Below, piece after piece: positions 1 through 64,000 of a stretch of DNA of 64,000 nucleotides. The stretch spans positions 1,488,001-1,552,000 of the forward strand of contig NZ_CP032823.1 in NCBI RefSeq assembly GCF_003660105.1, written 5' to 3'. This stretch comes from Aliarcobacter cryaerophilus ATCC 43158 (lineage in GTDB: Bacteria; Campylobacterota; Campylobacteria; Campylobacterales; Arcobacteraceae). The stretch's first letter is position 1, and every line of letters begins with the position of its first letter. The notes beneath the pieces are model-generated. The model saw only the letters and a program-made list of their open reading frames with translations. It did not search any database and was not told the DNA's origin. The position numbers and the translations under genes are program-made.

Positions 1-1
1 T

Positions 2-280
<279 letters not shown>

Positions 281-309
281 TAAATTAAATTTCAAAAAAG
301 GATTAGTAA

Positions 310-1509
310 ATGTTAGTTTTCGTATTAAATGCAGGAAGTTCATCTTTAAAATATCAATTAATGAACCCAGTTACAAAAAAAATCTTGGCAAGTGGTATTT
401 GCGAAAGAATAGGAATTGATGGTGTTTTAAAACATGAATATAATGATGGGAAAAAATTAGTTTTAAATGAAGCAATGCCTACACATAGAGAGGCTATAAA
501 TGCTGTTTTAACAACACTTACAACTGGTGAGGGAAAAGTTATTGAATCTACAAATGATATTGAAGCTATTGGACATAGAACAGTTCATGGAGGAGAAGAG
601 TTTGCAAGTTCTGTTTTAATTACTCCAGATGTTGTTGAAACTATGAAAAGATTATCTCCATTAGCACCTTTACATAATCCTGCAAATATTTTAGGAATTG
701 AAATTTGTCAAGAGTTAATGCCAGGAAAACCAAATGTTGGTGTATTTGATACTGCATTCCATCAAACAATGCCTGATTATGCTTATATGTATGCTCTACC
801 ATATGAAATGTACACAAAACATGGAATTAGGAAATATGGTTTCCATGGAACTAGCCACTATTTTGTTTCAAATGAAGCAAGAACAATGTTAGAGAAAAAA
901 CACAACACTAGAATTATTGTTTGTCACTTAGGAAATGGTTCATCTGTAAGTGCAGTTTTTGATGGAAAATGTATTGATACATCAATGGGATTAACTCCTA
1001 TTCAAGGTCTTATGATGGGTACGAGAGTTGGAGATATTGGTGCTGGAGCTATTCAGTATATGATGAAACAAGAGAATAAAGATATTGATGAAGTTCTTGA
1101 TATTATGAATAAAAAATCTGGAATTTTAGGAATTTCAGGAAAATCATCTGATTTAAGAGAAGTTTTAGATGGTATGGCAAATGGTGATGATAGATGTAGA
1201 CTTGCTATTGATATGGTTGCATATAAAATTAAATCTTATGTTGGAGCTTATGTTGCAGCATTAAATGGTATTGATGCACTTTGTTTTACAGGTGGAATTG
1301 GTGAAAATGCAGCTTTAATTAGAGAGAAAGTTTGTGCAGGTCTAGATTCTATGGGACTAGTAATTGATCCAACTAAAAATAATAAAAGATTAAGTGAAGC
1401 AAGAGATATCTCTACAAATGCATCACCTGCTAGAATATTCGTAATTCCAACTCAAGAAGAGTATGTAATTGCAAATGATACTTACAATATAGTTTCTAAA
1501 GGTAGATAA
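310..1509 (+). CDS. ackA: Acetate kinase
   Basis: A 399-residue acetate kinase that interconverts acetyl phosphate plus ADP and acetate plus ATP. It is full length for the family. Visible motifs in order are NAGSSSLKYQL at the N-terminus, GHRTVHGGEEF, FDTAFHQTMP, KYGFHGTSHY, the nucleotide-binding VCHLGNGSSV, the GLTPIQGLMMGTRVGDIG segment and FTGGIGENAA near the C-terminus. ATG is preceded by AAAAAAGGA. It probably forms an operon with pta and ends at a strong hairpin that also serves the converging sppA gene. Confidence 0.97.
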   Translation: MLVFVLNAGSSSLKYQLMNPVTKKILASGICERIGIDGVLKHEYNDGKKLVLNEAMPTHREAINAVLTTLTTGEGKVIESTNDIEAIGHRTVHGGEEFASSVLITPDVVETMKRLSPLAPLHNPANILGIEICQELMPGKPNVGVFDTAFHQTMPDYAYMYALPYEMYTKHGIRKYGFHGTSHYFVSNEARTMLEKKHNTRIIVCHLGNGSSVSAVFDGKCIDTSMGLTPIQGLMMGTRVGDIGAGAIQYMMKQENKDIDEVLDIMNKKSGILGISGKSSDLREVLDGMANGDDRCRLAIDMVAYKIKSYVGAYVAALNGIDALCFTGGIGENAALIREKVCAGLDSMGLVIDPTKNNKRLSEARDISTNASPARIFVIPTQEEYVIANDTYNIVSKGR

Positions 1510-1510
1510 G

Positions 1511-1537
1511 TTAAAAGGCGAAAATATCGCCTTTTAA
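1511..1537. terminator. Bidirectional rho-independent terminator
   Basis: AAAAGGCGA (1513-1521) pairs with TCGCCTTTT (1527-1535), extended by TTA/TAA ends. The loop is AAATA and both strands have T-rich tails. It lies between converging ackA and sppA. Confidence 0.85.
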
Positions 1538-1544
1538 TAAAATT

Positions 1545-2429
1545 CTAATATGCTTTTAAACTGCTAGAAAAATTAATAAGAACTTTTGAAATAGCTTGAC
1601 TCATAAGTTTATCCATAAATTTTTCAAACTTATCCTCTTTTTTCCAAATAGGTTTTTCAACCTTTGATAACTCTATTAAACTATGTTTTGCAAAATTAAG
1701 TGTTGCAACTTCATCTACAAGTCCAACATCTTTTGCTTGATGTGCTGTAAAAATTTTTGCATCTGCAAAACTTGTATGTTTTTTTATATCTAGTTTTCTA
1801 GCATCTGCAACATCACTTATAAACATATTATATGTACTATTTATAACACCTTGAAGCTCTTGCTCTTCATCATTTGTCCATTTTCTTGTAAATGTTCCTG
1901 ACTCTTTATATTTTCCAGCTTTTATTGTTTGAGAACTAATTCCAAGATTTTCTAAAAGTTTACTAGCTTCAAACCCTTGCATAATAACACCAATTGAACC
2001 AACAATACTTCCAGGATTTGCAATAATTTTATCTGCCCAAATAGAAGCATAGTAACTTCCACTTGCAATTGTTCCACTTGCATATGCAACAACTGGCTTT
2101 TTCATACTCAACTCTTTTATAGCATAAGCTATCTCAACAGAAGGTGCAACAGCTCCTCCTGGACTATCTATTACAAACAAAACACCTTTTATGCTAGCAT
2201 CATTTGATGCTCTTTCTATATCTTCTAGCACCTTTGATGGATCAATTATCTGTCCAACTAAATCAATCTTTTGTAGGTTTGCATTATATTTTGCAATAGT
2301 TTCATCTTCTGCTCCACTAAAAAATATAAAATATACAATAGTTAAAAAAACTATTGTTTTAAAATATTTTGTAATAAAATCTAAAAACCAAACAACTGGT
2401 AAAAATAGTTTTTTTAAAAAATCAAACAA
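1545..2429 (-). CDS. sppA: Signal peptide peptidase SppA, short form
   Basis: A 294-residue membrane-anchored serine protease that degrades cleaved signal peptides. One hydrophobic segment at about residues 13-38 anchors the protein. The ClpP-like fold follows: IDSPGGAV, the Ser region ASGTIASGSYY, GSIGVIMQG, then the Lys region IKAGKYKESGTF, which fits the Ser/Lys dyad of single-domain SppA. The start is TTG behind an unusually strong AGGAGGAGAG (2431-2440). Its first 8 bases overlap the end of the upstream amidohydrolase, so the two are probably translationally coupled. I recall the order aroQ, amidohydrolase, sppA from Campylobacter jejuni as well. Confidence 0.9.
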   Translation of the reverse strand: MFDFLKKLFLPVVWFLDFITKYFKTIVFLTIVYFIFFSGAEDETIAKYNANLQKIDLVGQIIDPSKVLEDIERASNDASIKGVLFVIDSPGGAVAPSVEIAYAIKELSMKKPVVAYASGTIASGSYYASIWADKIIANPGSIVGSIGVIMQGFEASKLLENLGISSQTIKAGKYKESGTFTRKWTNDEEQELQGVINSTYNMFISDVADARKLDIKKHTSFADAKIFTAHQAKDVGLVDEVATLNFAKHSLIELSKVEKPIWKKEDKFEKFMDKLMSQAISKVLINFSSSLKAY

Positions 2430-3645
2430 ACTCTCCTCCTATTACAATTTTATCTACATATTTTGTATGCAAAATTATCTGCATATATATATCTTCAATT
2501 TCTTCAATCTTATCAGGTAAACAAAAACCTATAATATCAGCATCAAAGTCTTTTATTAAACTACCCTTGTTAACTCCTAGAGCTTTTGCTCCATTTACAG
2601 TTGCAGCATTTAACAAAGTTTTTGAAAATTTTATTATATTTTTTTCATAGTGTGCATAAAGTGCAACTCTCAACTCATCAAACATACTTAAAGAATTGTT
2701 TGAACTTAAGCCATCTGTTCCTATACTAAAAGGAGTATTATTTAAACTTTCAAGATTTAATCTACTATTATTTAAAAATCTATTTGAACTAACACAATGA
2801 TTTATAGTTGCTTTTAACTCTTTTATCTTATTAAAATCTTCACTACTTGCTTCTACACAATGGGTAAAAGATAGATTTTTTACACCCTTAAAAAGGTTTA
2901 AAAATTCTAAAGGTTTTGTTGTTGCTTTTTCTTGATTTAAAAATTTTTTAAAAAAATCCAAAAAACTTCCCTCATCTTTATTTAGCCAATCTTTTTCCTC
3001 TTTTGATTCTAAAAAATGAGAAGTAACTGGTAGCTTCTCCTCTTTTGCAATATTCAAAACTTCACGAACTAAAAATGGATGAACAGAGTATGGCGAATGT
3101 ATCGCAATACCTGCTTTAAATCTTTTACTATTATGTTTTTGAGCATCTTTTAATCTTGCTTTAAAATCAGTAAATAAAGTATCAATCATATCTGCTTTTG
3201 AACCAATTACTTCACAAAAAAAGATTGTATTAATTGGAGATTTTAAACAAGCTTCCAAATCAAAAGAGTAAGATGATATAGCACCAATAGTTGTAGTTCC
3301 TGTTTTTAAAAGTTTTTTTAACTCTTGATTTATCAAAGATGTTTTAGCTTTTTCAATAAGTTTTTCTCTATGTTTTATAACAGAATTTAACCAAGAGTAA
3401 AAACTACCATATTTTAAAGTTGTTTTATTTGCACTAAATTCAAGATGAATATGCGAGTTTATAAGTCCTGGCATTAAAACAGAGTTTTCACCAAGATTTA
3501 TAATTTCAATATTTGAATATTTTTTTATAATAATATCATAGCTTGCAACTTCAATAATTTTTTCATCAAAAACAATACAGCCATCTTTTAAAATAGTAAA
3601 ATTTTCATCAAATGTAACAACATAAGAAGCAGTTAATATTTTCAT
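2422..3645 (-). CDS. mqnX: Amidohydrolase, probable aminodeoxyfutalosine deaminase (menaquinone synthesis)
   Basis: A 407-residue member of the cytosine deaminase-like amidohydrolases. Metal ligands are visible: HIHLEF (the first His-x-His), AIHSPYSVHP, the His of TSHFLES, THCVEAS, and the Asp in IGTDGLSSNN. In Campylobacterota this conserved gene beside aroQ and sppA corresponds to the deaminase converting 6-amino-6-deoxyfutalosine to futalosine in the alternative menaquinone route. Family membership is seen in the sequence; the substrate is inferred from the lineage and gene order. A related chlorohydrolase or S-adenosylhomocysteine deaminase function cannot be excluded. It lies 6 bases after aroQ. 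Confidence 0.75.
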   Translation of the reverse strand: MKILTASYVVTFDENFTILKDGCIVFDEKIIEVASYDIIIKKYSNIEIINLGENSVLMPGLINSHIHLEFSANKTTLKYGSFYSWLNSVIKHREKLIEKAKTSLINQELKKLLKTGTTTIGAISSYSFDLEACLKSPINTIFFCEVIGSKADMIDTLFTDFKARLKDAQKHNSKRFKAGIAIHSPYSVHPFLVREVLNIAKEEKLPVTSHFLESKEEKDWLNKDEGSFLDFFKKFLNQEKATTKPLEFLNLFKGVKNLSFTHCVEASSEDFNKIKELKATINHCVSSNRFLNNSRLNLESLNNTPFSIGTDGLSSNNSLSMFDELRVALYAHYEKNIIKFSKTLLNAATVNGAKALGVNKGSLIKDFDADIIGFCLPDKIEEIEDIYMQIILHTKYVDKIVIGGEFV

Positions 3646-3651
3646 AAAAGC

Positions 3652-4149
3652 TTATTTATTCTCTTCTTGTGTTTGTGCTTGTATTTGAGCATTTCTTGCC
3701 TCATTTAAAGCTTTTAACTCATTTAACATTTGAATTAAAGCAATAAGTCCCATATGATAACCAAACCCACCAAATCCAGTAATTACGCCTGTACTAGACC
3801 CTGCTGTAATAGATTTTTGTCTAAACTCTTCTCTTTTATAAATATTTGAAATGTGAACTTCAACAACTGGCATATTAACAGCTGCTAAAGCATCTCTAAT
3901 TGCAATTGAAGTATGAGAGTATGCAGCTGGATTTATCATAATTCCATCAACTGTTCCTAAACACTCTTGAACTCTATCAACTATTTCTCCCTCAAAATTT
4001 GATTGAAAAAACTCAATTTCAACTCCATTTTGATCAGCTGCATTTTGAAGTTGAGCGTGAATTTGATCCAAAGTTACTCCTCCATAAATATGTTGTTCTC
4101 TAACTCCCAACATATTTAAGTTTGGTCCTTGAATTACTGCTATTTTCAT
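3652..4149 (-). CDS. aroQ: 3-dehydroquinate dehydratase, type II
   Basis: A 165-residue type II dehydroquinase of the shikimate pathway, converting 3-dehydroquinate to 3-dehydroshikimate. The N-terminus [16 protein letters not shown] holds the expected catalytic Arg17 and Tyr22. [16 protein letters not shown] and [14 protein letters not shown] supply the conserved Asn, His and Arg residues. I start it at the ATG at 4149 ([10 protein letters not shown]) because AAAGGA precedes it. A longer frame running to 4221 adds 24 residues unlike the family. First gene of an aroQ, amidohydrolase, sppA operon. Confidence 0.93.
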
Positions 4150-4226
4150 TATTATATTCCTTTTATAAAATTTAGGTAAGATTATAATCAAATTTTTGTT
4201 AAAAAACCCAAAAAAAGGCAATCTTA

Positions 4227-5252
4227 GTGGATAACTTTATTTTAAAAAATGAAAATTCAATATATTATGAGTGTAGTTTTTCTTGCGACAATGCTATATT
4301 TTTAAATTTAGGAAGTGAAAAGTTTTTTATTACAGATGCAAGATATACAATTGAAGCAAAAGAGTATGCTAAAAATTGTGAAATTATTGAAAGTTCAAAT
4401 TTAATTGATAGTACAAAAGAGATTTTGAAAAAAAATAGTATAAAAAATTTAGTTTTTGATCCAAATGATTTTACATTTTTTGATTATAAAAATTTAATAA
4501 AAGATTTAGATATAAATTTTATTGAAAAGCCAAACTTTTCTAAAACAAAAAGATTAATAAAAAGTGATGAGGAAATAAAACTTCTAAAAAAAGCCTCTTT
4601 ATTAGGAAAAGATGGATTTAAAGAGTTTGCAAAATATATCAAAAATAATGGATTTAAAAGAAGCGAAAAAGAGTTATATTTTAATGCTTACAAGTATATA
4701 AGTCAAAGTTCAAAATATGATATATCATTTAATCCAATTGTTGCAATAAATGAGAATGCAGCTAAACCTCACGCACTTGCTACATCTAAAAAATTAAATA
4801 AAAATGACTTAATTTTAGTTGATGCTGGAATAAAATATAAAAGATATTGTTCAGATAGAACTTGCACTAGTGTTGCTGATTTTAATAATTTCAGTTTTAA
4901 AAGAGAGCAAAAGTTCAAAAACAAAAAACATCAAAAAATATATGATATTGTATTAAAAGCTCAAGAAAAATGTATAAAAGAGGCAAAAAGTGGAATGATG
5001 GCCAAAGATGTTGATAAAATTGCTAGAGATTTTATTACTCAAGCTGGATATGGAAAATATTTTGTTCACAGTACTGGTCATGGAGTTGGACTTGATATTC
5101 ATGAATTTCCAAATATAAATAGTAAAAATGAACTTATGATTGAAGATAATATGGTATTTACAGTAGAACCTGGAATTTATATTCCAAATGAGTTTGGTGT
5201 AAGAATTGAAGATACTATTTATATGCAAAATACAAAAGCAGAGATTTTATAA
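4227..5252 (+). CDS. M24 family metallopeptidase (Xaa-Pro aminopeptidase type)
   Basis: A 341-residue cytoplasmic M24 peptidase, predicted to remove N-terminal residues before proline. An N-terminal creatinase-like domain (about residues 1-115) precedes the pita-bread domain. The five metal ligands are recognisable: Asp in LVDAGIKY, Asp in CSDRTCT, His in [13 protein letters not shown], Glu in TVEPGIYIP and Glu in VRIEDT. The start is GTG with AAAAAAGG (4211-4218) ahead, diverging from aroQ with only about 77 bases between. Exact specificity (prolidase or aminopeptidase P) cannot be decided by eye. Confidence 0.85.
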
Positions 5253-5325
5253 ATGCAAAAAATTAATAAAATATATAAAACTTATTAAATAAGTTTAGAT
5301 TTTTTATAAAAAACGAGAGAGAAAT

Positions 5326-5838
5326 TTGAAAAAAAAATTATCACACAATTTAACACTTTTTTATACATCAAATTTTCCAAAAATTTTCAATATTACTTCA
5401 AATAAAAAACATATTGTAACTATAGGAATTGGCGGGAACATTGGAGATACAAAAAAAATATTTGATAAATTAATCTTATGTTTAAAAAAAGATGCAAGAT
5501 TTACTTTACTTATGAGTTCACCACTTTTAAAAAACCCTCCTTTTGGTTTTTTACAACAAAGTGATTTTTTAAATGGTATAATCACGCTCAAAACAGATCT
5601 TTGTGCCGTTGAGTTTTTACAAGCTATGCAAAGATATGAAAAAAAATTCGGAAGAAAGCGATCCTTTCAAGATGCGCCTAGAACCTTGGATATTGATATA
5701 ATATTTTTTGATAATAAGAAAATAAATACAAAAAGTCTTATTATCCCTCACAAAAATTGGGCAAATAGAGAGTCAGTGATTATTCCTTTAAAATATATAA
5801 AAAACAATTTTTTAAAGGTAAAAAATGAGCAAAAATAA
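5326..5838 (+). CDS. folK: 2-amino-4-hydroxy-6-hydroxymethyldihydropteridine pyrophosphokinase
   Basis: A 170-residue HPPK, which transfers pyrophosphate from ATP to the pterin during folate synthesis. The core matches the family: IGIGGNIGDTKKIFDKL, LMSSPLLKNPPFG, QRYEKKFGRKRSFQDAPRTLDIDIIFFDN and IIPHKNWANRESVIIPL. About 30 residues precede the usual start, so the protein is slightly long at its N-terminus. The start is TTG after a GAGAGAG stretch. Its last 14 bases overlap the first mnmA gene. Confidence 0.92.
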   Translation: MKKKLSHNLTLFYTSNFPKIFNITSNKKHIVTIGIGGNIGDTKKIFDKLILCLKKDARFTLLMSSPLLKNPPFGFLQQSDFLNGIITLKTDLCAVEFLQAMQRYEKKFGRKRSFQDAPRTLDIDIIFFDNKKINTKSLIIPHKNWANRESVIIPLKYIKNNFLKVKNEQK

Positions 5839-6928
5839 AAAAGTAGTTGTAGGAATGTCAGGTGGAGTTGATTCATCTGTTACTGCCTTATTGTTAAAAC
5901 AACAAGGTTATGATGTTATTGGACTATTCATGCGTAACTGGGAGTATGGAATCAAAGGAAGTCAATGTCCTAATCGTATAGAATTTGAAGATGCAAAAAA
6001 AGTTGGTGCATTAATAGGAATTGAAGTAAGAGGAAAAGACTTCGTTAAAGAGTACAAAGATAGAGTTTTTGATGTATTTTTAGAAGGTTTAAAACAAGGT
6101 CTAACACCAAATCCAGATATTTTATGCAATAAAGAAATAAAATTCAATGTATTTTTAAATGAAGCAAAAAGTATGGGTGCCGATATTATTGCAACTGGTC
6201 ATTATGCAAAAATTACAAAATACAAAGATCACTTTGTACTAGATACTCCAAAAGATAATACAAAAGACCAAAGTTATTTTTTACATGCATTATCAAGTGA
6301 ACAATTATCACAAGCTATGTTTCCACTTGGAGATTTAACAAAAAAAGAGGTTAGAGAAATAGCAAGAGAGCATAATTTACCAGTTAGTGATAAAAAAGAT
6401 AGTACAGGAATTTGTTTTATTGGTAATCAAAAATTTGATGAATTTATTACACAACATTTAAAGGCTATTCCTGGAGATATTTTAGATGAAAATGGAAAAG
6501 TTTTAGGAAAACATAAAGGTCTAGTATGTTACACATTGGGACAAAGAAAAGGTATTGGTCTTGGTGGTATTAAGGACAATGAAAATGAAAACAATACACA
6601 CAAACCTTGGTATGTAGCTCTTAAAGATGTAGTAAATAATACATTAACAATTGTTCAAGATACAAATCATCCTTTACTAATGAGCAAAAAGGTAGAAGCA
6701 AGCCATATGCATTGGGTATTAGAAGAAATACCCAAAATGGGAGATAAATTAATGGCACAAGTTAGATATAGACAACAAAAACAAGCTTGTACGGTTGTTG
6801 AAGCTAGTGATGAAAAAGTAGTGGTTGAATTTGAAAATCCTCAAAGAGCTGTAACACTAGGACAAAGTCTTGTTTTATATTCTGGTAATTATTGTCTTGG
6901 TGGTGGCTTTATAAGTTACTACAAATAA
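5825..6928 (+). CDS. mnmA: tRNA 2-thiouridylase MnmA, first copy (non-Campylobacter type)
   Basis: A 367-residue enzyme that thiolates U34 of tRNA-Lys, -Glu and -Gln. GMSGGVDSSVTA near residue 10 is the ATP-pyrophosphatase loop. The catalytic Cys is in TPNPDILCNKEIKF and the second in STGICFIG. DQSYFL and YTLGQRKGIGLGG are present. The wording of these motifs (FMRNWEYG, NPDILCNKEIKF, ATGHYAKI) resembles MnmA of Proteobacteria and Firmicutes rather than that of Campylobacter. A second, different MnmA follows 11 bases downstream. Both Cys residues are intact, so it should be active. Origin by transfer is inferred. Confidence 0.93.
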   Translation: MSKNKKVVVGMSGGVDSSVTALLLKQQGYDVIGLFMRNWEYGIKGSQCPNRIEFEDAKKVGALIGIEVRGKDFVKEYKDRVFDVFLEGLKQGLTPNPDILCNKEIKFNVFLNEAKSMGADIIATGHYAKITKYKDHFVLDTPKDNTKDQSYFLHALSSEQLSQAMFPLGDLTKKEVREIAREHNLPVSDKKDSTGICFIGNQKFDEFITQHLKAIPGDILDENGKVLGKHKGLVCYTLGQRKGIGLGGIKDNENENNTHKPWYVALKDVVNNTLTIVQDTNHPLLMSKKVEASHMHWVLEEIPKMGDKLMAQVRYRQQKQACTVVEASDEKVVVEFENPQRAVTLGQSLVLYSGNYCLGGGFISYYK

Positions 6929-6939
6929 AAAGGCAAAAG

Positions 6940-7977
6940 ATGATTAAAGAAAAAGTAATGGTTGGTATGAGCGGTGGAATTGATTCTTCAGTTACAGCTT
7001 ATTTGCTTCAACAACAAGGATATGAAGTTGAAGGAATTTACTTAAAACTTCATAATAGATCTGATGGTTACCACGAATCAAACTTAGGTTATATTGATGG
7101 TGTCGCTAAATTTTTAGGCATAAAGTACCATATATTAGATTTATCGCAAAAATTTAGTGAAGAGGTTTATGACTACTTTGTAAACTCTTATTTAGAAGGA
7201 ACTACTCCAAACCCATGCGTAAAGTGTAATAGAAATATAAAATTTGGTGCTATGCTTGATTTTGCAAAAGAACACCAAGCTTCTTATTTAGCGACTGGTC
7301 ACTATGCAAAAACTGATGGAAAGTTTTTTTACGAAGCTAGTGATAAATCAAAAGATCAAAGCTATTTTCTATCACAAATAAATAAAGAAGCTCTTCCTTT
7401 TATGATGTTTCCTTTAAGTAATTTCAAAAAAGAAGATATTATAAACCTAGGTGCTAATCTTGATGTTGCTTACAAAAAAATAACTGAAAAAAATGAGTCT
7501 CAAGAAATTTGTTTTGTTGAAACTGTTTACACAGATGTTATTAAAAAACATGCAAATATAGATGTTGAAGGCGATGTTTTAGATGAGAATGGAAATGTTG
7601 TTGGAAAACATAAAGGTTATGCTCACTACACAATTGGAAAAAGAAAAGGCTTCAGTGTAAAAGGTGCACATGATCCTCACTTTGTTACAAAAATAAATCC
7701 AAAAGATAACACAATTATTGTTGGTAAAAAACGATCTTTAGAAATTAATAAGGTTATTGGTAACCAGCTAAATATGTATATTGATGATAAAAAATTCTCA
7801 TGTGTTGTAAAACTAAGATACAGAAGTAATACAACTCCTTGTGATATTGAGATTATTGATGATGAAGTAATTATCAAATTAAAAGAGCCAGCTTTTGGAG
7901 TTGCTAGTGGGCAATTGGCTGTATTTTATGATGGAAATAAAGTTATTGGAAGTGCTTTTATAAAAAGTGCAAAATAA
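6940..7977 (+). CDS. mnmA: tRNA 2-thiouridylase MnmA, second copy (Campylobacter type)
   Basis: A 345-residue MnmA homologue whose wording matches the Campylobacter form as I remember it: MVGMSGGIDSSVTAYLLQQQGYEVEGIYLKLH, TPNPCVKCNRNIKFG, SKDQSYFLSQINKEAL, SQEICFVE and HYTIGKRKGFSVKGAHDPHFV. The catalytic Cys (in NPCVKCN) and second Cys (EICF) are present. I start at ATG 6940 because AAAAAGG lies just upstream; an in-frame ATG at 6892 is inside the first copy. It is probably the vertically inherited gene. It may be redundant, or the two may differ in tRNA preference. A hairpin follows directly. Confidence 0.92.
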   Translation: MIKEKVMVGMSGGIDSSVTAYLLQQQGYEVEGIYLKLHNRSDGYHESNLGYIDGVAKFLGIKYHILDLSQKFSEEVYDYFVNSYLEGTTPNPCVKCNRNIKFGAMLDFAKEHQASYLATGHYAKTDGKFFYEASDKSKDQSYFLSQINKEALPFMMFPLSNFKKEDIINLGANLDVAYKKITEKNESQEICFVETVYTDVIKKHANIDVEGDVLDENGNVVGKHKGYAHYTIGKRKGFSVKGAHDPHFVTKINPKDNTIIVGKKRSLEINKVIGNQLNMYIDDKKFSCVVKLRYRSNTTPCDIEIIDDEVIIKLKEPAFGVASGQLAVFYDGNKVIGSAFIKSAK

Positions 7978-8001
7978 TTAAAAGTGGAGTTCCACTTTTA
8001 A
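7978..8001. terminator. Bidirectional terminator hairpin
   Basis: TTAAAAGTGGA (7978-7988) and TCCACTTTTAA (7991-8001) form a near-perfect palindrome between the converging mnmA and porin genes. Confidence 0.8.
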
Positions 8002-8009
8002 TTATTTTA

Positions 8010-9212
8010 TTAGAACTTATATTCAACACTAGCTAAATATTTATCATAGTCCGTGTCGCCATTTGCTTGATCAGCATCTACATTTACATACATAATATTC
8101 GTATTTAAACTTTTTGTGAAGTTATATCCAGCACTTAGATTTAACTCTTTTTCTTTTAAACCAGAGTTTCTACTATTATCATATCTTGTAATTCCATACA
8201 AAGCCCCAAAATCAAAATCATAAATTGAATAACCTAAAGAACCATAAATTGTTCTAGCATCTAAAGTATATACTTGATTTCCATCTTCAAATGGTGAAAT
8301 GTTATCTCCATAAGAAGTTATTATATCAGCTCCACCTTTTTTACTTGTTTTTATTAAACCAGCTGCTGAAGTTAAATCTTGGAAATTACCATTTAATTCA
8401 AAATGAGCTATATAACCATTTTCTAAAGAATTATTAGCTTTATATTTATGAGTTAAACTACTTTTTGCATATTGTGCAATAGCTCCAAAATATTCTAAAT
8501 TATAAGAAGTTTTCAAACCATAGAATTTTACTGCATCTGGAATTTGATAATAGTAAGGATTTATTTCAAATCCTTCTAAACTCTCATTTTTAATATCAAC
8601 TACATAAATACCTTTATTTAAATCATTTGGTTTATGAAAATCTTCACTTGTATCAATTCCTGATTCAGCTTTTCTATTTGAAAATGCTAAAGATACAATA
8701 GTATCAGGAATTGCTGTAATTTGAGCAATAGCACCTTGTTGATAATCTGTAAGCCACTCTAATTCACCTTCATATCTACCAGCTTTAATTAATAGCATTT
8801 CATTTAAAGAGTATTGTAAAAATGCTTGAGTTATTAAAGCATTGTTTTCAAAAGGTGCTTCATTTTTTCTATCATCTTTATGTTTCTCACCTAGTTTTAT
8901 ATTTCCTTTAACTTGAGTTCCTAAACTAAAACCATAAAAATTAGCAGTGTTATATCCTAAAGTTAAATTACCATTTCCAAATGCAAAATCTCTTTTAATA
9001 GATTCATTTTTATTATCTTGAGTTAATCCATATACTCCTACGCTTCCTTCAATTTTACCATTTTTGAAAGCTTCATCAATAGAGTTTGAATCTGTTGATT
9101 TTTCTATATTTTCTTTTTTTAAAGGCGCATCCATCTCTTTATCAAAAGCTGAAGCAGCAAACATTGTACTTGATAACATAATAGTTGAAACAACTAAACT
9201 TAATTTTTTCAT
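8010..9212 (-). CDS. Outer-membrane porin, OprD-like
   Basis: A 400-residue predicted beta-barrel channel. A signal peptide ends near MFAASA (about residues 18-23). IDEAFKNGKIEGSVGVYG then begins the barrel, a wording common at the start of OprD-type porins of Campylobacterota. Alternating polar and hydrophobic strands run to a C-terminal Phe (ASVEYKF), the outer-membrane assembly signal. Substrate unknown. A Fur-box-like palindrome lies 28 bases ahead of the ATG, so iron control is plausible. It is transcribed away from prs and is single-gene between two terminator or promoter regions. Confidence 0.8.
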   Translation of the reverse strand: MKKLSLVVSTIMLSSTMFAASAFDKEMDAPLKKENIEKSTDSNSIDEAFKNGKIEGSVGVYGLTQDNKNESIKRDFAFGNGNLTLGYNTANFYGFSLGTQVKGNIKLGEKHKDDRKNEAPFENNALITQAFLQYSLNEMLLIKAGRYEGELEWLTDYQQGAIAQITAIPDTIVSLAFSNRKAESGIDTSEDFHKPNDLNKGIYVVDIKNESLEGFEINPYYYQIPDAVKFYGLKTSYNLEYFGAIAQYAKSSLTHKYKANNSLENGYIAHFELNGNFQDLTSAAGLIKTSKKGGADIITSYGDNISPFEDGNQVYTLDARTIYGSLGYSIYDFDFGALYGITRYDNSRNSGLKEKELNLSAGYNFTKSLNTNIMYVNVDADQANGDTDYDKYLASVEYKF

Positions 9213-9239
9213 AAATACTCCTTTAATTAATAATCCAAA

Positions 9240-9254
9240 TGATACTTGTTATCA
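9240..9254. promoter_or_regulatory. Fur-box-like palindrome upstream of porin
   Basis: TGATACTTGTTATCA matches the 7-1-7 Fur consensus (TGATAATnATTATCA) at all but two of 14 defined positions. It sits 28 bases from the porin start, where a bound repressor would block transcription. Regulation by Fur is inferred. Confidence 0.55.
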
Positions 9255-9389
9255 TTATTTTTAGATTTTGGAATAGTACATTTTTTTTTATTAATATTTT
9301 ATTAATTTTTTATTAATAATCAACAAATTTTTATTAAGTAGATTTTTGATACTATTTTAAATAAAAAAATCAAAATTAGAGGAATTTTT

Positions 9390-10322
9390 ATGTCTACTTT
9401 TAAACTCTTTAGTGGAAGTGCAAATCCTGAATTTGCAAAAAAAGTCGGTGACTACTTAGGAATGAATGTATCTGATGCTAAATTAAATAAATTTAGTGAT
9501 GGTGAAATATCTGTTCAAATAACTCAAAGTGTAAGAGGTCAAGATGTTTATATTATTCAACCAACTTGTGCTCCTACAAATGATAATTTAATGGAACTTT
9601 TAATAATGATAGATGCACTTAAAAGATCAAGTGCAAAATCAATAAATGCTGTAATTCCTTATTATGGATATGCAAGACAAGATAGAAAAGCAGCTCCTAG
9701 AGTACCTATTTCTGCAAAACTAGTTGCTGATTTACTAGAAAAAGCTGGAATACATAGAGTTGTAACTATTGATTTACATGCTGCTCAAATTCAAGGATTT
9801 TTTAATATTCCTGCTGATAATTTATTTGGTTCAATTTTATTTGTAAACTATATTAAAAGTAAAAATTTAAAAAATCCAATTATTGCAAGTCCAGATATTG
9901 GTGGAGTAGCACGTGCTAGACAATATGCTGATAAACTAGGTTATGACTTAGTAATTGTTGATAAAAAAAGAGAAAAAGCAAATGAGTCTCAAGTTATGAA
10001 TATAATTGGTGATGTAAAAGGCAAAGACGTTATTTTAGTAGATGATATGGTTGATACAGCAGGAACTTTGGTAAAAGCTGCTGAAGTTTTAAAAGAAAAA
10101 GGAGCAACATCTGTAATGGCATGTTGTACTCATGGAGTTTTAAGTGGTCCAGCTTATGATAGAGTTGCAAATGGTGTTTTAGATGAATTAGTTATCTCAG
10201 ATACAATTCCAACGAAAAAAAATGCAAAAAAAATAACTGTGCTAACAGCTTCAACAATAATAGGTGAAGCCATAAGAAGAATACATAATAACGAATCAGT
10301 AAATTCTATTTTCAATAATTAA
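9390..10322 (+). CDS. prs: Ribose-phosphate pyrophosphokinase
   Basis: A 310-residue PRPP synthase that makes phosphoribosyl pyrophosphate for nucleotide, histidine and tryptophan synthesis. Diagnostic segments are FSGSANPEFAKKV, FSDGEISVQI, PYYGYARQDRK (the ATP-binding flexible region), VTIDLHAAQIQGFF, SPDIGGVARAR and the PRPP loop VILVDDMVDTAGT. ATG follows AGAGGAA. It stands alone, with an AT-rich promoter region shared with the divergent porin. Confidence 0.96.
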   Translation: MSTFKLFSGSANPEFAKKVGDYLGMNVSDAKLNKFSDGEISVQITQSVRGQDVYIIQPTCAPTNDNLMELLIMIDALKRSSAKSINAVIPYYGYARQDRKAAPRVPISAKLVADLLEKAGIHRVVTIDLHAAQIQGFFNIPADNLFGSILFVNYIKSKNLKNPIIASPDIGGVARARQYADKLGYDLVIVDKKREKANESQVMNIIGDVKGKDVILVDDMVDTAGTLVKAAEVLKEKGATSVMACCTHGVLSGPAYDRVANGVLDELVISDTIPTKKNAKKITVLTASTIIGEAIRRIHNNESVNSIFNN

Positions 10323-10394
10323 ACAAAAGTTAATAAAAAATTAATAAATTATTGATATAATTCTTACATGATAATTTTAAATTAAGGAAAATAA

Positions 10395-11414
10395 ATGAAA
10401 AAAATATTACTATCTTCATTAGCTTGTGCTTCTTTAGTACTTGCTGCAAATAGTGACTACAAATATGAGATTACTCCATTAATAGGAGGAGCTCTAGGTG
10501 AAGGTAATCATAGTTTAGAAAGAAATTATGCAAATGCTGGATTAGCTTTAGGTTTTAATCAATCAGAAGATTCATTAATTGATCAATTTGAATTAGGTTT
10601 TTTAAGAACAGTTCAAGATGTTGATGGAAAAAATTCTGTAAGAAATCAAGATACTTCAATTACTAGAGTATTTGGTAACTTAGTTAAAGATTATGGTTTA
10701 ACTACTGATTTATCTTTATATGCATTAGCAGGACTTGGAGTTGAGTTTTTTGATAATGAATTAACTAAACACCAAAAAGATGGTCTATTTGGAAACTATG
10801 GAGTTGGTTTAAAATACCAATTAACAGATGCAATGGCTTTAAAATTTGATTTAAGACATTTAATATCTGCACAAAATGGGGACAGTACTTTATTATATAA
10901 CTTTGGTTTAGCTATTCCTTTTGGTGAAAAAGCTGCAAAAGTTGCTCCTGTAGCAGTAGCTGCTCCTGTAGCTGCAAAAGCTGCTCCTAAAGATAGTGAT
11001 GCAGATGGAATTATTGATGAATTAGATCAATGTCCAGATACAATTAAAGGTGCAAAAGTTGATACTGTTGGATGTATGACTCTAGTTAATTTAAATGTTA
11101 ATTTTGATACAGATAAATCTGAAATTAAAGATATTTATGGAACAAGAATTCATGATTTTGCAAAAGCTATGAATACAGATAAAAAATTAAAAGCTGATAT
11201 AGAAGGTCATACAGACTCTGTTGGTTCAGATAAATATAATCAAAAATTATCAGAAAGAAGAGCAGCGTCAGTTGTTAAAGCTTTAACAGATTTAGGTGTT
11301 GATAAATCAAGATTAAAAGCTGTTGGTTATGGAGAATCTAAACCTATAGCTTCTAACGAAACTGCAGAAGGTAAAGCAGAAAACAGAAGAGTTCATGCTG
11401 TAATAGTTAAATAA
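10395..11414 (+). CDS. OmpA family outer-membrane protein
   Basis: A 339-residue cell-envelope protein. It has an N-terminal signal peptide (MKKILLSSLACASLVLAA), an 8-strand-like barrel to about residue 177, and an Ala/Pro/Val-rich linker. A calcium-type thrombospondin repeat follows (DSDADGIIDELDQCPD), with two Cys residues. The OmpA C-terminal peptidoglycan-binding domain has NFDTDKSEI, GHTDSVGSDKYNQKLSERRA and GYGESKPIASN. It probably ties the outer membrane to the cell wall, and a strong terminator follows. Confidence 0.9.
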   Translation: MKKILLSSLACASLVLAANSDYKYEITPLIGGALGEGNHSLERNYANAGLALGFNQSEDSLIDQFELGFLRTVQDVDGKNSVRNQDTSITRVFGNLVKDYGLTTDLSLYALAGLGVEFFDNELTKHQKDGLFGNYGVGLKYQLTDAMALKFDLRHLISAQNGDSTLLYNFGLAIPFGEKAAKVAPVAVAAPVAAKAAPKDSDADGIIDELDQCPDTIKGAKVDTVGCMTLVNLNVNFDTDKSEIKDIYGTRIHDFAKAMNTDKKLKADIEGHTDSVGSDKYNQKLSERRAASVVKALTDLGVDKSRLKAVGYGESKPIASNETAEGKAENRRVHAVIVK

Positions 11415-11437
11415 TTTGAGTTTTTTACTTAAATTCT

Positions 11438-11470
11438 AAAAGGGGCTAGAAATTCTAGCCCCTTTTTTTT
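11438..11470 (+). terminator. Rho-independent terminator after ompA-like gene
   Basis: GGGGCTAGA and TCTAGCCCC form a 9-bp GC-rich stem with an AAT loop (11442-11462), preceded by AAAA and followed by eight T residues. It is the strongest terminator in the window. Confidence 0.95.
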
Positions 11471-11560
11471 ATTCTAAAAATTATTTAACAAAAAACTTAC
11501 CGCTTTTTAGATATAATCTTACCACTTTACAAATTATCTTTTAAATTTATAGGAAAAAAA

Positions 11561-13348
11561 TTGCAAAAAAATATTAGAAACTTTAGTATCATAGCTCACA
11601 TTGACCACGGTAAATCAACACTTGCAGATAGAATTATTCAAGAATGTGGTGGAATAAGTGATCGTGAAATGACTTCTCAAGTTATGGACAATATGGATAT
11701 AGAAAAAGAAAGAGGAATTACAATAAAGGCTCAAAGTGTAAGATTAAACTACACTTTAAATGGAGAAAAATATATTTTAAATCTTATTGACACTCCAGGT
11801 CACGTTGATTTCTCTTATGAAGTTAGCCGTTCTTTAGCATCATCTGAAGGGGCATTGCTTATTGTTGATTCAACTCAAGGTGTTGAAGCACAAACAATAG
11901 CAAATGTATATATTGCGATGGATAATGATTTAGAACTTCTTCCTGTTGTTAATAAAATAGATTTACCAAGTGCTGACCCTATGAGAGTTTTAGCTGAAGT
12001 TGAAGAGGCTATTGGAGTTGATTGTACAGAGCATAATTTAATAAGTGCAAAAACAGGACTTGGAGTAAAAGAGCTTATTGAAGCTATTATTAAAAGAGTT
12101 CCATCTCCAATTGGAGATGATAGTGCACCTACAAAAGCACTTATTTATGACTCATGGTTTGATAACTACTTAGGAGCTTTGGCACTTGTTCGAGTTTATG
12201 ATGGAAGTATCAAAAAAGGTCAAACTTTAAAAATGATGAATACAAAAGTTGAGCATCAAGTTTTAAGTTTGATGTATCCGCACCCTTTAAAAAGAGAAGA
12301 TACTTTAGAGATTAAAACAGGTGAGATTGGTATTGTTGTGCTTGGACTTAAAACTTTAGATGGAATTGCTGTTGGTGATACAATGACTGATGCAAAAAAT
12401 CCTACAAAAGATATAATTGACGGTTTTGAACCTGCTAAACCATTTGTTTTTGCTGGACTTTATCCAATAGAGACTGATAAGTTTGAAGATTTAAGAGAGG
12501 CTTTAAATAAATTAAAATTAAATGACTCTTCAATATCTTTTGAACCTGAAAGCTCAGCCGCTCTTGGAAGTGGGTTTAGAACTGGATTTTTAGGAATGCT
12601 TCATATGGAAGTAATTAAAGAGAGACTCGAGCGAGAGTTTGATTTAGATTTAATAGCAACTGCTCCAACAGTTATTTATGAAGTTTTAAAAAAAGATGGA
12701 GAAAAAATTTTAATTCAAAATCCATCTGAACTTCCTGAACCAAACTATATTGAGTCAATTTTAGAACCTTATGTAAAAGCTACAATTTTAGTTCCTGATG
12801 AATTTTTAGGAAATGTTATAAAACTTTTAAATGATAAAAGAGGAATTCAGCTAAAAATGGATTATATAGGGAAAAGAGTTCTTCTTGAGTACGACTTACC
12901 TATGAATGAAATTGTTATGGATTTTTATGATAAATTAAAATCAACTACAAAAGGTTATGCCTCTTTTGATTATGAACCAGTTGGCTTTAGACCTGGGATT
13001 TTGAAAAAACTTGATGTAAAAGTTGCTGGAGATATTGTTGATGCTTTATCAATTATTGTTCCTGAAGATAAGGCTGTTTCAAGAGGAAGAGAGTTTGTAA
13101 AAGCTCTAAAAGAACTAATTCCTAGACAACTTTTTGAAGTTGCAATACAAGCTAGTGTTGGAAGCACAATTATTGCTAGAGAGACTGTAAAATCTATGGG
13201 TAAAAATGTAACTGCAAAGTGTTATGGTGGAGATATTACAAGAAAAAGAAAACTTCTTGAAAAACAAAAAGCTGGTAAAAAAAGAATGAAATCTATAGGA
13301 AAAGTAAATGTTCCTCAAGAGGCTTTTATGGCAGTTTTAAAAATCTAA
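11561..13348 (+). CDS. lepA: Elongation factor 4 (LepA)
   Basis: A 595-residue ribosome-associated GTPase that acts on stalled or mistranslocated ribosomes. The GTPase domain shows [13 protein letters not shown] (P loop), RGITIKAQ (switch 1), DTPGHVDF and NKIDLP. The LepA-specific C-terminal domain is present ([24 protein letters not shown]). The start is TTG after AGGA (11551-11554). Full length. The ComF-like gene starts 11 bases after its stop. Confidence 0.97.
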
Positions 13349-13359
13349 AAAGGTTTATC

Positions 13360-13932
13360 TTGAAGTGTACATGTTGTGATAAGTTATCTTTTTCTATCAT
13401 TTGTAAAACTTGTCAAAAACAACTTCTTGAGCCGAACTTTTATGAAAAAGAGTTGGATAAAGATTTCTTTGTCTACTCTTTTTATGATTATAAAGATTTA
13501 GAAGATTTAATTCAAAGTAAATATCACTTTTATGGAGATAGAGTTTTTAATATTTTAGGAAAACTTAGTTTTGCTAAATTTGCTTCAAATTTTGAATTTA
13601 CCCACCCTATTTTAGCCTTACCAATAGACGACCATACAAGACATGATTTTTCACAAACTGCGATTTTGGCAAAATATTTAAAAAGTGCTTTTATAAGACC
13701 AGTTTTCAATACTCTTAAAGCTACCAATATTGTTAAATATGCTGGAAAAAACTTAGAGTTTAGACAAAAAAATCCAAGAAAATTTATCTATAGTGGCAAA
13801 AAAAATTGTGATGTTATTTTAGTTGATGATGTTCTTACAACTGGCTCAACAATTCTAGAAGCTAGAAAGACTTTAAAAAAATATAAAGTAAATGTGTTAT
13901 TTGCTATTACTTTATGTTCATTTTTAAACTAA
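13360..13932 (+). CDS. ComF family phosphoribosyltransferase-like protein
   Basis: A 190-residue ComF homologue. The N-terminus has a zinc-ribbon-like pair (CTCC at 3-6, then CKTC), and the C-terminal half has the PRPP-binding loop VILVDDVLTTGSTILEA. Relatives take part in uptake of transforming DNA, though in many non-competent species the role is unknown. The start is TTG behind AAAAAGG. It follows lepA closely and may be cotranscribed. Family assignment is good, function uncertain. Confidence 0.8.
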   Translation: MKCTCCDKLSFSIICKTCQKQLLEPNFYEKELDKDFFVYSFYDYKDLEDLIQSKYHFYGDRVFNILGKLSFAKFASNFEFTHPILALPIDDHTRHDFSQTAILAKYLKSAFIRPVFNTLKATNIVKYAGKNLEFRQKNPRKFIYSGKKNCDVILVDDVLTTGSTILEARKTLKKYKVNVLFAITLCSFLN

Positions 13933-13979
13933 TATAAAATTCAAAAAAGATATAATCCTAGCTTTATTAAGGATATTTA

Positions 13980-14585
13980 ATGCTAGGAATTATTGACTAT
14001 AAAATGGGAAACTTAGCAAGTGTTTATAATGCTTGTTCAAAGTTTACAAAAGATGTAAAAATTATCAAAAATGCAAGCGATATAAAAAATCTATCAAGAG
14101 TTATTCTTCCAGGAGTTGGAGCATATAAAGATGCTATGGAACACCTAAATAGTGATGGCTTAAAAGATGCTATTTTAGATTTTGCAAATAGCAAAAAACC
14201 ACTTCTTGGAATTTGCCTTGGAATGCAACTTTTGTTTGAAAGCTCAGAAGAGTTTGGGCATACAAAAGGGTTAGGACTAATTGATGGAAAAGTCGTAAAA
14301 TTTGATAAAACAAAAATGAGTGAAGATTTGAAAATTCCACATATGGGATGGAATAAAGTAGAAAATATAGACAATCCACTTTTTAAAAATTTACAAAACC
14401 CTTATTTATACTTTGTACACTCTTATCATATTATTACAGATGATAAAAATATTATTGGAAAAACAAATTATGGATATGAGTTTGCAAGTGCTGTAAACAA
14501 AGATAATATTTTTGGATTTCAACCACATCCAGAAAAGTCTCATAACAACGGACTTAAAATTTTAGAAAACTTTATAAATTTATAA
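13980..14585 (+). CDS. hisH: Imidazole glycerol phosphate synthase, glutaminase subunit
   Basis: A 201-residue class I glutamine amidotransferase that feeds ammonia to HisF in histidine synthesis. Visible are MLGIIDYKMGNLASVYNA, the oxyanion strand LPGVGAYKDAM, the nucleophile segment GICLGMQLLF with its Cys, and the His/Glu pair in FGFQPHPEKSH. TATAAT at 13951-13956 fits a promoter for a hisH-hisA transcript. The hisA gene follows 23 bases later. Confidence 0.95.
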   Translation: MLGIIDYKMGNLASVYNACSKFTKDVKIIKNASDIKNLSRVILPGVGAYKDAMEHLNSDGLKDAILDFANSKKPLLGICLGMQLLFESSEEFGHTKGLGLIDGKVVKFDKTKMSEDLKIPHMGWNKVENIDNPLFKNLQNPYLYFVHSYHIITDDKNIIGKTNYGYEFASAVNKDNIFGFQPHPEKSHNNGLKILENFINL

Positions 14586-14608
14586 CTAGATATTAAAAGG
14601 GAAAAGCA

Positions 14609-15316
14609 ATGGATATATTACCGGCGATTGATTTAAAAGATGGAAAAGCTGTAAGACTTAGCAAAGGGCTTATGAATAGTGCAAAAATCTATTCTGATGA
14701 GCCTTGGATGGTTGCAAAAAGATTTGAAGAGCTTGGAAGCAAGTGGGTTCATATTGTTGATTTAAATGGAGCATTTGAAGGAAAACCAGCAAACTTAGAG
14801 CAGATTAAAAAAATTAGAAAAAACTGTAATTTAAAAATTGAGCTTGGTGGTGGTATTAGAGATGAAAAAACTATTCAAATGTATTTAGAGCTTGGAGTTG
14901 ATAGACTAATTCTTGGTTCAATTGCTGTAAAAAATCCTCAATTTGTTAAAGATATGGCGAAAAAGTATCCAATAGCTGTTGGAATTGATGCGATGAATGG
15001 AATGGTTGCAGTTGAAGGTTGGGCAGAAGTTTCAACTATTAAAGCAACTACTTTGGCACTTGAGTTTGCAAATGCAGGAGTTGAAGCTATTATTTGTACA
15101 GATATAAGCAAAGATGGAATGCTTTGTGGTGTAAATGTTGAATTTACTGAAGATATTGCATTAGCAAGTAAAGTTTATACAATTGCAAGTGGTGGTGTAA
15201 AAGATATTGAAGATATTAAAAAATGCAAAGAAAATGGAAATATTGGTGGAGTTATTGTTGGTAAGGCTTTTTATGAAGGTACTTTAGATTTAGAAGAAGC
15301 TTTTAAAATCTTATAA
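14609..15316 (+). CDS. hisA: Phosphoribosylformimino-5-aminoimidazole carboxamide ribotide isomerase
   Basis: A 235-residue beta/alpha barrel enzyme of histidine synthesis, acting just before HisH/His[18 protein letters not shown] includes the catalytic Asp, [13 protein letters not shown] the phosphate site, and [15 protein letters not shown] the second Asp. The repeated phosphate motif is [10 protein letters not shown]. It follows hisH in a short operon. No hisF or other his gene is in the window, so the histidine genes are split in this genome. Confidence 0.95.
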
Positions 15317-15344
15317 TTTAATAAAATATTACAAAAGGAAAAAA

Positions 15345-17201
15345 ATGAAGTCGAATACAAAAATAACACTTATTATTTTTTCGATGGTTGTACTTTTAAC
15401 TTCAATTATTGTTGTTTTAGTTGCAATTGGTTCTAGACAAATAGGATATGATGGTGTTAAAAAGAAAGCATATTTAACAGCTGATATAGTTAAAAATTCT
15501 CTTACATCTCATATGGTAAATGGAAACATGTCACAAAGAGATGTATTTTTAGACAGTATGAGTCAACTAAAAAATGTACAATCTTTATGGCTTGTTAGGG
15601 CAAAAAGTGTTAGTGAACAGTTTGGAAATTCTAACTTAGCAAATGAAAATCCAAAAGATGACATTGATTTAGAAGTTCTAAGAAGTGGAGTTGAAAAAAT
15701 AGTAATAGAAGAGTCTTTATACACTGCAAATCTTAGAATTACAATTCCATATGTAGCATCATCTTTAGATAAACCAAACTGTCTTAATTGTCACAATGCA
15801 AAAGAAGGACAAGTTTTAGGAGCTATATCTTTAAGCTTTGATATAAGTGAAGATAGAGGTTCAAATGTTATGGTTTTACTTTATATTATTGGAACTATAT
15901 CTATTTTCTTAATAGTTTTCTTAATTTTTATTAGAAAAAGAATAACTCCATATACAAACTCTTTTGATTCACTATCTTATGTATTAAAAAGAGTTCATGA
16001 AGGAGATTATTCAATTAGAGCAAATACAGGTGTTCTAAAAGAAGATAAAGAAGTTTCAAATTGGTTAAATGAACTAATAGAAAAACTTGAAACCGTACTA
16101 ACTGGAATTGAAAGAAACTTAACATCTTTTGTTCATAATCGTGTATCAAATGTAAATCATGATAAATTAATTACTGCAAAAGAGATTATTGAAGATATTA
16201 GTGAAATTTATCACTATAAGAAAACTATTGAAAATGATTTAACTATTGATGATATTTATCATAGGTTAATTCTAGTTTTAAAAGATAAATTAGAAATAGA
16301 TTGTTTTGTAATTTTTGAGACTGATTTGGTAAAAGATGAAAGAAAAACTATCTTTGCAACAGATGGTGCTATAGCTTGTTGTGATTTAAAACAAAATATT
16401 AAAGAAGTTTGTAGAGCGGAAAGAATAAATAGTATTGTAGCTTCTGAAAACTTCCCAGAAATTTGTAGAGTTGCAAAATGTAAAGTCGATGAAAACTATA
16501 TTTGTATTCCATTTTATGTAAATGAACAAAAAAATATTGTAATTCATATTATTTCAAAATCCCAAGATGAACTAAATAATTTAAAATATAAAATTGGAAT
16601 TATTAAAAAATATCTTGAAGAGACGAAACCAATTTTAGAAAGTAAGATTTTAATGGAAGCGTTAAGACAAAAAAATCTTACAGATTCTCTAACAGGGTTA
16701 TACAATAGAAAATATCTAGATGAGATTGTAGAAAAACAACTATCACTTGACATGAAAAATGGTGTTGTTTATGCAATTATGTTTTTAGATATTGATTACT
16801 TTAAAATGGTAAATGATAGCTATGGTCATGATGTTGGAGATGATATTTTAAGAAAACTTGCTATTACTATGAAAAAATCAATCTCTTCAAATGAGACTTT
16901 AATTAGATATGGTGGTGAAGAGTTTTTAATTTTAATGAAAAATGCAACTCAAGAGAGTGCAAAAGAGTTAGCAAACAAAATAAATTCTGATTTCTCAAAA
17001 ATCATATTTAACTATGGAGGAGATAGCTTTTCAAAAACTGTAAGTATTGGTTACTCTTTCTTCCCGACAGATACAGACCAGTTCTGGAAATGTATTAAAT
17101 ATGCTGATATATCTTTATATGAAGCAAAATCAACAGGGAGAAACAAGGTTGTTAAATTTTCAAAAGACATTTTGAAAAATGGTGATAAAATTGACTACTA
17201 A
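15345..17201 (+). CDS. Membrane diguanylate cyclase with periplasmic heme-type motif
   Basis: A 618-residue signalling protein predicted to make cyclic di-GMP. A first membrane helix at about 7-29 and a second at about 175-196 flank a periplasmic domain with a c-type heme motif, CLNCH (146-150), followed by LGAISLSFDI; this looks like the DUF3365/Tll0287-type heme sensor. Next comes a HAMP-like stretch, then a GAF-like region (about 300-430) rich in Cys. The C-terminal GGDEF domain has RYGGEEF (523-527), so it should be active. The RxxD inhibitory site that normally precedes GGEEF is absent (SSNE instead). The likely input is redox state or a ligand bound by periplasmic heme. Confidence 0.85.
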   Translation: MKSNTKITLIIFSMVVLLTSIIVVLVAIGSRQIGYDGVKKKAYLTADIVKNSLTSHMVNGNMSQRDVFLDSMSQLKNVQSLWLVRAKSVSEQFGNSNLANENPKDDIDLEVLRSGVEKIVIEESLYTANLRITIPYVASSLDKPNCLNCHNAKEGQVLGAISLSFDISEDRGSNVMVLLYIIGTISIFLIVFLIFIRKRITPYTNSFDSLSYVLKRVHEGDYSIRANTGVLKEDKEVSNWLNELIEKLETVLTGIERNLTSFVHNRVSNVNHDKLITAKEIIEDISEIYHYKKTIENDLTIDDIYHRLILVLKDKLEIDCFVIFETDLVKDERKTIFATDGAIACCDLKQNIKEVCRAERINSIVASENFPEICRVAKCKVDENYICIPFYVNEQKNIVIHIISKSQDELNNLKYKIGIIKKYLEETKPILESKILMEALRQKNLTDSLTGLYNRKYLDEIVEKQLSLDMKNGVVYAIMFLDIDYFKMVNDSYGHDVGDDILRKLAITMKKSISSNETLIRYGGEEFLILMKNATQESAKELANKINSDFSKIIFNYGGDSFSKTVSIGYSFFPTDTDQFWKCIKYADISLYEAKSTGRNKVVKFSKDILKNGDKIDY

Positions 17202-17226
17202 ATTTCTTAATTCATAGAAATAATCT

Positions 17227-17262
17227 AAACTAGAGTATAAAAAATTATTTATACTCTAGTTT
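17227..17262. terminator. Bidirectional terminator, 15-bp stem
   Basis: AAACTAGAGTATAAA (17227-17241) pairs exactly with TTTATACTCTAGTTT (17248-17262). It overlaps the last codons of the transglutaminase-like gene and serves the converging cyclase gene. Confidence 0.8.
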
Positions 17263-17850
17263 CTCTATAACCAATTTTTTATTTTTAAATGGATCTATAA
17301 CGGCTTCAATCTCTTCGATTTTATACTTTAAAGGAAAAGCTATTTGTGAATTTGTTGCAGTTGTTTCCAAAATATAGTATCTTTTATTATTCACATATAG
17401 TGCTTTTTTATTTAAATTTATTTCTTCAAAATTTATTATCACAAAAATATGATTGGGAACTAGTACAAAATATGCTTCATAATCTTTAACTTTCAAAAGT
17501 GAAATAAGTAAATTTGATTTATCATCACAATCACCAAAGTTTTGTTCAACTACTTTTTTTGGACTTTTAGCAATACTTTCATTTATCTTATATGGAATTT
17601 GTGTAACAAAATCTAACATATTTTGAACTTCACACTTAGGATCTTTTTTACAATTTTTTGTTAAAAAATCTGCTAACTTTTTTGTATATTCATCAATTCT
17701 TACTTGATTTACATAAGTTGATTTTCCAATATCTGTAAACTGGTTTTTAACTATAAAAAAAGAGCTATAAATCATATAAAAAAGATTTATTAAAAATATT
17801 ATAGATATTAAAAAAGATAAATTTCTTAAACTTTTGCTTTTTATAAACAC
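17245..17850 (-). CDS. Transglutaminase-like cysteine peptidase, membrane anchored
   Basis: A 201-residue protein with one N-terminal membrane helix (about 10-35), so the rest probably faces the periplasm. The transglutaminase-like core is recognisable: the Cys in FGDCDDKSNLLISLL and the His in LVPNHIFVIINF, in the right order and spacing. In other bacteria such proteins act as peptidases or cross-linking enzymes; the substrate here is unknown. The ATG overlaps the stop region of marC by one base, indicating coupling. Confidence 0.7.
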   Translation of the reverse strand: MFIKSKSLRNLSFLISIIFLINLFYMIYSSFFIVKNQFTDIGKSTYVNQVRIDEYTKKLADFLTKNCKKDPKCEVQNMLDFVTQIPYKINESIAKSPKKVVEQNFGDCDDKSNLLISLLKVKDYEAYFVLVPNHIFVIINFEEINLNKKALYVNNKRYYILETTATNSQIAFPLKYKIEEIEAVIDPFKNKKLVIEKLEYK

Positions 17851-18449
17851 TATAAACCTAAGAAACTTTTTATTCCATCAAATATTAGTTGAGCAGATAA
17901 TGCAGCTAAAAAAAGTCCTGTAATTTTTGATAAAATCAAAAGCCCATTTTTTCCAATAAATCTTTCTATTAGGCTAGATAGATAAAGCATAGAACCTATT
18001 AAAAGAATTGCACAAAGAAGTGCTAAACTTCCAATAATTAATTTTGAAAAACTATTAAATTCAACTCCCATTACCAACAAAACTCCAATAGTTCCAGGTC
18101 CAATAGTAATAGGCAAAGCCAAAGGAACAACTGCTAAATCAGATAAATTTTTATCTGTTGGTTTTTGACCATCTTTATTTCCATAAATTAACCCAACAGC
18201 TGTTAAAAATAAAAGTGCTCCAGCACCTATTTTAAAAGCATCAAGTGTAATACCAAAAACTTTAAAAATATATTGTCCAAAAAATAACAAAACTAAAGAG
18301 ATAACAACAACTGATAGTGTAACTTTTATTGCTAACTTTCTTTTTTCAATAATTGTAGCATCATTTGTGATAGTCAAAAAAACTGTAAGTACAAAAAATG
18401 GTGTCATAATAAAAAATATTTTAATAAAAGTTGAAATAAAAAAATCCAT
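17850..18449 (-). CDS. MarC family integral membrane protein
   Basis: A 199-residue inner-membrane protein with six predicted helices, of the MarC/UPF0056 family. Diagnostic wording includes LFLTAVGLIYG, LAVVPLALPITIGPGTIGVLL and GLFLAALSAQLIFDGIKSFL. Biochemical function is not established for the family, and an early link to antibiotic resistance in E. coli was not supported. It overlaps the following transglutaminase-like gene by one base. Confidence 0.88.
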   Translation of the reverse strand: MDFFISTFIKIFFIMTPFFVLTVFLTITNDATIIEKRKLAIKVTLSVVVISLVLLFFGQYIFKVFGITLDAFKIGAGALLFLTAVGLIYGNKDGQKPTDKNLSDLAVVPLALPITIGPGTIGVLLVMGVEFNSFSKLIIGSLALLCAILLIGSMLYLSSLIERFIGKNGLLILSKITGLFLAALSAQLIFDGIKSFLGL

Positions 18450-18516
18450 AATTTTTCCTAAAGTAAGCTAATTTTGGCTTATTCTAGCTTTTCTAGATTA
18501 AAATAGAGTTTAAATT

Positions 18517-21471
18517 TTACTCTTCAATCATAGTGTAGTGAAGTTCTAATCCTTTTGAAGTTGCAACAAAGCCATTTATATTTATTTTACCATCATGTAC
18601 CATTTTATGATGAAGTTTACAAAGTGGGATTAGATTATATTTATGATTTGCATTTATGTGTCCTATAAATCCATCTTTGTTTGCTTTTTTCTGCTCTTGT
18701 ATATGATGAACTTCATCACAAGCACGACCGCATATTATACAAGTACTTGTGTACAAATTTGTATTATATTTTGAACTATTTTTTTGTGAAATTCTCTCAA
18801 CTTTTGTATAATCATCTGCTAATCTTTTTCTAATATCATTTGCAATATTTAAAAACTCTTTATCAATATGAAGAGATTTTGCAAATTCCAAACCATATAT
18901 AGATGAACCACTCCCAAAAGCTAATTTTCTATCAAAGATTAATTTATCTTCATCATTACAATACATAACAGATAAATGAAGACAAATAATGTTTTTTAAT
19001 TTCTCAATCTCATCAATCTGTGGTAGTTGATGTAAATGCGTAGCAAAAACAAAAATAGCCTCAAGACGTGCAAGTTTCAAAATAGCACTTGCAACAATAC
19101 TAAGGCCACTTAAAGTTTCAGTACTATGAGATATTTCATCTCCTAAAATAAGAGATTTTTTACTAGCTCGATTGAAGATATTTTTTAAATCCATCATTTC
19201 AACTGCGAAACTTGATAATCCTTTTGCAATATTATCAGCTCCACTAATTCTTGTAAAAATAGAATCAAATATTGAAAATCTCATAGATTTACAAGGAACA
19301 AAAAAACCTGCTTGTGCCAAAATTACACTTATTCCAATCGCTTTCATTAAAGATGATTTTCCAGAACTATTTATTCCAAAAAGTAATACTCCATGCATTT
19401 TATTACTTTCAAGATTTGTAGGATTTGAGTTTTTTACTATAATATTTTCTTCATACTCTTTACTAACTAAGCTTAGTTCTCCTAGAACAATGTCATTTGT
19501 AACATAAACTCCTCTATCCTCATTTGCTTCAATTATTGGGTGTCGTAAATCTATGAGTTCTAAAAAATTCTCATCATCTTTTGTTTTTACAATTTTTGGG
19601 CAAGTGTAGTTATATTTTTTACTAGTTTTTATATTTGAAACAGTTAAATCAACTTCAGCTATAAACATTACTAATTCACTTAAAAGTGTTGAAAAATTTT
19701 TCTCAAATTCAAGAAGTTTTTCTTTAAATACAAGTTTATTTATCTCAACTATTTTTTTAAGATTATGAACATATTTATCTGAAATATCATCAGTTAAAGA
19801 ACAAGATATTTTTACACTATTTGTTTGAGTTTTTATAGAAAAATCTTTAAAAAGTAGAAGTTTATCATCAATTATTAGATGTGACTTTAAAAGTTCCTCT
19901 TTTATAAGGTTATATCTATTTTTTGTTATTGAGATATAAAATCCCTCTTTATCCAGTCTATTTACAGTAACAAAGCTTTTTTCATCTGATTTAAAAAAAG
20001 ATAAAATATGATTTTTCAAAATTTCCAATTTATCTAAAAGTAGTTTATTTTGTCTATTTAAATCATCAATTTGAAAATTTACTCCACTTGTTATCATGTT
20101 TTCATCTACATCTTTAAGCATAAATCTTCCACTTATACTTAAATCAAAAGTCGAATTAATAGATGTCAAAAAAGAGTTTATCTCATCACTACTACAAGGA
20201 GGAGTTATAAATTTATAACTCTCCATAAATTTAACAATCTCTTTTATGCTTACTAAAGAGTCATACAAATAGTTCAACTCAAAAGGGTGTAGTCTTGATA
20301 ACTTTATTCTTCTTGTAAGCCTTTCTATATCGTAAATACTGGCTAGTTCATTCTCCATAGGAGAGTGAAAATCATATAGCTCTTTAGAGAGATTGTATCT
20401 GCGTAAAAGCTCTTTTGAATCTTTTATTGGATTTGTAATTCTCTCTTTTAAAAGTCTTTTCCCCATAGCAGTTGAAGTGTTATTTATTAATCTTATTAGA
20501 CTTAAATTATGAGTAGTATCTATAATATTTAACTGCTCTAAAGCATTATTTCCAATATATATGTATCTACTCACATCTAATTTTATAGGGTTTGAGAGTT
20601 TTTGAATAATTGAGCTATCATGAGCTATTACAAAGTCTATTAAAACTGCCAATGCTTCACTAGAAAGTGGACATCTTTCCATATCTAAATGCTCTATTGG
20701 AGTTAAAAGTGACTCAATACTAAAAACATTTTTAAAAAGTTCATTTTGATATGTAATTTTTGGTCTAAAATTTCTTAAATGAAAACTTTTTAAGTTCAAC
20801 TCTAAATAGTCTATTATCTCTTTTTGATTAATATTTTTATCTATAAGGGTAACTATTATTTCACTAGTTTTGTGCATATTCATATAATTAAAGACTTCGT
20901 CAAGTGCAAAAAACTTATCTTCGTGAGTTCCAAAAACTTCGTTGTAATAACACTTTGCTGTTGTTACATCAATAGCACTATATCCTATTAAATAATTTCC
21001 TCTTATTTGATCAATTACAATTGAAGTTATAAAATTATCATCTTGTTCTACTACAAAATCAAAGTTTGTACCAGGACTTACAACAACATCCAAATATCTA
21101 CTCACATTTGGCGGAGTTCCTTTTTGTCTTATTATTGCTATTGTATATTTTTGCTCCGCAATAATTCGTGCTAGATGTTTTTCAAATGAAATTGCTGGAA
21201 CTCCAGCCATAATTGGATTCTCTTTTGAGTTTTCAAGTATTGATTTATTTTTTCTTGTTAATTGAATATTTAAAAGTTCTGCTATCTCTTTTGCTTTTCC
21301 TATTTTCTCTTTTTCATTGTTTACTTCATAAACTTCAAAAAAAGTTCCAATTTCCATAAGAACTAAAGCATTTTCTCCATACTTTTTATCAAATAACTCT
21401 TGAATCTTAAAATATGTAATAGTTAGAAGTTCATTTCTATTTTGTAAAAGAGCAGTTACTTCTTCTCGCAC
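18517..21471 (-). CDS. MutS7-type mismatch-binding ATPase fused to HNH endonuclease
   Basis: A large MutS relative of 984 residues from a GTG start, or 991 from a TTG at 21492; residue numbers here use the longer form. The N-terminal mismatch-reading motif is GTFFEVYE (F51-x-E53). Connector, lever and clamp regions follow. The ATPase domain has GINSSGKSS (Lys712), LGDEIS and FATHLHQ. After about residue 915 there is an HNH nuclease module: CIICG, DEVHHI, NLIPLCKLHH and H967. This architecture matches MutS7, described from Epsilonproteobacteria, octocoral mitochondria and giant viruses. I prefer GTG at 21471 because CAGGAG precedes it and it overlaps the upstream stop (TAGTG). It probably binds DNA lesions and nicks DNA itself. 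Confidence 0.88.
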   Translation of the reverse strand: MREEVTALLQNRNELLTITYFKIQELFDKKYGENALVLMEIGTFFEVYEVNNEKEKIGKAKEIAELLNIQLTRKNKSILENSKENPIMAGVPAISFEKHLARIIAEQKYTIAIIRQKGTPPNVSRYLDVVVSPGTNFDFVVEQDDNFITSIVIDQIRGNYLIGYSAIDVTTAKCYYNEVFGTHEDKFFALDEVFNYMNMHKTSEIIVTLIDKNINQKEIIDYLELNLKSFHLRNFRPKITYQNELFKNVFSIESLLTPIEHLDMERCPLSSEALAVLIDFVIAHDSSIIQKLSNPIKLDVSRYIYIGNNALEQLNIIDTTHNLSLIRLINNTSTAMGKRLLKERITNPIKDSKELLRRYNLSKELYDFHSPMENELASIYDIERLTRRIKLSRLHPFELNYLYDSLVSIKEIVKFMESYKFITPPCSSDEINSFLTSINSTFDLSISGRFMLKDVDENMITSGVNFQIDDLNRQNKLLLDKLEILKNHILSFFKSDEKSFVTVNRLDKEGFYISITKNRYNLIKEELLKSHLIIDDKLLLFKDFSIKTQTNSVKISCSLTDDISDKYVHNLKKIVEINKLVFKEKLLEFEKNFSTLLSELVMFIAEVDLTVSNIKTSKKYNYTCPKIVKTKDDENFLELIDLRHPIIEANEDRGVYVTNDIVLGELSLVSKEYEENIIVKNSNPTNLESNKMHGVLLFGINSSGKSSLMKAIGISVILAQAGFFVPCKSMRFSIFDSIFTRISGADNIAKGLSSFAVEMMDLKNIFNRASKKSLILGDEISHSTETLSGLSIVASAILKLARLEAIFVFATHLHQLPQIDEIEKLKNIICLHLSVMYCNDEDKLIFDRKLAFGSGSSIYGLEFAKSLHIDKEFLNIANDIRKRLADDYTKVERISQKNSSKYNTNLYTSTCIICGRACDEVHHIQEQKKANKDGFIGHINANHKYNLIPLCKLHHKMVHDGKININGFVATSKGLELHYTMIEE

Positions 21472-21890
21472 TATTTTCGCACTCCTGTCCAATCTCTAAT
21501 TTTTTCTCTCTCTTCTTTTGAAAGTTCTGCTTCAATGTGAGCCCATGTATAAGCAGGAAGTGGCATTGATGAGTGAGCTGTTCTATAAATTGCTTTTAAT
21601 TTTTCATCTTTTTGTGTTTTTGTATATTTTTCCCAATTTGAAAAATTTAAAGCATTTACACCTTCATTTGTATGATTTGCAACAACCCAAGAAAAAGGTG
21701 CAACATTTGAGTACCAAGGATAGTTAATCTTATTTGAATGACAATCATAACAAGCTCGTACAAATATCTCTTTTATATCTTCAGGTAAAACTATTTCATA
21801 TGTTTTATCATCATTATATTTAACTTTTTGTGGTCTTATAAACTGCATCAATATAAAAACTACAAAACAAATTATCAAAGCTCTATTCAT
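21471..21890 (-). CDS. Heme-binding domain protein (periplasmic, CxxCH)
   Basis: A 139-residue exported or membrane-anchored protein. Residues 1-19 are hydrophobic. The single c-type heme motif CYDCH (47-51) is followed by SNKINYPWYSNVAPFSWVVANHTNEGVNALNFSNW, characteristic of the Haem_bd (DUF1924-like/PF14376-type) domain. It ends in a 1-base overlap with the preferred start of the MutS7 gene. It probably takes part in periplasmic electron transfer or heme sensing; the physiological partner is unknown. The link with MutS7 may simply be cotranscription. Confidence 0.8.
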   Translation of the reverse strand: MNRALIICFVVFILMQFIRPQKVKYNDDKTYEIVLPEDIKEIFVRACYDCHSNKINYPWYSNVAPFSWVVANHTNEGVNALNFSNWEKYTKTQKDEKLKAIYRTAHSSMPLPAYTWAHIEAELSKEEREKIRDWTGVRK

Positions 21891-21892
21891 TT

Positions 21893-22219
21893 TTAAAATA
21901 CCATCTCATATAATCTTTTTATTTCAATATTAAAAATATCTAAACTAATATTTCTACCATATCTTTTAAACTCTTTGCCTTCAAAAAAAACCAAAATAGT
22001 TGGACTTGAAAAAATATTGAAGAAAGAAGTAATATCTAAATTTTGATTACTATTAATATAATATTGCTTCATTTTAGAAAAATTAACAGAACTATTCATC
22101 TGTATTTTTGGTCTTAAAACTTCACAAACACTACAATTTGTAGCTCCAAAATAGAGTAACACACAATTTGATTTTTCTAAAATTTCTAAAATTTTTTCTT
22201 TATTATTTATTTCTATCAT
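21893..22219 (-). CDS. Thioredoxin family protein
   Basis: A 108-residue protein without signal peptide, so cytoplasmic. The thioredoxin fold is suggested by VLLYFGATNCSVCEVLRPKI with a C29-x-x-C32 pair, a cis-Pro region (FSSPTILVFFEGKE) and normal length. The active-site text NCSVCE differs from the classical WCGPC, so substrate range may differ. It stands 32 bases after leuA and 2 bases before the heme-binding gene, probably in the same transcript. Confidence 0.8.
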   Translation of the reverse strand: MIEINNKEKILEILEKSNCVLLYFGATNCSVCEVLRPKIQMNSSVNFSKMKQYYINSNQNLDITSFFNIFSSPTILVFFEGKEFKRYGRNISLDIFNIEIKRLYEMVF

Positions 22220-22251
22220 AAATTTAAAGACATAGGAGTAATCCTATCTCT

Positions 22252-23802
22252 TTATACCTGATGACCACAATTTTTAGTAAGTCTATTTTTTTGAGATAAA
22301 TATGAATTTAAAGCACCCAAATATGCATTTGCTGTTGCTTGCATTGTATCAATACTCAAACCATGACCAACAAAAGATGTACTGTTTTCAAAGCAAACTC
22401 TAGTTGTTACTTTTGCTAGAGAATCTTTTCCTTCGCTTACAGAAATAACTTTATAATCTTTTAATTCACCAGAATAACCTGTGATTCTATCTATTGTTTT
22501 AAAAATAGCATCCATAGTTCCATCACCCAAACCTGCATCTTTTATAATCTCTTCTTTATATTTTATAGATACAGCAGCCATTGGCATACCATTTGAACAA
22601 TCACTTATTTGTAATCCAACTAACTCATATATTCTATCATGGTTTAAAGCCTCATCAGTGATTAACATTCTAACATCATCATCTGTTATATCTTTTTTCT
22701 TATCAGCTAAAGTTTTAAATCTTTCAAATGCGGCATTTAACTCATCATCACTAACACTATCAAAACCTAATTGTGTAATCTTATCTTTAAATGCAGCACG
22801 ACCTGAGTGTTTTCCTAAAATCAATGTACTATCTTTTATAACTCCAACATCCTCAGGTCTCATAATTTCATAAGTCTCTTGATGTTTTAAAACACCATCT
22901 TGGTGAATTCCACTTTCATGTGCAAAAGCATTTTTTCCAACTATTGCTTTATTTTGTTGTGGCTCAACACCTGTAATTGTAGCAACTAATCTTGAAGTTG
23001 CATAAATTTCAGGTGTATTTATATTTGTATATAAATCTCCAAATACATCTTTTCGCACTTTTATAGCCATAACAGCCTCTTCTAAAGCAGAGTTTCCAGC
23101 ACGTTCACCTAAACCATTTATTGTAACTTCAATTTGTCTAGCTCCATTTACTACGGCAGCTAATGTATTTGCAGTTGCAAGTCCTAAATCGTTGTGATTA
23201 TGAACAGAGATAATTGCTCTATCTCCTGCAAATTCACTTAACTCTTTAACCATGGCACCCAACTCTGTAGGTAATCTATATCCAACAGTATCTGGTAAAT
23301 TAATTGTTCTAGCACCTGCACTTATAACTGCATCCATAACTTCTTTCATAAAAGGTATTTCACTTCTTCCTGCATCTTCTAAAGAAAACTCAACATCATC
23401 TACAAAAGTTCTAGCATATTGAACTGCATGAATTGCTCTTTTTATAACTTCATCTGGAGACATTTTTAATTTATATTTCATATGAATAGGACTTGTAGCT
23501 ATAAATGTATGAATTCTATGTTTTAAAGCATGAGAAACCGCAAGTCCTGCTTGTTTTATATCATTTTCGATAGCACGGCTTAATGAACAAATGCTAGCAT
23601 TTTTTATAGTTTTGGCTATTTGACTAACTGCATCAAAATCTCCAGGGCTAGCAGCTGCAAATCCAGCTTCAATAACATCAACTCCTAATTTTTCTAACTG
23701 CAAAGCAACTCTTAATTTCTCTTCTGTATTCATAGAACAACCTGGGCTTTGTTCTCCATCTCTTAAAGTAGTATCAAATACAATAATTTTATTTTTATCC
23801 AT
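22252..23802 (-). CDS. leuA: 2-isopropylmalate synthase
   Basis: A 516-residue enzyme catalysing the first committed step of leucine synthesis, condensing acetyl-CoA with 2-oxoisovalerate. [12 protein letters not shown] gives the metal and substrate site, [12 protein letters not shown] and [19 protein letters not shown] the rest of the barrel. The C-terminal regulatory domain, where leucine binds in relatives, is present. The ATG follows AAAAGGT. A leucine-rich leader ORF and a consensus promoter lie upstream, so leucine-dependent control is likely. Confidence 0.96.
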
Positions 23803-23899
23803 AATATTTACCTTTTAATTTAACATTTGATTATATCTTTTTTTAAATAAAAAAAGAAAAACAGATTTTTTTGGAAACTTAAACTATAAAATTTATAAT

Positions 23900-23977
23900 T
23901 TAGAGTGAATATTTAAGAAGGAGCAGAGAGTTTACACTTTTTAGAAAATTGCTTTTTGAAATACTAAATATTTTCAT
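23900..23977 (-). CDS. Leucine-rich leader peptide upstream of leuA
   Basis: A 25-codon ORF with a strong AAAGGAGAG ribosome site. It encodes six Leu in 25 residues, four of them consecutive (residues 18-21) in the codons CTG CTC CTT CTT. These are minor codons in this AT-rich genome, where TTA dominates. It ends 98 bases before leuA, so ribosome speed on the Leu run could sense charged tRNA-Leu. I see no GC-rich terminator after it, only AT-rich weak pairing and a U-rich stretch, so the mechanism may be translational or use a weak attenuator. Confidence 0.75.
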   Translation of the reverse strand: MKIFSISKSNFLKSVNSLLLLKYSL

Positions 23978-24006
23978 TTTTACTCTCCTTTTTTAATTAG
24001 GCTAGA

Positions 24007-24035
24007 AGTATAATTTAATTTAGTTTATTTGTCAA
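24007..24035 (-). promoter_or_regulatory. Sigma-70 promoter of the leu leader and leuA
   Basis: On the minus strand TTGACA (24035-24030), exactly 17 bases, then TATACT (24012-24007). Transcription should start near 24000, about 23 bases before the leader ATG. This is one of the best promoter matches in the window. Confidence 0.8.
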
Positions 24036-24110
24036 GGATAATTTTTATTATTTAAAAATTTATTATTCATTTTATTAACCAGGAGTAAATCCTGATTTAA
24101 TAGTTATTTT

Positions 24111-24869
24111 TTACTTCTCTATTTTTAAATAAGCAAAGATTTTTAAAATAAATGTAATAAATAATACAAGATAACCAATTCCGAACAAAGGAACAAGCAC
24201 AATTCCAATTACATAACCTTTTGCAACTAGTTTCATCAAAGGTACGTTGTATTCAATTCCAATAGAGTTGATAGCTTTATACATTTTTATAACACCATAA
24301 ATAGCAAATCCTAAGTAAATAAAAATTCCAAAAAACATACCACCCATTCCAATACTAGGACCATCTCCACTATGCATACTCATAGCACTACCTAGCATAC
24401 TAGCACCAAGAATCATAGTCATAATAACAGTACCAACAATAATAGCACCATAACCCCAAATAAAATTTATAAAAATATCTCTTTGTTTTGGTGCATTATC
24501 AGATAGTTTTTTAACACCTATAAATTCTAAAACAATACCAACTATTAAAAATAAAATTCCAAGAAAAGGAATAATACTCAAAAAAGTTAATCCAGAACCA
24601 ATAGCAGCAAAAACTGCACCTTTTCTAGCTTCACTTCCATCTATATTTAAAGAACTTGCAAAATCTGAAACTTGACTTTTTAACAAATAAATTGCTTTTG
24701 CACTTTGTCCATCTATTTCAAAATCAACAGTTTGATTTATTTTTGGACTTTCACTTGCTTTCCACTGACTGTTTGAAAAACTATATCTTTGTCCATCATC
24801 AGCAGATATTATTCCTGAACTTTCTTGAATATTATAATCTAAAATCTTGCCTTTCATCTTATGCCCCAT
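24111..24869 (-). CDS. Membrane protein with N-terminal cold-shock-like domain (DUF996-like)
   Basis: A 252-residue protein of unknown function. Residues about 5-64 look like a cold-shock/OB fold (MKGKILDYNIQESSGIISADDGQRYSF, then VDFEIDGQSAKAIYL). Four or five membrane helices follow, starting with AAIGSGLTFLSIIPFLGILF, in the style of DUF996 proteins. The ATG at 24869 has a poor ribosome site; an internal ATG at 24857 behind GGGG is an alternative. It stands alone. A membrane-tethered nucleic-acid-binding role is possible but speculative. Confidence 0.65.
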   Translation of the reverse strand: MGHKMKGKILDYNIQESSGIISADDGQRYSFSNSQWKASESPKINQTVDFEIDGQSAKAIYLLKSQVSDFASSLNIDGSEARKGAVFAAIGSGLTFLSIIPFLGILFLIVGIVLEFIGVKKLSDNAPKQRDIFINFIWGYGAIIVGTVIMTMILGASMLGSAMSMHSGDGPSIGMGGMFFGIFIYLGFAIYGVIKMYKAINSIGIEYNVPLMKLVAKGYVIGIVLVPLFGIGYLVLFITFILKIFAYLKIEK

Positions 24870-24985
24870 TATGTAATTTTTTAATGTTTACTAAATAAAA
24901 AACCTTAAACAATATAATTAATAGCTTTGATTAATTTAGTATTTTATTAGATAATTTTTTTTAGAAGCAAAATTGCTTCTAAAAA

Positions 24986-27031
24986 TTAATCTTTTGTAGC
25001 TTTATTATCATCTTTGTTATTTTCTAAAATTTCATTAGATTTAGAATCTTCTTTAATATCTTCTTTTAAATCACTTTTATCCAAACTATCACTGTGTAAA
25101 TCTTCTCCCTCAAAAACTGTTCCACCATGCTCTTTTATAATTTCTCTTACTCTCTCACCACTTATTACTTCAATTTCAAGAAGTTCAGAAGTCATCTGTT
25201 CTATTGCATCTTTATTATCCTTTAAAGATTCAAGAACTATTTTATATCTTTCATTTAAACTGTTTTTAACATGATCATCTAAATCTTTTGCCATAGCATC
25301 AGAGAAATCTTTTTGAGTTTGCCCACCTAAAAATTGATTTGTTCTTCTTTCTAGCACCATAAGTCCAGCGATATCACTCATACCATAAATTGTTGCCATA
25401 GATTTTATAATATTTGTAGCTCGCTCAAGGTCATTTCCTGCACCAGTTGAAATTTCTCCTATAAATACCTCTTCAGCAGCCCTTCCACCTAGAAGAACAT
25501 CAACTTCAGCTATAAGCTCATGTTTTTGCATTAAATATTTATTCTCTTCAGGAGTATTTAAAGTATATCCAAGTGCAGCCAAACCTCTTGGAACAATAGA
25601 TACTTTATTTACTTTTTTAGCACCTTTTGTAATCTCAGCTATTAAAGCATGCCCACTTTCATGATAAGCAACTATTTTTCTCTCTTTTGGAGATATTCTT
25701 CTAGATTTTTTCTCTAAACCTGCAATTTGTCTCTCAACAGCCTCTTTAAAATCAGTTGACTGAACTTCATCTTTGTTTGCACGCCCAGCTAAAAGAGCAG
25801 CTTCATTTATAATATTTGCTAAATCAGCACCAGCTAGACCTGCTGTCATCTTTGCAACTTCTTTTAAATCTACATCTTTTGCTATTTTTACATCTTTAAT
25901 ATGTACATTTAAAATCTCAATTCTTCCTTCATAATCAGGTTTATCAACTAAAACTTGTCTATCAAATCTTCCTGGTCTTAAAAGAGCTGGATCTAAAACT
26001 TCAGGTCTATTTGTAGCTGCTAATACTATTACGGGAGCTGTTTCAGTAGAAAATCCATCCATTTCAGCTAAAAGCTGATTTAAAGTCTGTTCTCGCTCAT
26101 CATTTCCACCCATAGGACCACCACTAGCCCTGCTTTTTCCAATAGCATCAATTTCATCTATAAAAATAATAGCAGGTGCAACTTTTTTTGCTTGTTCAAA
26201 TAAATCTCGAACTCTACTTGCTCCAACTCCTACAAACATCTCAATAAATGCAGAACCTGAAACAGATAAAAACGGAACATCTGCTTCTCCAGCAACCGCT
26301 TTTGCTAAAAGAGTTTTCCCAGTTCCTGGAGGTCCTACTAGTAAAACACCTTTTGGAATTTGAGCACCAAGTCTTACATATCTATCTGGTGCTTTTAAGA
26401 AATCTACAACTTCACTAACCTCTTCTTTAGCCTCTTTATTTCCAGCCATATCTTCAAATTTTACATTTGGTTTTTCAGAATTTATCATCTTTTTAGATGA
26501 ACCAATTCCTAAAATTCCACCACTTCCACCACCCATAGATTTTTGCATTCTTTTAACCAAAAACATCCAAATAGCGAAAAATAAGAAAATAGGAAGTACC
26601 CAACCAAAAAGGATATCAGACAAAACATTCTCTTCACTTATTCCACCATAAGAAATACCACTTTTTTCTAACTCAGGAACCAATGTCTCATCTGGAACAA
26701 CTCTTCTTGCAGTATAAGTAACTCTTTGCATTCCATCATTTTTACTAACAGCTCTAATTTGTGTATTTCCAATACCAACATACTCGATTTTACCACTTAA
26801 AATAAGTTTTTTTAACTCAGAATATGTAATTGTTTTATTTACATTACTTCCATAAGCTTGAATATTTGAGTTTGTAGCATTTGTTGTTTCACTATCAGGA
26901 AAAATTGCTTTAAATGCAAAAATTGTTACAAGCGAAAATGCAACAAAAATCAAAAGTGGATTATTGTTAAAAAAATTATTGTTATTATTTTGATTATTGT
27001 TTGGATTGTTATTTTGTTGTTTATTCATCAT
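24986..27031 (-). CDS. ftsH: ATP-dependent zinc metalloprotease FtsH
   Basis: A 681-residue membrane AAA protease that degrades unassembled membrane proteins and regulatory factors. It has two membrane helices (about 26-45 and 138-158), Walker A GPPGTGKT, Walker [12 protein letters not shown], the second region of homology ([21 protein letters not shown]) and zinc motif HESGH. The first 24 residues are unusually rich in Asn and Gln, in two near-homopolymer runs. The C-terminal tail is acidic. It leads a tight minus-strand series with prmA just upstream (15 bases). Confidence 0.96.
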
Positions 27032-27045
27032 TATTTATATCCCTC

Positions 27046-27852
27046 TTATTTTTTAAATACCATTGTTACCCACTCATTTTTGTGAATAATTTTTAGCTCT
27101 TTTAAACTAGAAAATTTACTTAAAACTCTCTTTTCATGCTTATCTAAAATACCAGAAACTATTATAATTCCACCATCTTTTGTATAATTTATCAAATCAT
27201 CTGAAATCATAACAAGAACATCTGCAATAATATTTGCTAGAACTACATCATATTTTTCTTTGGCAAAATTTACAGAACCAATCCAAGATTTATTTATCTT
27301 TTGATTATTTAAAGTAAAATTTGATTGTGTACTTTCTATACAAATTTCATCTGTATCACAAACATCAACAACTGCACCTTTTTTTGCTGCTGCAATTGCT
27401 AAAATACCACTTCCTGTTCCAACATCTAGTAAGCTATCATCTTTTTTTACAAACTCATCAATTGCTAATAAACAAGAAGAAGTTGTTTCATGATGTCCTG
27501 AACCAAAAGCCAATGCGGGGTCTATCAAAATATCAATTTTACCCTCTTTTGCTTCACTCCAAGATGGTCTTACATAAAAACTTCCAACTTCAACGGCTTG
27601 TATAGAGTCTTGATATTTTTTTATCCAATCAATACTCTCTTTTTTCTCACATTTAATATAACATTTGGTATCTAATGCTTTTGCAAATTTCTCAAGTGGT
27701 TCCTTGAAATCTTCAAGGCTCTCTTCACTTCTAACAATTATTTCGCCATCATTTTCTTCAATTGCATCATCTGTAAGTGATAAAATTAGATTTAAAAACA
27801 GCTCATAATTATCTTCTGGCTTTATTAGTAATTCAAAATACTCTTTTGACAA
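27046..27852 (-). CDS. prmA: Ribosomal protein L11 methyltransferase
   Basis: A 268-residue SAM-dependent enzyme that trimethylates ribosomal protein L11. The N-terminal substrate domain includes the VGSFYVRPSW region. The methyltransferase domain has LAFGSGHHETTSSCLLAI and the SAM loop LLDVGTGSGILAIAAAKKGA, then VLANIIADVLV. Length fits the Campylobacterota form, slightly shorter than in E. coli. It is 15 bases upstream of ftsH. Confidence 0.92.
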   Translation of the reverse strand: MSKEYFELLIKPEDNYELFLNLILSLTDDAIEENDGEIIVRSEESLEDFKEPLEKFAKALDTKCYIKCEKKESIDWIKKYQDSIQAVEVGSFYVRPSWSEAKEGKIDILIDPALAFGSGHHETTSSCLLAIDEFVKKDDSLLDVGTGSGILAIAAAKKGAVVDVCDTDEICIESTQSNFTLNNQKINKSWIGSVNFAKEKYDVVLANIIADVLVMISDDLINYTKDGGIIIVSGILDKHEKRVLSKFSSLKELKIIHKNEWVTMVFKK

Positions 27853-27921
27853 ATAAAAATTCCTTTATATATTTTTAAAAACTCAATATTCTATCTAAAT
27901 AACTTTTTAATCAAATTAAAT

Positions 27922-28854
27922 CTAAAAAAAGCTATCAATTAAATCTCTCATTATATTTTTATCACTAATTTGGTTTACTAAATCTCTAAACTCATTTGCT
28001 CCCGTGTAGCCTTTTGAATAAGCGTGTAGCAATTTTCTAAAAATTATAGCTCCATAATCTCCGTGAAATTCAAGCATTTTGTCATAATGTTCTAAAATAA
28101 TCTCTTTTTTTATAGAATTATCAATATCTTCAAGCTCATGTTTTAATTGATAAAAAACCCAAGGTTTACCAATAGCACCTCGACCTATCATAACACCATT
28201 TGCTTTTGTGTATTCTAAAACTTCTTTTGCTTTTTTATAATCTTTTATATCTCCATTTGCAATAACAGGAATTGAAATAGCCTCTTTCATCTGCTTAATT
28301 GCATCATAATCTACAGGAGCTTTATATTTTCCAGCTCTTGTTCTTCCATGAACTGATACAAAATCAACTCCACAAGCTTCAACCACTTTTCCAATTTCAA
28401 CTGGAATTTTCTCATTTACACCAAGTCTAACCTTTGCACTTGTATACTCTTTTTTAGAGTATTTTTTAATAGTACTTAAAATCTCTTCAAGCTTTTTTAA
28501 ATCACCAAGTAAATTTGAACCGCTTCCATGATTAAAAACTTTAGGAGCTGGACAACCACAGTTTAAATCAATTCCATCAATTCCATCAACATCATTTAAA
28601 ATCTCAACTGCTGCTTTTACTAAATCAACACTATTTCCAGCAATTTGTACAAAATATGGGTCTTCTGTAGGAGACTTTTCTACCATTTTAAGTGTTCTTG
28701 CACTTTTATAAACCAAAGCATTTGAACTTATCATCTCTGAAATTGTAAGATCAGCTCCAAACTTTTTAACAACACTTCTAAAAGGTAAATCTGTATAACC
28801 AGCAAGTGGTGCAAGCACTACAAGAGGCTTGCTAAAATCTAATTTTTTTTTCAT
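27922..28854 (-). CDS. dusB: tRNA-dihydrouridine synthase (DusB type)
   Basis: A 310-residue flavin enzyme that reduces uridine in the D arm of tRNA. Typical segments are LAPLAGYTDLPFRSVVKKFGAD, the Asn/Cys active site GIDLNCGCPAPKVFNHGSGSNLL, SAKVRLG, SVHGRTRAGKY, PVIANGDI and GVMIGRGAIGKPW. The catalytic Cys (NCGCP) is present. The B subclass is assigned by general resemblance. It starts 2 bases after the membrane protein gene upstream. Confidence 0.92.
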   Translation of the reverse strand: MKKKLDFSKPLVVLAPLAGYTDLPFRSVVKKFGADLTISEMISSNALVYKSARTLKMVEKSPTEDPYFVQIAGNSVDLVKAAVEILNDVDGIDGIDLNCGCPAPKVFNHGSGSNLLGDLKKLEEILSTIKKYSKKEYTSAKVRLGVNEKIPVEIGKVVEACGVDFVSVHGRTRAGKYKAPVDYDAIKQMKEAISIPVIANGDIKDYKKAKEVLEYTKANGVMIGRGAIGKPWVFYQLKHELEDIDNSIKKEIILEHYDKMLEFHGDYGAIIFRKLLHAYSKGYTGANEFRDLVNQISDKNIMRDLIDSFF

Positions 28855-28856
28855 TC

Positions 28857-29867
28857 TTATTTATACGACAAGCTTTCCAAACTATAATGTTTCCCAGCAT
28901 CTTTTAGTTCAATTAGTGCTTTAAAAGGTGCAAAATCATTACCTTGTCTATTTGCTAAATTTTCTCTTAGTTTATCTTTCATTTCAAATTCACTCAAAAT
29001 ATACAAATATGCAGCTGTAGCTTCTTCTTGTTCTTGTGAAATTTTTTCAAAAAGTTCTATTAAAACATCTGGATTTAGACTATTTTTATATTTTTTAGCA
29101 AGTTCAATATAATCATCTTTTGAAAGTTTTATATTTTTCACAAGTTCAAAAATCTCACTATTTTCAAATCCAAACTCACTATTTTCAATATTTTTTTCTA
29201 AAAGTTTAATTGTAAGCTCTTTATCAAGATTTACATTTTTGTAAATTTTTTTAATTGTTGTCATACTTTTTTCACTTAAAGATTTCAAAAATGCTACTTT
29301 TACAATATCGCTATCATATTTTTCTGCTTTTTTTACAATATCAACAGCAAAATCAACTTGTTCATTTATTTTATTGATTAGGTTTTGTTTTCCTAAAGAT
29401 GATTTTTCATCAACTTTTAGATTTTTGTCAACATAAACACCATTATTCACATTTTGTATAGAAGCAACAGTTTTGTTTAATTCTTCATTTGTAGAGCTAA
29501 ATATCTCTTTTGGAACTTCAAGATTTAATTGAGTTAAAATATTTGACAACTCTTTTTGTTTTTTTGTTCTAAAACCAATTTTATTCTCTTTGTTTAATAG
29601 CTTCAATTTGATTAATTCAACCATATTATCCAAATCACTATCTACTAATCTAAGTTTAAAATAGTTAACAAGCCCGTAGAAAATAATATGAATATAAGTT
29701 AAAAGACTTAAAAAAATTATAGGTAAAACAAACCAAACAGATACAGGCAATGTTTCACTAAAACCAAACAAACTAAGAGTGTATTCTCCAAACTCTAAAC
29801 TATGAACAAAACCGAACAATACGATTATTAACAGTATTGTTGAAATTATATAACTTTTAAGACCCAT
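28857..29867 (-). CDS. Hypothetical two-helix membrane protein with helical repeat-like cytoplasmic domain
   Basis: A 336-residue protein I do not recognise. Two N-terminal membrane helices (about 6-23 and 42-66) are followed by a long, mostly helical Lys/Glu-rich soluble region. That region contains repeating helix pairs near its end, suggestive of a TPR-like or alpha solenoid fold. I start at ATG 29867 because AAAAAGG precedes it; the open frame extends 15 codons further. It lies between dusB and rlmH and is probably cotranscribed. The layout recalls the LapA/LapB type of anchored helical repeat protein, but no motif confirms this. Confidence 0.6.
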   Translation of the reverse strand: MGLKSYIISTILLIIVLFGFVHSLEFGEYTLSLFGFSETLPVSVWFVLPIIFLSLLTYIHIIFYGLVNYFKLRLVDSDLDNMVELIKLKLLNKENKIGFRTKKQKELSNILTQLNLEVPKEIFSSTNEELNKTVASIQNVNNGVYVDKNLKVDEKSSLGKQNLINKINEQVDFAVDIVKKAEKYDSDIVKVAFLKSLSEKSMTTIKKIYKNVNLDKELTIKLLEKNIENSEFGFENSEIFELVKNIKLSKDDYIELAKKYKNSLNPDVLIELFEKISQEQEEATAAYLYILSEFEMKDKLRENLANRQGNDFAPFKALIELKDAGKHYSLESLSYK

Positions 29868-29925
29868 CTTCTTTTTTCCTTTTTGAAGAGTTAATTGTGT
29901 TTTATTATACAAAAAAGTTTATAAA

Positions 29926-30381
29926 TTACTTATGATATGGATGATTATTTATAATACTTAAAGACCTAAATATCTGTTCTGATAGTATCAAAGTAGCAAT
30001 TTTATGTGCAAATGTAAGCTTACTTAGAGAAATTACACTATCACAAAGAGATAAAAACTCATTTTCAAAACCAAAAGCTCCACCAATAAAAAAGTTTATC
30101 TCATTTTTATCTTCTAAAAGCTTAGAAAAAGCAAAACTATCAACACTTTTACCCAAAACATCAAGGGCTATGTTATATCCTTTTAAATATGGCAAATAAC
30201 TTTTTGTATATATCTTTTTTGATTCATTTTCTCCGATAGTTTGAGCTTTTGCTATATCTTTATTAAAGATATAAAAAATTTCAACTTTTGCATATTTACT
30301 GGACATTTTTATAAATTCTTTAATAAGTTTATCAAAATCATCACTACTAGGTTTTACTATTGAGTAAATATTAATTTTCAT
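29926..30381 (-). CDS. rlmH: 23S rRNA pseudouridine-1915 N3-methyltransferase
   Basis: A 151-residue SPOUT-class methyltransferase that modifies helix 69 of 23S rRNA on the assembled ribosome. The trefoil-knot SAM region is clear: FFIGGAFGFENEFLSLCDSVISLSKLTFAHKIATLILSEQ. The diagnostic C-terminus FRSLSIINNHPYHK is intact. It overlaps the thiE-like gene by 11 bases. Confidence 0.95.
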   Translation of the reverse strand: MKINIYSIVKPSSDDFDKLIKEFIKMSSKYAKVEIFYIFNKDIAKAQTIGENESKKIYTKSYLPYLKGYNIALDVLGKSVDSFAFSKLLEDKNEINFFIGGAFGFENEFLSLCDSVISLSKLTFAHKIATLILSEQIFRSLSIINNHPYHK

Positions 30382-30982
30382 TTAAAATAGCACTTCCAAC
30401 ACAGTTAAATTTTGTATTTTTTATAACATCATCAACTTTTACTCCGCCAATAGCACAAACAGGATGTTTAGATATTTTTGCTAAATATTGCAGTTTTTCA
30501 CCCAAAATATTTGAAATATCTTTTGTATTTGTTGATTTATAAGCTCCTAAACCTATCATATCAAGCTCAAAACTATTTGCTTCAAGAATTTCTAATTCAT
30601 TGTGAGTTGAAAGTCCTAAAAGTTTATTTTTTAGCTTTTTTCGTAAAAGTTTTATTGCTAAATTTTTATCTTTATGTATTTTTAAAACATCTTCTTGACC
30701 TAAATGGAAACCATCTGCATAATCAATCAACTCTAGTTTATCATTTATAATAATTGGAATATTTAGATTTTGTCTAAGAAAAATAAGATTTTGTTTTTGT
30801 ATTTCTAAATCTGAAACTTTATCTCTATATTGTAGAAGTTTTACATCATATTTTTTTAAAATTTCTAAAAAATTCTCAAGAGTTATATTTTTTTTTAAAA
30901 GAGTTTCGTAATCACACAAAACATAAAGATAGTTAAAAGCTTCAAGATTAAATCCCAAAGCTTTTTCTAAATTCGAAGGCAT
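30371..30982 (-). CDS. Thiamine phosphate synthase family protein (ThiE/TenI-like)
   Basis: A 203-residue beta/alpha barrel protein of the thiamine phosphate synthase superfamily. Visible are LLQYRDKVSD (the substrate Arg strand), IIINDKLELIDYADGFHLGQED, LGLSTHNELEI, MIGLGAYKSTNTK and the phosphate-binding end CAIGGVKVDDV. About 25 extra N-terminal residues and the divergent wording leave open whether it is the true ThiE or a TenI-type relative. No other thi gene is nearby. It overlaps accD by one base (TAATG). Confidence 0.75.
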   Translation of the reverse strand: MPSNLEKALGFNLEAFNYLYVLCDYETLLKKNITLENFLEILKKYDVKLLQYRDKVSDLEIQKQNLIFLRQNLNIPIIINDKLELIDYADGFHLGQEDVLKIHKDKNLAIKLLRKKLKNKLLGLSTHNELEILEANSFELDMIGLGAYKSTNTKDISNILGEKLQYLAKISKHPVCAIGGVKVDDVIKNTKFNCVGSAILNEN

Positions 30983-31848
30983 TAGCTAATTTTTTCTTGT
31001 CCAAAAATAGTTAATAAATCTGTAAGAGTTTTTTTCATCTCTCTTCTATTTACAACCATATCAATAGAACCTTTTTCTAGTAAAAATTCAGCTCTTTGGA
31101 AACCCTCAGGAAGATCAGTTCCAATAGTTTGCTTAATTACTCTTTGTCCAGCAAAACCTATTAAAGCACCTGGCTCTGCCATAATAATATCTCCTAAAAA
31201 TGCAAAAGAAGCAGAAACTCCACCCATAGTAGGATCTGTTAATATAGATATATATGGAAGTTTATAGCTATCAAGTTTTTTCAAAGCTGCAGATGTTTTT
31301 GCCATTTGCATCAAAGAAAAAGTTGATTCTTGCATTCTTGCGCCTCCTGATGCTGAAACTATAATAACTGCTTGTTTTTTCTCGATTGCTCGATTAACTG
31401 CTCGTACTATTTTTTCTCCCTCAACACTACCTAAACTTCCACCCATAAATGCAAAGTCAAAAACTATAAGTTGAACACCAATTGAGTTAATTGTGCACTC
31501 ACCACTAATTACACTTGATACTCTTCCAGTTTTTTCAAATCCATCTTCAACTCTTTTTTTATAAGAGAGTTTATCTACAAACTTCAAAGGGTCATTTGGT
31601 TTTAAATTTGTATCAAACTCTACAAAGCTATTTTCATCTGCAAGGATTTCTACTCTTCTTTTTGCCCCTATTCTCATATGGAATTCACATTTTGGACAAA
31701 CATTATCTTGATTTTCAACCTCTTTGAAAAACATCAAAGAGCTACAACTAGGACATTTTATCCAGTGGCTTGGAGCATCTTTTTTTGTAGCTTGCTCTTT
31801 ATTTTTGTTATCAAATGAAATTTTGCTAAATAGATTTTTTAAATCCAC
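30982..31848 (-). CDS. accD: Acetyl-CoA carboxylase carboxyltransferase subunit beta
   Basis: A 288-residue subunit of acetyl-CoA carboxylase, which makes malonyl-CoA for fatty acids. The N-terminal zinc ribbon is C32-x2-C35 and C51-x2-C54. The carboxyltransferase core follows: FDFAFMGGSLGSVEGEKIV, VSASGGARMQESTFSLMQMAKT, TDPTMGGVSASFAFLGDI and EPGALIGFAGQRVI. Full length. It heads an accD, thiE-like, rlmH, membrane protein, dusB series. Confidence 0.96.
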   Translation of the reverse strand: MDLKNLFSKISFDNKNKEQATKKDAPSHWIKCPSCSSLMFFKEVENQDNVCPKCEFHMRIGAKRRVEILADENSFVEFDTNLKPNDPLKFVDKLSYKKRVEDGFEKTGRVSSVISGECTINSIGVQLIVFDFAFMGGSLGSVEGEKIVRAVNRAIEKKQAVIIVSASGGARMQESTFSLMQMAKTSAALKKLDSYKLPYISILTDPTMGGVSASFAFLGDIIMAEPGALIGFAGQRVIKQTIGTDLPEGFQRAEFLLEKGSIDMVVNRREMKKTLTDLLTIFGQEKIS

Positions 31849-31894
31849 TACCTTTTCTCCTTTTTTTCTAAAGCAATATTATAGTTAAATCTAA

Positions 31895-33103
31895 CTAAAT
31901 ATTTTTAAATTTATCCAATTCATCTAGTTTTTCCCATGGATAATCAGGTTGTCCAACTTGACCACGAGCAGCTACATCCGCATAAAGGAAAGTTGTAGCA
32001 CTTGGTTTATCTAAGTTAAATTTTTGCGTAATCCATCTTGGAGTTAAAGGGAAATTTTCCATTACAAATGCAGATAAAACATCATCATTATGTTTTGTGT
32101 ATGTTCCCATAGTATCAACAGAAACTGAAGTTGGACGTGCAACTCCAATAGCATAAGATATTTGTACAATTGCTTTTTTTGAAAGTCCTGAAGCAACTAT
32201 ATGTTTTGCAATCCATCTTGCTGCATAAAGTCCACTTCTATCAACTTTTGTGTAATCTTTTGAAGATTGAGCACCACCACCAATTGGTGCATATCCACCA
32301 AAACTATCAACAATTAATTTTCTTCCCGTTAATCCACTATCATGTAAAGATGAGTGATTTACATATCTTCCTGTTGGATTAATATGAATAATTGTGCTAT
32401 TTTTATCATAAAGTTTACTTGGAAGTCCAGAATTATCAATTAATTCTTGAATTATAGTTCTTACTTCTTCTATTTTCATTCCTTCAACACAAGGTGCTGA
32501 AACTACAATTGTATGTATTTTTTGAGGAAGTCCATTTTCAAAATTCTCTTTTGTTACATAATCAACTGTAACTTGAGTTTTAATATCAACACCAAACTTA
32601 TCATTATTTTTTAAAGCATAATTATATACTGTATCACAAAGTCTTCTAGCATAAACTATCGCTGCAGGCATAAATTCAGCTGCTTCATTTGAAGCAAATC
32701 CAAACATAATTCCTTGATCACCAGCTCCAATTTCTCCTGTTGTTTGATCAACTCCTTGAGAAATATCTGGACTTTGTTGGTTTAATAAAACTTGAACTTT
32801 TACATCATCAGGATGTAAAGCTTGCTCTTTTGTAAAAGCACTTTTACCATCGTATCCAATTTTTGCTAATGCATCTTTTACTATTTTTTCATAATCATTT
32901 TGTGATAATTTAGCATTAGATTTTACTTCACCACCAATAACAACATGTTTACCAGCAACAAATACTTCACTTGCAACTCTACTATTACTATCTTCAATAA
33001 TAAGTCTATCAACTATACTATCAGCAATAATATCAGCACATTTATCAGGGTGACCAGGGCTTACAACTTCACTTGTAAACAGATATTGAGATTTTTTTTT
33101 CAT
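31895..33103 (-). CDS. metK: S-adenosylmethionine synthase
   Basis: A 402-residue enzyme making SAM from methionine and ATP. YLFTSEVVSPGHPDKCADI, GAGDQGIMFGFASNEA, NPTGRYVNHSSLHDSGLTGRK and GGGAQSSKDYTKVDRSGLY are typical of the Campylobacter branch. I choose ATG 33103 (MKKKSQYL) because AAAGGA lies 11 bases upstream and the length then matches relatives. The frame is open to an ATG at 33154, but that extension is built from repeated DNA. The start overlaps the stop of an upstream out-of-frame ORF (ATGA), so metK may be expressed by termination-reinitiation. Confidence 0.93.
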   Translation of the reverse strand: MKKKSQYLFTSEVVSPGHPDKCADIIADSIVDRLIIEDSNSRVASEVFVAGKHVVIGGEVKSNAKLSQNDYEKIVKDALAKIGYDGKSAFTKEQALHPDDVKVQVLLNQQSPDISQGVDQTTGEIGAGDQGIMFGFASNEAAEFMPAAIVYARRLCDTVYNYALKNNDKFGVDIKTQVTVDYVTKENFENGLPQKIHTIVVSAPCVEGMKIEEVRTIIQELIDNSGLPSKLYDKNSTIIHINPTGRYVNHSSLHDSGLTGRKLIVDSFGGYAPIGGGAQSSKDYTKVDRSGLYAARWIAKHIVASGLSKKAIVQISYAIGVARPTSVSVDTMGTYTKHNDDVLSAFVMENFPLTPRWITQKFNLDKPSATTFLYADVAARGQVGQPDYPWEKLDELDKFKNI

Positions 33104-33168
33104 TTTGTTTTCCATCCTTTGTTTTCCACAAGCTTTGCTTGCATTGTTTTCCATCTTTTGTTTTCCAT
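33100..33168 (-). CDS. Upstream ORF overlapping the metK start
   Basis: A 22-codon frame, ATG 33168 to TGA 33100, whose stop overlaps the metK ATG as ATGA. It encodes a 13-residue repeat: residues 1-8 (MENKRWKT) recur as residues 14-21 (VENKGWKT). A TATAAA at 33182-33177 would place the transcript start almost at its ATG, so it may be translated without a leader. Its translation would deliver ribosomes to metK. Whether it is expressed is inference. Confidence 0.45.
   Translation of the reverse strand: MENKRWKTMQAKLVENKGWKTK
33104..33168 (-). repeat. Imperfect 39-nt tandem duplication in the metK leader
   Basis: GGAAAACA occurs four times on the minus strand, at 33106-33113, 33120-33127, 33145-33152 and 33159-33166. 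The pairs are 39 bases apart, an imperfect direct duplication. A small hairpin (CAAGC, AAA, GCTTG) sits between them. Confidence 0.7.
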
Positions 33169-33262
33169 TTAGTCTTTTTATAAGAATTAAAATAAAAATT
33201 TAAAGAATTCAATTTGCTTTAAAAGCAAAAAGTTTTGTATTTTAGCTAAAGATTTCTTTTAT

Positions 33263-33493
33263 TTACTTTTTTTGTTTTAGTTGTTTTCTAAAATTTTTAA
33301 GCATAGTTCTCTCATCTTTTAGCTTTAAATTCTCCTCTTCATCTTTTTCATCTCTTATTTTTTTATCAAGTTTTAAAATCTTATCTTCTATTTTATCTCT
33401 TAATTTTTCAATCTTTCTTTTTTTAATATCTTCATTGTTTTGTATTAAAAATAGATAATTTTTTACTTTTTCAAGAATTTTTTTTAGCTTCAT
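33263..33493 (-). CDS. Small Lys/Glu-rich coiled-coil protein
   Basis: A 76-residue, highly charged and almost fully helical protein, probably a coiled coil. AGGAG stands properly ahead of its ATG, and it overlaps the end of the Na/Pi transporter gene by 23 bases, so it is likely translated from the same mRNA. No known domain is recognised. A weak hairpin (33213-33229) follows it. It may be an accessory to the transporter, though nothing in it shows this directly. Confidence 0.6.
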   Translation of the reverse strand: MKLKKILEKVKNYLFLIQNNEDIKKRKIEKLRDKIEDKILKLDKKIRDEKDEEENLKLKDERTMLKNFRKQLKQKK

Positions 33494-35246
33494 AATCTTC
33501 TCCTAACTCTTTTATACTTAAATCCTGAATCCATAAAACTTTTGATACATTTATTAGTTTACTAATTATTAAATTTGCATGGTAACTATCATTTAATAGA
33601 CTTGTTGCCATTTTTTTATCAATTCTTTTCTCTCGTATTAATATATCTATTCTTCTAGTTGCAATTACATCTAATCCTTTTAAATACTCTTTTAATAGCT
33701 CAGATTTTGATAAAACATCTATCTCGTCTTTACTATTTTTTATCTCATTTATAGTGTTTGTAGTTTTTGCAATAGCTTCTCTTATAAAGTTGTACTCATC
33801 TTTTATATAACCATTATTGCTCGATATATATTTTTTTATATTTTTTTGAAGCTCTTTTGTATTTTTTACAGATTCAGCTATATTTCTACAAGCATTTCTT
33901 AAATCATTTAAATATGCCCTTTTCTCATCATCAAGTTCACTTATAAAATATGTTGAATAATCAATAATATCGCTATATAAAGATTTAATTCTACTTTCAT
34001 AAAACTCATCTATATTTAAATCTATAATATCCGATGACTCTTTTACAATTTTAGAAATATTACTCTTTCCAATATATCTGTGCCTATGAAGCATAATTGC
34101 ATGACTCAAAACTTCAGTTGCATTATCATATAAGTGGATAGTCTCTTTTCTTGTTGCTTTTAAAGCTGCAAATGGAACTGCAATAACTTCCATATCTATA
34201 AATTTTGGTTTAGAAATATAACTATCTTTATCTTCAACAAATAGTTTTTTCAGAAAAATTACCAGTTTTGGAATAAAAAATGAGAAAATTATAAGTCCAA
34301 CAAGATTAAACAGTGTATGAAAAACAGCCAATTTCATAGCCCAATCATCACTTTTAATTCCCAAATATTTTGATATATAATCAACAAAATCAATCATAAG
34401 ATATAAAGAGGCTAATGTGATAACAGCTGTTATTCCTTTAAAAATAAATAATCCAACTGCCATTCTTTTGCTATTTGCATTTGAAACTATAGCTCCTAAA
34501 GCTGCAGTTGTTGCTGTTCCTATATTTGCTCCAACTGCTATTGCCATAGCATTTATATATACAATTTGACCTGTTACCAAAGCTGTTACAGTTAAAGCCA
34601 TTGTTGCACTACTTGATTGAATAATCACTGTTGCAAGAGCTCCAATAAGAGTATAAACTATAATTCCAGCATATCCATCAATTGCAAATTGAGCTAAATC
34701 TATTCCTTGCTTTAAATCTTCAAATCCATCTTTCATATATCCAATACCTAAAAAGACAAATCCAAGACCTAAAAGAATATTCCCAACTCCTTGAAAATTT
34801 CTATTTTTATAAAATCTAAAAATTACACCAAAAATTATCATAGGAAGAGCAAAAGCTGCTATATCAATCTTAACACCAAGAGTTGAGACAATCCAAGTTG
34901 TAGCAGTTGTTCCAACTGCTGATCCAAATACAACTCCAAGTGCACCTGCAAGTGAGATTATTTTTGCGGATAAAAATGAGATTACAATAATTGCAATTAA
35001 AGATGAACTTTGTAAAATTGCGGTTGCAGTTATTCCCAAAAATATAGATTTTGAATTTGTATTTTTACTATTAGCGATTAATTTTTCTAAAATCCCACCA
35101 CTAAAAAATTTAAATCCATCCTCCATAAATTGCATTCCAATTATAAAAACAGCAACTCCTGCAACTATATATTTAGAATCCTCATTTACATAAAGCAAAT
35201 AGGCTAAGGAGATTAAAAGTATGTAGGATAGATATTTTTTCATCAC
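33471..35246 (-). CDS. Na/Pi cotransporter family protein with PhoU-like domain
   Basis: A 591-residue inner-membrane protein of the NptA/SLC34-like family. The duplicated transport repeats are visible (ATAILQSSSLIAIIVISF and ALATVIIQSSSATMALTV, each with the QSSS motif), as is the Gly-rich AVGANIGTATTAALGA. After about residue 340 a soluble PhoU-like helical domain follows. It probably imports phosphate with sodium, with the PhoU-like part regulating it. The start overlaps the stop of glmS by 4 bases (ATGA). Confidence 0.87.
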   Translation of the reverse strand: MMKKYLSYILLISLAYLLYVNEDSKYIVAGVAVFIIGMQFMEDGFKFFSGGILEKLIANSKNTNSKSIFLGITATAILQSSSLIAIIVISFLSAKIISLAGALGVVFGSAVGTTATTWIVSTLGVKIDIAAFALPMIIFGVIFRFYKNRNFQGVGNILLGLGFVFLGIGYMKDGFEDLKQGIDLAQFAIDGYAGIIVYTLIGALATVIIQSSSATMALTVTALVTGQIVYINAMAIAVGANIGTATTAALGAIVSNANSKRMAVGLFIFKGITAVITLASLYLMIDFVDYISKYLGIKSDDWAMKLAVFHTLFNLVGLIIFSFFIPKLVIFLKKLFVEDKDSYISKPKFIDMEVIAVPFAALKATRKETIHLYDNATEVLSHAIMLHRHRYIGKSNISKIVKESSDIIDLNIDEFYESRIKSLYSDIIDYSTYFISELDDEKRAYLNDLRNACRNIAESVKNTKELQKNIKKYISSNNGYIKDEYNFIREAIAKTTNTINEIKNSKDEIDVLSKSELLKEYLKGLDVIATRRIDILIREKRIDKKMATSLLNDSYHANLIISKLINVSKVLWIQDLSIKELGEDYEAKKNS

Positions 35247-37045
35247 TCAACTGTTACTGATTTTGCTAAGTTTCTTGGCATATCTACATCATTTTTAAGT
35301 CTTATTGATATCTCCATAGATAAAATTTGAAGAGCTACTAGCATTTCAAAAAATTCAAGCATATAGTGATCACACTTATTTATTTTTATAAAATCATCTG
35401 CTAGTTCAAAATCAGCAGAAGATATTGCACAAATTGTACTATCACGTGCGCTTAACTCTTCTACATTTGATTTAATTTTATCATACAACATATTTTTTGG
35501 CATAAGTGCAATAGTAAAAAGTTCTGGGTCTGCAAGAGCAATTGGTCCATGTTTCATCTCACCAGCTGGATAACCTTCTGCATGTAAATATGAAATCTCT
35601 TTAAGTTTTAAAGCACCTTCAAGAGCAAGTGGATAGAATACATCTCTTCCAATAAAGAAAAATCCATGACCATGTAAATATCTTTTTGATAATCTTTTTG
35701 CTTTTTCATGAATATTTTCATGGACTTTTAAAGCTTTTGGAACCTCTCTTAAGGTATTAACCTCATTTTCAAGCTTATCTTTAGAAATAGTTTTTCTAAT
35801 TTGTGCAAAATATAGACTTAACATCCACAAAACAGCAGTTTGAGTAGAAAATGCTTTTGTAGAAGCAACTCCTTTTTCAATTCCAGCACGTGTTAGAATT
35901 GTAAAATCTGCAACCCTTGTCATAGAAGAGTTATCAACATTACAAATTACCAAAGTTCTAAGACCTGCATTCTTTGCCATTTTTAAAGCTTCCAAAGTAT
36001 CAGCTGTTTCTCCACTTTGAGAGATAACAACAAACAGTGTATCTTTTGTCAATAGTGGCTCTTTATATCTAAACTCACTTGCAACTTCAATACTACATTT
36101 TATTTTTGATAATCTTTCAAATAAATATGAAGATGCCAGCCCTGCATGATATGAAGTTCCACATGCACAAATTTTAATCTCATTTATTCCATCTAATATT
36201 TTTGAATCAATCTCATCAAAATTTATCTCACTATCTTTTACACGACCTAACATACAATCACTTACAACAACACTTTGTTCATAAATCTCTTTTTCCATAA
36301 AGTATCTAAAACCATCTTTTTGAGCAAATTGTTTTGATGTTGGAAGTTTTGACCAAACAATATTTTTACTAAAAAACTCAATACCATCTCTAGAAGCTAC
36401 TCCACCAATTTTATCATCCAGATATACAACATCGTTTGCAAGTCCAATTAGTGCTGAATCAGAAGATGCAAAAAGAACTTCATCTTTTTCTATACCATGC
36501 CCTACAATCATAGGACTTCCAAGTTTATAGAAAAATATTTTTTCTGGTTCTTTTTTTGTAATTAATAAAATAGCATAAGCACCTTCAAGTCTTTTTATAG
36601 TCTCTTGAAATGCTTTTTTTGCATCATTTAATTTGTTATTATAGTGTTCAAAAAGATGAACAATAACTTCTGTATCTGTTTGAGAAACAAAATTATGACC
36701 CAAAGATGTTAATTCATCTTTTAGCTCTTTATAATTTTCAATTATTCCATTATGAACAACATAAGAGTATTCACCTAAGTGTGGATGAGCATTAACTTCT
36801 GTTGGTTTTCCATGAGTTGCCCATCTTGTGTGTCCAATTCCTAGATTATATCTATCTTTATTACTTTGGTTAACTTTTTCTTCAAGATTTACAAGCTTCC
36901 CAACTGCCTTAAATACATCAATTTCATTTCCATTTAAAACAGCAATTCCTGCACTATCATAACCTCTATATTCAAGTTCTTTTAAACCATCCAATAAAAT
37001 CTTTGTTGTATCGTATTTTCCTATGTAACCAACTATTCCACACAT
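35243..37045 (-). CDS. glmS: Glutamine-fructose-6-phosphate aminotransferase (isomerizing)
   Basis: A 600-residue enzyme that makes glucosamine-6-phosphate for peptidoglycan and lipopolysaccharide. The N-terminal nucleophile is Cys2 in MCGIVGYIG. The glutaminase domain has GIGHTRWATHGKP and HNGIIENY. Two SIS sugar isomerase domains follow, with CGTSYHAGLA, SQSGETADTLEAL and KEISYLHAEGYPAGEMKHGP. It ends PRNLAKSVTVE as in relatives. I see no glmS ribozyme, as expected outside Gram-positives. Confidence 0.97.
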   Translation of the reverse strand: MCGIVGYIGKYDTTKILLDGLKELEYRGYDSAGIAVLNGNEIDVFKAVGKLVNLEEKVNQSNKDRYNLGIGHTRWATHGKPTEVNAHPHLGEYSYVVHNGIIENYKELKDELTSLGHNFVSQTDTEVIVHLFEHYNNKLNDAKKAFQETIKRLEGAYAILLITKKEPEKIFFYKLGSPMIVGHGIEKDEVLFASSDSALIGLANDVVYLDDKIGGVASRDGIEFFSKNIVWSKLPTSKQFAQKDGFRYFMEKEIYEQSVVVSDCMLGRVKDSEINFDEIDSKILDGINEIKICACGTSYHAGLASSYLFERLSKIKCSIEVASEFRYKEPLLTKDTLFVVISQSGETADTLEALKMAKNAGLRTLVICNVDNSSMTRVADFTILTRAGIEKGVASTKAFSTQTAVLWMLSLYFAQIRKTISKDKLENEVNTLREVPKALKVHENIHEKAKRLSKRYLHGHGFFFIGRDVFYPLALEGALKLKEISYLHAEGYPAGEMKHGPIALADPELFTIALMPKNMLYDKIKSNVEELSARDSTICAISSADFELADDFIKINKCDHYMLEFFEMLVALQILSMEISIRLKNDVDMPRNLAKSVTVE

Positions 37046-37097
37046 AAAAAGTCCTTAAATATCATTTTAAAAAATATAAGATTTTATCAAAAACTAA

Positions 37098-37871
37098 CTA
37101 AATATCTAGTTTGCTTAATAATTTATCATGAATTTTACTATTTGAAGCAACTATGTATTTATCTTTAAACATATCAAAAGTTGTACCTCTAATATTTGTA
37201 ATTCTTCCACCAGCTTCGCTTAAAATTATAATTCCGGCACTAACATCCCAAGGTTTTAAATTCATCTCATAATAGCCTTCAAATACCCCTCTTGCAACCA
37301 TACATAAATCAATAGATGCACTTCCAAGTCTTCTTAAATCTTGACACTCAGGCAAAATATTCTCAATCTTTTTTATAACATCTTTTAAATCTTTTGTATT
37401 TTCCGCACTACTATATGGAAAACCTGTAGCTAGAAGTGATTTTTGTAAATCATTTTGTAAACTTACTTTAATTTTTTTACCATTTAAAAATGTACCTTTT
37501 TTATGTTTTGCAAAATATAACTCATCTAAAATAGGATTATATACTACACCAATATATGGCTTTTTATCTTTATAAACTCCAACTGAAATAGCAGTATGAG
37601 GTACACCATTTACAAAATTTGTTGTGCCATCTATTGGATCAATTATTATTGAATTTCCAAACTCTACAAGAGTATTATCTGACTCTTCTGCTATAAGGTT
37701 AAACTCTTTGAAATATTTAGAAAACTCTTTTTTTAGATAATTTTCAACTGCCAAATCATATTTTGTAACTAAATCTTTTTTTGCTTTAAAATTTATCTCT
37801 TTATTTGAGTAGTAACCTTTTTTTAAAATTTTTCCAGCTTTTTTTATAATTTGAATAAGTTTCTTTTGCAT
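37098..37871 (-). CDS. Inositol monophosphatase family protein
   Basis: A 257-residue metal-dependent phosphatase of the SuhB/IMPase family. The motifs are NLIAEESDN, IIDPIDGTTNFVNGVPHTAISVGV and the second motif WDVSAGIIILSEAGGRIT. In Proteobacteria such proteins hydrolyse inositol phosphates or act in rRNA transcription (SuhB). Substrate is not decided by sequence. It is upstream of glmS by about 50 bases on the same strand and diverges from the cysteine-cluster gene. Confidence 0.88.
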   Translation of the reverse strand: MQKKLIQIIKKAGKILKKGYYSNKEINFKAKKDLVTKYDLAVENYLKKEFSKYFKEFNLIAEESDNTLVEFGNSIIIDPIDGTTNFVNGVPHTAISVGVYKDKKPYIGVVYNPILDELYFAKHKKGTFLNGKKIKVSLQNDLQKSLLATGFPYSSAENTKDLKDVIKKIENILPECQDLRRLGSASIDLCMVARGVFEGYYEMNLKPWDVSAGIIILSEAGGRITNIRGTTFDMFKDKYIVASNSKIHDKLLSKLDI

Positions 37872-37934
37872 AATTTTCCTTAAATTTTTTCATATTTTAT
37901 CTAATTCTTTTAAAATGTATGTAAAATTGCATCT

Positions 37935-38498
37935 ATGAAAAACTTTGTAAAACTTGAAAACAAAAATATTAAATTTGGAGATTGTAAGAATTGCTCTGCT
38001 CATTGTTGTAGTGGAACTTTTGGTTCTATTTTTTCACAAATTCTAAAAGAGGAGTTTGAAGATGTTTATCAAAACTTTCCTATTTTATTTATTTTTGGCT
38101 CTTTAGGTTTTGTAAAACCTGTAATTTTACTATCAAATGGTTTTGATTTTTGTCCACACCTAAAAGATTTTAAATGTACAATTTATGAAAATAGACCAAA
38201 AGTATGTAAAACTTACCCTCTAAGCCCAAATATTAATAATTTTATCTATATTGATAAGGCATGCCCTGAATTAAACAAAGCAGATAATATCTTAAACTTT
38301 GAAGATGAGATATTTAAAAATTATCAAGAAAAATATATAAATACTCACTTTGAGTTTGAAAAACTAAAAAAAGAAGATTTTGAACAAATTTTATCTATAA
38401 AAGGAGTTGATTTTTATAAATTTATTGGAGATGAAAAATCTAAATATTTAGATTTTCATAAACTCTCAATTAAGCTATTGGAAAACTTAAAAATATAG
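37935..38498 (+). CDS. YkgJ family cysteine cluster protein
   Basis: A 187-residue protein with the Cys pattern of the CxxCxxCC (YkgJ) family: FGDCKNCSAHCCSGTFG near the start, then FCPHLKDFKCTIYENRPKVCKTYPL. The cluster of about eight Cys residues suggests binding of zinc or an iron-sulfur centre. The family's biochemical role is unknown. It is a single plus-strand gene between two minus-strand genes. AAAAGAGA (38499-38506) and TCTCTTTT (38523-38530) form a weak shared terminator after it. Confidence 0.8.
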   Translation: MKNFVKLENKNIKFGDCKNCSAHCCSGTFGSIFSQILKEEFEDVYQNFPILFIFGSLGFVKPVILLSNGFDFCPHLKDFKCTIYENRPKVCKTYPLSPNINNFIYIDKACPELNKADNILNFEDEIFKNYQEKYINTHFEFEKLKKEDFEQILSIKGVDFYKFIGDEKSKYLDFHKLSIKLLENLKI

Positions 38499-38507
38499 AA
38501 AAGAGAA

Positions 38508-40436
38508 CTATTTATCTTTAAATCTCTTTTTATTTACATCTTCAATAATAAGTTTTGAAATACTATTGGTAGATATTGCAATATCTTTTGTTTGTGACGT
38601 AACATTCGCATTTTGCTGTGTTTTTTGATCCAAAATAGCAACTGCATTGTTTATCTGCTCTATTCCTAAAAGTTGTTCTTTACTTGAATTTTCAAACTCT
38701 TTTATAAGCTCTATTGTCTGCAAAATATCACTATTTAATTCACTATAACCATTTATCATACTATTTGCAATATGTTTTCCTTCATCTGCTTTTTGTGTTG
38801 CAATCTCAACTATATTTTTTATCTCTTTTGCTGCTTGGGCACTTCTATTTGCAAGATTTCGAACCTCACCAGCAACAACTGCAAAACCTTTACCAGCTTC
38901 TCCCGCAGTTGCAGCTTCTACTGCAGCATTTAGACTTAGAATATTTGTTTGAAATGCTATTTGGTCTATTACGCTTATTGCCTCATTTATAGACAAAATT
39001 TTTGTATTTATCTCTTCCATAGATAAAACAGTTTGATTTGCTAGTTTTTCTCCATTTTTTGCTCTAGAAGTTACGCTTGAAGATATATTTGTCATTTTCT
39101 CTACATTTTGAGTACTATTTCTTAAATTTGAAGTCATCTCTTCTAAAGACGCAGCTGTTTCTTCAAGATTTGCAGCTGTACTAGTAGAACTTTCATTTAG
39201 TTTTTCAACATTACTTAGAAGTATATTTGAACTCTCCGATAAAGTTTCTCCATTATTTTTATTTTCAATCAACATTTTTGTTATTGAATCTCCCAAAATA
39301 TTAACACCATTTGCAAGTTGTAATATATGATTTGAAATTTTTGTTGTATCAACTCTATTTACATAATCATATTTACTATATTCATCTATTACTTTTAAAA
39401 CATTCACAATATTTTTTTCTAATTCCTGCGCCATTTGATTCATAACAGATTTTAATTTTGATAAATTAATATCATCAACTTCTATATTTAATCTTTGAGA
39501 TAAATCTCCTTTTTGGAATTTTTCTAAAATATCTATTGTAGTTTCAATAAACAGATTATTATCGTCTATCTCTTTTCTAGCAATCTCAATATTTTGATCA
39601 AGTATTTTTGACATATGACCTATTTCATCTTTTGAATAATTTTTGATTCTATCAACTTTATTACTTTCATTATTTAAATATTTAAAAAATGACTCTAAAG
39701 TTGTTTGAAATATATTTAGTGGTTTTAAAATAATTTTATTTATAGATGGAACAATTATAGAAATTAAAACAATATTCAACAAAACTGTAACAAAAATAGC
39801 TATCCAAAAAAGTGTATTTATATCTGAATTCATCTCTTCTTGTAATTCATTTATATCTTTTTGAATATCATCTGCATATATTCCAGTTACTAAAACCCAG
39901 TTAAATTCTGGAATAAAAATAGATGAAGCCATTTTTAATACAACATCTTTTGTTGCTGGATTTTCATAATGGTAAGTTATATATTTTTGCTCTTTTGAAA
40001 ATTTAATTAAATCTTCTCTAAAAGCATAACCTTTTGCATCTGGAGATTTTATATTTGTTTTTGTATTATTTAATTTTGGATTTGCTGGATGAAAAGCAAA
40101 ATAATAGTCAGCACCTCTTTGCTCATAAGCAAAAAAATATCCACTCTTATCATCTAAATATCTAACACCTGTTAAAAGTTCTATAACTTTTTGTTTTGCT
40201 AAATCTATATTTTGTTCTTTATCAATAATTGTTTTAATAAGTGTTTGAGCAACTTCAAATTGATGCTGTATTAATGACTCTTTCTCTTTTGTAATAGTAG
40301 TTTCAAACTTTTTTAATGTATTATTTAAAGTATTTTGTGTCTTTTCAAAGTTAATTCCTGAAAGAACAAAAATTCCTATAGTAAAAGGAACTATTGTTAT
40401 TAGAAGTAATTTTATTTTTAGTGAATTTATATTCAT
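38508..40436 (-). CDS. Methyl-accepting chemotaxis protein with single Cache sensor
   Basis: A 642-residue chemoreceptor. It has a membrane helix at about 9-27, a periplasmic single Cache domain ([23 protein letters not shown], then [11 protein letters not shown]), a second helix at about 205-232, and HAMP-like and long coiled-coil regions. The signalling tip reads [27 protein letters not shown], the Campylobacter variant of the MCP hairpin. The ligand is unknown; single Cache domains of this type often bind small carboxylates. Methylation sites are not assigned here. Confidence 0.92.
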
Positions 40437-40742
40437 TATTATCCCCTTTTTTATAACGAGTTTACATTCTATAAAATAAACTTTAAAGATAGATTAATTA
40501 ATCTAATATTTGTTATAAGAAATCTCTATTTCTCTATATTTACACATTTTTGCATACTAAAAATAAATATTAACTATATTTTTTGTAAATTACTTATTTA
40601 AATTAAGTGTTTATTAATATTTAATCTATTATAATTCCACTCCAATTTAAGAAATGTTTTGTTATTAAAATACAATTTAAATATTAAGTTTCTTTTAATT
40701 ATTTTAAAGTATAATTTCAATCCTTTTTTAAGAAGAGGTTAT
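40437..40742. promoter_or_regulatory. Intergenic region with chemoreceptor and tRNA promoters
   Basis: About 300 AT-rich bases without a gene. TATAAT occurs at 40630-40635 and 40710-40715; the latter lies 27 bases before the first tRNA and is the likely promoter of the tRNA array. The other end carries the leader of the divergent chemoreceptor. Nothing else is recognised. Confidence 0.5.
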
Positions 40743-40819
40743 GCGGGAGTAGCTCAGTTGGCTAGAGCTTCTGCCTTCCAAGCAGACTGTCGCGAGTTCG
40801 AGTCTCGTCTCCCGCTCCA
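40743..40819 (+). tRNA. tRNA-Gly (anticodon TCC)
   Basis: A 77-base cloverleaf with acceptor GCGGGAG/CTCCCGC, anticodon arm TCTGC-CTTCCAA-GCAGA, and encoded CCA. First of six tRNA genes on this strand. Confidence 0.96.
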
Positions 40820-40849
40820 CTTTTATAAGTGTGTTCTTTGTTTTTTTAT

Positions 40850-40926
<77 letters not shown>

Positions 40927-40942
40927 ATTATTTAATTTATAG

Positions 40943-41019
40943 GTCAAAGTAGCTCAGCTGGCTAGAGCGCTGGTCTCATAAGCCGGAGGTCGAGAGTTCA
41001 AGTCTCTCTTTTGACACCA
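40943..41019 (+). tRNA. Elongator-type tRNA with CAT anticodon (Met, or Ile2)
   Basis: A 77-base cloverleaf, acceptor GTCAAAG/TTTTGAC, anticodon loop CTCATAA, CCA encoded. It lacks the initiator C1-A72 mismatch. CAT may read Met, or Ile after lysidine modification by TilS; I favour Met but cannot decide by eye. Confidence 0.88.
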
Positions 41020-41035
41020 TAATATAATTAAAAGT

Positions 41036-41112
41036 GCTGGTGTAGCTCAGTTGGCTAGAGCAGCTGATTTGTAATCAGCAGGTCGGGGGTTCGACTCCCT
41101 TCACCAGCTCCA
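41036..41112 (+). tRNA. tRNA-Thr (anticodon TGT)
   Basis: 77 bases, acceptor GCTGGTG/CACCAGC, anticodon arm GCTGA-TTTGTAA-TCAGC, CCA encoded. Confidence 0.96.
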
Positions 41113-41136
41113 CTTTTATTTTGTTTACAGTCCTTC

Positions 41137-41211
41137 TGGGGTATCGCCAAGCGGTAAGGCAACGGTTTTTGGTACCGTCACTCGAAGGTTCGAATCCTTC
41201 TACCCCATCCA
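41137..41211 (+). tRNA. tRNA-Gln (anticodon TTG)
   Basis: 75 bases, acceptor TGGGGTA/TACCCCA with the U1-A72 pair usual for tRNA-Gln, anticodon arm ACGGT-TTTTGGT-ACCGT, CCA encoded. A substrate expected for the MnmA enzymes in this window. Confidence 0.95.
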
Positions 41212-41276
41212 CTAAAATAATTTTCTTATATTAATTTTATAAAGAATTTAATTTATAAATGTTTTTTCTTTATTAT

Positions 41277-41353
<77 letters not shown>

Positions 41354-41537
41354 ATTTTTAGTATCTCATTTTATAAAAATTAATATAATCACTAATGAAA
41401 ATCAATCTATTTACAGACTCAATTATAATCATTTAACAAATATAAGTTTTTGTACTTTTTTAATAAATTTTAAAATATAAGTTATCACATTTCAATATAT
41501 TATAGTAAAATTTTTAAAATACAAAAAAAGGATTATT

Positions 41538-41939
41538 ATGTTAAATAAAAGAGTTATTATTTCATTTTTAACAATTTGTTTATTAAGTTCATCTATTTAT
41601 GCAAAGCAAGTTGATGATGAAAAAGGAAGTAAAAAAAGAGAACATAAAGCTAATAATTATCAAAAAGATAAAGACTATAATGATAAAAAAATGAAAAATG
41701 AAAAACAAAAAGATATTCCTCCTGGTTTACAAAAAAAATTAAACAATGGAGGAACTCTTCCTCCTGGTTGGGAGAAAAAAATAGAAAAAGGACAATTTGC
41801 AAATAGCAATATTTTGAGCAATGGAAGAATTGTTACAAGTAAATATCCAAGAATAAAAAATACTGAAGTTTATGAAGTTGAAAATAAAGTTTTTAGGATT
41901 TATAAAGATACAAAAGAGATTTTAGATATATTAAAATAG
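41538..41939 (+). CDS. Exported Lys-rich protein with LPPG-type repeats
   Basis: A 133-residue protein with a clear signal peptide (about residues 1-22, ending IYA). A charged, probably disordered region follows, then two short repeats (IPPGLQKKLNNG and LPPGWEKKIEKG). The C-terminal part (about 95-133) could form the small beta domain seen in RcnB/CigR-like periplasmic proteins. Relatives are linked to metal tolerance or envelope functions, but that is weak support. The ATG follows AAAAAAAGGA. It has its own terminator and stands alone. Confidence 0.6.
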   Translation: MLNKRVIISFLTICLLSSSIYAKQVDDEKGSKKREHKANNYQKDKDYNDKKMKNEKQKDIPPGLQKKLNNGGTLPPGWEKKIEKGQFANSNILSNGRIVTSKYPRIKNTEVYEVENKVFRIYKDTKEILDILK

Positions 41940-41941
41940 TA

Positions 41942-41967
41942 AAAGTTGGTATAAAAATACCAACTTT
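41942..41967 (+). terminator. Terminator hairpin
   Basis: AAAGTTGGTAT (41942-41952) pairs with ATACCAACTTT (41957-41967), followed by a T-containing tail. It serves the exported protein gene and possibly the converging pepA. Confidence 0.75.
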
Positions 41968-42016
41968 AGTTTGATTTGAAAATTAATAATATAGTTATAT
42001 AAATATATTAAATTTA

Positions 42017-43438
42017 CTATTTTGTTAAATCTTTTATAAATTGAACAGCCATTCTAACACCTGTTCCACTAGCACCATAAGGGTTATATCCCCAAGCTTT
42101 TTCTACAAAAGCAGGTCCAGCTATATCAAAATGTATCCATTTATTTTTATTTTCATCATAAATAAAGTTATCCAAAAACATTCCAGCCGTTATTGCACCA
42201 CCATATCTAGTATTTGATATATTACAAACATCCGCTATCTCAGATTTAATACATTTTTTTAGATATCTATTAAAATCAAGTTTTGTAACATACTCTCCAG
42301 AATTTTGTGCTGAAATTAAAGCTTGATGTTTAAGCTCTTCACTATTTCCCATAATTCCTGTTGTATATTCTCCAAGCCCAACAACACAAGCACCTGTAAG
42401 TGTTGCAAAATCTAAAATATAATCTATATTTTTAATCTCATCTTGAGCATAACATAAACAATCAGCAAGAACTAGTCTTCCTTCAGCATCTGTGTTTCGC
42501 ACCTCAATTGTTTTCCCATTTTTAGCTCTTAAAATATCATCTGGTTTATAAGCATTTCCACCAATCATATTTTCAACTGCACCAATAATAGCATGCACTT
42601 CAATAGGTAATTTTAATTTTGCAATAACTTTTATAGTATTTAAGACAGCAACTGCTCCTGATTTATCAGCTTTCATAGTAACCATAAAATCAGCTGGTTT
42701 TAAAGATAACCCACCACTATCATAAGTCAAACCTTTTCCTACAAGTACAACTTTTTTTATTGATTTTTTAGGTTTATATTTAATATGTATCAGTTGTGAT
42801 TCATGAATTGAAGCACGTCCAACACTATGCATTGACATCATTTTTTGTTTTTCTAAATCTTTTTCACCTAAAACTTCACAATCAAGTTCAAACTCTTTTG
42901 CAATACTTTGTGCCTCTTTTACAAAACTTTTTGGTGTAAAATCAGCAGGTGCAGTGTTTACCATATCTCTTGCACTATTTACTGCTTCACAAATAATTTG
43001 CGACTCTTTTAAAATAGAAATTAATTCAGAATCCTTATCTTCAACTACAAAAGTTAACTCTTGTTTTTTGCTCTCTTTTTCACTCTTATAATTATCAAAT
43101 GAATATGAACCTAAAATTGCACCTTCTACTAGAGCTTTAAAATTATCTTTTAAAATATTATTTAATAAGAAATTTACGCTTTTATACTTTGTTGAGTTAA
43201 ATCTCTTAATTGCAGTTGCCATAGCAATTGCTAAACTATCGTATGAAAACTCTTCAAAAGCAACATAGATTTTTTTACTTTGTGCTAATAAAATAGCTGT
43301 TTCATCTTTTACTTTAAATTCAAGATTTTCTAAAATCTCTTTATCTTGTTCAGACTCTATTTCATTTATATTATTTATTAAAATAATCTCTAAATCAAAC
43401 TCTTTATTTTTTGATATTTCTACAATATTAATTTTCAT
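42017..43438 (-). CDS. pepA: Leucyl aminopeptidase
   Basis: A 473-residue M17 family cytoplasmic aminopeptidase with two metal ions. The catalytic core has VGKGLTYDSGGLSLKP (Lys and Asp ligands), MKADKSGAVAVL and NTDAEGRLVLADCL (Asp, Glu and Arg). The N-terminal domain is divergent, as usual. It overlaps the end of the DedA gene by 11 bases and is the last gene of the apt-trpB-dedA-pepA series. Confidence 0.94.
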   Translation of the reverse strand: MKINIVEISKNKEFDLEIILINNINEIESEQDKEILENLEFKVKDETAILLAQSKKIYVAFEEFSYDSLAIAMATAIKRFNSTKYKSVNFLLNNILKDNFKALVEGAILGSYSFDNYKSEKESKKQELTFVVEDKDSELISILKESQIICEAVNSARDMVNTAPADFTPKSFVKEAQSIAKEFELDCEVLGEKDLEKQKMMSMHSVGRASIHESQLIHIKYKPKKSIKKVVLVGKGLTYDSGGLSLKPADFMVTMKADKSGAVAVLNTIKVIAKLKLPIEVHAIIGAVENMIGGNAYKPDDILRAKNGKTIEVRNTDAEGRLVLADCLCYAQDEIKNIDYILDFATLTGACVVGLGEYTTGIMGNSEELKHQALISAQNSGEYVTKLDFNRYLKKCIKSEIADVCNISNTRYGGAITAGMFLDNFIYDENKNKWIHFDIAGPAFVEKAWGYNPYGASGTGVRMAVQFIKDLTK

Positions 43439-44129
43439 CCATTACCCTTTTTTCAATTTTTTTTGTTGCCTTATTAAAATAATATATAATTCCTCCACCA
43501 AAAATTGCTGCTATTGGAATTGCTAAATACCAGTGCTCTTTTGCCCAGTGAAGTACAACCATAATCTCATTTCCAAAATACCAAACAGGAATAATTGTAA
43601 TAGAAGCCCAGCACCATGCACTTATCAAATTTATAAATGCAAATTTTTTAGCATCATATCTTGTAAGACCGATAGAAATTGGTATAATTGTTCTCATTCC
43701 ATACATGTATCTTTGAGTAAAAATTATTGGCCAACCATGTTTCTTTAAAAGTAAATGAGCAAATGCAAACTTTCTTCTTTGACCTCTTAATCTTTTTAAA
43801 ACACCTTCTTTGTTAAATCTACCAATATAAAAATATACTTGATCACCAGCAAATCCACCAAGACCTGCAACAAAAATAGCTAAAAATAGGTTCATAGAGC
43901 CATCATGAGTCATAAGTCCAGCCATAATTAGCCCCATTTCACCCTCTAACATACTCCATACAAAAAGTATCACATATCCATATTGTTTGAGTAAATATAT
44001 AAATTTCTCTTCAAATCCATCAACAGGAGCATTGTATAAATTATAAAAAAGAAAAGACAAAAATGTTATCAATCCTACTGCAAAAATCTTTCCTGTATAT
44101 GGCTGAATTTTCCTAAAAAGTTCTCTCAT
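43428..44129 (-). CDS. DedA family membrane protein
   Basis: A 233-residue inner-membrane protein of the DedA/VTT superfamily, whose members flip phospholipids such as undecaprenyl phosphate or phosphatidylethanolamine. Typical segments are ILFVWSMLEGEMGLIMAGLM, FVAGLGGFAGDQVYFYIGRF, the Arg-containing FTQRYMYGMRTIIPISIGLTR, and a final helix region. About five membrane segments. The exact substrate is unknown. Confidence 0.88.
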   Translation of the reverse strand: MRELFRKIQPYTGKIFAVGLITFLSFLFYNLYNAPVDGFEEKFIYLLKQYGYVILFVWSMLEGEMGLIMAGLMTHDGSMNLFLAIFVAGLGGFAGDQVYFYIGRFNKEGVLKRLRGQRRKFAFAHLLLKKHGWPIIFTQRYMYGMRTIIPISIGLTRYDAKKFAFINLISAWCWASITIIPVWYFGNEIMVVLHWAKEHWYLAIPIAAIFGGGIIYYFNKATKKIEKRVMDEN

Positions 44130-44137
44130 TTTTATCC

Positions 44138-45346
44138 TTAGTCAAAATTTAATAAGCTTTTTGCCTGTACCATGTCTTTATCTCCTCGACCAGATAGACA
44201 AATTATTACTAATTTATTTTTTAATTTCTCTTTTGCTTTTTTCAAATATGCAATTGCATGAGCTGATTCAAATGCTGGAATAATTCCCTCTTTTTGACTT
44301 AGCCAAACAAAAGCATCAAGAGCTTCTTTATCAGTTATATTGTCATAAGTTACTGTTTTATTATCTTTGTGAAAACTATGTTCTGGTCCAACTCCAGGAT
44401 AATCAAGACCTGCACTAATACTATGAGCTTCTAAAACTTGTCCATCTTCATCTTGGAGCAAATATGAACACTGTCCATGTAAAATTCCAGGAGTTCCTAA
44501 TGCTAAACAAGAACCATGTTTAGGTGTATCAAGTCCTAAACCACCAGCTTCTATTCCAACACAAGTAACATTAACATCTTCTAAAAAGTGAGAAAACATA
44601 CCAATAGAGTTTGATCCACCACCAATACATGCAACTACATAATCAGGTAGCCTATTCTCTTTTTCTAAAATTTGTTTTCTTGACTCATAACCAATAATTG
44701 CTTGAAAATCTCTCACCATCATAGGATAAGGATGAGGACCTGCAACTGTTCCTATTATATAAAAAGTATCACGTGCATTTGTTACCCAATATCTAATTGC
44801 TTCATTCATTGCATCTTTTAAAGTTTTACTTCCACTTTCAACTGCAACAACCTTAGCACCTAAAAGTTTCATTCTAAATACATTTAACTCTTGTCTTTCA
44901 ACATCTTTTGCACCCATAAAAACAGTACATTCTAAACCCATAAGTGCTGCAATTGTAGCAGTTGCAACACCGTGTTGCCCTGCTCCTGTTTCAGCTATAA
45001 CCTTTTTTTTACCCATTTTTTTAGCCAACAAGCCTTGGGCTATTACATTATTAACTTTATGCGCACCAGTATGATTTAAATCTTCTCTTTTTAAATAGAT
45101 TTTTGCACCAATTTCATCGCTTATGTTTTTTGCAAAATATAGTGGATTTTCACGTCCAACATAATCTTTTAAATAGTAGTTAACTTCAGCCCAAAACTCT
45201 TTATCAAATCTATATTTTGTATAAGTAGATTCAAGCTCTTCTAAAATTGGCATCAATGTTTCAGGAACATACTGTCCACCAAAAATTCCAAATTCACCAT
45301 TTGAATTAGGATCAAATTTACTTTTTTTAGGAATATAGTTACTCAT
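44138..45346 (-). CDS. trpB: Tryptophan synthase beta chain
   Basis: A 402-residue pyridoxal phosphate enzyme joining indole and serine. The PLP Lys is in [59 protein letters not shown] and the end [10 protein letters not shown] are the classical TrpB1 type, so it should work with TrpA. I start at ATG 45346, which overlaps the apt stop as ATGA. trpA is not adjacent, so this gene is separated from any trp operon and instead coupled to purine salvage. Confidence 0.95.
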
Positions 45347-45897
45347 ATTTCTAACACCGCATACACAGAAGTTTTCTCTTGCATTTTTGCTTTTCCAGGT
45401 AAAATAGAGAAATTTAAAATAAAACAAGCCTCTACTAAAGTAGCATCTAATTTCTCTATTAAATTAGCTGCTGCTACTGCTGTTCCACCACTTACAACCA
45501 AATCATCTATTAAAAGAACTTTTGATTTCTTAATATCTCTAAAAGCATCAAAATGAACTTCAACCTCATCAAATCCATACTCAAGTTCATACTTTTCACA
45601 TAAAGTTGTACTTGGAAGTTTTCCTTTTTTTCGTATTGGTACAAAACCAATTTTTAGTCTTGAAGCAAGAGCTGCTCCAAATAAAAATCCTCTTGCTTCA
45701 ATTCCTGCTATAAAATCTAAATTATATTTTTTATATCTATCTTCAAGATGGTTCATAAGTAGTTCAAATGCATCTTTATTGTTTAAAAGTGTTGTAATAT
45801 CTTTAAAGCTAATACCAAGTTTTGGAAAATCCTCAACTGTTCTTATAGAGTCTAATAAAACCTTTTTTTCGCCATCTGTTAAAATATCTTTATTCAA
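45343..45897 (-). CDS. apt: Adenine phosphoribosyltransferase
   Basis: A 184-residue salvage enzyme converting adenine and PRPP to AMP. The sequence has [42 protein letters not shown] and the PRPP loop [17 protein letters not shown]. Length fits the family. It is the first gene of a minus-strand series and its stop overlaps trpB by 4 bases. Confidence 0.95.
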
Positions 45898-45947
45898 AGT
45901 TTTCCCTTTTATATTGAAAATCGAATTATTTTAGCTAAAATAAAATT

Positions 45948-46787
45948 ATGTTACAGTTTAAAATCAAACTATTTAAGAATTTTATAAAAATTTTATTAAC
46001 ACTTTTTCTTTTTGTAAATTTTGCTTTTGCATTAAATTTACAAAAACCTTCAAATTATAAAGATTCTATTGATATTTCAAATTGGTATATGAGTGAAAAA
46101 CTAGATGGTATTAGAGCATATTGGGATGGAAAAGAGTTATTTACAAAAAACAGAAATAAAATATTTGCTCCCTCTTGGTTTACAAAAGATTTTCCACCAT
46201 TTGCTCTTGATGGTGAGTTATGGACAAAAAGAGGTGATTTTGAAAATATTCAAAGCATAGTTTTAAGCCAACAAGAGTCACAAAATTGGGAAAAGATAAC
46301 TTACAATATTTTTGAAATTCCAAATGCAAATGGAAATTTTAAAAATAGATTAGATTTTTTACAAAGCTATTTAGATACAAATCCAAGTATATATATAAAA
46401 ATTATTCCTCAAATAGTTAGTAAAGATAAAAATCATTTAGATAGCTTTTTGCAAGAACTCTTAAAAAATGGCGCAGAAGGTGTGATTATAAAAAATCCAA
46501 ATTTAGCTTATGAAACTGGAAGAACTACAAACTCTTTAAAAGTAAAAGAGTTTTTTGATGATGAAGGAAAAGTTATTTCACATAATTTTAATAAAGATGG
46601 TTCATTTAAAAGTTTAAAAATAGAATTAAAAAACAAAACTACTTTTAACTTAGGTGGTGGATTTACACAAAAAGATAGATTAAATCCACCAAAGATTGGA
46701 GAGTTTGTAACTTTTAAATACTATGGTTTTACAAAAAATGGTAAACCAAAATTTGCTTCATTTTTAAGAGTTAGAGAAATTGAATAG
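45948..46787 (+). CDS. Exported ATP-dependent DNA ligase
   Basis: A 279-residue minimal ATP-dependent ligase. Residues 1-28 form a signal peptide (hydrophobic, ending FAFA), so the enzyme is probably periplasmic. Motif I is EKLDGIRAYWD with the nucleotidylated Lys51. ALDGELW (motif III), EGVIIKNP (motif IV) and SLKVKEF (motif V) follow, then an OB-fold. Similar Lig proteins occur in Campylobacter, Haemophilus, Neisseria and Vibrio, where links to uptake of foreign DNA have been proposed. It is additional to the usual NAD-dependent replicative ligase, which is not in this window. Confidence 0.9.
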   Translation: MLQFKIKLFKNFIKILLTLFLFVNFAFALNLQKPSNYKDSIDISNWYMSEKLDGIRAYWDGKELFTKNRNKIFAPSWFTKDFPPFALDGELWTKRGDFENIQSIVLSQQESQNWEKITYNIFEIPNANGNFKNRLDFLQSYLDTNPSIYIKIIPQIVSKDKNHLDSFLQELLKNGAEGVIIKNPNLAYETGRTTNSLKVKEFFDDEGKVISHNFNKDGSFKSLKIELKNKTTFNLGGGFTQKDRLNPPKIGEFVTFKYYGFTKNGKPKFASFLRVREIE

Positions 46788-46790
46788 CAT

Positions 46791-46958
46791 TTAATCATCA
46801 GTTGCTTCGTGAATTGATTTTTTTACATCTTTTACAACTTCAGTTGTTGTCTCTTTTGTAGCTTTCCAAGCTGTTTTGCTATCTTGTTTTACTCCACTCC
46901 AAGTTGCACAAGCTTGAAAAAATATTATAAATATTAATAATAATATACTTTTAAGCAT
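46791..46958 (-). CDS. Small 55-residue lipoprotein
   Basis: A short ORF with a good ribosome site (AAAGGATAAGAG before the ATG at 46958). It encodes a Lys-containing N-terminus, a hydrophobic run of Leu, Ile and Phe, and a lipobox-like FFQAC (Cys17). A soluble part rich in Thr, Lys and Trp follows, with a repeated helical pattern (TAWKATKETTTEVVKDVKKS). The entericidin-like size and layout suggest a lipid-anchored envelope peptide. It ends next to the converging ligase gene. Confidence 0.65.
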   Translation of the reverse strand: MLKSILLLIFIIFFQACATWSGVKQDSKTAWKATKETTTEVVKDVKKSIHEATDD

Positions 46959-47075
46959 CTCTTATCCTTTTATATAAATAAACTTTCAAATAAATTTATA
47001 GCAAAATTTTGTATCAAATAAGATTAAATTTATTTTGGTACAATTTCCCAAAAATTAGCCAATTTAAGGATTTTT

Positions 47076-48227
47076 ATGAATAAAAGTTTAGAAACTATGC
47101 TTTGCCATTTAAAAGATTTTGCACCTTTTAAAGAGCCTACAAACTCTTCACACTTTCCAATATATAACACAGCAACTTTTGATTTAAAAAACCAAAATGG
47201 CGATAAAACATATGACTATACAAGAAGTGATAATCCAACAAGAGCTACTTTAGAAAACTTTTTTACTTTTGCAGAAAATGGCTATGGAGCTGTTTGTACT
47301 CATACAGGAATAGGAGCTGTATCTTTATTATTTGAAACTCTTTTAAAAGCAAACTCATCTATTTTGGTTGAAGCTGATTGTTATGGCGGAACTTTTAGGC
47401 TTTTAAAAGTTTTTAAAGAAAAATATAATATTAATGTAAACTTTACAGATTTTACAGACTTAAATATGCTTGAACATATTTTAAAAACAAATAATATAGA
47501 TTTAGTTCTTTGTGAAAGTCCTACAAATCCAGGCTTAAAAATAATAGATTTAAAAGAGATATCAAAACTTTGTAAAGCACATAACTCTCTTTTTGCGGTT
47601 GATAACTCACTTGCAACTTTTATTAGCCAAAAACCTCTTGATTTAGGAGCTGATTTTTCACTGTTTTCTACAACTAAATTTATTAGTGGTCATGGAAGTG
47701 TAATTGCAGGTGCAATTGTTGCAAAAGATAAAGAGTGGGCAGATAAACTTCACTATTACTCAAATGCTTTAGGAAGAAACCAAAATCCTCTTGATGTACA
47801 TCTAATATCACTTGGAATTAGTAGCTTAAAAGTTAGAATGAAAGCTAGTGAGAAATTAGCAAAAAAATTTGCTAAATGGCTTGAAGAACAAGATTTTATA
47901 GAAAAAGTAACATTTCCTGCTTTAAAATCACATCCCCAAAGAGCTTTGGCAAAAAAACAGATGAAGATAATCCCTAGTGTTTTTTGTGCTGATTTTAAAA
48001 GCATTGAACTAGCAGAAAAATTTATAGAAAATGCAAAAATATTTGGAGAAAAATGCTCTTTTGGAAGTGCTGATAGTAGAGTTGAAATACCTTCTAAAAT
48101 ATCTCATGCTTCTTTTTCAAAAGATGAGTTAAAAGCAATTGGAATATCTGATAGTACAGTTAGATTCTCTATTGGATTTGAGAATTTAAAAGATTTAAAA
48201 GAGGATTTGTTAGAAGCTATAAAATGA
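47076..48227 (+). CDS. Cystathionine gamma-synthase/beta-lyase family PLP enzyme
   Basis: A 383-residue member of the Cys/Met metabolism PLP family. TRSDNPTRATLE and the PLP Lys201 in LFSTTKFISGHGSVIAG are clear, with CESPTNPGLKIIDL and AVDNSLATFISQ between. Full length for a cystathionine gamma-synthase or beta-lyase; the exact reaction is not decided. It starts an operon of four genes with a 4-base overlap into a second, unusual family member. TACAAT at 47039-47044 gives a promoter. Confidence 0.85.
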   Translation: MNKSLETMLCHLKDFAPFKEPTNSSHFPIYNTATFDLKNQNGDKTYDYTRSDNPTRATLENFFTFAENGYGAVCTHTGIGAVSLLFETLLKANSSILVEADCYGGTFRLLKVFKEKYNINVNFTDFTDLNMLEHILKTNNIDLVLCESPTNPGLKIIDLKEISKLCKAHNSLFAVDNSLATFISQKPLDLGADFSLFSTTKFISGHGSVIAGAIVAKDKEWADKLHYYSNALGRNQNPLDVHLISLGISSLKVRMKASEKLAKKFAKWLEEQDFIEKVTFPALKSHPQRALAKKQMKIIPSVFCADFKSIELAEKFIENAKIFGEKCSFGSADSRVEIPSKISHASFSKDELKAIGISDSTVRFSIGFENLKDLKEDLLEAIK

Positions 48228-49723
48228 TAATAAACTCTATTTTTAAGCCAATTTATTGTGGAAAAACTTTACCAGAAAATAATATTCATGCTGTTTCCAC
48301 AAGTATGCCAACACTTCAAGATGTAATAGATTATGAAGAACAAACACCAGAAATTTTAGAAAAAATTACAGTTGCATATCCTAGATTTATAGTTCATCCA
48401 TATCTTAAAAAACTAGCAATTTATTTAAAAACAAAATATAAAGTTAGTGATAAATATGAACTTATTCTTCTTAGTAGTAAAAAGGCAGTAAACGTTGTAA
48501 GTTCGAGATTTTATATAAATAATCCCATAGATATTGATGAAGATTTTGGTGTAATTATGGTTTTAAAAGGAAGACAGTACAAAAAAGTTTTAAAATTTAT
48601 TCAACATGTTGGTTACAATTTATCTTCAAGATTAGCTGAAAATTATTTGTATAATATAGGAATAATTTCAAGTATTCATCAAGAAGAGCTTGCAGATGAA
48701 ACAAAAGCAAAAGATATTCTAATTTCAACTTTATCAAACGCCTATAATCAACCCCTTAAAAATATATGCTTAAGCCCTTCAGGAATGAATGCAATGTATT
48801 GTGTTTTAAAAGGAATTAAAAATATTCAAGCAAAAAATGGAAGAACTATTTTAGTTCAACTAGGATGGTTATATCTTGATACCATGAACATTATAAATCA
48901 CTATTTTGAAGAGAGTAAAATTTTTCATGATATTACAAATCTTGATAGTTTTGAAGAGTTTTTAAAAGAAAATGGATTAAAAGTTTCAGCAATAGTTACA
49001 GAAATTCCTACAAATCCACTTATACAAACAGTTGATTTAGAAAAACTTAAAAATTTATGCAAAAAGTATAATATTCCTTTGGTTATAGACTCTACTTTTG
49101 CAACTCCATATAATCTAAATTTAGACTCATATGCTGATATTTATGTGGAGTCTTTAACAAAATTTGCTTGTGGAAATGCAGATGTTTTAATGGGTGCTAT
49201 TATTTTAAATGAAAATTCAAAAATATCCCATATTTCTCAAGAATTTTTTAAACATTGTGATGAGCCATATATAAAAGATATTCAAAGATTGGCTTTAGAG
49301 ATAAAAGATTATAAATCAAGAGTTAAAAAAATATCTTCAAATACAAAAAAGTTAGTTGAATATTTTCAAAAATCATCATATATTGACAAGATTTTTTACT
49401 GTTTAAGTCCAAATTATAAAAAGAATTATGAAAAACTTATGATTGATGAAAATAGTCTATGTGGAATAATATCACTTACATTTAAAAAAGATTTTCAAAA
49501 AGTTTATGATAGTTTAAACTTTCCAAAAGGTCCAAGCCTTGGAACTGAGTTTACACTTTTAATGCCATACACTTATTTGGCACATTATGATTTAATAGGA
49601 AGTAAAGAAGGTAAAGAGTTTTTAGAAAAGATAAATCTTCCTATAAATCTTCTTAGAATCTCTGTTGGAGTTGAAAATATAGAAGAGATAAAAAAAGAGT
49701 TTGATAAATTAAATACTATTTAA
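48224..49723 (+). CDS. Long cystathionine gamma-synthase homologue of fungal type
   Basis: A 499-residue PLP protein whose C-terminal part (about 185-499) is a transsulfuration fold with PLP Lys313 in VESLTKFACGNADVLMG, TEIPTNPLIQTVDL and VIDSTFATPYN. The N-terminal 180 residues are an additional domain. It opens HAVSTSMPTLQDVIDYEE and continues to AYPRFIVHPY, which recalls fungal Str2-type cystathionine gamma-synthases (HAVSVSLPTW...YEEG...GYPRFF). Bacterial CGS normally lack this part. It overlaps the preceding PLP gene by 4 bases; the two may work in sequence in methionine or cysteine metabolism. Confidence 0.75.
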   Translation: MIINSIFKPIYCGKTLPENNIHAVSTSMPTLQDVIDYEEQTPEILEKITVAYPRFIVHPYLKKLAIYLKTKYKVSDKYELILLSSKKAVNVVSSRFYINNPIDIDEDFGVIMVLKGRQYKKVLKFIQHVGYNLSSRLAENYLYNIGIISSIHQEELADETKAKDILISTLSNAYNQPLKNICLSPSGMNAMYCVLKGIKNIQAKNGRTILVQLGWLYLDTMNIINHYFEESKIFHDITNLDSFEEFLKENGLKVSAIVTEIPTNPLIQTVDLEKLKNLCKKYNIPLVIDSTFATPYNLNLDSYADIYVESLTKFACGNADVLMGAIILNENSKISHISQEFFKHCDEPYIKDIQRLALEIKDYKSRVKKISSNTKKLVEYFQKSSYIDKIFYCLSPNYKKNYEKLMIDENSLCGIISLTFKKDFQKVYDSLNFPKGPSLGTEFTLLMPYTYLAHYDLIGSKEGKEFLEKINLPINLLRISVGVENIEEIKKEFDKLNTI

Positions 49724-49737
49724 GGTTTAGAAAAGAG

Positions 49738-50298
49738 ATGATAAAACAAGCAGATAAAAACAATATTAATAATATTTCAAGACTAATTTATGATGCAATT
49801 CACGACATTGCAAATACATTAACAGGTGAAAACGAAGAGAAAAAAATCCTTGAGACTTTAGATTTATATGTAAAAATGGATATAAATAGATTGAGTTACA
49901 AAAATATTTGGGTTTATGAGCTAGATAATAACAATATTGCGTTAATAATTGCCTATAATTCAAATGATATAAAAAAGCTAGATTCTCCAATACTTGAACA
50001 CTTAAAAACAAAAAATATTTTTTTAGACTCTTTTGAAAAAGAGTGCTTTAAAGATGAGTTTTATATAGATACAGTTAGTGTTCTAAAAGATTTTCAAGGT
50101 AATGGAATAGCAAAAGAGTTATTTATATTTATTGAAGATAAAGCAAAAGAGCTAGGATTTAAAAAAATTTCACTTTTGGTTGATTTTGAAAATTTAAAAG
50201 CATTGGCTTTATATGAAAAATTAGGCTTTGAAAAAAATGAGATACTTAAAGTTTCAGGAAGCAATTTCTATCATATGATAAAAAAATTAGATTTTTAA
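49738..50298 (+). CDS. GNAT family N-acetyltransferase
   Basis: A 186-residue acetyltransferase-like protein. The acetyl-CoA signature is seen in TVSVLKDFQGNGIAKELFIFIEDKAKELG (the Q-G-x-G-I-A pyrophosphate loop), and ALALYEKLGFEKNEI is the typical GNAT C-terminal helix. The start ATG follows AAAAGAG, 14 bases after the PLP gene. Its substrate is unknown. In an operon with transsulfuration enzymes it might acetylate an amino acid or amine intermediate. Confidence 0.75.
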   Translation: MIKQADKNNINNISRLIYDAIHDIANTLTGENEEKKILETLDLYVKMDINRLSYKNIWVYELDNNNIALIIAYNSNDIKKLDSPILEHLKTKNIFLDSFEKECFKDEFYIDTVSVLKDFQGNGIAKELFIFIEDKAKELGFKKISLLVDFENLKALALYEKLGFEKNEILKVSGSNFYHMIKKLDF

Positions 50299-50309
50299 AA
50301 GGAAAAATT

Positions 50310-50630
50310 ATGTCAAAAAAAATATATTGTATAGCTTCATTTGAAGCAAAAGAAGGTTTAAACGAAGAGTTATTTAAAGTATTACAATCTTTAGAACCAC
50401 AAACTATAAGAGAAGATGGTTGTATTCAATATATTGTCACAAAACATATAAGTCATCCAAATGCAACTGGGAAAAGTTTTCCAATAGTATTTAATGAAAT
50501 TTGGGAATCAAAAGAGGCTTTTGAGCTTCACTGCAATAAACCTTATATAAAAGAGTTTTTTCATAAACATTGTGTTTTGGAAGATGGATTTGTAAAGGAT
50601 TTTAATGTTTGTGTTTATAGTGATGAGTAA
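50310..50630 (+). CDS. Antibiotic biosynthesis monooxygenase (ABM) domain protein
   Basis: A 106-residue protein of the dimeric alpha/beta barrel type. CIASFEAKEGLNEELFKVLQSLEPQTIREDGCIQY at the N-terminus and FNEIWESKEAFELHCNKPYIKEF in the middle match small quinol-type monooxygenases (YgiN-like). It starts 11 bases after the acetyltransferase gene, ending the operon just before a terminator. Enzyme activity is plausible but its substrate is unknown. Confidence 0.75.
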   Translation: MSKKIYCIASFEAKEGLNEELFKVLQSLEPQTIREDGCIQYIVTKHISHPNATGKSFPIVFNEIWESKEAFELHCNKPYIKEFFHKHCVLEDGFVKDFNVCVYSDE

Positions 50631-50645
50631 GCATATGAAAAGTAA

Positions 50646-50673
50646 AAAATAGAGCTGTTATAAGCTCTATTTT
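50646..50673. terminator. Bidirectional terminator hairpin
   Basis: AAAATAGAGCT (50646-50656) pairs with AGCTCTATTTT (50663-50673) with a 6-base loop, between the PLP operon and the converging znuA gene. Confidence 0.8.
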
Positions 50674-50679
50674 GAAAAA

Positions 50680-51564
50680 TCATTTATAACTTTTTGATAT
50701 CTCTTTTGCAACAAAAAGTAAATTATTTTTCCAGTCATCACTAAGTGGATCAATAGAAACTACATTTGCACCAATATTTTGTGAAATTGTTTTTGCACTT
50801 TTTTGTGAAAATTGAGGTGATACAAATACTATTTTTATATTATGTTTTTTTGCTTCTTCTACTAATTCAAGTAACTCATTTGGTTTTGGCTCTTTTCCTT
50901 CAATCTCAATAGAGATTTGTTCAACATCATACCTTGCAGCAAAATATCCCCAAGATGGGTGAAAAACCATAAAAGCAGAATCTTTATGTGGTTCTAAAAT
51001 ATTTTTTATTTCTTTATTTAAACTATCAAGCTCATTTAAAAAATCTTCATAATTAGCTTTATAAAAATCACTATTTGGTTCATCTATTTTAACCATTGCT
51101 TCATAAATATTTTTTGCTTGAGTTTTTACACTTATTGGGTCTAACCAAATGTGAGGATCAAGTCCATCTTCTCCATGAGAGTGTTTATCATGCGAATGAT
51201 TATCGTGCTTATGTTCATCCTCATGGTGAGTGTGCTCAAGCATTGCAATTTTTTCTACTCCAACAGTTGTATCAATAAAAATTGTATTTTTTGCATTTTG
51301 CTTGAATCTCTTAATCCAAGCTTTTTCACTAGAATCACCTATCATAAAATATGCCTTTGAATTACCCAAAGATTTCATTTGAGATGCTTTTGGTTCAAAA
51401 TTATGAGGAGAACTCCCTGGTTTTACCATAACATTAATATCAAATTTATCTTTTACTATTTTTTCTACAAAATATTTTTGTGGTAAAATTGTAACTGTTA
51501 ACTCTTGCTTTGAAGCAAATAAAATTGTTGTAAATAACATAAAAACTACTAAATAATTTCTCAT
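50680..51564 (-). CDS. znuA: Zinc ABC transporter substrate-binding protein
   Basis: A 294-residue periplasmic metal-binding protein. A signal peptide (about 1-17) is followed by the cluster A-1 fold with metal ligands His54 (GSSPHNFEP) and His138 (DPHIWLDP), the His of MVFHPSWGYFA and the Asp of SIDPLSDDW. A His/Asp-rich loop at 111-130 (THHEDEHKHDNHSHDKHSHG) is typical of zinc-specific ZnuA. No permease or ATPase gene lies next to it. It diverges from a Fur-family regulator across two palindromes. Confidence 0.9.
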   Translation of the reverse strand: MRNYLVVFMLFTTILFASKQELTVTILPQKYFVEKIVKDKFDINVMVKPGSSPHNFEPKASQMKSLGNSKAYFMIGDSSEKAWIKRFKQNAKNTIFIDTTVGVEKIAMLEHTHHEDEHKHDNHSHDKHSHGEDGLDPHIWLDPISVKTQAKNIYEAMVKIDEPNSDFYKANYEDFLNELDSLNKEIKNILEPHKDSAFMVFHPSWGYFAARYDVEQISIEIEGKEPKPNELLELVEEAKKHNIKIVFVSPQFSQKSAKTISQNIGANVVSIDPLSDDWKNNLLFVAKEISKSYK

Positions 51565-51590
51565 TTTTATCCTTTTTGTTTAGTGTATTA

Positions 51591-51605
51591 TGCAACTAGG
51601 TTGCA
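51591..51605. promoter_or_regulatory. Candidate Zur-type operator 1
   Basis: TGCAACTAGGTTGCA, an inverted repeat with 6-base arms (TGCAAC/GTTGCA), 27 bases ahead of the znuA start and overlapping its probable -10 region (CATAAT on the minus strand). Very similar to the palindrome at 51641. Confidence 0.65.
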
Positions 51606-51612
51606 AATTTTT

Positions 51613-51641
51613 TTGACATTCTAAACTTTTTATTCTTTAAT
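51613..51641 (+). promoter_or_regulatory. Promoter of the Fur-family regulator and downstream operon
   Basis: TTGACA (51613-51618), 17 bases, then TTTAAT (51636-51641). The -10 box touches the second palindrome, so a bound regulator would block transcription. Confidence 0.65.
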
Positions 51642-51655
51642 GCAACTTAGTAGCA
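51641..51655. promoter_or_regulatory. Candidate Zur-type operator 2
   Basis: TGCAACTTAGTAGCA, an imperfect inverted repeat sharing TGCAACT with the site at 51591. The sites are exactly 50 bases apart, close to five helical turns. It covers the start region of the regulator promoter. Confidence 0.65.
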
Positions 51656-51684
51656 CTTAATTAAATTTTAGTTAGAATAAATTT

Positions 51685-52047
51685 ATGATAAAAGAAAATT
51701 TTTCAAATATAAAACTTACAAGTGCCAGAAAATCTATCTTGGATATACTTATAAACTCAAGTAAACCATTAAGTTATGAAGATATAAAAGATAAAATATC
51801 TATGGATAAGGCAACTTTTTACCGAAATATCACAATTTTTGAAGAAGAAAACCTTATAAACTCTTTTGAATCAAATGATAAAAAAAGATATTTTGAAATA
51901 AAAGATATTGAGCATTCACACTTTATTTGCAACAACTGTTCAAATATTGAGTGTATTTTTGAAAAACCAAATTTTCTTTTACAAGATTATAAAATTGAAA
52001 ATATTATCCTAAAAGGAAAATGTAAGGAGTGCAATAAAAATGGGTAA
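51685..52047 (+). CDS. Fur family metal-responsive regulator (Zur-like)
   Basis: A 120-residue transcription factor. The winged helix (LTSARKSILDILINSSKPLSYEDI, then DKATFYRNITIFEEENLI) is followed by a dimerisation and metal region: EIKDIEHSHFICNNC (Cys82-x2-Cys85) and the second pair Cys113-x2-Cys116, a structural zinc site of Zur/Fur proteins. Divergence from znuA and the paired operators suggest zinc sensing and autoregulation. A Fe- or peroxide-responsive role cannot be excluded. It overlaps nhaA by 8 bases. Confidence 0.8.
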   Translation: MIKENFSNIKLTSARKSILDILINSSKPLSYEDIKDKISMDKATFYRNITIFEEENLINSFESNDKKRYFEIKDIEHSHFICNNCSNIECIFEKPNFLLQDYKIENIILKGKCKECNKNG

Positions 52048-53305
52048 ATTACTTTCTGCTAGCTACTTAAGAAAGATTGTAAATATAAAGAATCAATACA
52101 AATTTATAAGAAGCTTTATTTCAACTGCAACATTAAGTGGAGTTCAGCTTTTTTTGGTGACAGTTTTAGCTGTTTATGTAGCAAACTCTATGTTTGCTCC
52201 ACAATATTTCGAACTTTTAAAAACACATTTTAGTTTCTCTTTTGGGTCACATACTTTTTCTATGAGCCTTCAGCATTGGATAAATGATGTTTTAATGGCA
52301 CTATTTTTCTTAGTTGTTGGTCTTGAAATAAAAAGAGATATGCTAGTAGGTGAGCTTTCAAGCCTTAAAAAAGCATCTTTTCCTATAATTGCAGCACTTG
52401 GAGGAATGATTATTCCAGCAATATTGTATCTAAGTGTAAATCAATCTCATCCAACAGGATTTGGAATTCCTATGGCTACAGATATTGCCTTTGCTTTAGG
52501 AATTTTAATGCTTTTAGGGAAAAGAGTTAGTCTATCTTTAAAAGTATTTTTAGTAACTTTAGCTGTTGTAGATGATTTAGGTGCAATAGTTGTAGTTGCA
52601 ATATTTTATACAAGTGAACTTCATTATGATTTTTTACTTTATTCAGTTTTAACATATTTTATTCTTATGATTTTTAACTATTTTAATCTAGTTCGTGTTA
52701 TGCCTTACTTATTTGTTGGTATTTTTCTATGGATTTTTATACATAGTTCTGGTATTCACTCAACAATAGCTGGAATTCTTCTAGCTTTTGTAATTCCTTT
52801 AAAAGCAAAAAATACAACAGTTGAAGAGATAGAAGAACATAACTCACAAAGTCCACTTTTAAGAGTTGAAAATGCACTTCATAACTTCAGTGCATTTATT
52901 ATAATGCCAGTTTTTGCATTTGCAAATGCAGGTGTTGAGCTAGATTTTGCAAGTGTTGTAGAGAATAAAACAATTGTTCTTGGAGTATTTTTAGGTTTAC
53001 TTATTGGTAAACCTATTGGTATTTTAGCTTCAACTTATCTTGCATCAAAATTTAAAATTAGTGAAAAACCATCAAATGTAACTTGGAGTGAAATTTTAGC
53101 AGTTGGATTCTTAGCAGGAATTGGATTTACAATGTCAATTTTTATTTCAGTTCTAGCTTTTGATGATCCACATATTGTAAGTGCTGTAAAAATTGGTATT
53201 TTTGCTAGTTCAATTAGTGCTGCAATTATTGGAGTATTTCTACTTATAATTCTAGGGAAAAAAGAGACACAAAAAGAGTTTCTAGAAGGTCTAAATGATA
53301 AATAG
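52040..53305 (+). CDS. nhaA: Na+/H+ antiporter NhaA
   Basis: A 421-residue inner-membrane antiporter exporting sodium in exchange for protons. Typical segments are LQHWINDVLMALFFLVVGLEIKR, GGMIIPAILYL, GFGIPMATDIAFALGIL, the transport pair of Asp residues in LAVVDDLGAIVVVAIFYT, and LAGIGFTMSIFISVLAF. Full length. It is embedded in the regulator-led operon, overlapping the regulator by 8 and the next gene by 11 bases, an unusual position for nhaA. Confidence 0.95.
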   Translation: MGKLLSASYLRKIVNIKNQYKFIRSFISTATLSGVQLFLVTVLAVYVANSMFAPQYFELLKTHFSFSFGSHTFSMSLQHWINDVLMALFFLVVGLEIKRDMLVGELSSLKKASFPIIAALGGMIIPAILYLSVNQSHPTGFGIPMATDIAFALGILMLLGKRVSLSLKVFLVTLAVVDDLGAIVVVAIFYTSELHYDFLLYSVLTYFILMIFNYFNLVRVMPYLFVGIFLWIFIHSSGIHSTIAGILLAFVIPLKAKNTTVEEIEEHNSQSPLLRVENALHNFSAFIIMPVFAFANAGVELDFASVVENKTIVLGVFLGLLIGKPIGILASTYLASKFKISEKPSNVTWSEILAVGFLAGIGFTMSIFISVLAFDDPHIVSAVKIGIFASSISAAIIGVFLLIILGKKETQKEFLEGLNDK

Positions 53306-53609
53306 TGAATCTATAGTAAAACTTTCTAGTTATTTTACTATTATTGCTCATAGTCCTGGAAGATTAAGGGTTAGAGTAGATCCAAAAATAGTTAATGAAG
53401 GAGAGAATATATCTTTAGATGATATTACAAATCTCCCAAAAAAGATATCTGGCATAGAAGAGATTAAAATAAATAAAATTATAGCCTCAGTTACAATTAT
53501 ATATAACCCTACTATTTTTAAGCCAAAACTATGGGAAGATTTGATAAAAAATGAGAATATAGATGAAATAACACAAATTATAAATAATCTTGCAAAGGAG
53601 GCTATTTAA
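53295..53609 (+). CDS. HMA-like domain protein without Cys metal motif
   Basis: A 104-residue protein with a ferredoxin-like fold typical of HMA_2 domains: AHSPGRLRVRVDP (residues 18-30), KKISGIEEIKINKIIASVTIIYNP, then a helix. The CxxC that binds copper or zinc in classical HMA domains is absent, so it is probably structural or for interaction. The N-terminal domain of the P-type ATPase downstream carries a similar beginning (HQTGLRARY). It overlaps nhaA by 11 bases and the ferritin-like gene by one. Confidence 0.7.
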   Translation: MINSESIVKLSSYFTIIAHSPGRLRVRVDPKIVNEGENISLDDITNLPKKISGIEEIKINKIIASVTIIYNPTIFKPKLWEDLIKNENIDEITQIINNLAKEAI

Positions 53610-54292
53610 TGGCCCTTGACTACAATATTTTAATTCAAAAAAGAGTTGATTTAAATTCAAATATCAATATTGATGAGCAGATTTTACAAATTGCTATTTA
53701 TGATGAGTTTAAAGCTTATGAAACTTATAGCAAAATAATTGAAACTTTTGGAAATATAAACCCATTTATAAATATAAAAGAGTCTGAAGCAGTACACTAT
53801 AGTATTCTTATAAAATTGGCAGAAAAATATAGTGTAGAAGTTCCAATGAATGACTGGAAAGATAAAATAGAAATACCAAATAATCTAATAGAGTGTTATG
53901 AATTAGGAGTTGCAGCAGAGATTGAAAATATTGCTATGTATAATAATCTTTTAACAAACTCAACAAAAAGTGATATTACAGATGCACTTTTTAGACTTCA
54001 AGCTACTTCTTTTAACAATCATTTACCAACTTTTAGATCTTGTGTAATAAATCACTACAATGCCTTTAACTCTTCTTCAAATAGTGAAGATATTATGAAA
54101 AAAATGCAAGAGTATCAAGAGATTGTAGATAATCTTATGAGTGGAAATATAGATGAAAGTACAATTTCAAATCTTAGTTCAAAACTATTTTCAAATATAA
54201 GTTTTCAATTTTTAGGTGGAGCTGTTAGCGGAGCTGCAATTATAGCACTTTTAAATCAGTTTTTAGAAAATCAAAATTCAAACAAGGAGTAA
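53609..54292 (+). CDS. Ferritin-like domain protein with hydrophobic C-terminal tail
   Basis: A 227-residue four-helix protein. Candidate metal ligands are Glu33 (DEFKAYE), Glu60-x-x-His63 (ESEAVHY), Glu104 (VAAEIENIAMY) and His138 (SFNNHLPTF). The pattern resembles DUF2202 or rubrerythrin-type ferritin-like proteins. Residues about 199-217 (FQFLGGAVSGAAIIALLNQF) form a Gly-rich hydrophobic segment able to attach to a membrane. It probably binds or oxidises metal at a membrane surface. Its location in a compact membrane-protein operon fits a metal-storage role. Confidence 0.65.
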   Translation: MALDYNILIQKRVDLNSNINIDEQILQIAIYDEFKAYETYSKIIETFGNINPFINIKESEAVHYSILIKLAEKYSVEVPMNDWKDKIEIPNNLIECYELGVAAEIENIAMYNNLLTNSTKSDITDALFRLQATSFNNHLPTFRSCVINHYNAFNSSSNSEDIMKKMQEYQEIVDNLMSGNIDESTISNLSSKLFSNISFQFLGGAVSGAAIIALLNQFLENQNSNKE

Positions 54293-54295
54293 AAA

Positions 54296-54568
54296 ATGGC
54301 ATTACCATTTATAGCTGGTTTAGCTCTTGGAGCTTTGGGAGTTGTTGCTTATAAAAATAGAGAAATTATTAAAAAAAAGGGTGAGATTTTTTTTAATGAT
54401 GCAAAAGAGAAAGGTGAGATTTTAAAAAAAGATATTGAAACAAAAATTTCACAAACAAAAAAGAAGTTTGAAAAAGAAGATACAAAAAAAATAGTTGAAA
54501 AATCAAAAAGTACAAAAAAAGCATATTCAAGAAAACCGAAAACTACTCAAAATAAAGAGGCAAATTGA
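54296..54568 (+). CDS. Small membrane protein with Lys-rich tail (YtxH-like)
   Basis: A 90-residue protein with one N-terminal Gly/Ala-rich helix (PFIAGLALGALGVVAY, residues 4-19). About 70 strongly basic residues follow, first helical (KKKGEIFFNDAKEKGEILKKD), then Lys- and Thr-rich. The layout is like YtxH proteins or those coating organelle membranes. Function unknown. It starts 3 bases after the ferritin-like gene and its stop overlaps the next start by 4 bases. Confidence 0.55.
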   Translation: MALPFIAGLALGALGVVAYKNREIIKKKGEIFFNDAKEKGEILKKDIETKISQTKKKFEKEDTKKIVEKSKSTKKAYSRKPKTTQNKEAN

Positions 54569-54921
54569 TGAAAAATATAAATACAGGAACACCTAGAAAT
54601 ATTTTAGGTCATGTAATAAGTGGTGCGATAGCGAGTGCTGTTATTAGTGGTGCAATAAATTATAAAAAGTATCAAAATGGTCAAATAAAAAAGTGTGAAG
54701 CAATAAAAGATACAACAAAAAAAGCAACTCAAGGTGCTATTGTAACAGGAAGTGCCATTGCAACAACAAACTATATTGGTGAAGGAAATTATCTTAGAGC
54801 TTTAACATCAGCATCTATTGGAATGGCTGGAGTTTATGCATTAGAAATAATTGAAGAAAAACTAGAGCAAAAATACTTAATAAACCAAAATCTAGAATTA
54901 GAGGAAAACTCAAATGACTAA
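54565..54921 (+). CDS. Two-helix membrane protein resembling magnetosome protein MamC
   Basis: A 118-residue protein. A Gly/Ala/Ser-rich helix (residues 14-32), then a loop INYKKYQNGQIKKCEAIKDTTKKATQGA (split here at residues 31-58), a second Gly/Ala-rich helix pair to about 95, and an acidic tail. The order and spacing (helix, basic loop with EA-x2-DT-x-K, helix) recall MamC/Mms13, which sits in magnetosome membranes with its loop on the crystal side. This is resemblance by eye, not demonstrated homology. It lies inside a probable metal-compartment operon. Confidence 0.5.
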   Translation: MMKNINTGTPRNILGHVISGAIASAVISGAINYKKYQNGQIKKCEAIKDTTKKATQGAIVTGSAIATTNYIGEGNYLRALTSASIGMAGVYALEIIEEKLEQKYLINQNLELEENSND

Positions 54922-55282
54922 TAAGAATCAAAATTTTAATCAATACAATACAGATATAACTAGCACAAGAAATAACAATCAAAATGGACTAAATATAAAC
55001 CAAAATCCATATATAAATAGTGGTGTAAATCAGAATTTTATAGGACAAAATACAAATGCTCAAGAACAAAATCAATCAAACTCTTTTTTAAATGGTGATT
55101 TTATAAAAGGTGCATTAATTGGAGCAGTAGCAACTTACATTTTAACAAATAAAAATGCTCAAGAGAGTATTTTTGAAGCAATAAATAAGGCAAAAAATCT
55201 AGCAGCTGCTGGATTTGAAGAGTTAAAAGAGAGAATTGAAGATGCAAAAGCAGCTTCAAAAGTAAATGAGCAAGAGTTCTAA
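54914..55282 (+). CDS. Asn/Gln-rich protein with YtxH-like membrane segment
   Basis: A 122-residue protein. The first 57 residues are low complexity and dominated by Asn, Gln, Thr and Ser. A Gly/Ala helix (FIKGALIGAVATYILTN, about 63-79) and an amphipathic Glu/Lys helix follow. The disordered Asn/Gln part could promote self-association at a membrane. No known function. It overlaps the preceding gene by 8 bases and ends 5 bases before the ATPase. Confidence 0.55.
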   Translation: MTNKNQNFNQYNTDITSTRNNNQNGLNINQNPYINSGVNQNFIGQNTNAQEQNQSNSFLNGDFIKGALIGAVATYILTNKNAQESIFEAINKAKNLAAAGFEELKERIEDAKAASKVNEQEF

Positions 55283-55287
55283 AAATA

Positions 55288-57405
55288 ATGGATAAAAAAT
55301 TTATAAAAGTTCATCAAACAGGACTTAGAGCTAGATATAAGCTTGAAATACTAAAAGATAATTTTATAGATGAAGAGATTTTAAAAGGATATTTTAGTAA
55401 GTTTAATGAGATAAAAAGTATAAGAGTAAACAAAAAAGCATATTCAATAATTTTTGAACTAAAAAAAGATATCTTTGAAAAAATAGAAGAGAGTTTAAAA
55501 AATATTACTTTGGAAAACCTTTTAAAATCTGCATCAAAAAATGAAGCTAGTGTTTGTGTATCTTGTGTAACAAACAAAGAACCATCTATAAAAGGAACTC
55601 TACTTGCAACTACTGCTTTAATTGCCGAAAGATTGGTTACAAATAATAGTTTAAAAGCTTCTATTACAACCGTTGCTTCAATTCCTCTTCTAATTGATGG
55701 TACAAAAGAGCTATTTAATGATGGTTTAACTTCTCATGTACTTGAAGCAGCAGCCGTAGCTATTTCTATTTATAGAAAAGATTATCTTGCTGCAAACTCA
55801 ACAAATGCTATGCTAGAACTTGGTGAATACATAGAAGAAACAACAGTTCATAAAAGTGATGATTTACTAAAAGAACTAGCTCGACCTAATATTGAAGAAG
55901 CTTGGGTTGAAAGAAAAATAGATGGAAAAGTTATAGATATTTTAGTAAAAACATCTGAACTAACTATTGGTGATATTGTAGTTGTTGGAGCGGGAAGTAC
56001 TATTGCAATTGATGGACATATAATAGATGGAGCAGGTACAATTAATCAAGTATCAATGACTGGAGAAGCTGAACCAATAGCAAAATATAGAGGTGACAGA
56101 GTAATATCTGGAACTATTGTTGAAGAAGGAAGATTTAGAATTTGGGCTGAGCAAGTTGGTGCAAATACTGCAACTCAAAGAATAAAACACTATATAGAAA
56201 ACTCTTTAAACGAAAAGTCATCTGCTCAACTAAAAGCAAATCGCCTTGCAGACAAGCTAGTTCCTGTTACTTTGGGTCTTGCTACAGCTGCTTATATTTT
56301 TACAAAAGATTTTCAAAGAGTTGCATCTGTACTTCAAGCTGATTATTCTTGTGCTTTAAAACTTGCAACCCCTGTTGCTTTTAAATCTACAATTTCAAAA
56401 GCTGGTCATAGTGGAATTATGATAAAAGGTGCAAAATCTATTGAAGCACTAAGTAGTGCTGATACTTTTGTTTTTGACAAAACAGGAACTCTTACAAGTG
56501 GTGAACTAGAGGTTATAAGTGTTGATTCCTATGATAAAAATTGGAGTGAAGAGAAGCTTTTAAATCTTACAGCTTCAACAGAAGAACACTATTTTCATCC
56601 TGTAGCTGAAGCTGTTGTAAAAGCAGCAAAAGAGAGAGGTTTTGTACATATGCATCATGAAGAGGTGCAATTTATTGTAGCTCACGGTGTAAAAACAGAA
56701 ATAAAAGGTAAAAATGTAGTTATAGGAAGCAGGCACTTTTTAGAAGATGATGAAAAAATAGATTTTTCTTCATACAAAAAAGAGATTGAAAACTCTTTAA
56801 AAAAAAGTGATACTTTGCTATATGTTGGATACGATGGTAAACTTTTAGGAACGATTGGACTTAGTGATGAGTTACGAGAAAATACAAAAGAGAGTATAAA
56901 AAGATTAAAATCTCTTGGTGTAAAAAATATTGTAATGTTAACAGGAGATACAAAAACAAAAGCTCTAAAAATTGCTGATGAGTTGGGTATAAATGAAGTA
57001 AAAGCAGAACTTTTACCTCAAGATAAAGCAAATATTGTAAAAGAGTTAATGAATGAGGGTAAAAAAGTTGCTTTTATTGGAGATGGTATAAATGATGCTC
57101 CAGCACTTATCTCTTCTCATGTTGGAATTTCAATGAGTCGTGGAGCTGATATAGCAAAAGCAACTGCTGATATTAGCTTATTAAAAGATGATATTGTTGC
57201 TGTTGTTGAAGCAAAAGAGTTTGCAAATAAAACTATGAATTTGATAAATACAAACTTCAATGCAACTGTTGGAATAAATAGTGCAATTCTTTTAGGTGCA
57301 ACTTTTGGTCTATTTTCTCCAATTGTAACAGCTATATTACATAACGGAACAACAATTGGATTGCTATTAAATTCGATAAAAGGAGTAAAATTAGCAAAAA
57401 GATAG
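55288..57405 (+). CDS. P1B-type heavy-metal ATPase with SCA motif (FezB-like)
   Basis: A 705-residue metal-translocating P-type ATPase. An N-terminal HMA-like domain without CxxC (HQTGLRARY at 9-17) is followed by membrane helices and actuator motif TGEA (258-261). The metal-site helix reads YSCALKLATP, with Ser354-Cys355-Ala356 in place of the usual CPC. Phosphorylation site DKTGTLT (Asp397), HP motif in EEHYFHPVAEA, then GDGINDAP. The unusual membrane motif and neighbours fit the P1B-6 group (FezB) that loads ferrosomes, though subgroup assignment is from memory. It probably fills a membrane compartment or exports metal. Confidence 0.75.
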   Translation: MDKKFIKVHQTGLRARYKLEILKDNFIDEEILKGYFSKFNEIKSIRVNKKAYSIIFELKKDIFEKIEESLKNITLENLLKSASKNEASVCVSCVTNKEPSIKGTLLATTALIAERLVTNNSLKASITTVASIPLLIDGTKELFNDGLTSHVLEAAAVAISIYRKDYLAANSTNAMLELGEYIEETTVHKSDDLLKELARPNIEEAWVERKIDGKVIDILVKTSELTIGDIVVVGAGSTIAIDGHIIDGAGTINQVSMTGEAEPIAKYRGDRVISGTIVEEGRFRIWAEQVGANTATQRIKHYIENSLNEKSSAQLKANRLADKLVPVTLGLATAAYIFTKDFQRVASVLQADYSCALKLATPVAFKSTISKAGHSGIMIKGAKSIEALSSADTFVFDKTGTLTSGELEVISVDSYDKNWSEEKLLNLTASTEEHYFHPVAEAVVKAAKERGFVHMHHEEVQFIVAHGVKTEIKGKNVVIGSRHFLEDDEKIDFSSYKKEIENSLKKSDTLLYVGYDGKLLGTIGLSDELRENTKESIKRLKSLGVKNIVMLTGDTKTKALKIADELGINEVKAELLPQDKANIVKELMNEGKKVAFIGDGINDAPALISSHVGISMSRGADIAKATADISLLKDDIVAVVEAKEFANKTMNLINTNFNATVGINSAILLGATFGLFSPIVTAILHNGTTIGLLLNSIKGVKLAKR

Positions 57406-57481
57406 ATTTTAATAATAGTTATCAGTTTTGTTTAAGAAATTAAATAATACAATTCTTTTAATTTATTAAAGGATATATTTT

Positions 57482-57601
57482 ATGCCAATTTTATTACCAT
57501 TAGCGACTTTAATCACAGGTATTTTGACAGTTAAAACTGTAAATAAAACTATAAAAACTTATGGAAGAAGAAAAAAAAGAGATGAAAGAGCTAAAATTTG
57601 A
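57482..57601 (+). CDS. Small 39-residue membrane peptide
   Basis: A short ORF with AAAGGA correctly spaced before the ATG. It encodes a hydrophobic helix (PILLPLATLITGILTV) followed by a strongly basic tail of Lys and Arg. It overlaps the next ORF in another frame by 20 bases from the preferred start. TACAAT upstream (in ATACAATTC) could give it a separate promoter after the ATPase gene. Function unknown; it looks like a single-pass positively charged membrane peptide. Confidence 0.5.
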   Translation: MPILLPLATLITGILTVKTVNKTIKTYGRRKKRDERAKI

Positions 57602-57830
57602 TTTAGAACTTCAAAAAGAAGTTGCAAAAATTGGAATGAGCGCAACTTTGGGCGCAACTGTTGTAACTTCAATGTTTATGAAAAATAAAATTGCCAAAAA
57701 TACTCATATTATTGCAGGTGTTGCTTTTTGTGGCTTTGCACTATGGCATCATATGCTTTACCAAACAAAAAAATCAAAAAAAGAAAATGAAAAAAGTATT
57801 ATTGTTGCAACAAACTCTTCAATAAAATAG
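57582..57830 (+). CDS. Small two-helix membrane protein
   Basis: An 82-residue protein from ATG 57582 (AAGAG upstream), or 89 residues from ATG 57561. Two membrane helices (about VAKIGMSATLGATVVTSMFM and HIIAGVAFCGFALWHHM) lie around a short basic turn, with a basic C-terminus. No family recognised. It overlaps the 39-residue ORF and follows the ATPase gene, so it probably belongs to the metal-compartment cluster. Confidence 0.6.
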   Translation: MKELKFDLELQKEVAKIGMSATLGATVVTSMFMKNKIAKNTHIIAGVAFCGFALWHHMLYQTKKSKKENEKSIIVATNSSIK

Positions 57831-57890
57831 ACTAAGTTTTTGTTAATTATATTTTAGATAGAATCCAAAAATTGTTGAAGGATAAAATAG

Positions 57891-58598
<708 letters not shown>

Positions 58599-58630
58599 TT
58601 CAAAATAGATTTTAAAAAGGATATTAAAAA

Positions 58631-58849
58631 ATGGAAAGATTAGAAGAGAGAATTTCAAGAGCTTTAAAACAAGTTGACAATGATAGATATATTTTAGCAA
58701 TTGCAGTTGGACAAAGAGCAGATGAATTAAGTAAAGGTGCAAAACCACTTTTAAGCCAAAATACTCAAAAAATGAAATATACAGATATTGCAATTGATGA
58801 AATAGCAAGTGGATTGCTAAAAATCAACGGTTTTACTGATAAAAAATAG
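58631..58849 (+). CDS. rpoZ: RNA polymerase omega subunit
   Basis: A 72-residue omega subunit that helps assemble and stabilise RNA polymerase. RLEERISRALKQVDNDRYILAIAVGQRADELSKGA is the conserved core, followed by the short helix YTDIAIDEIASGLL. AAAAGGA precedes the ATG. As usual it precedes the (p)ppGpp gene. A small hairpin (TCTAC, TTA, GTAGA at 58853-58865) lies between it and relA/spoT. Confidence 0.93.
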   Translation: MERLEERISRALKQVDNDRYILAIAVGQRADELSKGAKPLLSQNTQKMKYTDIAIDEIASGLLKINGFTDKK

Positions 58850-58869
58850 ATTTCTACTTAGTAGATTTT

Positions 58870-61023
58870 ATGAATTTATTCTTCAAAGAGCTACAACTAG
58901 TAAATACAATTGAAGGGGCAATAAAAGAGCTTAAAAAGCAGATTGATATTAGCCCGAAGCTATATGAGATTATTGATTTTATTATCGAAGCTCATGAAGG
59001 TCAATTTAGAAAAAGTGGTGAACCTTATTCGGTTCATCCAATTTTAGTAGCAACAATAACTAGTACTTTTTCAAAAGATGAAGATGTTATTGCAACTGCA
59101 CTTCTTCATGATGTTGTAGAAGATACACCTTTTACATTAGAATTTGTTGAAGAAAAATGGGGTAAGAATGTCTCTAATATGGTTAAAGGTCTTACAAAAG
59201 TAGCAGATATTAGAGAAGAAAATTTTATTACCTCAAAAGATTCAAGTGATACAAAAATAGTTCAAGCAGCACTTACATTTAGAAAAATGCTAATAGCATC
59301 AATTGATGATCCACGAGTTTTAATAGTAAAACTTTGTGATAGACTTCATAATATGCTTACTCTTGCTGTTTTACCACAACATAAACAAAGAAGAATAGCT
59401 GAAGAAACTCTAGTTGTTTATGTTCCTATTGCAAATAGACTTGGTATTTCAACACTTAAAAATGAGTTAGAAGATTTAGCATTTTTCTATATTTACCCAG
59501 ATGAGTACAAAAAAATTGATGATTTTTTAAAAGAAAATGAACAAGCTATGCAGCTTAGTTTCAATACTTTCATTGCTGTTACAAAAAATTTATTAGAAAA
59601 AAATGGTTTTGAAGAAAATGATATAAAAATCTACTCAAGAATTAAACACCACTACTCAATATATTTAAAAATGCAAAGAAAAGGTATTACTATCGAAGAA
59701 GTTCTTGATCTTTTTGCAATTAGAATATTAGTTCCAAGTGATATAGATTGCTATAAAGCCTTAGGGCATATTCATTTAGAATTTAAACCTTTAGTTTCAA
59801 GATTTAAAGATTATATAGCAACTCCAAAAGAGAATGGATACAAAACTATTCATACGACAGTTTTTTATAATTCAAAAATATACGAGATTCAGATTCGTTC
59901 TTTTGATATGAATAGTGTTGCAGAGTATGGAATAGCAGCACATTGGGCATATAAAAATGGAGAAAAAAATAGTTCTTCAAATTCAAATCTAAATTGGTTA
60001 AAATCTTTAGAGTTTTCTAATGATAATATAGAAGAGTTTTATAATGAAACAAAAGAAAATTTATTTAATGATGAGATAATAGTTTACTCTCCAAAAGGTG
60101 AAGTTTTTATTCTTCCTATTGGTTCAACTGCTTATGATTATGCATTTGCTGTTCATACAAATGTCGGAAAAAAAGCAATTTCTTGTTATATAAACAAAAT
60201 AAAGAAACCTCTTTTAACTGTTTTAAAAAGTACTGATATTATACAAATAGAACTAGGAAATGAAGCAATTATAAGATGTTCTTGGATAGATATGGTAAAA
60301 ACTTCAAGAGCAAAAAAACAGTTAAAATTTTTATGTATGCAAAGACAAAGAGAGATAGATGACCTTGCTGGAAAAAATATTATAAATACTATATTTTCAA
60401 GGTATTATGTTGATATTTTAGAACATTATCCAGTAAAAGCTCTATACAAAGTACCAACAAATTTAGCCTTTCTAAAAAATGCAAAACAAATTGTGGAAAA
60501 AAAAGTATTAAAAGAGAAAGGAATTATGGGAAGATTTAAAATCTTCACAAGTAAAATAAAAGAGTTTAAGTTTGACAATATGCTTATTTATTCGAACTTT
60601 AATATAAATTCTGTATCATTTGACCACTGTTGTCATCCAAAATTTGGAGATGATATTATTGCATTTAGAAACTCTCACAATGCAATAATTCACCATAAAA
60701 TGTGCGATAAGGCTTATATAAAAATCAAAGAAAATGAACAGATGTTATACTGCGAATGGGCAAAAAACTCTGTTTTTCAATACAAAATGCTAATAAGTAT
60801 TCCAAATACAAAAGGGGAATTAGCAAAAGTTTTAGCATATCTTTCTAAAAGTGATTTTTATATACTAGCTTGTACTTTTGGTAGACAAAAACACTCTTAT
60901 ATTCAATATTGTGATATAGAGTTTGAAATAAATAATTCAAATGTAGATGAAGTTAGACAAATTGTTGAGAAAAATATAAAAGTTATAGATTTTATGTCAA
61001 AAAAAGACGCATATAATAAATAA
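58870..61023 (+). CDS. spoT: Bifunctional (p)ppGpp synthase/hydrolase
   Basis: A 717-residue RelA/SpoT protein governing the stringent response. The hydrolase HD domain has GEPYSVHPILVATI and ATALLHDVVEDTPFT (His-Asp and Glu-Asp intact). The synthetase has DLFAIRILV and the substrate segment ATPKENGYKTIHTTVF. TGS (VYSPKGEVFILPIGSTAYDYAFAVHTNVG) and C-terminal ACT domains follow. It is expected to be the only long Rel enzyme in this lineage. The ribosome site is weak and a hairpin sits close to the ATG. Confidence 0.95.
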   Translation: MNLFFKELQLVNTIEGAIKELKKQIDISPKLYEIIDFIIEAHEGQFRKSGEPYSVHPILVATITSTFSKDEDVIATALLHDVVEDTPFTLEFVEEKWGKNVSNMVKGLTKVADIREENFITSKDSSDTKIVQAALTFRKMLIASIDDPRVLIVKLCDRLHNMLTLAVLPQHKQRRIAEETLVVYVPIANRLGISTLKNELEDLAFFYIYPDEYKKIDDFLKENEQAMQLSFNTFIAVTKNLLEKNGFEENDIKIYSRIKHHYSIYLKMQRKGITIEEVLDLFAIRILVPSDIDCYKALGHIHLEFKPLVSRFKDYIATPKENGYKTIHTTVFYNSKIYEIQIRSFDMNSVAEYGIAAHWAYKNGEKNSSSNSNLNWLKSLEFSNDNIEEFYNETKENLFNDEIIVYSPKGEVFILPIGSTAYDYAFAVHTNVGKKAISCYINKIKKPLLTVLKSTDIIQIELGNEAIIRCSWIDMVKTSRAKKQLKFLCMQRQREIDDLAGKNIINTIFSRYYVDILEHYPVKALYKVPTNLAFLKNAKQIVEKKVLKEKGIMGRFKIFTSKIKEFKFDNMLIYSNFNINSVSFDHCCHPKFGDDIIAFRNSHNAIIHHKMCDKAYIKIKENEQMLYCEWAKNSVFQYKMLISIPNTKGELAKVLAYLSKSDFYILACTFGRQKHSYIQYCDIEFEINNSNVDEVRQIVEKNIKVIDFMSKKDAYNK

Positions 61024-61037
61024 AGGTTTAATAAAAT

Positions 61038-62246
61038 ATGGAAAATAAAATAGAAGAAGCAATAAACGAAATTCAAAGAGGAGTAGCTGAAATTATTGAT
61101 ATTGAGGCTATTACAAAATTAATAAAAAAATATTTTGAAACAGGTGAAAATTTCTACGTAAAAGCAGGATTTGATCCAACAGCTCCTGATATTCATCTAG
61201 GACATACAGTTTTAATACAAAAATTAGCAACTTTTCAAAAATTTGGAGGAATTGTTCAATTTTTAATTGGAGATTTCACTGCAACTATTGGAGATCCAAC
61301 TGGAAAAAGTGAAACTAGAAAAATTTTAAGTAGAGATGATGTACTTATAAATGCTGAAACTTATAAAGAGCAAGTTTTTAAAATCTTAGATCCAGATAAA
61401 ACAGAAGTTGTTTTTAATAGTACTTGGTTAAATGAATTAGGAACAGCAGGACTTATAAATCTAGCTTCAAATTTAACAGTTGCACGAATGCTAGAACGTG
61501 ATGATTTTTCAAAAAGATATAGTTCAAACACTCCAATTGCTGTAAATGAGTTTTTATATCCCCTACTTCAAGGTTATGACTCAATTGCTTTAAATAGTGA
61601 TGTAGAACTTGGGGGAACTGATCAAAAGTTTAATCTACTTATGGGAAGAACTCTACAAAAAGCTTATAACTGTAAAAAACAACAAGCAGTTTTAATGATG
61701 CCAATACTTGAAGGACTTGATGGTATTCAAAAGATGTCGAAATCGCTAGGAAATTATATTGGTGTTACAGATCTTCCTTTTGATATGTTTGGAAAAGTTC
61801 TGTCAATTTCAGATGAACTTATGTGGAGATACTTTGAACTTCTTTCAAGTAAAAGCTTAAAAGAGATTGAAGAGATTAAAAATAGTGTAGAAAATGGAAA
61901 TTTACACCCTAAAAAAGTAAAAGAGGATTTAGCAGCTGAAATAGTTGATAGATTTCATGGTGTTGGTGCTGGAGCTGAAGCAAAATTAGAATTTGAAAAA
62001 GTTTTTGCAAAAAAAGATATACCAACGGATATACCTGAGTTTGTTTTTGAAGGTGAGATTTGGATTTGTCAAGCTTTAGTTGATTCAAAATTAGTTGATT
62101 CAACTTCACAAGCAAGAAGAGATATAAATTCAAATGCAGTATCAGTGAATCAAGAGAAAATAAGCGATGATAAGTTAAACTTAACTTTTGGCGAATATAT
62201 ATTACAAAAAGGTAAAAAAAATTTCGCTAAGATAGTAATAAAATAA
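61038..62246 (+). CDS. tyrS: Tyrosine-tRNA ligase
   Basis: A 402-residue class I synthetase of the bacterial TyrRS type. The ATP motif is [12 protein letters not shown] (HLGH form of HIGH), the second is [29 protein letters not shown] and [13 protein letters not shown] are conserved. An S4-like RNA-binding domain ends the protein. ATG follows AAAGG. It is 14 bases after the Rel gene. Confidence 0.96.
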
Positions 62247-62257
62247 AAAGGGCTTTT

Positions 62258-63337
62258 GTGAAAATAGGAAAATATGAGATAAAACATCCAATAATTCAAG
62301 GTGGTATGGGTGTAGGAATTAGCTGGGATCAATTAGCAGGACATGTTAGTCTTGAAGGTGGTTTAGGAGTAATTTCAGCAGTTGGTACAGGATACTATAA
62401 AAAACTTAGCCCAAAAGTAAATATTATTATGAAAAAAGATAAACCAAAAGAGGTTTTAAATTTTTATAGCAAAGATGCATTAAAAGAGATATTCGACAAT
62501 GCAAGAAAGATTTGTGGCAATTTACCACTTGCTTGTAATATTTTATATGCTATTAATGACTATGGAAGAGTAGTACGTGATGCATGTGAAGCAGGTGCAA
62601 ATATTATAATAACAGGTGCTGGAATTCCAACAAATATGCCAGAATTTACAAAAAACTTTCCAGATGTTGCACTTGTGCCAATTGTATCAAGTGCAAGAGC
62701 TTTAAAGCTTATTTGTAAAAAATGGCAAAGATACAATAAAATACCAGATGCTGTAATTGTTGAAGGACCTTTAAGTGGAGGACATCAAGGTTTTAAATAT
62801 GAAGATTGTTACAAAGAAGAGTTTCAACTAGAAAATATTATTCCTCCAGTAATTGAAGAAGCTAAAAACTGGGGAAATATTCCTGTTATTGCAGCAGGTG
62901 GAGTTTGGGATAAAAAAGATATTGATAAATTTTTATCTTTAGGTTGTGCTGGAGTTCAAATGGCTACTAGATTTATAGGAACAAATGAGTGTGATGCAGA
63001 TGCTAAATTTAAAGATGTTTTACTAAATGCAAAAGAAGAAGATATTATTTTAATGAGTTCTCCTGTGGGGCTTCCTGCTCGTGGAGTTAAAACAAATCTT
63101 CAATTCTCAATAGAAAACCATACTGCACCAAAAGTTCAATGTATATCAAACTGTGTAGCACCATGTAATCGTGGGACTGAAGCAAAAATTGTTGGTTATT
63201 GTATTGCTGATAGACTAGGTGCTGCATACAAAGGTGATGTAGATACTGGTCTATTTTTCTCTGGTTCAAATGGATATAAAATTGATAAGATAATCTCTGT
63301 TAAAGAGTTAATGGAAAAATTAACTAAAGGAGAGTAG
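62258..63337 (+). CDS. Nitronate monooxygenase family flavoprotein
   Basis: A 359-residue FMN beta/alpha barrel protein of the nitronate monooxygenase/FabK-like group. HPIIQGGMGVGISWDQLAGHVSLEGGLGVIS at the N-terminus, GPLSGGHQG, PVIAAGGVWDKKDI and GVQMATRFIGTNECDAD are typical. The start is GTG after AAAAAGGG. Relatives oxidise alkyl nitronates; FabK-type enoyl reductase is the alternative. The Cys-rich segment CISNCVAPC near residue 295 is characteristic of the longer subgroup. Confidence 0.85.
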   Translation: MKIGKYEIKHPIIQGGMGVGISWDQLAGHVSLEGGLGVISAVGTGYYKKLSPKVNIIMKKDKPKEVLNFYSKDALKEIFDNARKICGNLPLACNILYAINDYGRVVRDACEAGANIIITGAGIPTNMPEFTKNFPDVALVPIVSSARALKLICKKWQRYNKIPDAVIVEGPLSGGHQGFKYEDCYKEEFQLENIIPPVIEEAKNWGNIPVIAAGGVWDKKDIDKFLSLGCAGVQMATRFIGTNECDADAKFKDVLLNAKEEDIILMSSPVGLPARGVKTNLQFSIENHTAPKVQCISNCVAPCNRGTEAKIVGYCIADRLGAAYKGDVDTGLFFSGSNGYKIDKIISVKELMEKLTKGE

Positions 63338-63339
63338 TT

Positions 63340-64000
63340 ATTTTAACTAAATTCTTTATATGCCTTACACTTATTATCAATATATCTTTTGCCTCTAGCT
63401 TGGAAGAGCAGTACAAAGAGGCAAGGATAGAGTTTTTAAAATCTTCACTAAGAAAAGATGAAAATCAAAAAATTGATGATTTAAAAAAAATTATTGAACT
63501 AGGAAAAAAGTTAAACAAAGATATAAGACCAGATGAAAAAAAATTAGCTGTTTTAGATAAAACTATCAAAAGCAAAAATAGTAAAAATATACAAACATCA
63601 GAAACTTCTTCAAATACTCAAAATGATAAACAAACAAAAAATAAACAATCAAATCTTTTATATTCTATAAAAAATGTTACAACCTCAAATAACTCAATAA
63701 TAATCGATTTTAATGTTGATATAAAAAAAGATGATATTAAGTTTTTTGAGCTAAAACCTTCTCCTTTATATAGAGATGTTTTTGATATAAAAGGTTATTT
63801 TAAAGATGCTCTTGCTACAAAGCTATCAATTCAAGGCGAAGAACAAATTACAATAGGACAGTTTCAACCAGATGTTTTAAGAATTGTAATTTCAGGAAAT
63901 AATAATCCAGATACATCTTATAAAATAACAAAAAGACAACTAATAATAGATATAAATAGCAAGCAATCAACAAAAAAAGATGAACAAATAAAAGAAATTT
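63340..64000 (+). CDS. amiA: N-acetylmuramoyl-L-alanine amidase, N-terminal part (truncated)
   Basis: An open frame running off the window. It encodes a signal peptide (LTKFFICLTLIINISFAS), a Lys-rich helical part, and an AMIN-type domain near its end (FFELKPSPLYRDVFDIKGYFKDA, then QFQPDVLRIVIS). The order after tyrS and the nitronate monooxygenase matches Campylobacter amiA, which splits daughter-cell peptidoglycan. The frame has a stop at 63325-63327 and no ATG, GTG or TTG until 63400, inside the signal-peptide end. AAAGGAGAG (63326-63334) points to ATT at 63340 as a rare start. The catalytic domain lies outside the window. Confidence 0.7.
   Translation, partial: MLTKFFICLTLIINISFASSLEEQYKEARIEFLKSSLRKDENQKIDDLKKIIELGKKLNKDIRPDEKKLAVLDKTIKSKNSKNIQTSETSSNTQNDKQTKNKQSNLLYSIKNVTTSNNSIIIDFNVDIKKDDIKFFELKPSPLYRDVFDIKGYFKDALATKLSIQGEEQITIGQFQPDVLRIVISGNNNPDTSYKITKRQLIIDINSKQSTKKDEQIKEI

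Follow-up and report, generated by a model that had tools for sequence, protein, structure and literature searches.

The window, a stretch of 64,000 nucleotides from Aliarcobacter cryaerophilus ATCC 43158, carries two overlapping genes, here called A and B, which encode PLP enzymes, and the locus raises the question of which reactions this pair carries out. Four ORFs on the same strand had been described in the first-pass annotation, one of them encoding a protein of 499 residues with a long N-terminal motif and Lys313, and this description was borne out by the ORFs and by alignment (Table 1).

Gene layout and neighbouring genes

The ATGA overlap of A and B suggests translational coupling. The coupling of the two genes, which had also been proposed earlier, was further supported by gene order, as A adjoined B in all 30 loci fetched from the genus and family, the window included. 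Gene C follows B after 14 bases and gene D follows C after 11 bases. Both had been regarded as parts of the same system; within a flank of approximately 1.5 kb, however, the GNAT gene was present in only 9 and the ABM gene in only 3 of these 30 loci, and neither was detected by tblastn in the five A-B loci that carry the labels of other phyla. The GNAT and ABM genes are local extras, and the idea of a special compound is therefore unsupported by them. The hairpin scan found two hairpins against a mean of 1.3 in shuffled sequence, so that support for the hairpin downstream of D is weak. No RNA family reached its gathering score within positions 45500-51800, and PADLOC gave no match for the four proteins A to D.

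Table 1. Features of the A-B locus (positions in the window)
Feature	Position	Strand	Basis
Gene A, 383-aa PLP enzyme, PF01053 DSR subfamily; candidate cystathionine beta-lyase (Str3/MetC-like role)	47076..48227	+	ORF, Pfam, residues
ATGA, overlap of A stop and B start	48224..48227	+	sequence, ORF ends
Gene B, 499 aa, homologue of cystathionine gamma-synthase in the long BesB/Str2-like form, with Lys313; candidate O-acetylhomoserine-dependent cystathionine gamma-synthase	48224..49723	+	ORF, homology, model
N-terminal part of B, residues 1-153, with YPRF 52-55 and SSR 134-136	48224..48682	+	structure alignment, Pfam
Gene C, 186-aa GNAT acetyltransferase, optional neighbour	49738..50298	+	Pfam E 1e-14
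Gene D, 106-aa small ABM-domain protein, optional neighbour	50310..50630	+	Pfam E 4e-11
Palindromic hairpin, terminator-like, separating gene D from an opposing ZnuA-like gene	50646..50673	-	hairpin scan, weak

Protein B and its relatives

Both the motif HAVSTSMPT...DYEE...YPRF and Lys313 (in SLTKF) were present in B. Only residues 182-494 matched the Pfam family Cys_Met_Meta_PP (E 3e-37, 129 bits against a gathering cut-off of 27), while the first 192 residues by themselves gave no Pfam match; likewise, the structure of E. coli cystathionine gamma-synthase (CGS; MetB, 1cs1) aligned only from residue 154 of B onward. In an alignment of 35 B rows, residues H22, S27, P29, E38, Y52-P53-R54-F55 and K313 were invariant, and the PLP lysine K313 together with the Pfam match places B in PF01053. 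YPRF and the SSR of residues 134-136 are equal candidates for the Y-x-R-type PLP-phosphate motif. A gapless reading of the profile alignment put Phe443 at the usual place of the active-site Glu. The predicted model of B had a mean pLDDT of 92.

The nearest named family of B is BesB, a dechlorinase that acts on a 4-chloro amino acid in propargylglycine synthesis, rather than a fungal enzyme. BesB aligned to residues 10-495 of B with an E value of 6e-71, far beyond chance, and its structure (9aua, 9aub) was related to B over the whole length (30% identity, Z 51, rmsd 1.7 over 487 residues). The best NCBIfam match of B was likewise NF042918 (BesB), with an E value of 2e-95, yet it reached only 320 bits against a curated cut-off of 800, whereas two actinobacterial homologues scored 964 and 931 bits. 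Tyr217 of B stands at the place of Phe231 in BesB. This position was compared in a set of 117 rows, restricted to B-like ORFs covering residues 25-480 with scores above 150 bits, with loci L050 and the split L055 excluded; as this set contains repeated gene copies, the alignment of 35 rows is the cleaner count. Phe was found at this position in 4 of the 117 rows, namely BesB, L110, its duplicate L146, and L111; the two homologues with Phe are located in bes loci and exceed the NF042918 cut-off. These rows, along with the deposited variant F231Y, suggest that Phe231 marks BesB. Neither BesC, BesD nor any other Bes model was among the matches listed for A, C and D, and BesB formed a group separate from B in the tree. 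A role for B as a BesB, which would convert a 4-chloro amino acid into one with a terminal alkyne, was rejected because of score, residue 217 and gene context, and we regard it as barely credible in spite of the top rank of NF042918.

The N-terminal part of B had been described as fungal-type, and of this description the kinship stood, while the closest named family proved to be a different one. Compared with a provisional Str2 sequence, the N-terminal domain scored 42.7 bits, and residues 140-485 showed 28.5% identity. This provisional sequence has the long form with HAVS...YPRF in the N-terminal part and KGPSLGT near the C-terminus, as in B. The fungal gamma-substituting enzyme CndF (8zif) aligned with residues 63-499 of B (Z 41, 22% identity); its match to the N-terminal part was weak, since the profile search gave 11.4 bits and a search with the single B sequence gave -0.4 bits for this stretch. 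On weaker evidence than that for BesB, B thus appears to be kin of CndF and Str2. In the tree, B was placed among bacterial rows, the fungal side consisting of one provisional Str2 and a partial CndF, on long branches. The first tree comprised 92 rows, with most genus loci and repeated copies excluded; the second comprised 57 rows, without the partial CndF, L141 and L142 (copies of L057 and L054) and about one third of the rows (Opitutia). According to PMC10367076, gamma-substitution by CndF and CGS proceeds via a vinylglycine ketimine, and the role of CndF lies in fungal specialised metabolism, unlike that proposed here for B.

The earlier interpretation was to fall if the N-terminal domain proved common in bacterial CGS. 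Rarity of the long form in bacteria did not hold, since at least 80 loci in at least six phyla were matched over nearly the whole length of B. As the form also occurs in several other bacterial groups, the locus represents for the most part common metabolism, carried out by an enzyme of uncommon form. Plasmid matches to B were limited to two records of Streptantibioticus cattleyicolor (E 1e-20). The neighbour clusters in the 80 loci listed consisted mainly of wrong-frame ORFs or of genes without an evident link. A lysA-like gene precedes B in some Opitutales.

Protein A and the distribution of the pair

Protein A matched Cys_Met_Meta_PP with an E value of 9e-100 (334 bits against a gathering cut-off of 27) and shares Y48, R50, Y103, K201 and R363 (numbering of A) with E. 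coli MetB and MetC, with 29% identity to MetB. Its PLP lysine, K201, was present in 43 of 43 distinct module A proteins, in agreement with membership in PF01053. The same 43 proteins all carried D333-S334-R335 (DSR), whereas 19 of the 20 other PF01053 proteins taken from the fetched loci had Leu at position 335, and all five named reference enzymes used for comparison lacked the motif. A is an unnamed subfamily of PF01053 with an invariant DSR motif. Its scores against the CGS and cystathionine beta-lyase (CBL) models were alike (298 and 292 bits), both under the cut-off, and its best PDB match was the CBL of Bacillus cereus (8jui, E 7e-72).

Gamma-lyases carry a pair of glutamates, E59 and E339 in human numbering, and the Toxoplasma enzyme is a gamma-lyase that acquires beta activity through the N360S exchange, as stated in PMC6073527. 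In all 43 A proteins, the corresponding positions 47 and 333 were Asp instead of Glu; this difference is a mild one, because Asp keeps the charge. D333 alone was dropped as a sign of a beta-lyase, for E. coli MetC and B. cereus CBL also have Glu at this place.

Among 397 Campylobacterota genomes, B was found in 36 (E <= 1e-30) and A in 35 (E <= 1e-90); both were present in 35, and A alone in none. In the family of the window, B occurred in 34 of 42 genomes. The pair was also found in L053, L054, L056, L057 and L071, which are labelled as other phyla. A did not adjoin B in 63 of the 80 loci listed, i.e. L048, L050 and L055 of the Campylobacterota and 60 more, some of them on contigs that end near B. 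Adjoining A were metK in L057 and cysK in L071, while metH lies 1.1 kb after B in L048.

Overlapping genes and the strict linkage of A to B would also fit a pair that runs in reverse or forms one hetero-oligomer with a single function, the more so as active sites of the PF01053-type fold are formed at subunit interfaces. As each protein has its own PLP lysine, many loci have B but no A beside it, and the search for a cystathionine beta-synthase in the window's genome found none, this is very improbable.

Methionine genes and the proposed pathway

Both MetX and MetY, the latter adjoining cysK, are present in the genome of the window. Ten PF01053 matches were obtained there, of which MetY, A and B were strong and the other seven did not exceed 35 bits. 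The four PALP matches were assigned to IlvA, CysK and a pair of TrpB-like proteins, and therefore no first enzyme of reverse transsulfuration was found by this search, which can miss members, as shown by the absence of a threonine synthase from the four matches. In the genome of L057, a frame of 459 residues came near the cystathionine beta-synthase cut-off (483 of 510 bits), and the reverse route may therefore be possible there. The earlier statement that the genes do not match a standard methionine pathway found no support, since MetX, MetY, A and B match Met2, Met17, Str3 and Str2 of yeast, with the roles of Str2p and Str3p as described in PMC11506715.

The reading which we favour, with moderate confidence, is that A and B form a Str2/Str3-like forward transsulfuration pair, making homocysteine from cysteine as in yeast. 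MetX would supply O-acetyl-L-homoserine, from which B, a PLP enzyme in the long form seen in BesB and Str2, would eliminate acetate to give a vinylglycine ketimine and then attach L-cysteine through its thiol to the gamma carbon, yielding L-cystathionine. A would carry out beta-elimination of cystathionine to L-homocysteine, pyruvate and ammonia. The route would run parallel to direct sulfhydrylation by MetY, like Str2/Str3 beside Met17 in yeast. Its basis is homology, fold, active-site residues, linkage and gene content, from which we infer the substrates, which of the two steps comes first and, in particular, the beta-lyase role of A. In its favour are the whole-length match of B to BesB, with the gamma-substituting CndF next; the Tyr kept in B and replaced by Phe in BesB; the linkage of A and B; metK, cysK and metH as neighbouring pathway genes; MetX and MetY in the genome, where no further strong PF01053 member and no first enzyme of the reverse route were found; and the lack of both gamma-lyase glutamates in A. 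Against it stand the indecisive CGS and CBL models for A, the DSR motif outside the reference enzymes, the many loci in which B has no adjoining A, Phe443 of B, the frame in the L057 genome, PatB as another possible beta-lyase, and MetY, which alone could supply homocysteine.

A PatB-type C-S lyase was over the cut-off in all 36 Campylobacterota genomes with B, including that of the window, and in 157 of the 361 genomes that lack B. In a sample of 12 genomes, PatB was over the cut-off in five of six with B only (absent from G430) and in one of six with A and B, the window's own. A replacement of A by PatB, as this sample would have indicated, failed in the wider Campylobacterota search, and the pattern is therefore unused as evidence for A as a beta-lyase. 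B might instead be a true cystathionine gamma-synthase, while A, as a lyase or a gamma-type enzyme, would have a different specificity and cystathionine would be cleaved by PatB or another lyase. The constant presence of PatB in Campylobacterota genomes with B, its occurrence in B-only genomes, the existence of B without A and the DSR motif, unique among the proteins compared, would agree with this; A, however, was never found without B in the 397 genomes, as would be expected if the two act in one pathway, and the five A-plus-B genomes reached through the other-phyla loci had no PatB over the cut-off. Such a division of labour is unlikely, but deserves to be kept in mind.

Since MetY is present, a second route is not essential, and the pair might turn O-acetylhomoserine into a special amino acid, B adding a nucleophile other than cysteine at the gamma carbon (compare the C-C bond formed by CndF) and A processing the product. 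The unusual motif in A would suit such a role, as would the long-family members BesB, by its model name, and CndF, according to PMC10367076, which act outside methionine synthesis. The presence of B in most genomes of the family points rather to core metabolism, the pair is found again in loci that lack GNAT and ABM, and three loci have metK, cysK or metH close by, all of which make this improbable. The bolder form, a dedicated two-enzyme unit for a special amino acid in several phyla, with DSR recognising a substrate unused by known MetC and gamma-lyases, is given similarly little credence.

The locus shows that cystathionine gamma-synthase in its long, fungal-type form is spread through bacteria too, and it points to an unnamed partner subfamily which, in Campylobacterota, was found only together with B. 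BesB as the best NCBIfam match invites misnaming of the bacterial long forms, and Tyr or Phe at BesB position 231 offers a handle on the transition from a methionine enzyme to an alkyne maker. A bacterial Str2-type pair was not found in the literature searched, which consisted mostly of papers open without subscription. E. coli MetB and MetC have the fold, the catalytic lysine and both proposed reactions in common with A and B. Closest in scheme are Str2p and Str3p, whose roles in yeast transsulfuration are described in PMC11506715. As proposed for B, the expected substrates of Str2 are O-acetylhomoserine and cysteine, and it works with a lyase alongside a Met17/MetY. Unlike the fungal pair, A and B are bacterial, their genes overlap, and A carries the DSR motif.

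The gene pair and its local neighbours

The four ORFs claimed at 47076-50630 by the first-pass annotation proved real on ORF calling. The proposed cystathionine beta-lyase, A, and the proposed cystathionine gamma-synthase, B, both belong to Pfam family PF01053, the match in B being limited to residues 182-494. A weak scan revealed a terminator-like hairpin 3' of the ABM gene. The GNAT and ABM genes, which had also been taken as parts of the system, were found only locally, in 9/30 and 3/30 loci, respectively; these counts refer to flanks of about 1.5 kb and miss farther copies, since a GNAT homologue lay about 2.9 kb past B in the longer flank of L039.

Positions of the gene pair, its neighbours and related loci
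Feature	Locus	Position	Strand	Length	Remarks
A	window	47076-48227	+	383 aa	first ORF
B	window	48224-49723	+	499 aa	second ORF; start overlaps stop of A as ATGA
GNAT protein	window				third ORF; 14 bases past B
Small ABM protein	window				fourth ORF; 11 bases past GNAT gene
ATP-dependent DNA ligase-like protein (Pfam)	window	45948-46787			upstream of A-B; apparent signal peptide
lysA-like gene and B homologue	L066 (Opitutia MAG)	3304-6077			lysA-like gene overlaps start of B homologue
lysA-like gene and B homologue	L069 (Opitutia MAG)	3786-6556			lysA-like gene overlaps start of B homologue
B gene in two frames	L055 (Sulfurospirillum MAG)	5974-7490			no A adjoining

Relation of B to BesB, CndF and Str2

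Among the best 25 of 49 NCBIfam rows, BesB was the top model for B, with 320 bits well under its cut-off of 800. BesB was also the top solved structure in a sequence search (E 6e-71, residues 10-495), followed by CndF. B was modelled by AlphaFold2 with 35 homologues as input (mean pLDDT 92, pTM 0.91). The superposition of this model on BesB covered 487 residues at an rmsd of 1.7 (Z 51), that on CndF reached Z 41, and Foldseek again ranked these two families first. The sequence match and the superposition indicate that B and BesB have the entire long form in common. With cystathionine gamma-synthase 1cs1 (Z 37) the alignment started at residue 154, leaving the first 153 residues of B unmatched.

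The proposed link of the N-terminal region to fungal Str2 held. The strongest evidence was a phmmer match of 42.7 bits in the N-terminal domain to a provisional yeast Str2 sequence not drawn from a database (PLP domain, 125 bits); the start motif of B was also weakly present in CndF (11.4 bits by profile, -0.4 bits with B alone as query). Position 443 of B lacks the usual Glu if the profile alignment is read gapless.

An assignment of B as BesB itself was rejected, based on 320 versus 800 bits, Tyr217 at the site of BesB Phe231, and a separate tree group. This column held Tyr in 113 and Phe in four of 117 rows, copies included; the Phe rows were BesB, L110, its duplicate L146, and L111. A BesB F231Y variant exists as a deposited structure. 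In a 57-row tree, BesB, L110 and L111 formed a single group (100/100) apart from B. Both of these loci carry bes-type genes: in Streptomyces triculaminicus (L110) BesC and BesB were above cut-off and one further ORF tested gave no match, and in Actinomadura sp. KC06 (L111) BesD, BesC and BesB were above cut-off, with a BesA match of 655 of 750 bits. As BesC and BesB exceeded their cut-offs in both, these organisms may, judging from sequence, make alkyne amino acids.

Distribution of B and linkage to A

A genome_contigs scan with an alignment including BesB yielded at least 591 pattern matches, at least 192 of which encode some relative at E 1e-3, possibly including ordinary family members. The best 80 of these relatives, matching B over almost its entire length, were retained. 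Most were from Verrucomicrobiota, mainly Opitutia; the others were from Campylobacterota, Bacteroidota (Cloacibacterium and one Flavobacteriales MAG), Ignavibacteriota (two MAGs), Spirochaetota (one MAG) and Actinomycetota (two). The L057 contig bears a Limnohabitans label, yet its B clusters with Bacteroidota in the tree, and this MAG is perhaps misbinned. Transposase-like ORFs, as read from ORF starts, lie near the split B of L055, which either is degenerating or was misassembled.

Within 397 Campylobacterota genomes, B was found at E 1e-30 in 36 (34 among the 42 genomes listed for the family of the window, and two from one other family) and A at E 1e-90 in 35, all with B; only G360 had B without A. 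A adjoined B in each of the 30 genus and family loci retrieved, window included, and an A-like match lay by B in three of four B-carrying relatives without a fetched locus, being absent in G033. Of the 80 retained loci, 17 had A adjoining B: 12 of 15 from Campylobacterota (absent in L048, L050 and L055), some on the same contigs as the genus and family set, and L053, L054, L056, L057 and L071. None was seen in the remaining 60, where some contigs stop near B. A-linked B proteins and L048 fell on one side of a branch of the 57-row tree whose support, 84/58, is not strong.

A has Y48, R50, Y103, K201 and R363, as in E. coli MetB and MetC. D333-S334-R335 was invariant in all 43 distinct A proteins of the module, relatives showing ESL or ESI, and Leu occupied position 335 in 19 of 20 other PF01053 proteins of the fetched loci. 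Both sites of the glutamate pair described for gamma-lyases in PMC6073527 are Asp in A, and none of the best 25 of 55 NCBIfam rows was above cut-off. By these sequence features A is a member of an unnamed PF01053 subfamily, which is the most interesting loose end.

Methionine genes and the proposed pathway

A MetX-type protein was present in 53 of 60 genomes, including that of the window; a search of 12 genomes with B found such a protein in 11. The MetX model cut-off was reached by none of the 60 nor by any control genome. In the window's genome, MetY (L001, above the TIGR01326 cut-off) adjoins cysK (above that of TIGR01139). PF01053 gave ten matches there, namely MetY (408 bits), A (334), B (129) and seven of at most 35 bits, four of them above Pfam's low cut-off. 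The Verrucomicrobiota genomes G422, G423 and G424 had only B and one other PF01053 protein at E 1e-15. The four PALP matches in the window's genome comprised cysK and proteins read as one IlvA and two TrpB (one inside the window); threonine synthase did not appear among them, so this search can miss members. Cystathionine beta-synthase had no match above cut-off in 12 genomes or 14 controls; its sole match in the window's genome was at the cysK place, and a 459-aa frame of the L057 genome reached 483 of 510 bits.

Above their cut-offs, metK adjoins A in L057, cysK adjoins A in L071, and metH lies 1.1 kb past B in L048. The lysA-like gene directly 5' of B in L066 was under cut-off; its overlap with the B start, and that in L069, suggests joint expression.

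Gamma-carbon action is common to the named long-family members: BesB acts on a 4-chloro amino acid, according to its model name, CndF by gamma-substitution, as described in PMC10367076, and Str2p forms cystathionine from O-acetylhomoserine and cysteine, as stated in PMC11506715. Given the acetylhomoserine supply, the paired lyase and methionine genes close by in three loci, the simplest role would be cystathionine synthesis by B and cleavage to homocysteine by A. A PatB-type lyase was present in all 36 B-carrying Campylobacterota genomes, so A may instead be redundant or have another function. For Arcobacter thereius, PMC5495459 reports annotated homoserine O-acetyltransferase and cystathionine gamma-synthase. 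Overall, the first-pass observation stood and its interpretation did so in part, for Str2 and not for GNAT and ABM; B is a somewhat unusual yet widespread enzyme form in what is likely an ordinary pathway. With synthesis by B and cleavage by A, the predicted pathway would have the yeast layout.
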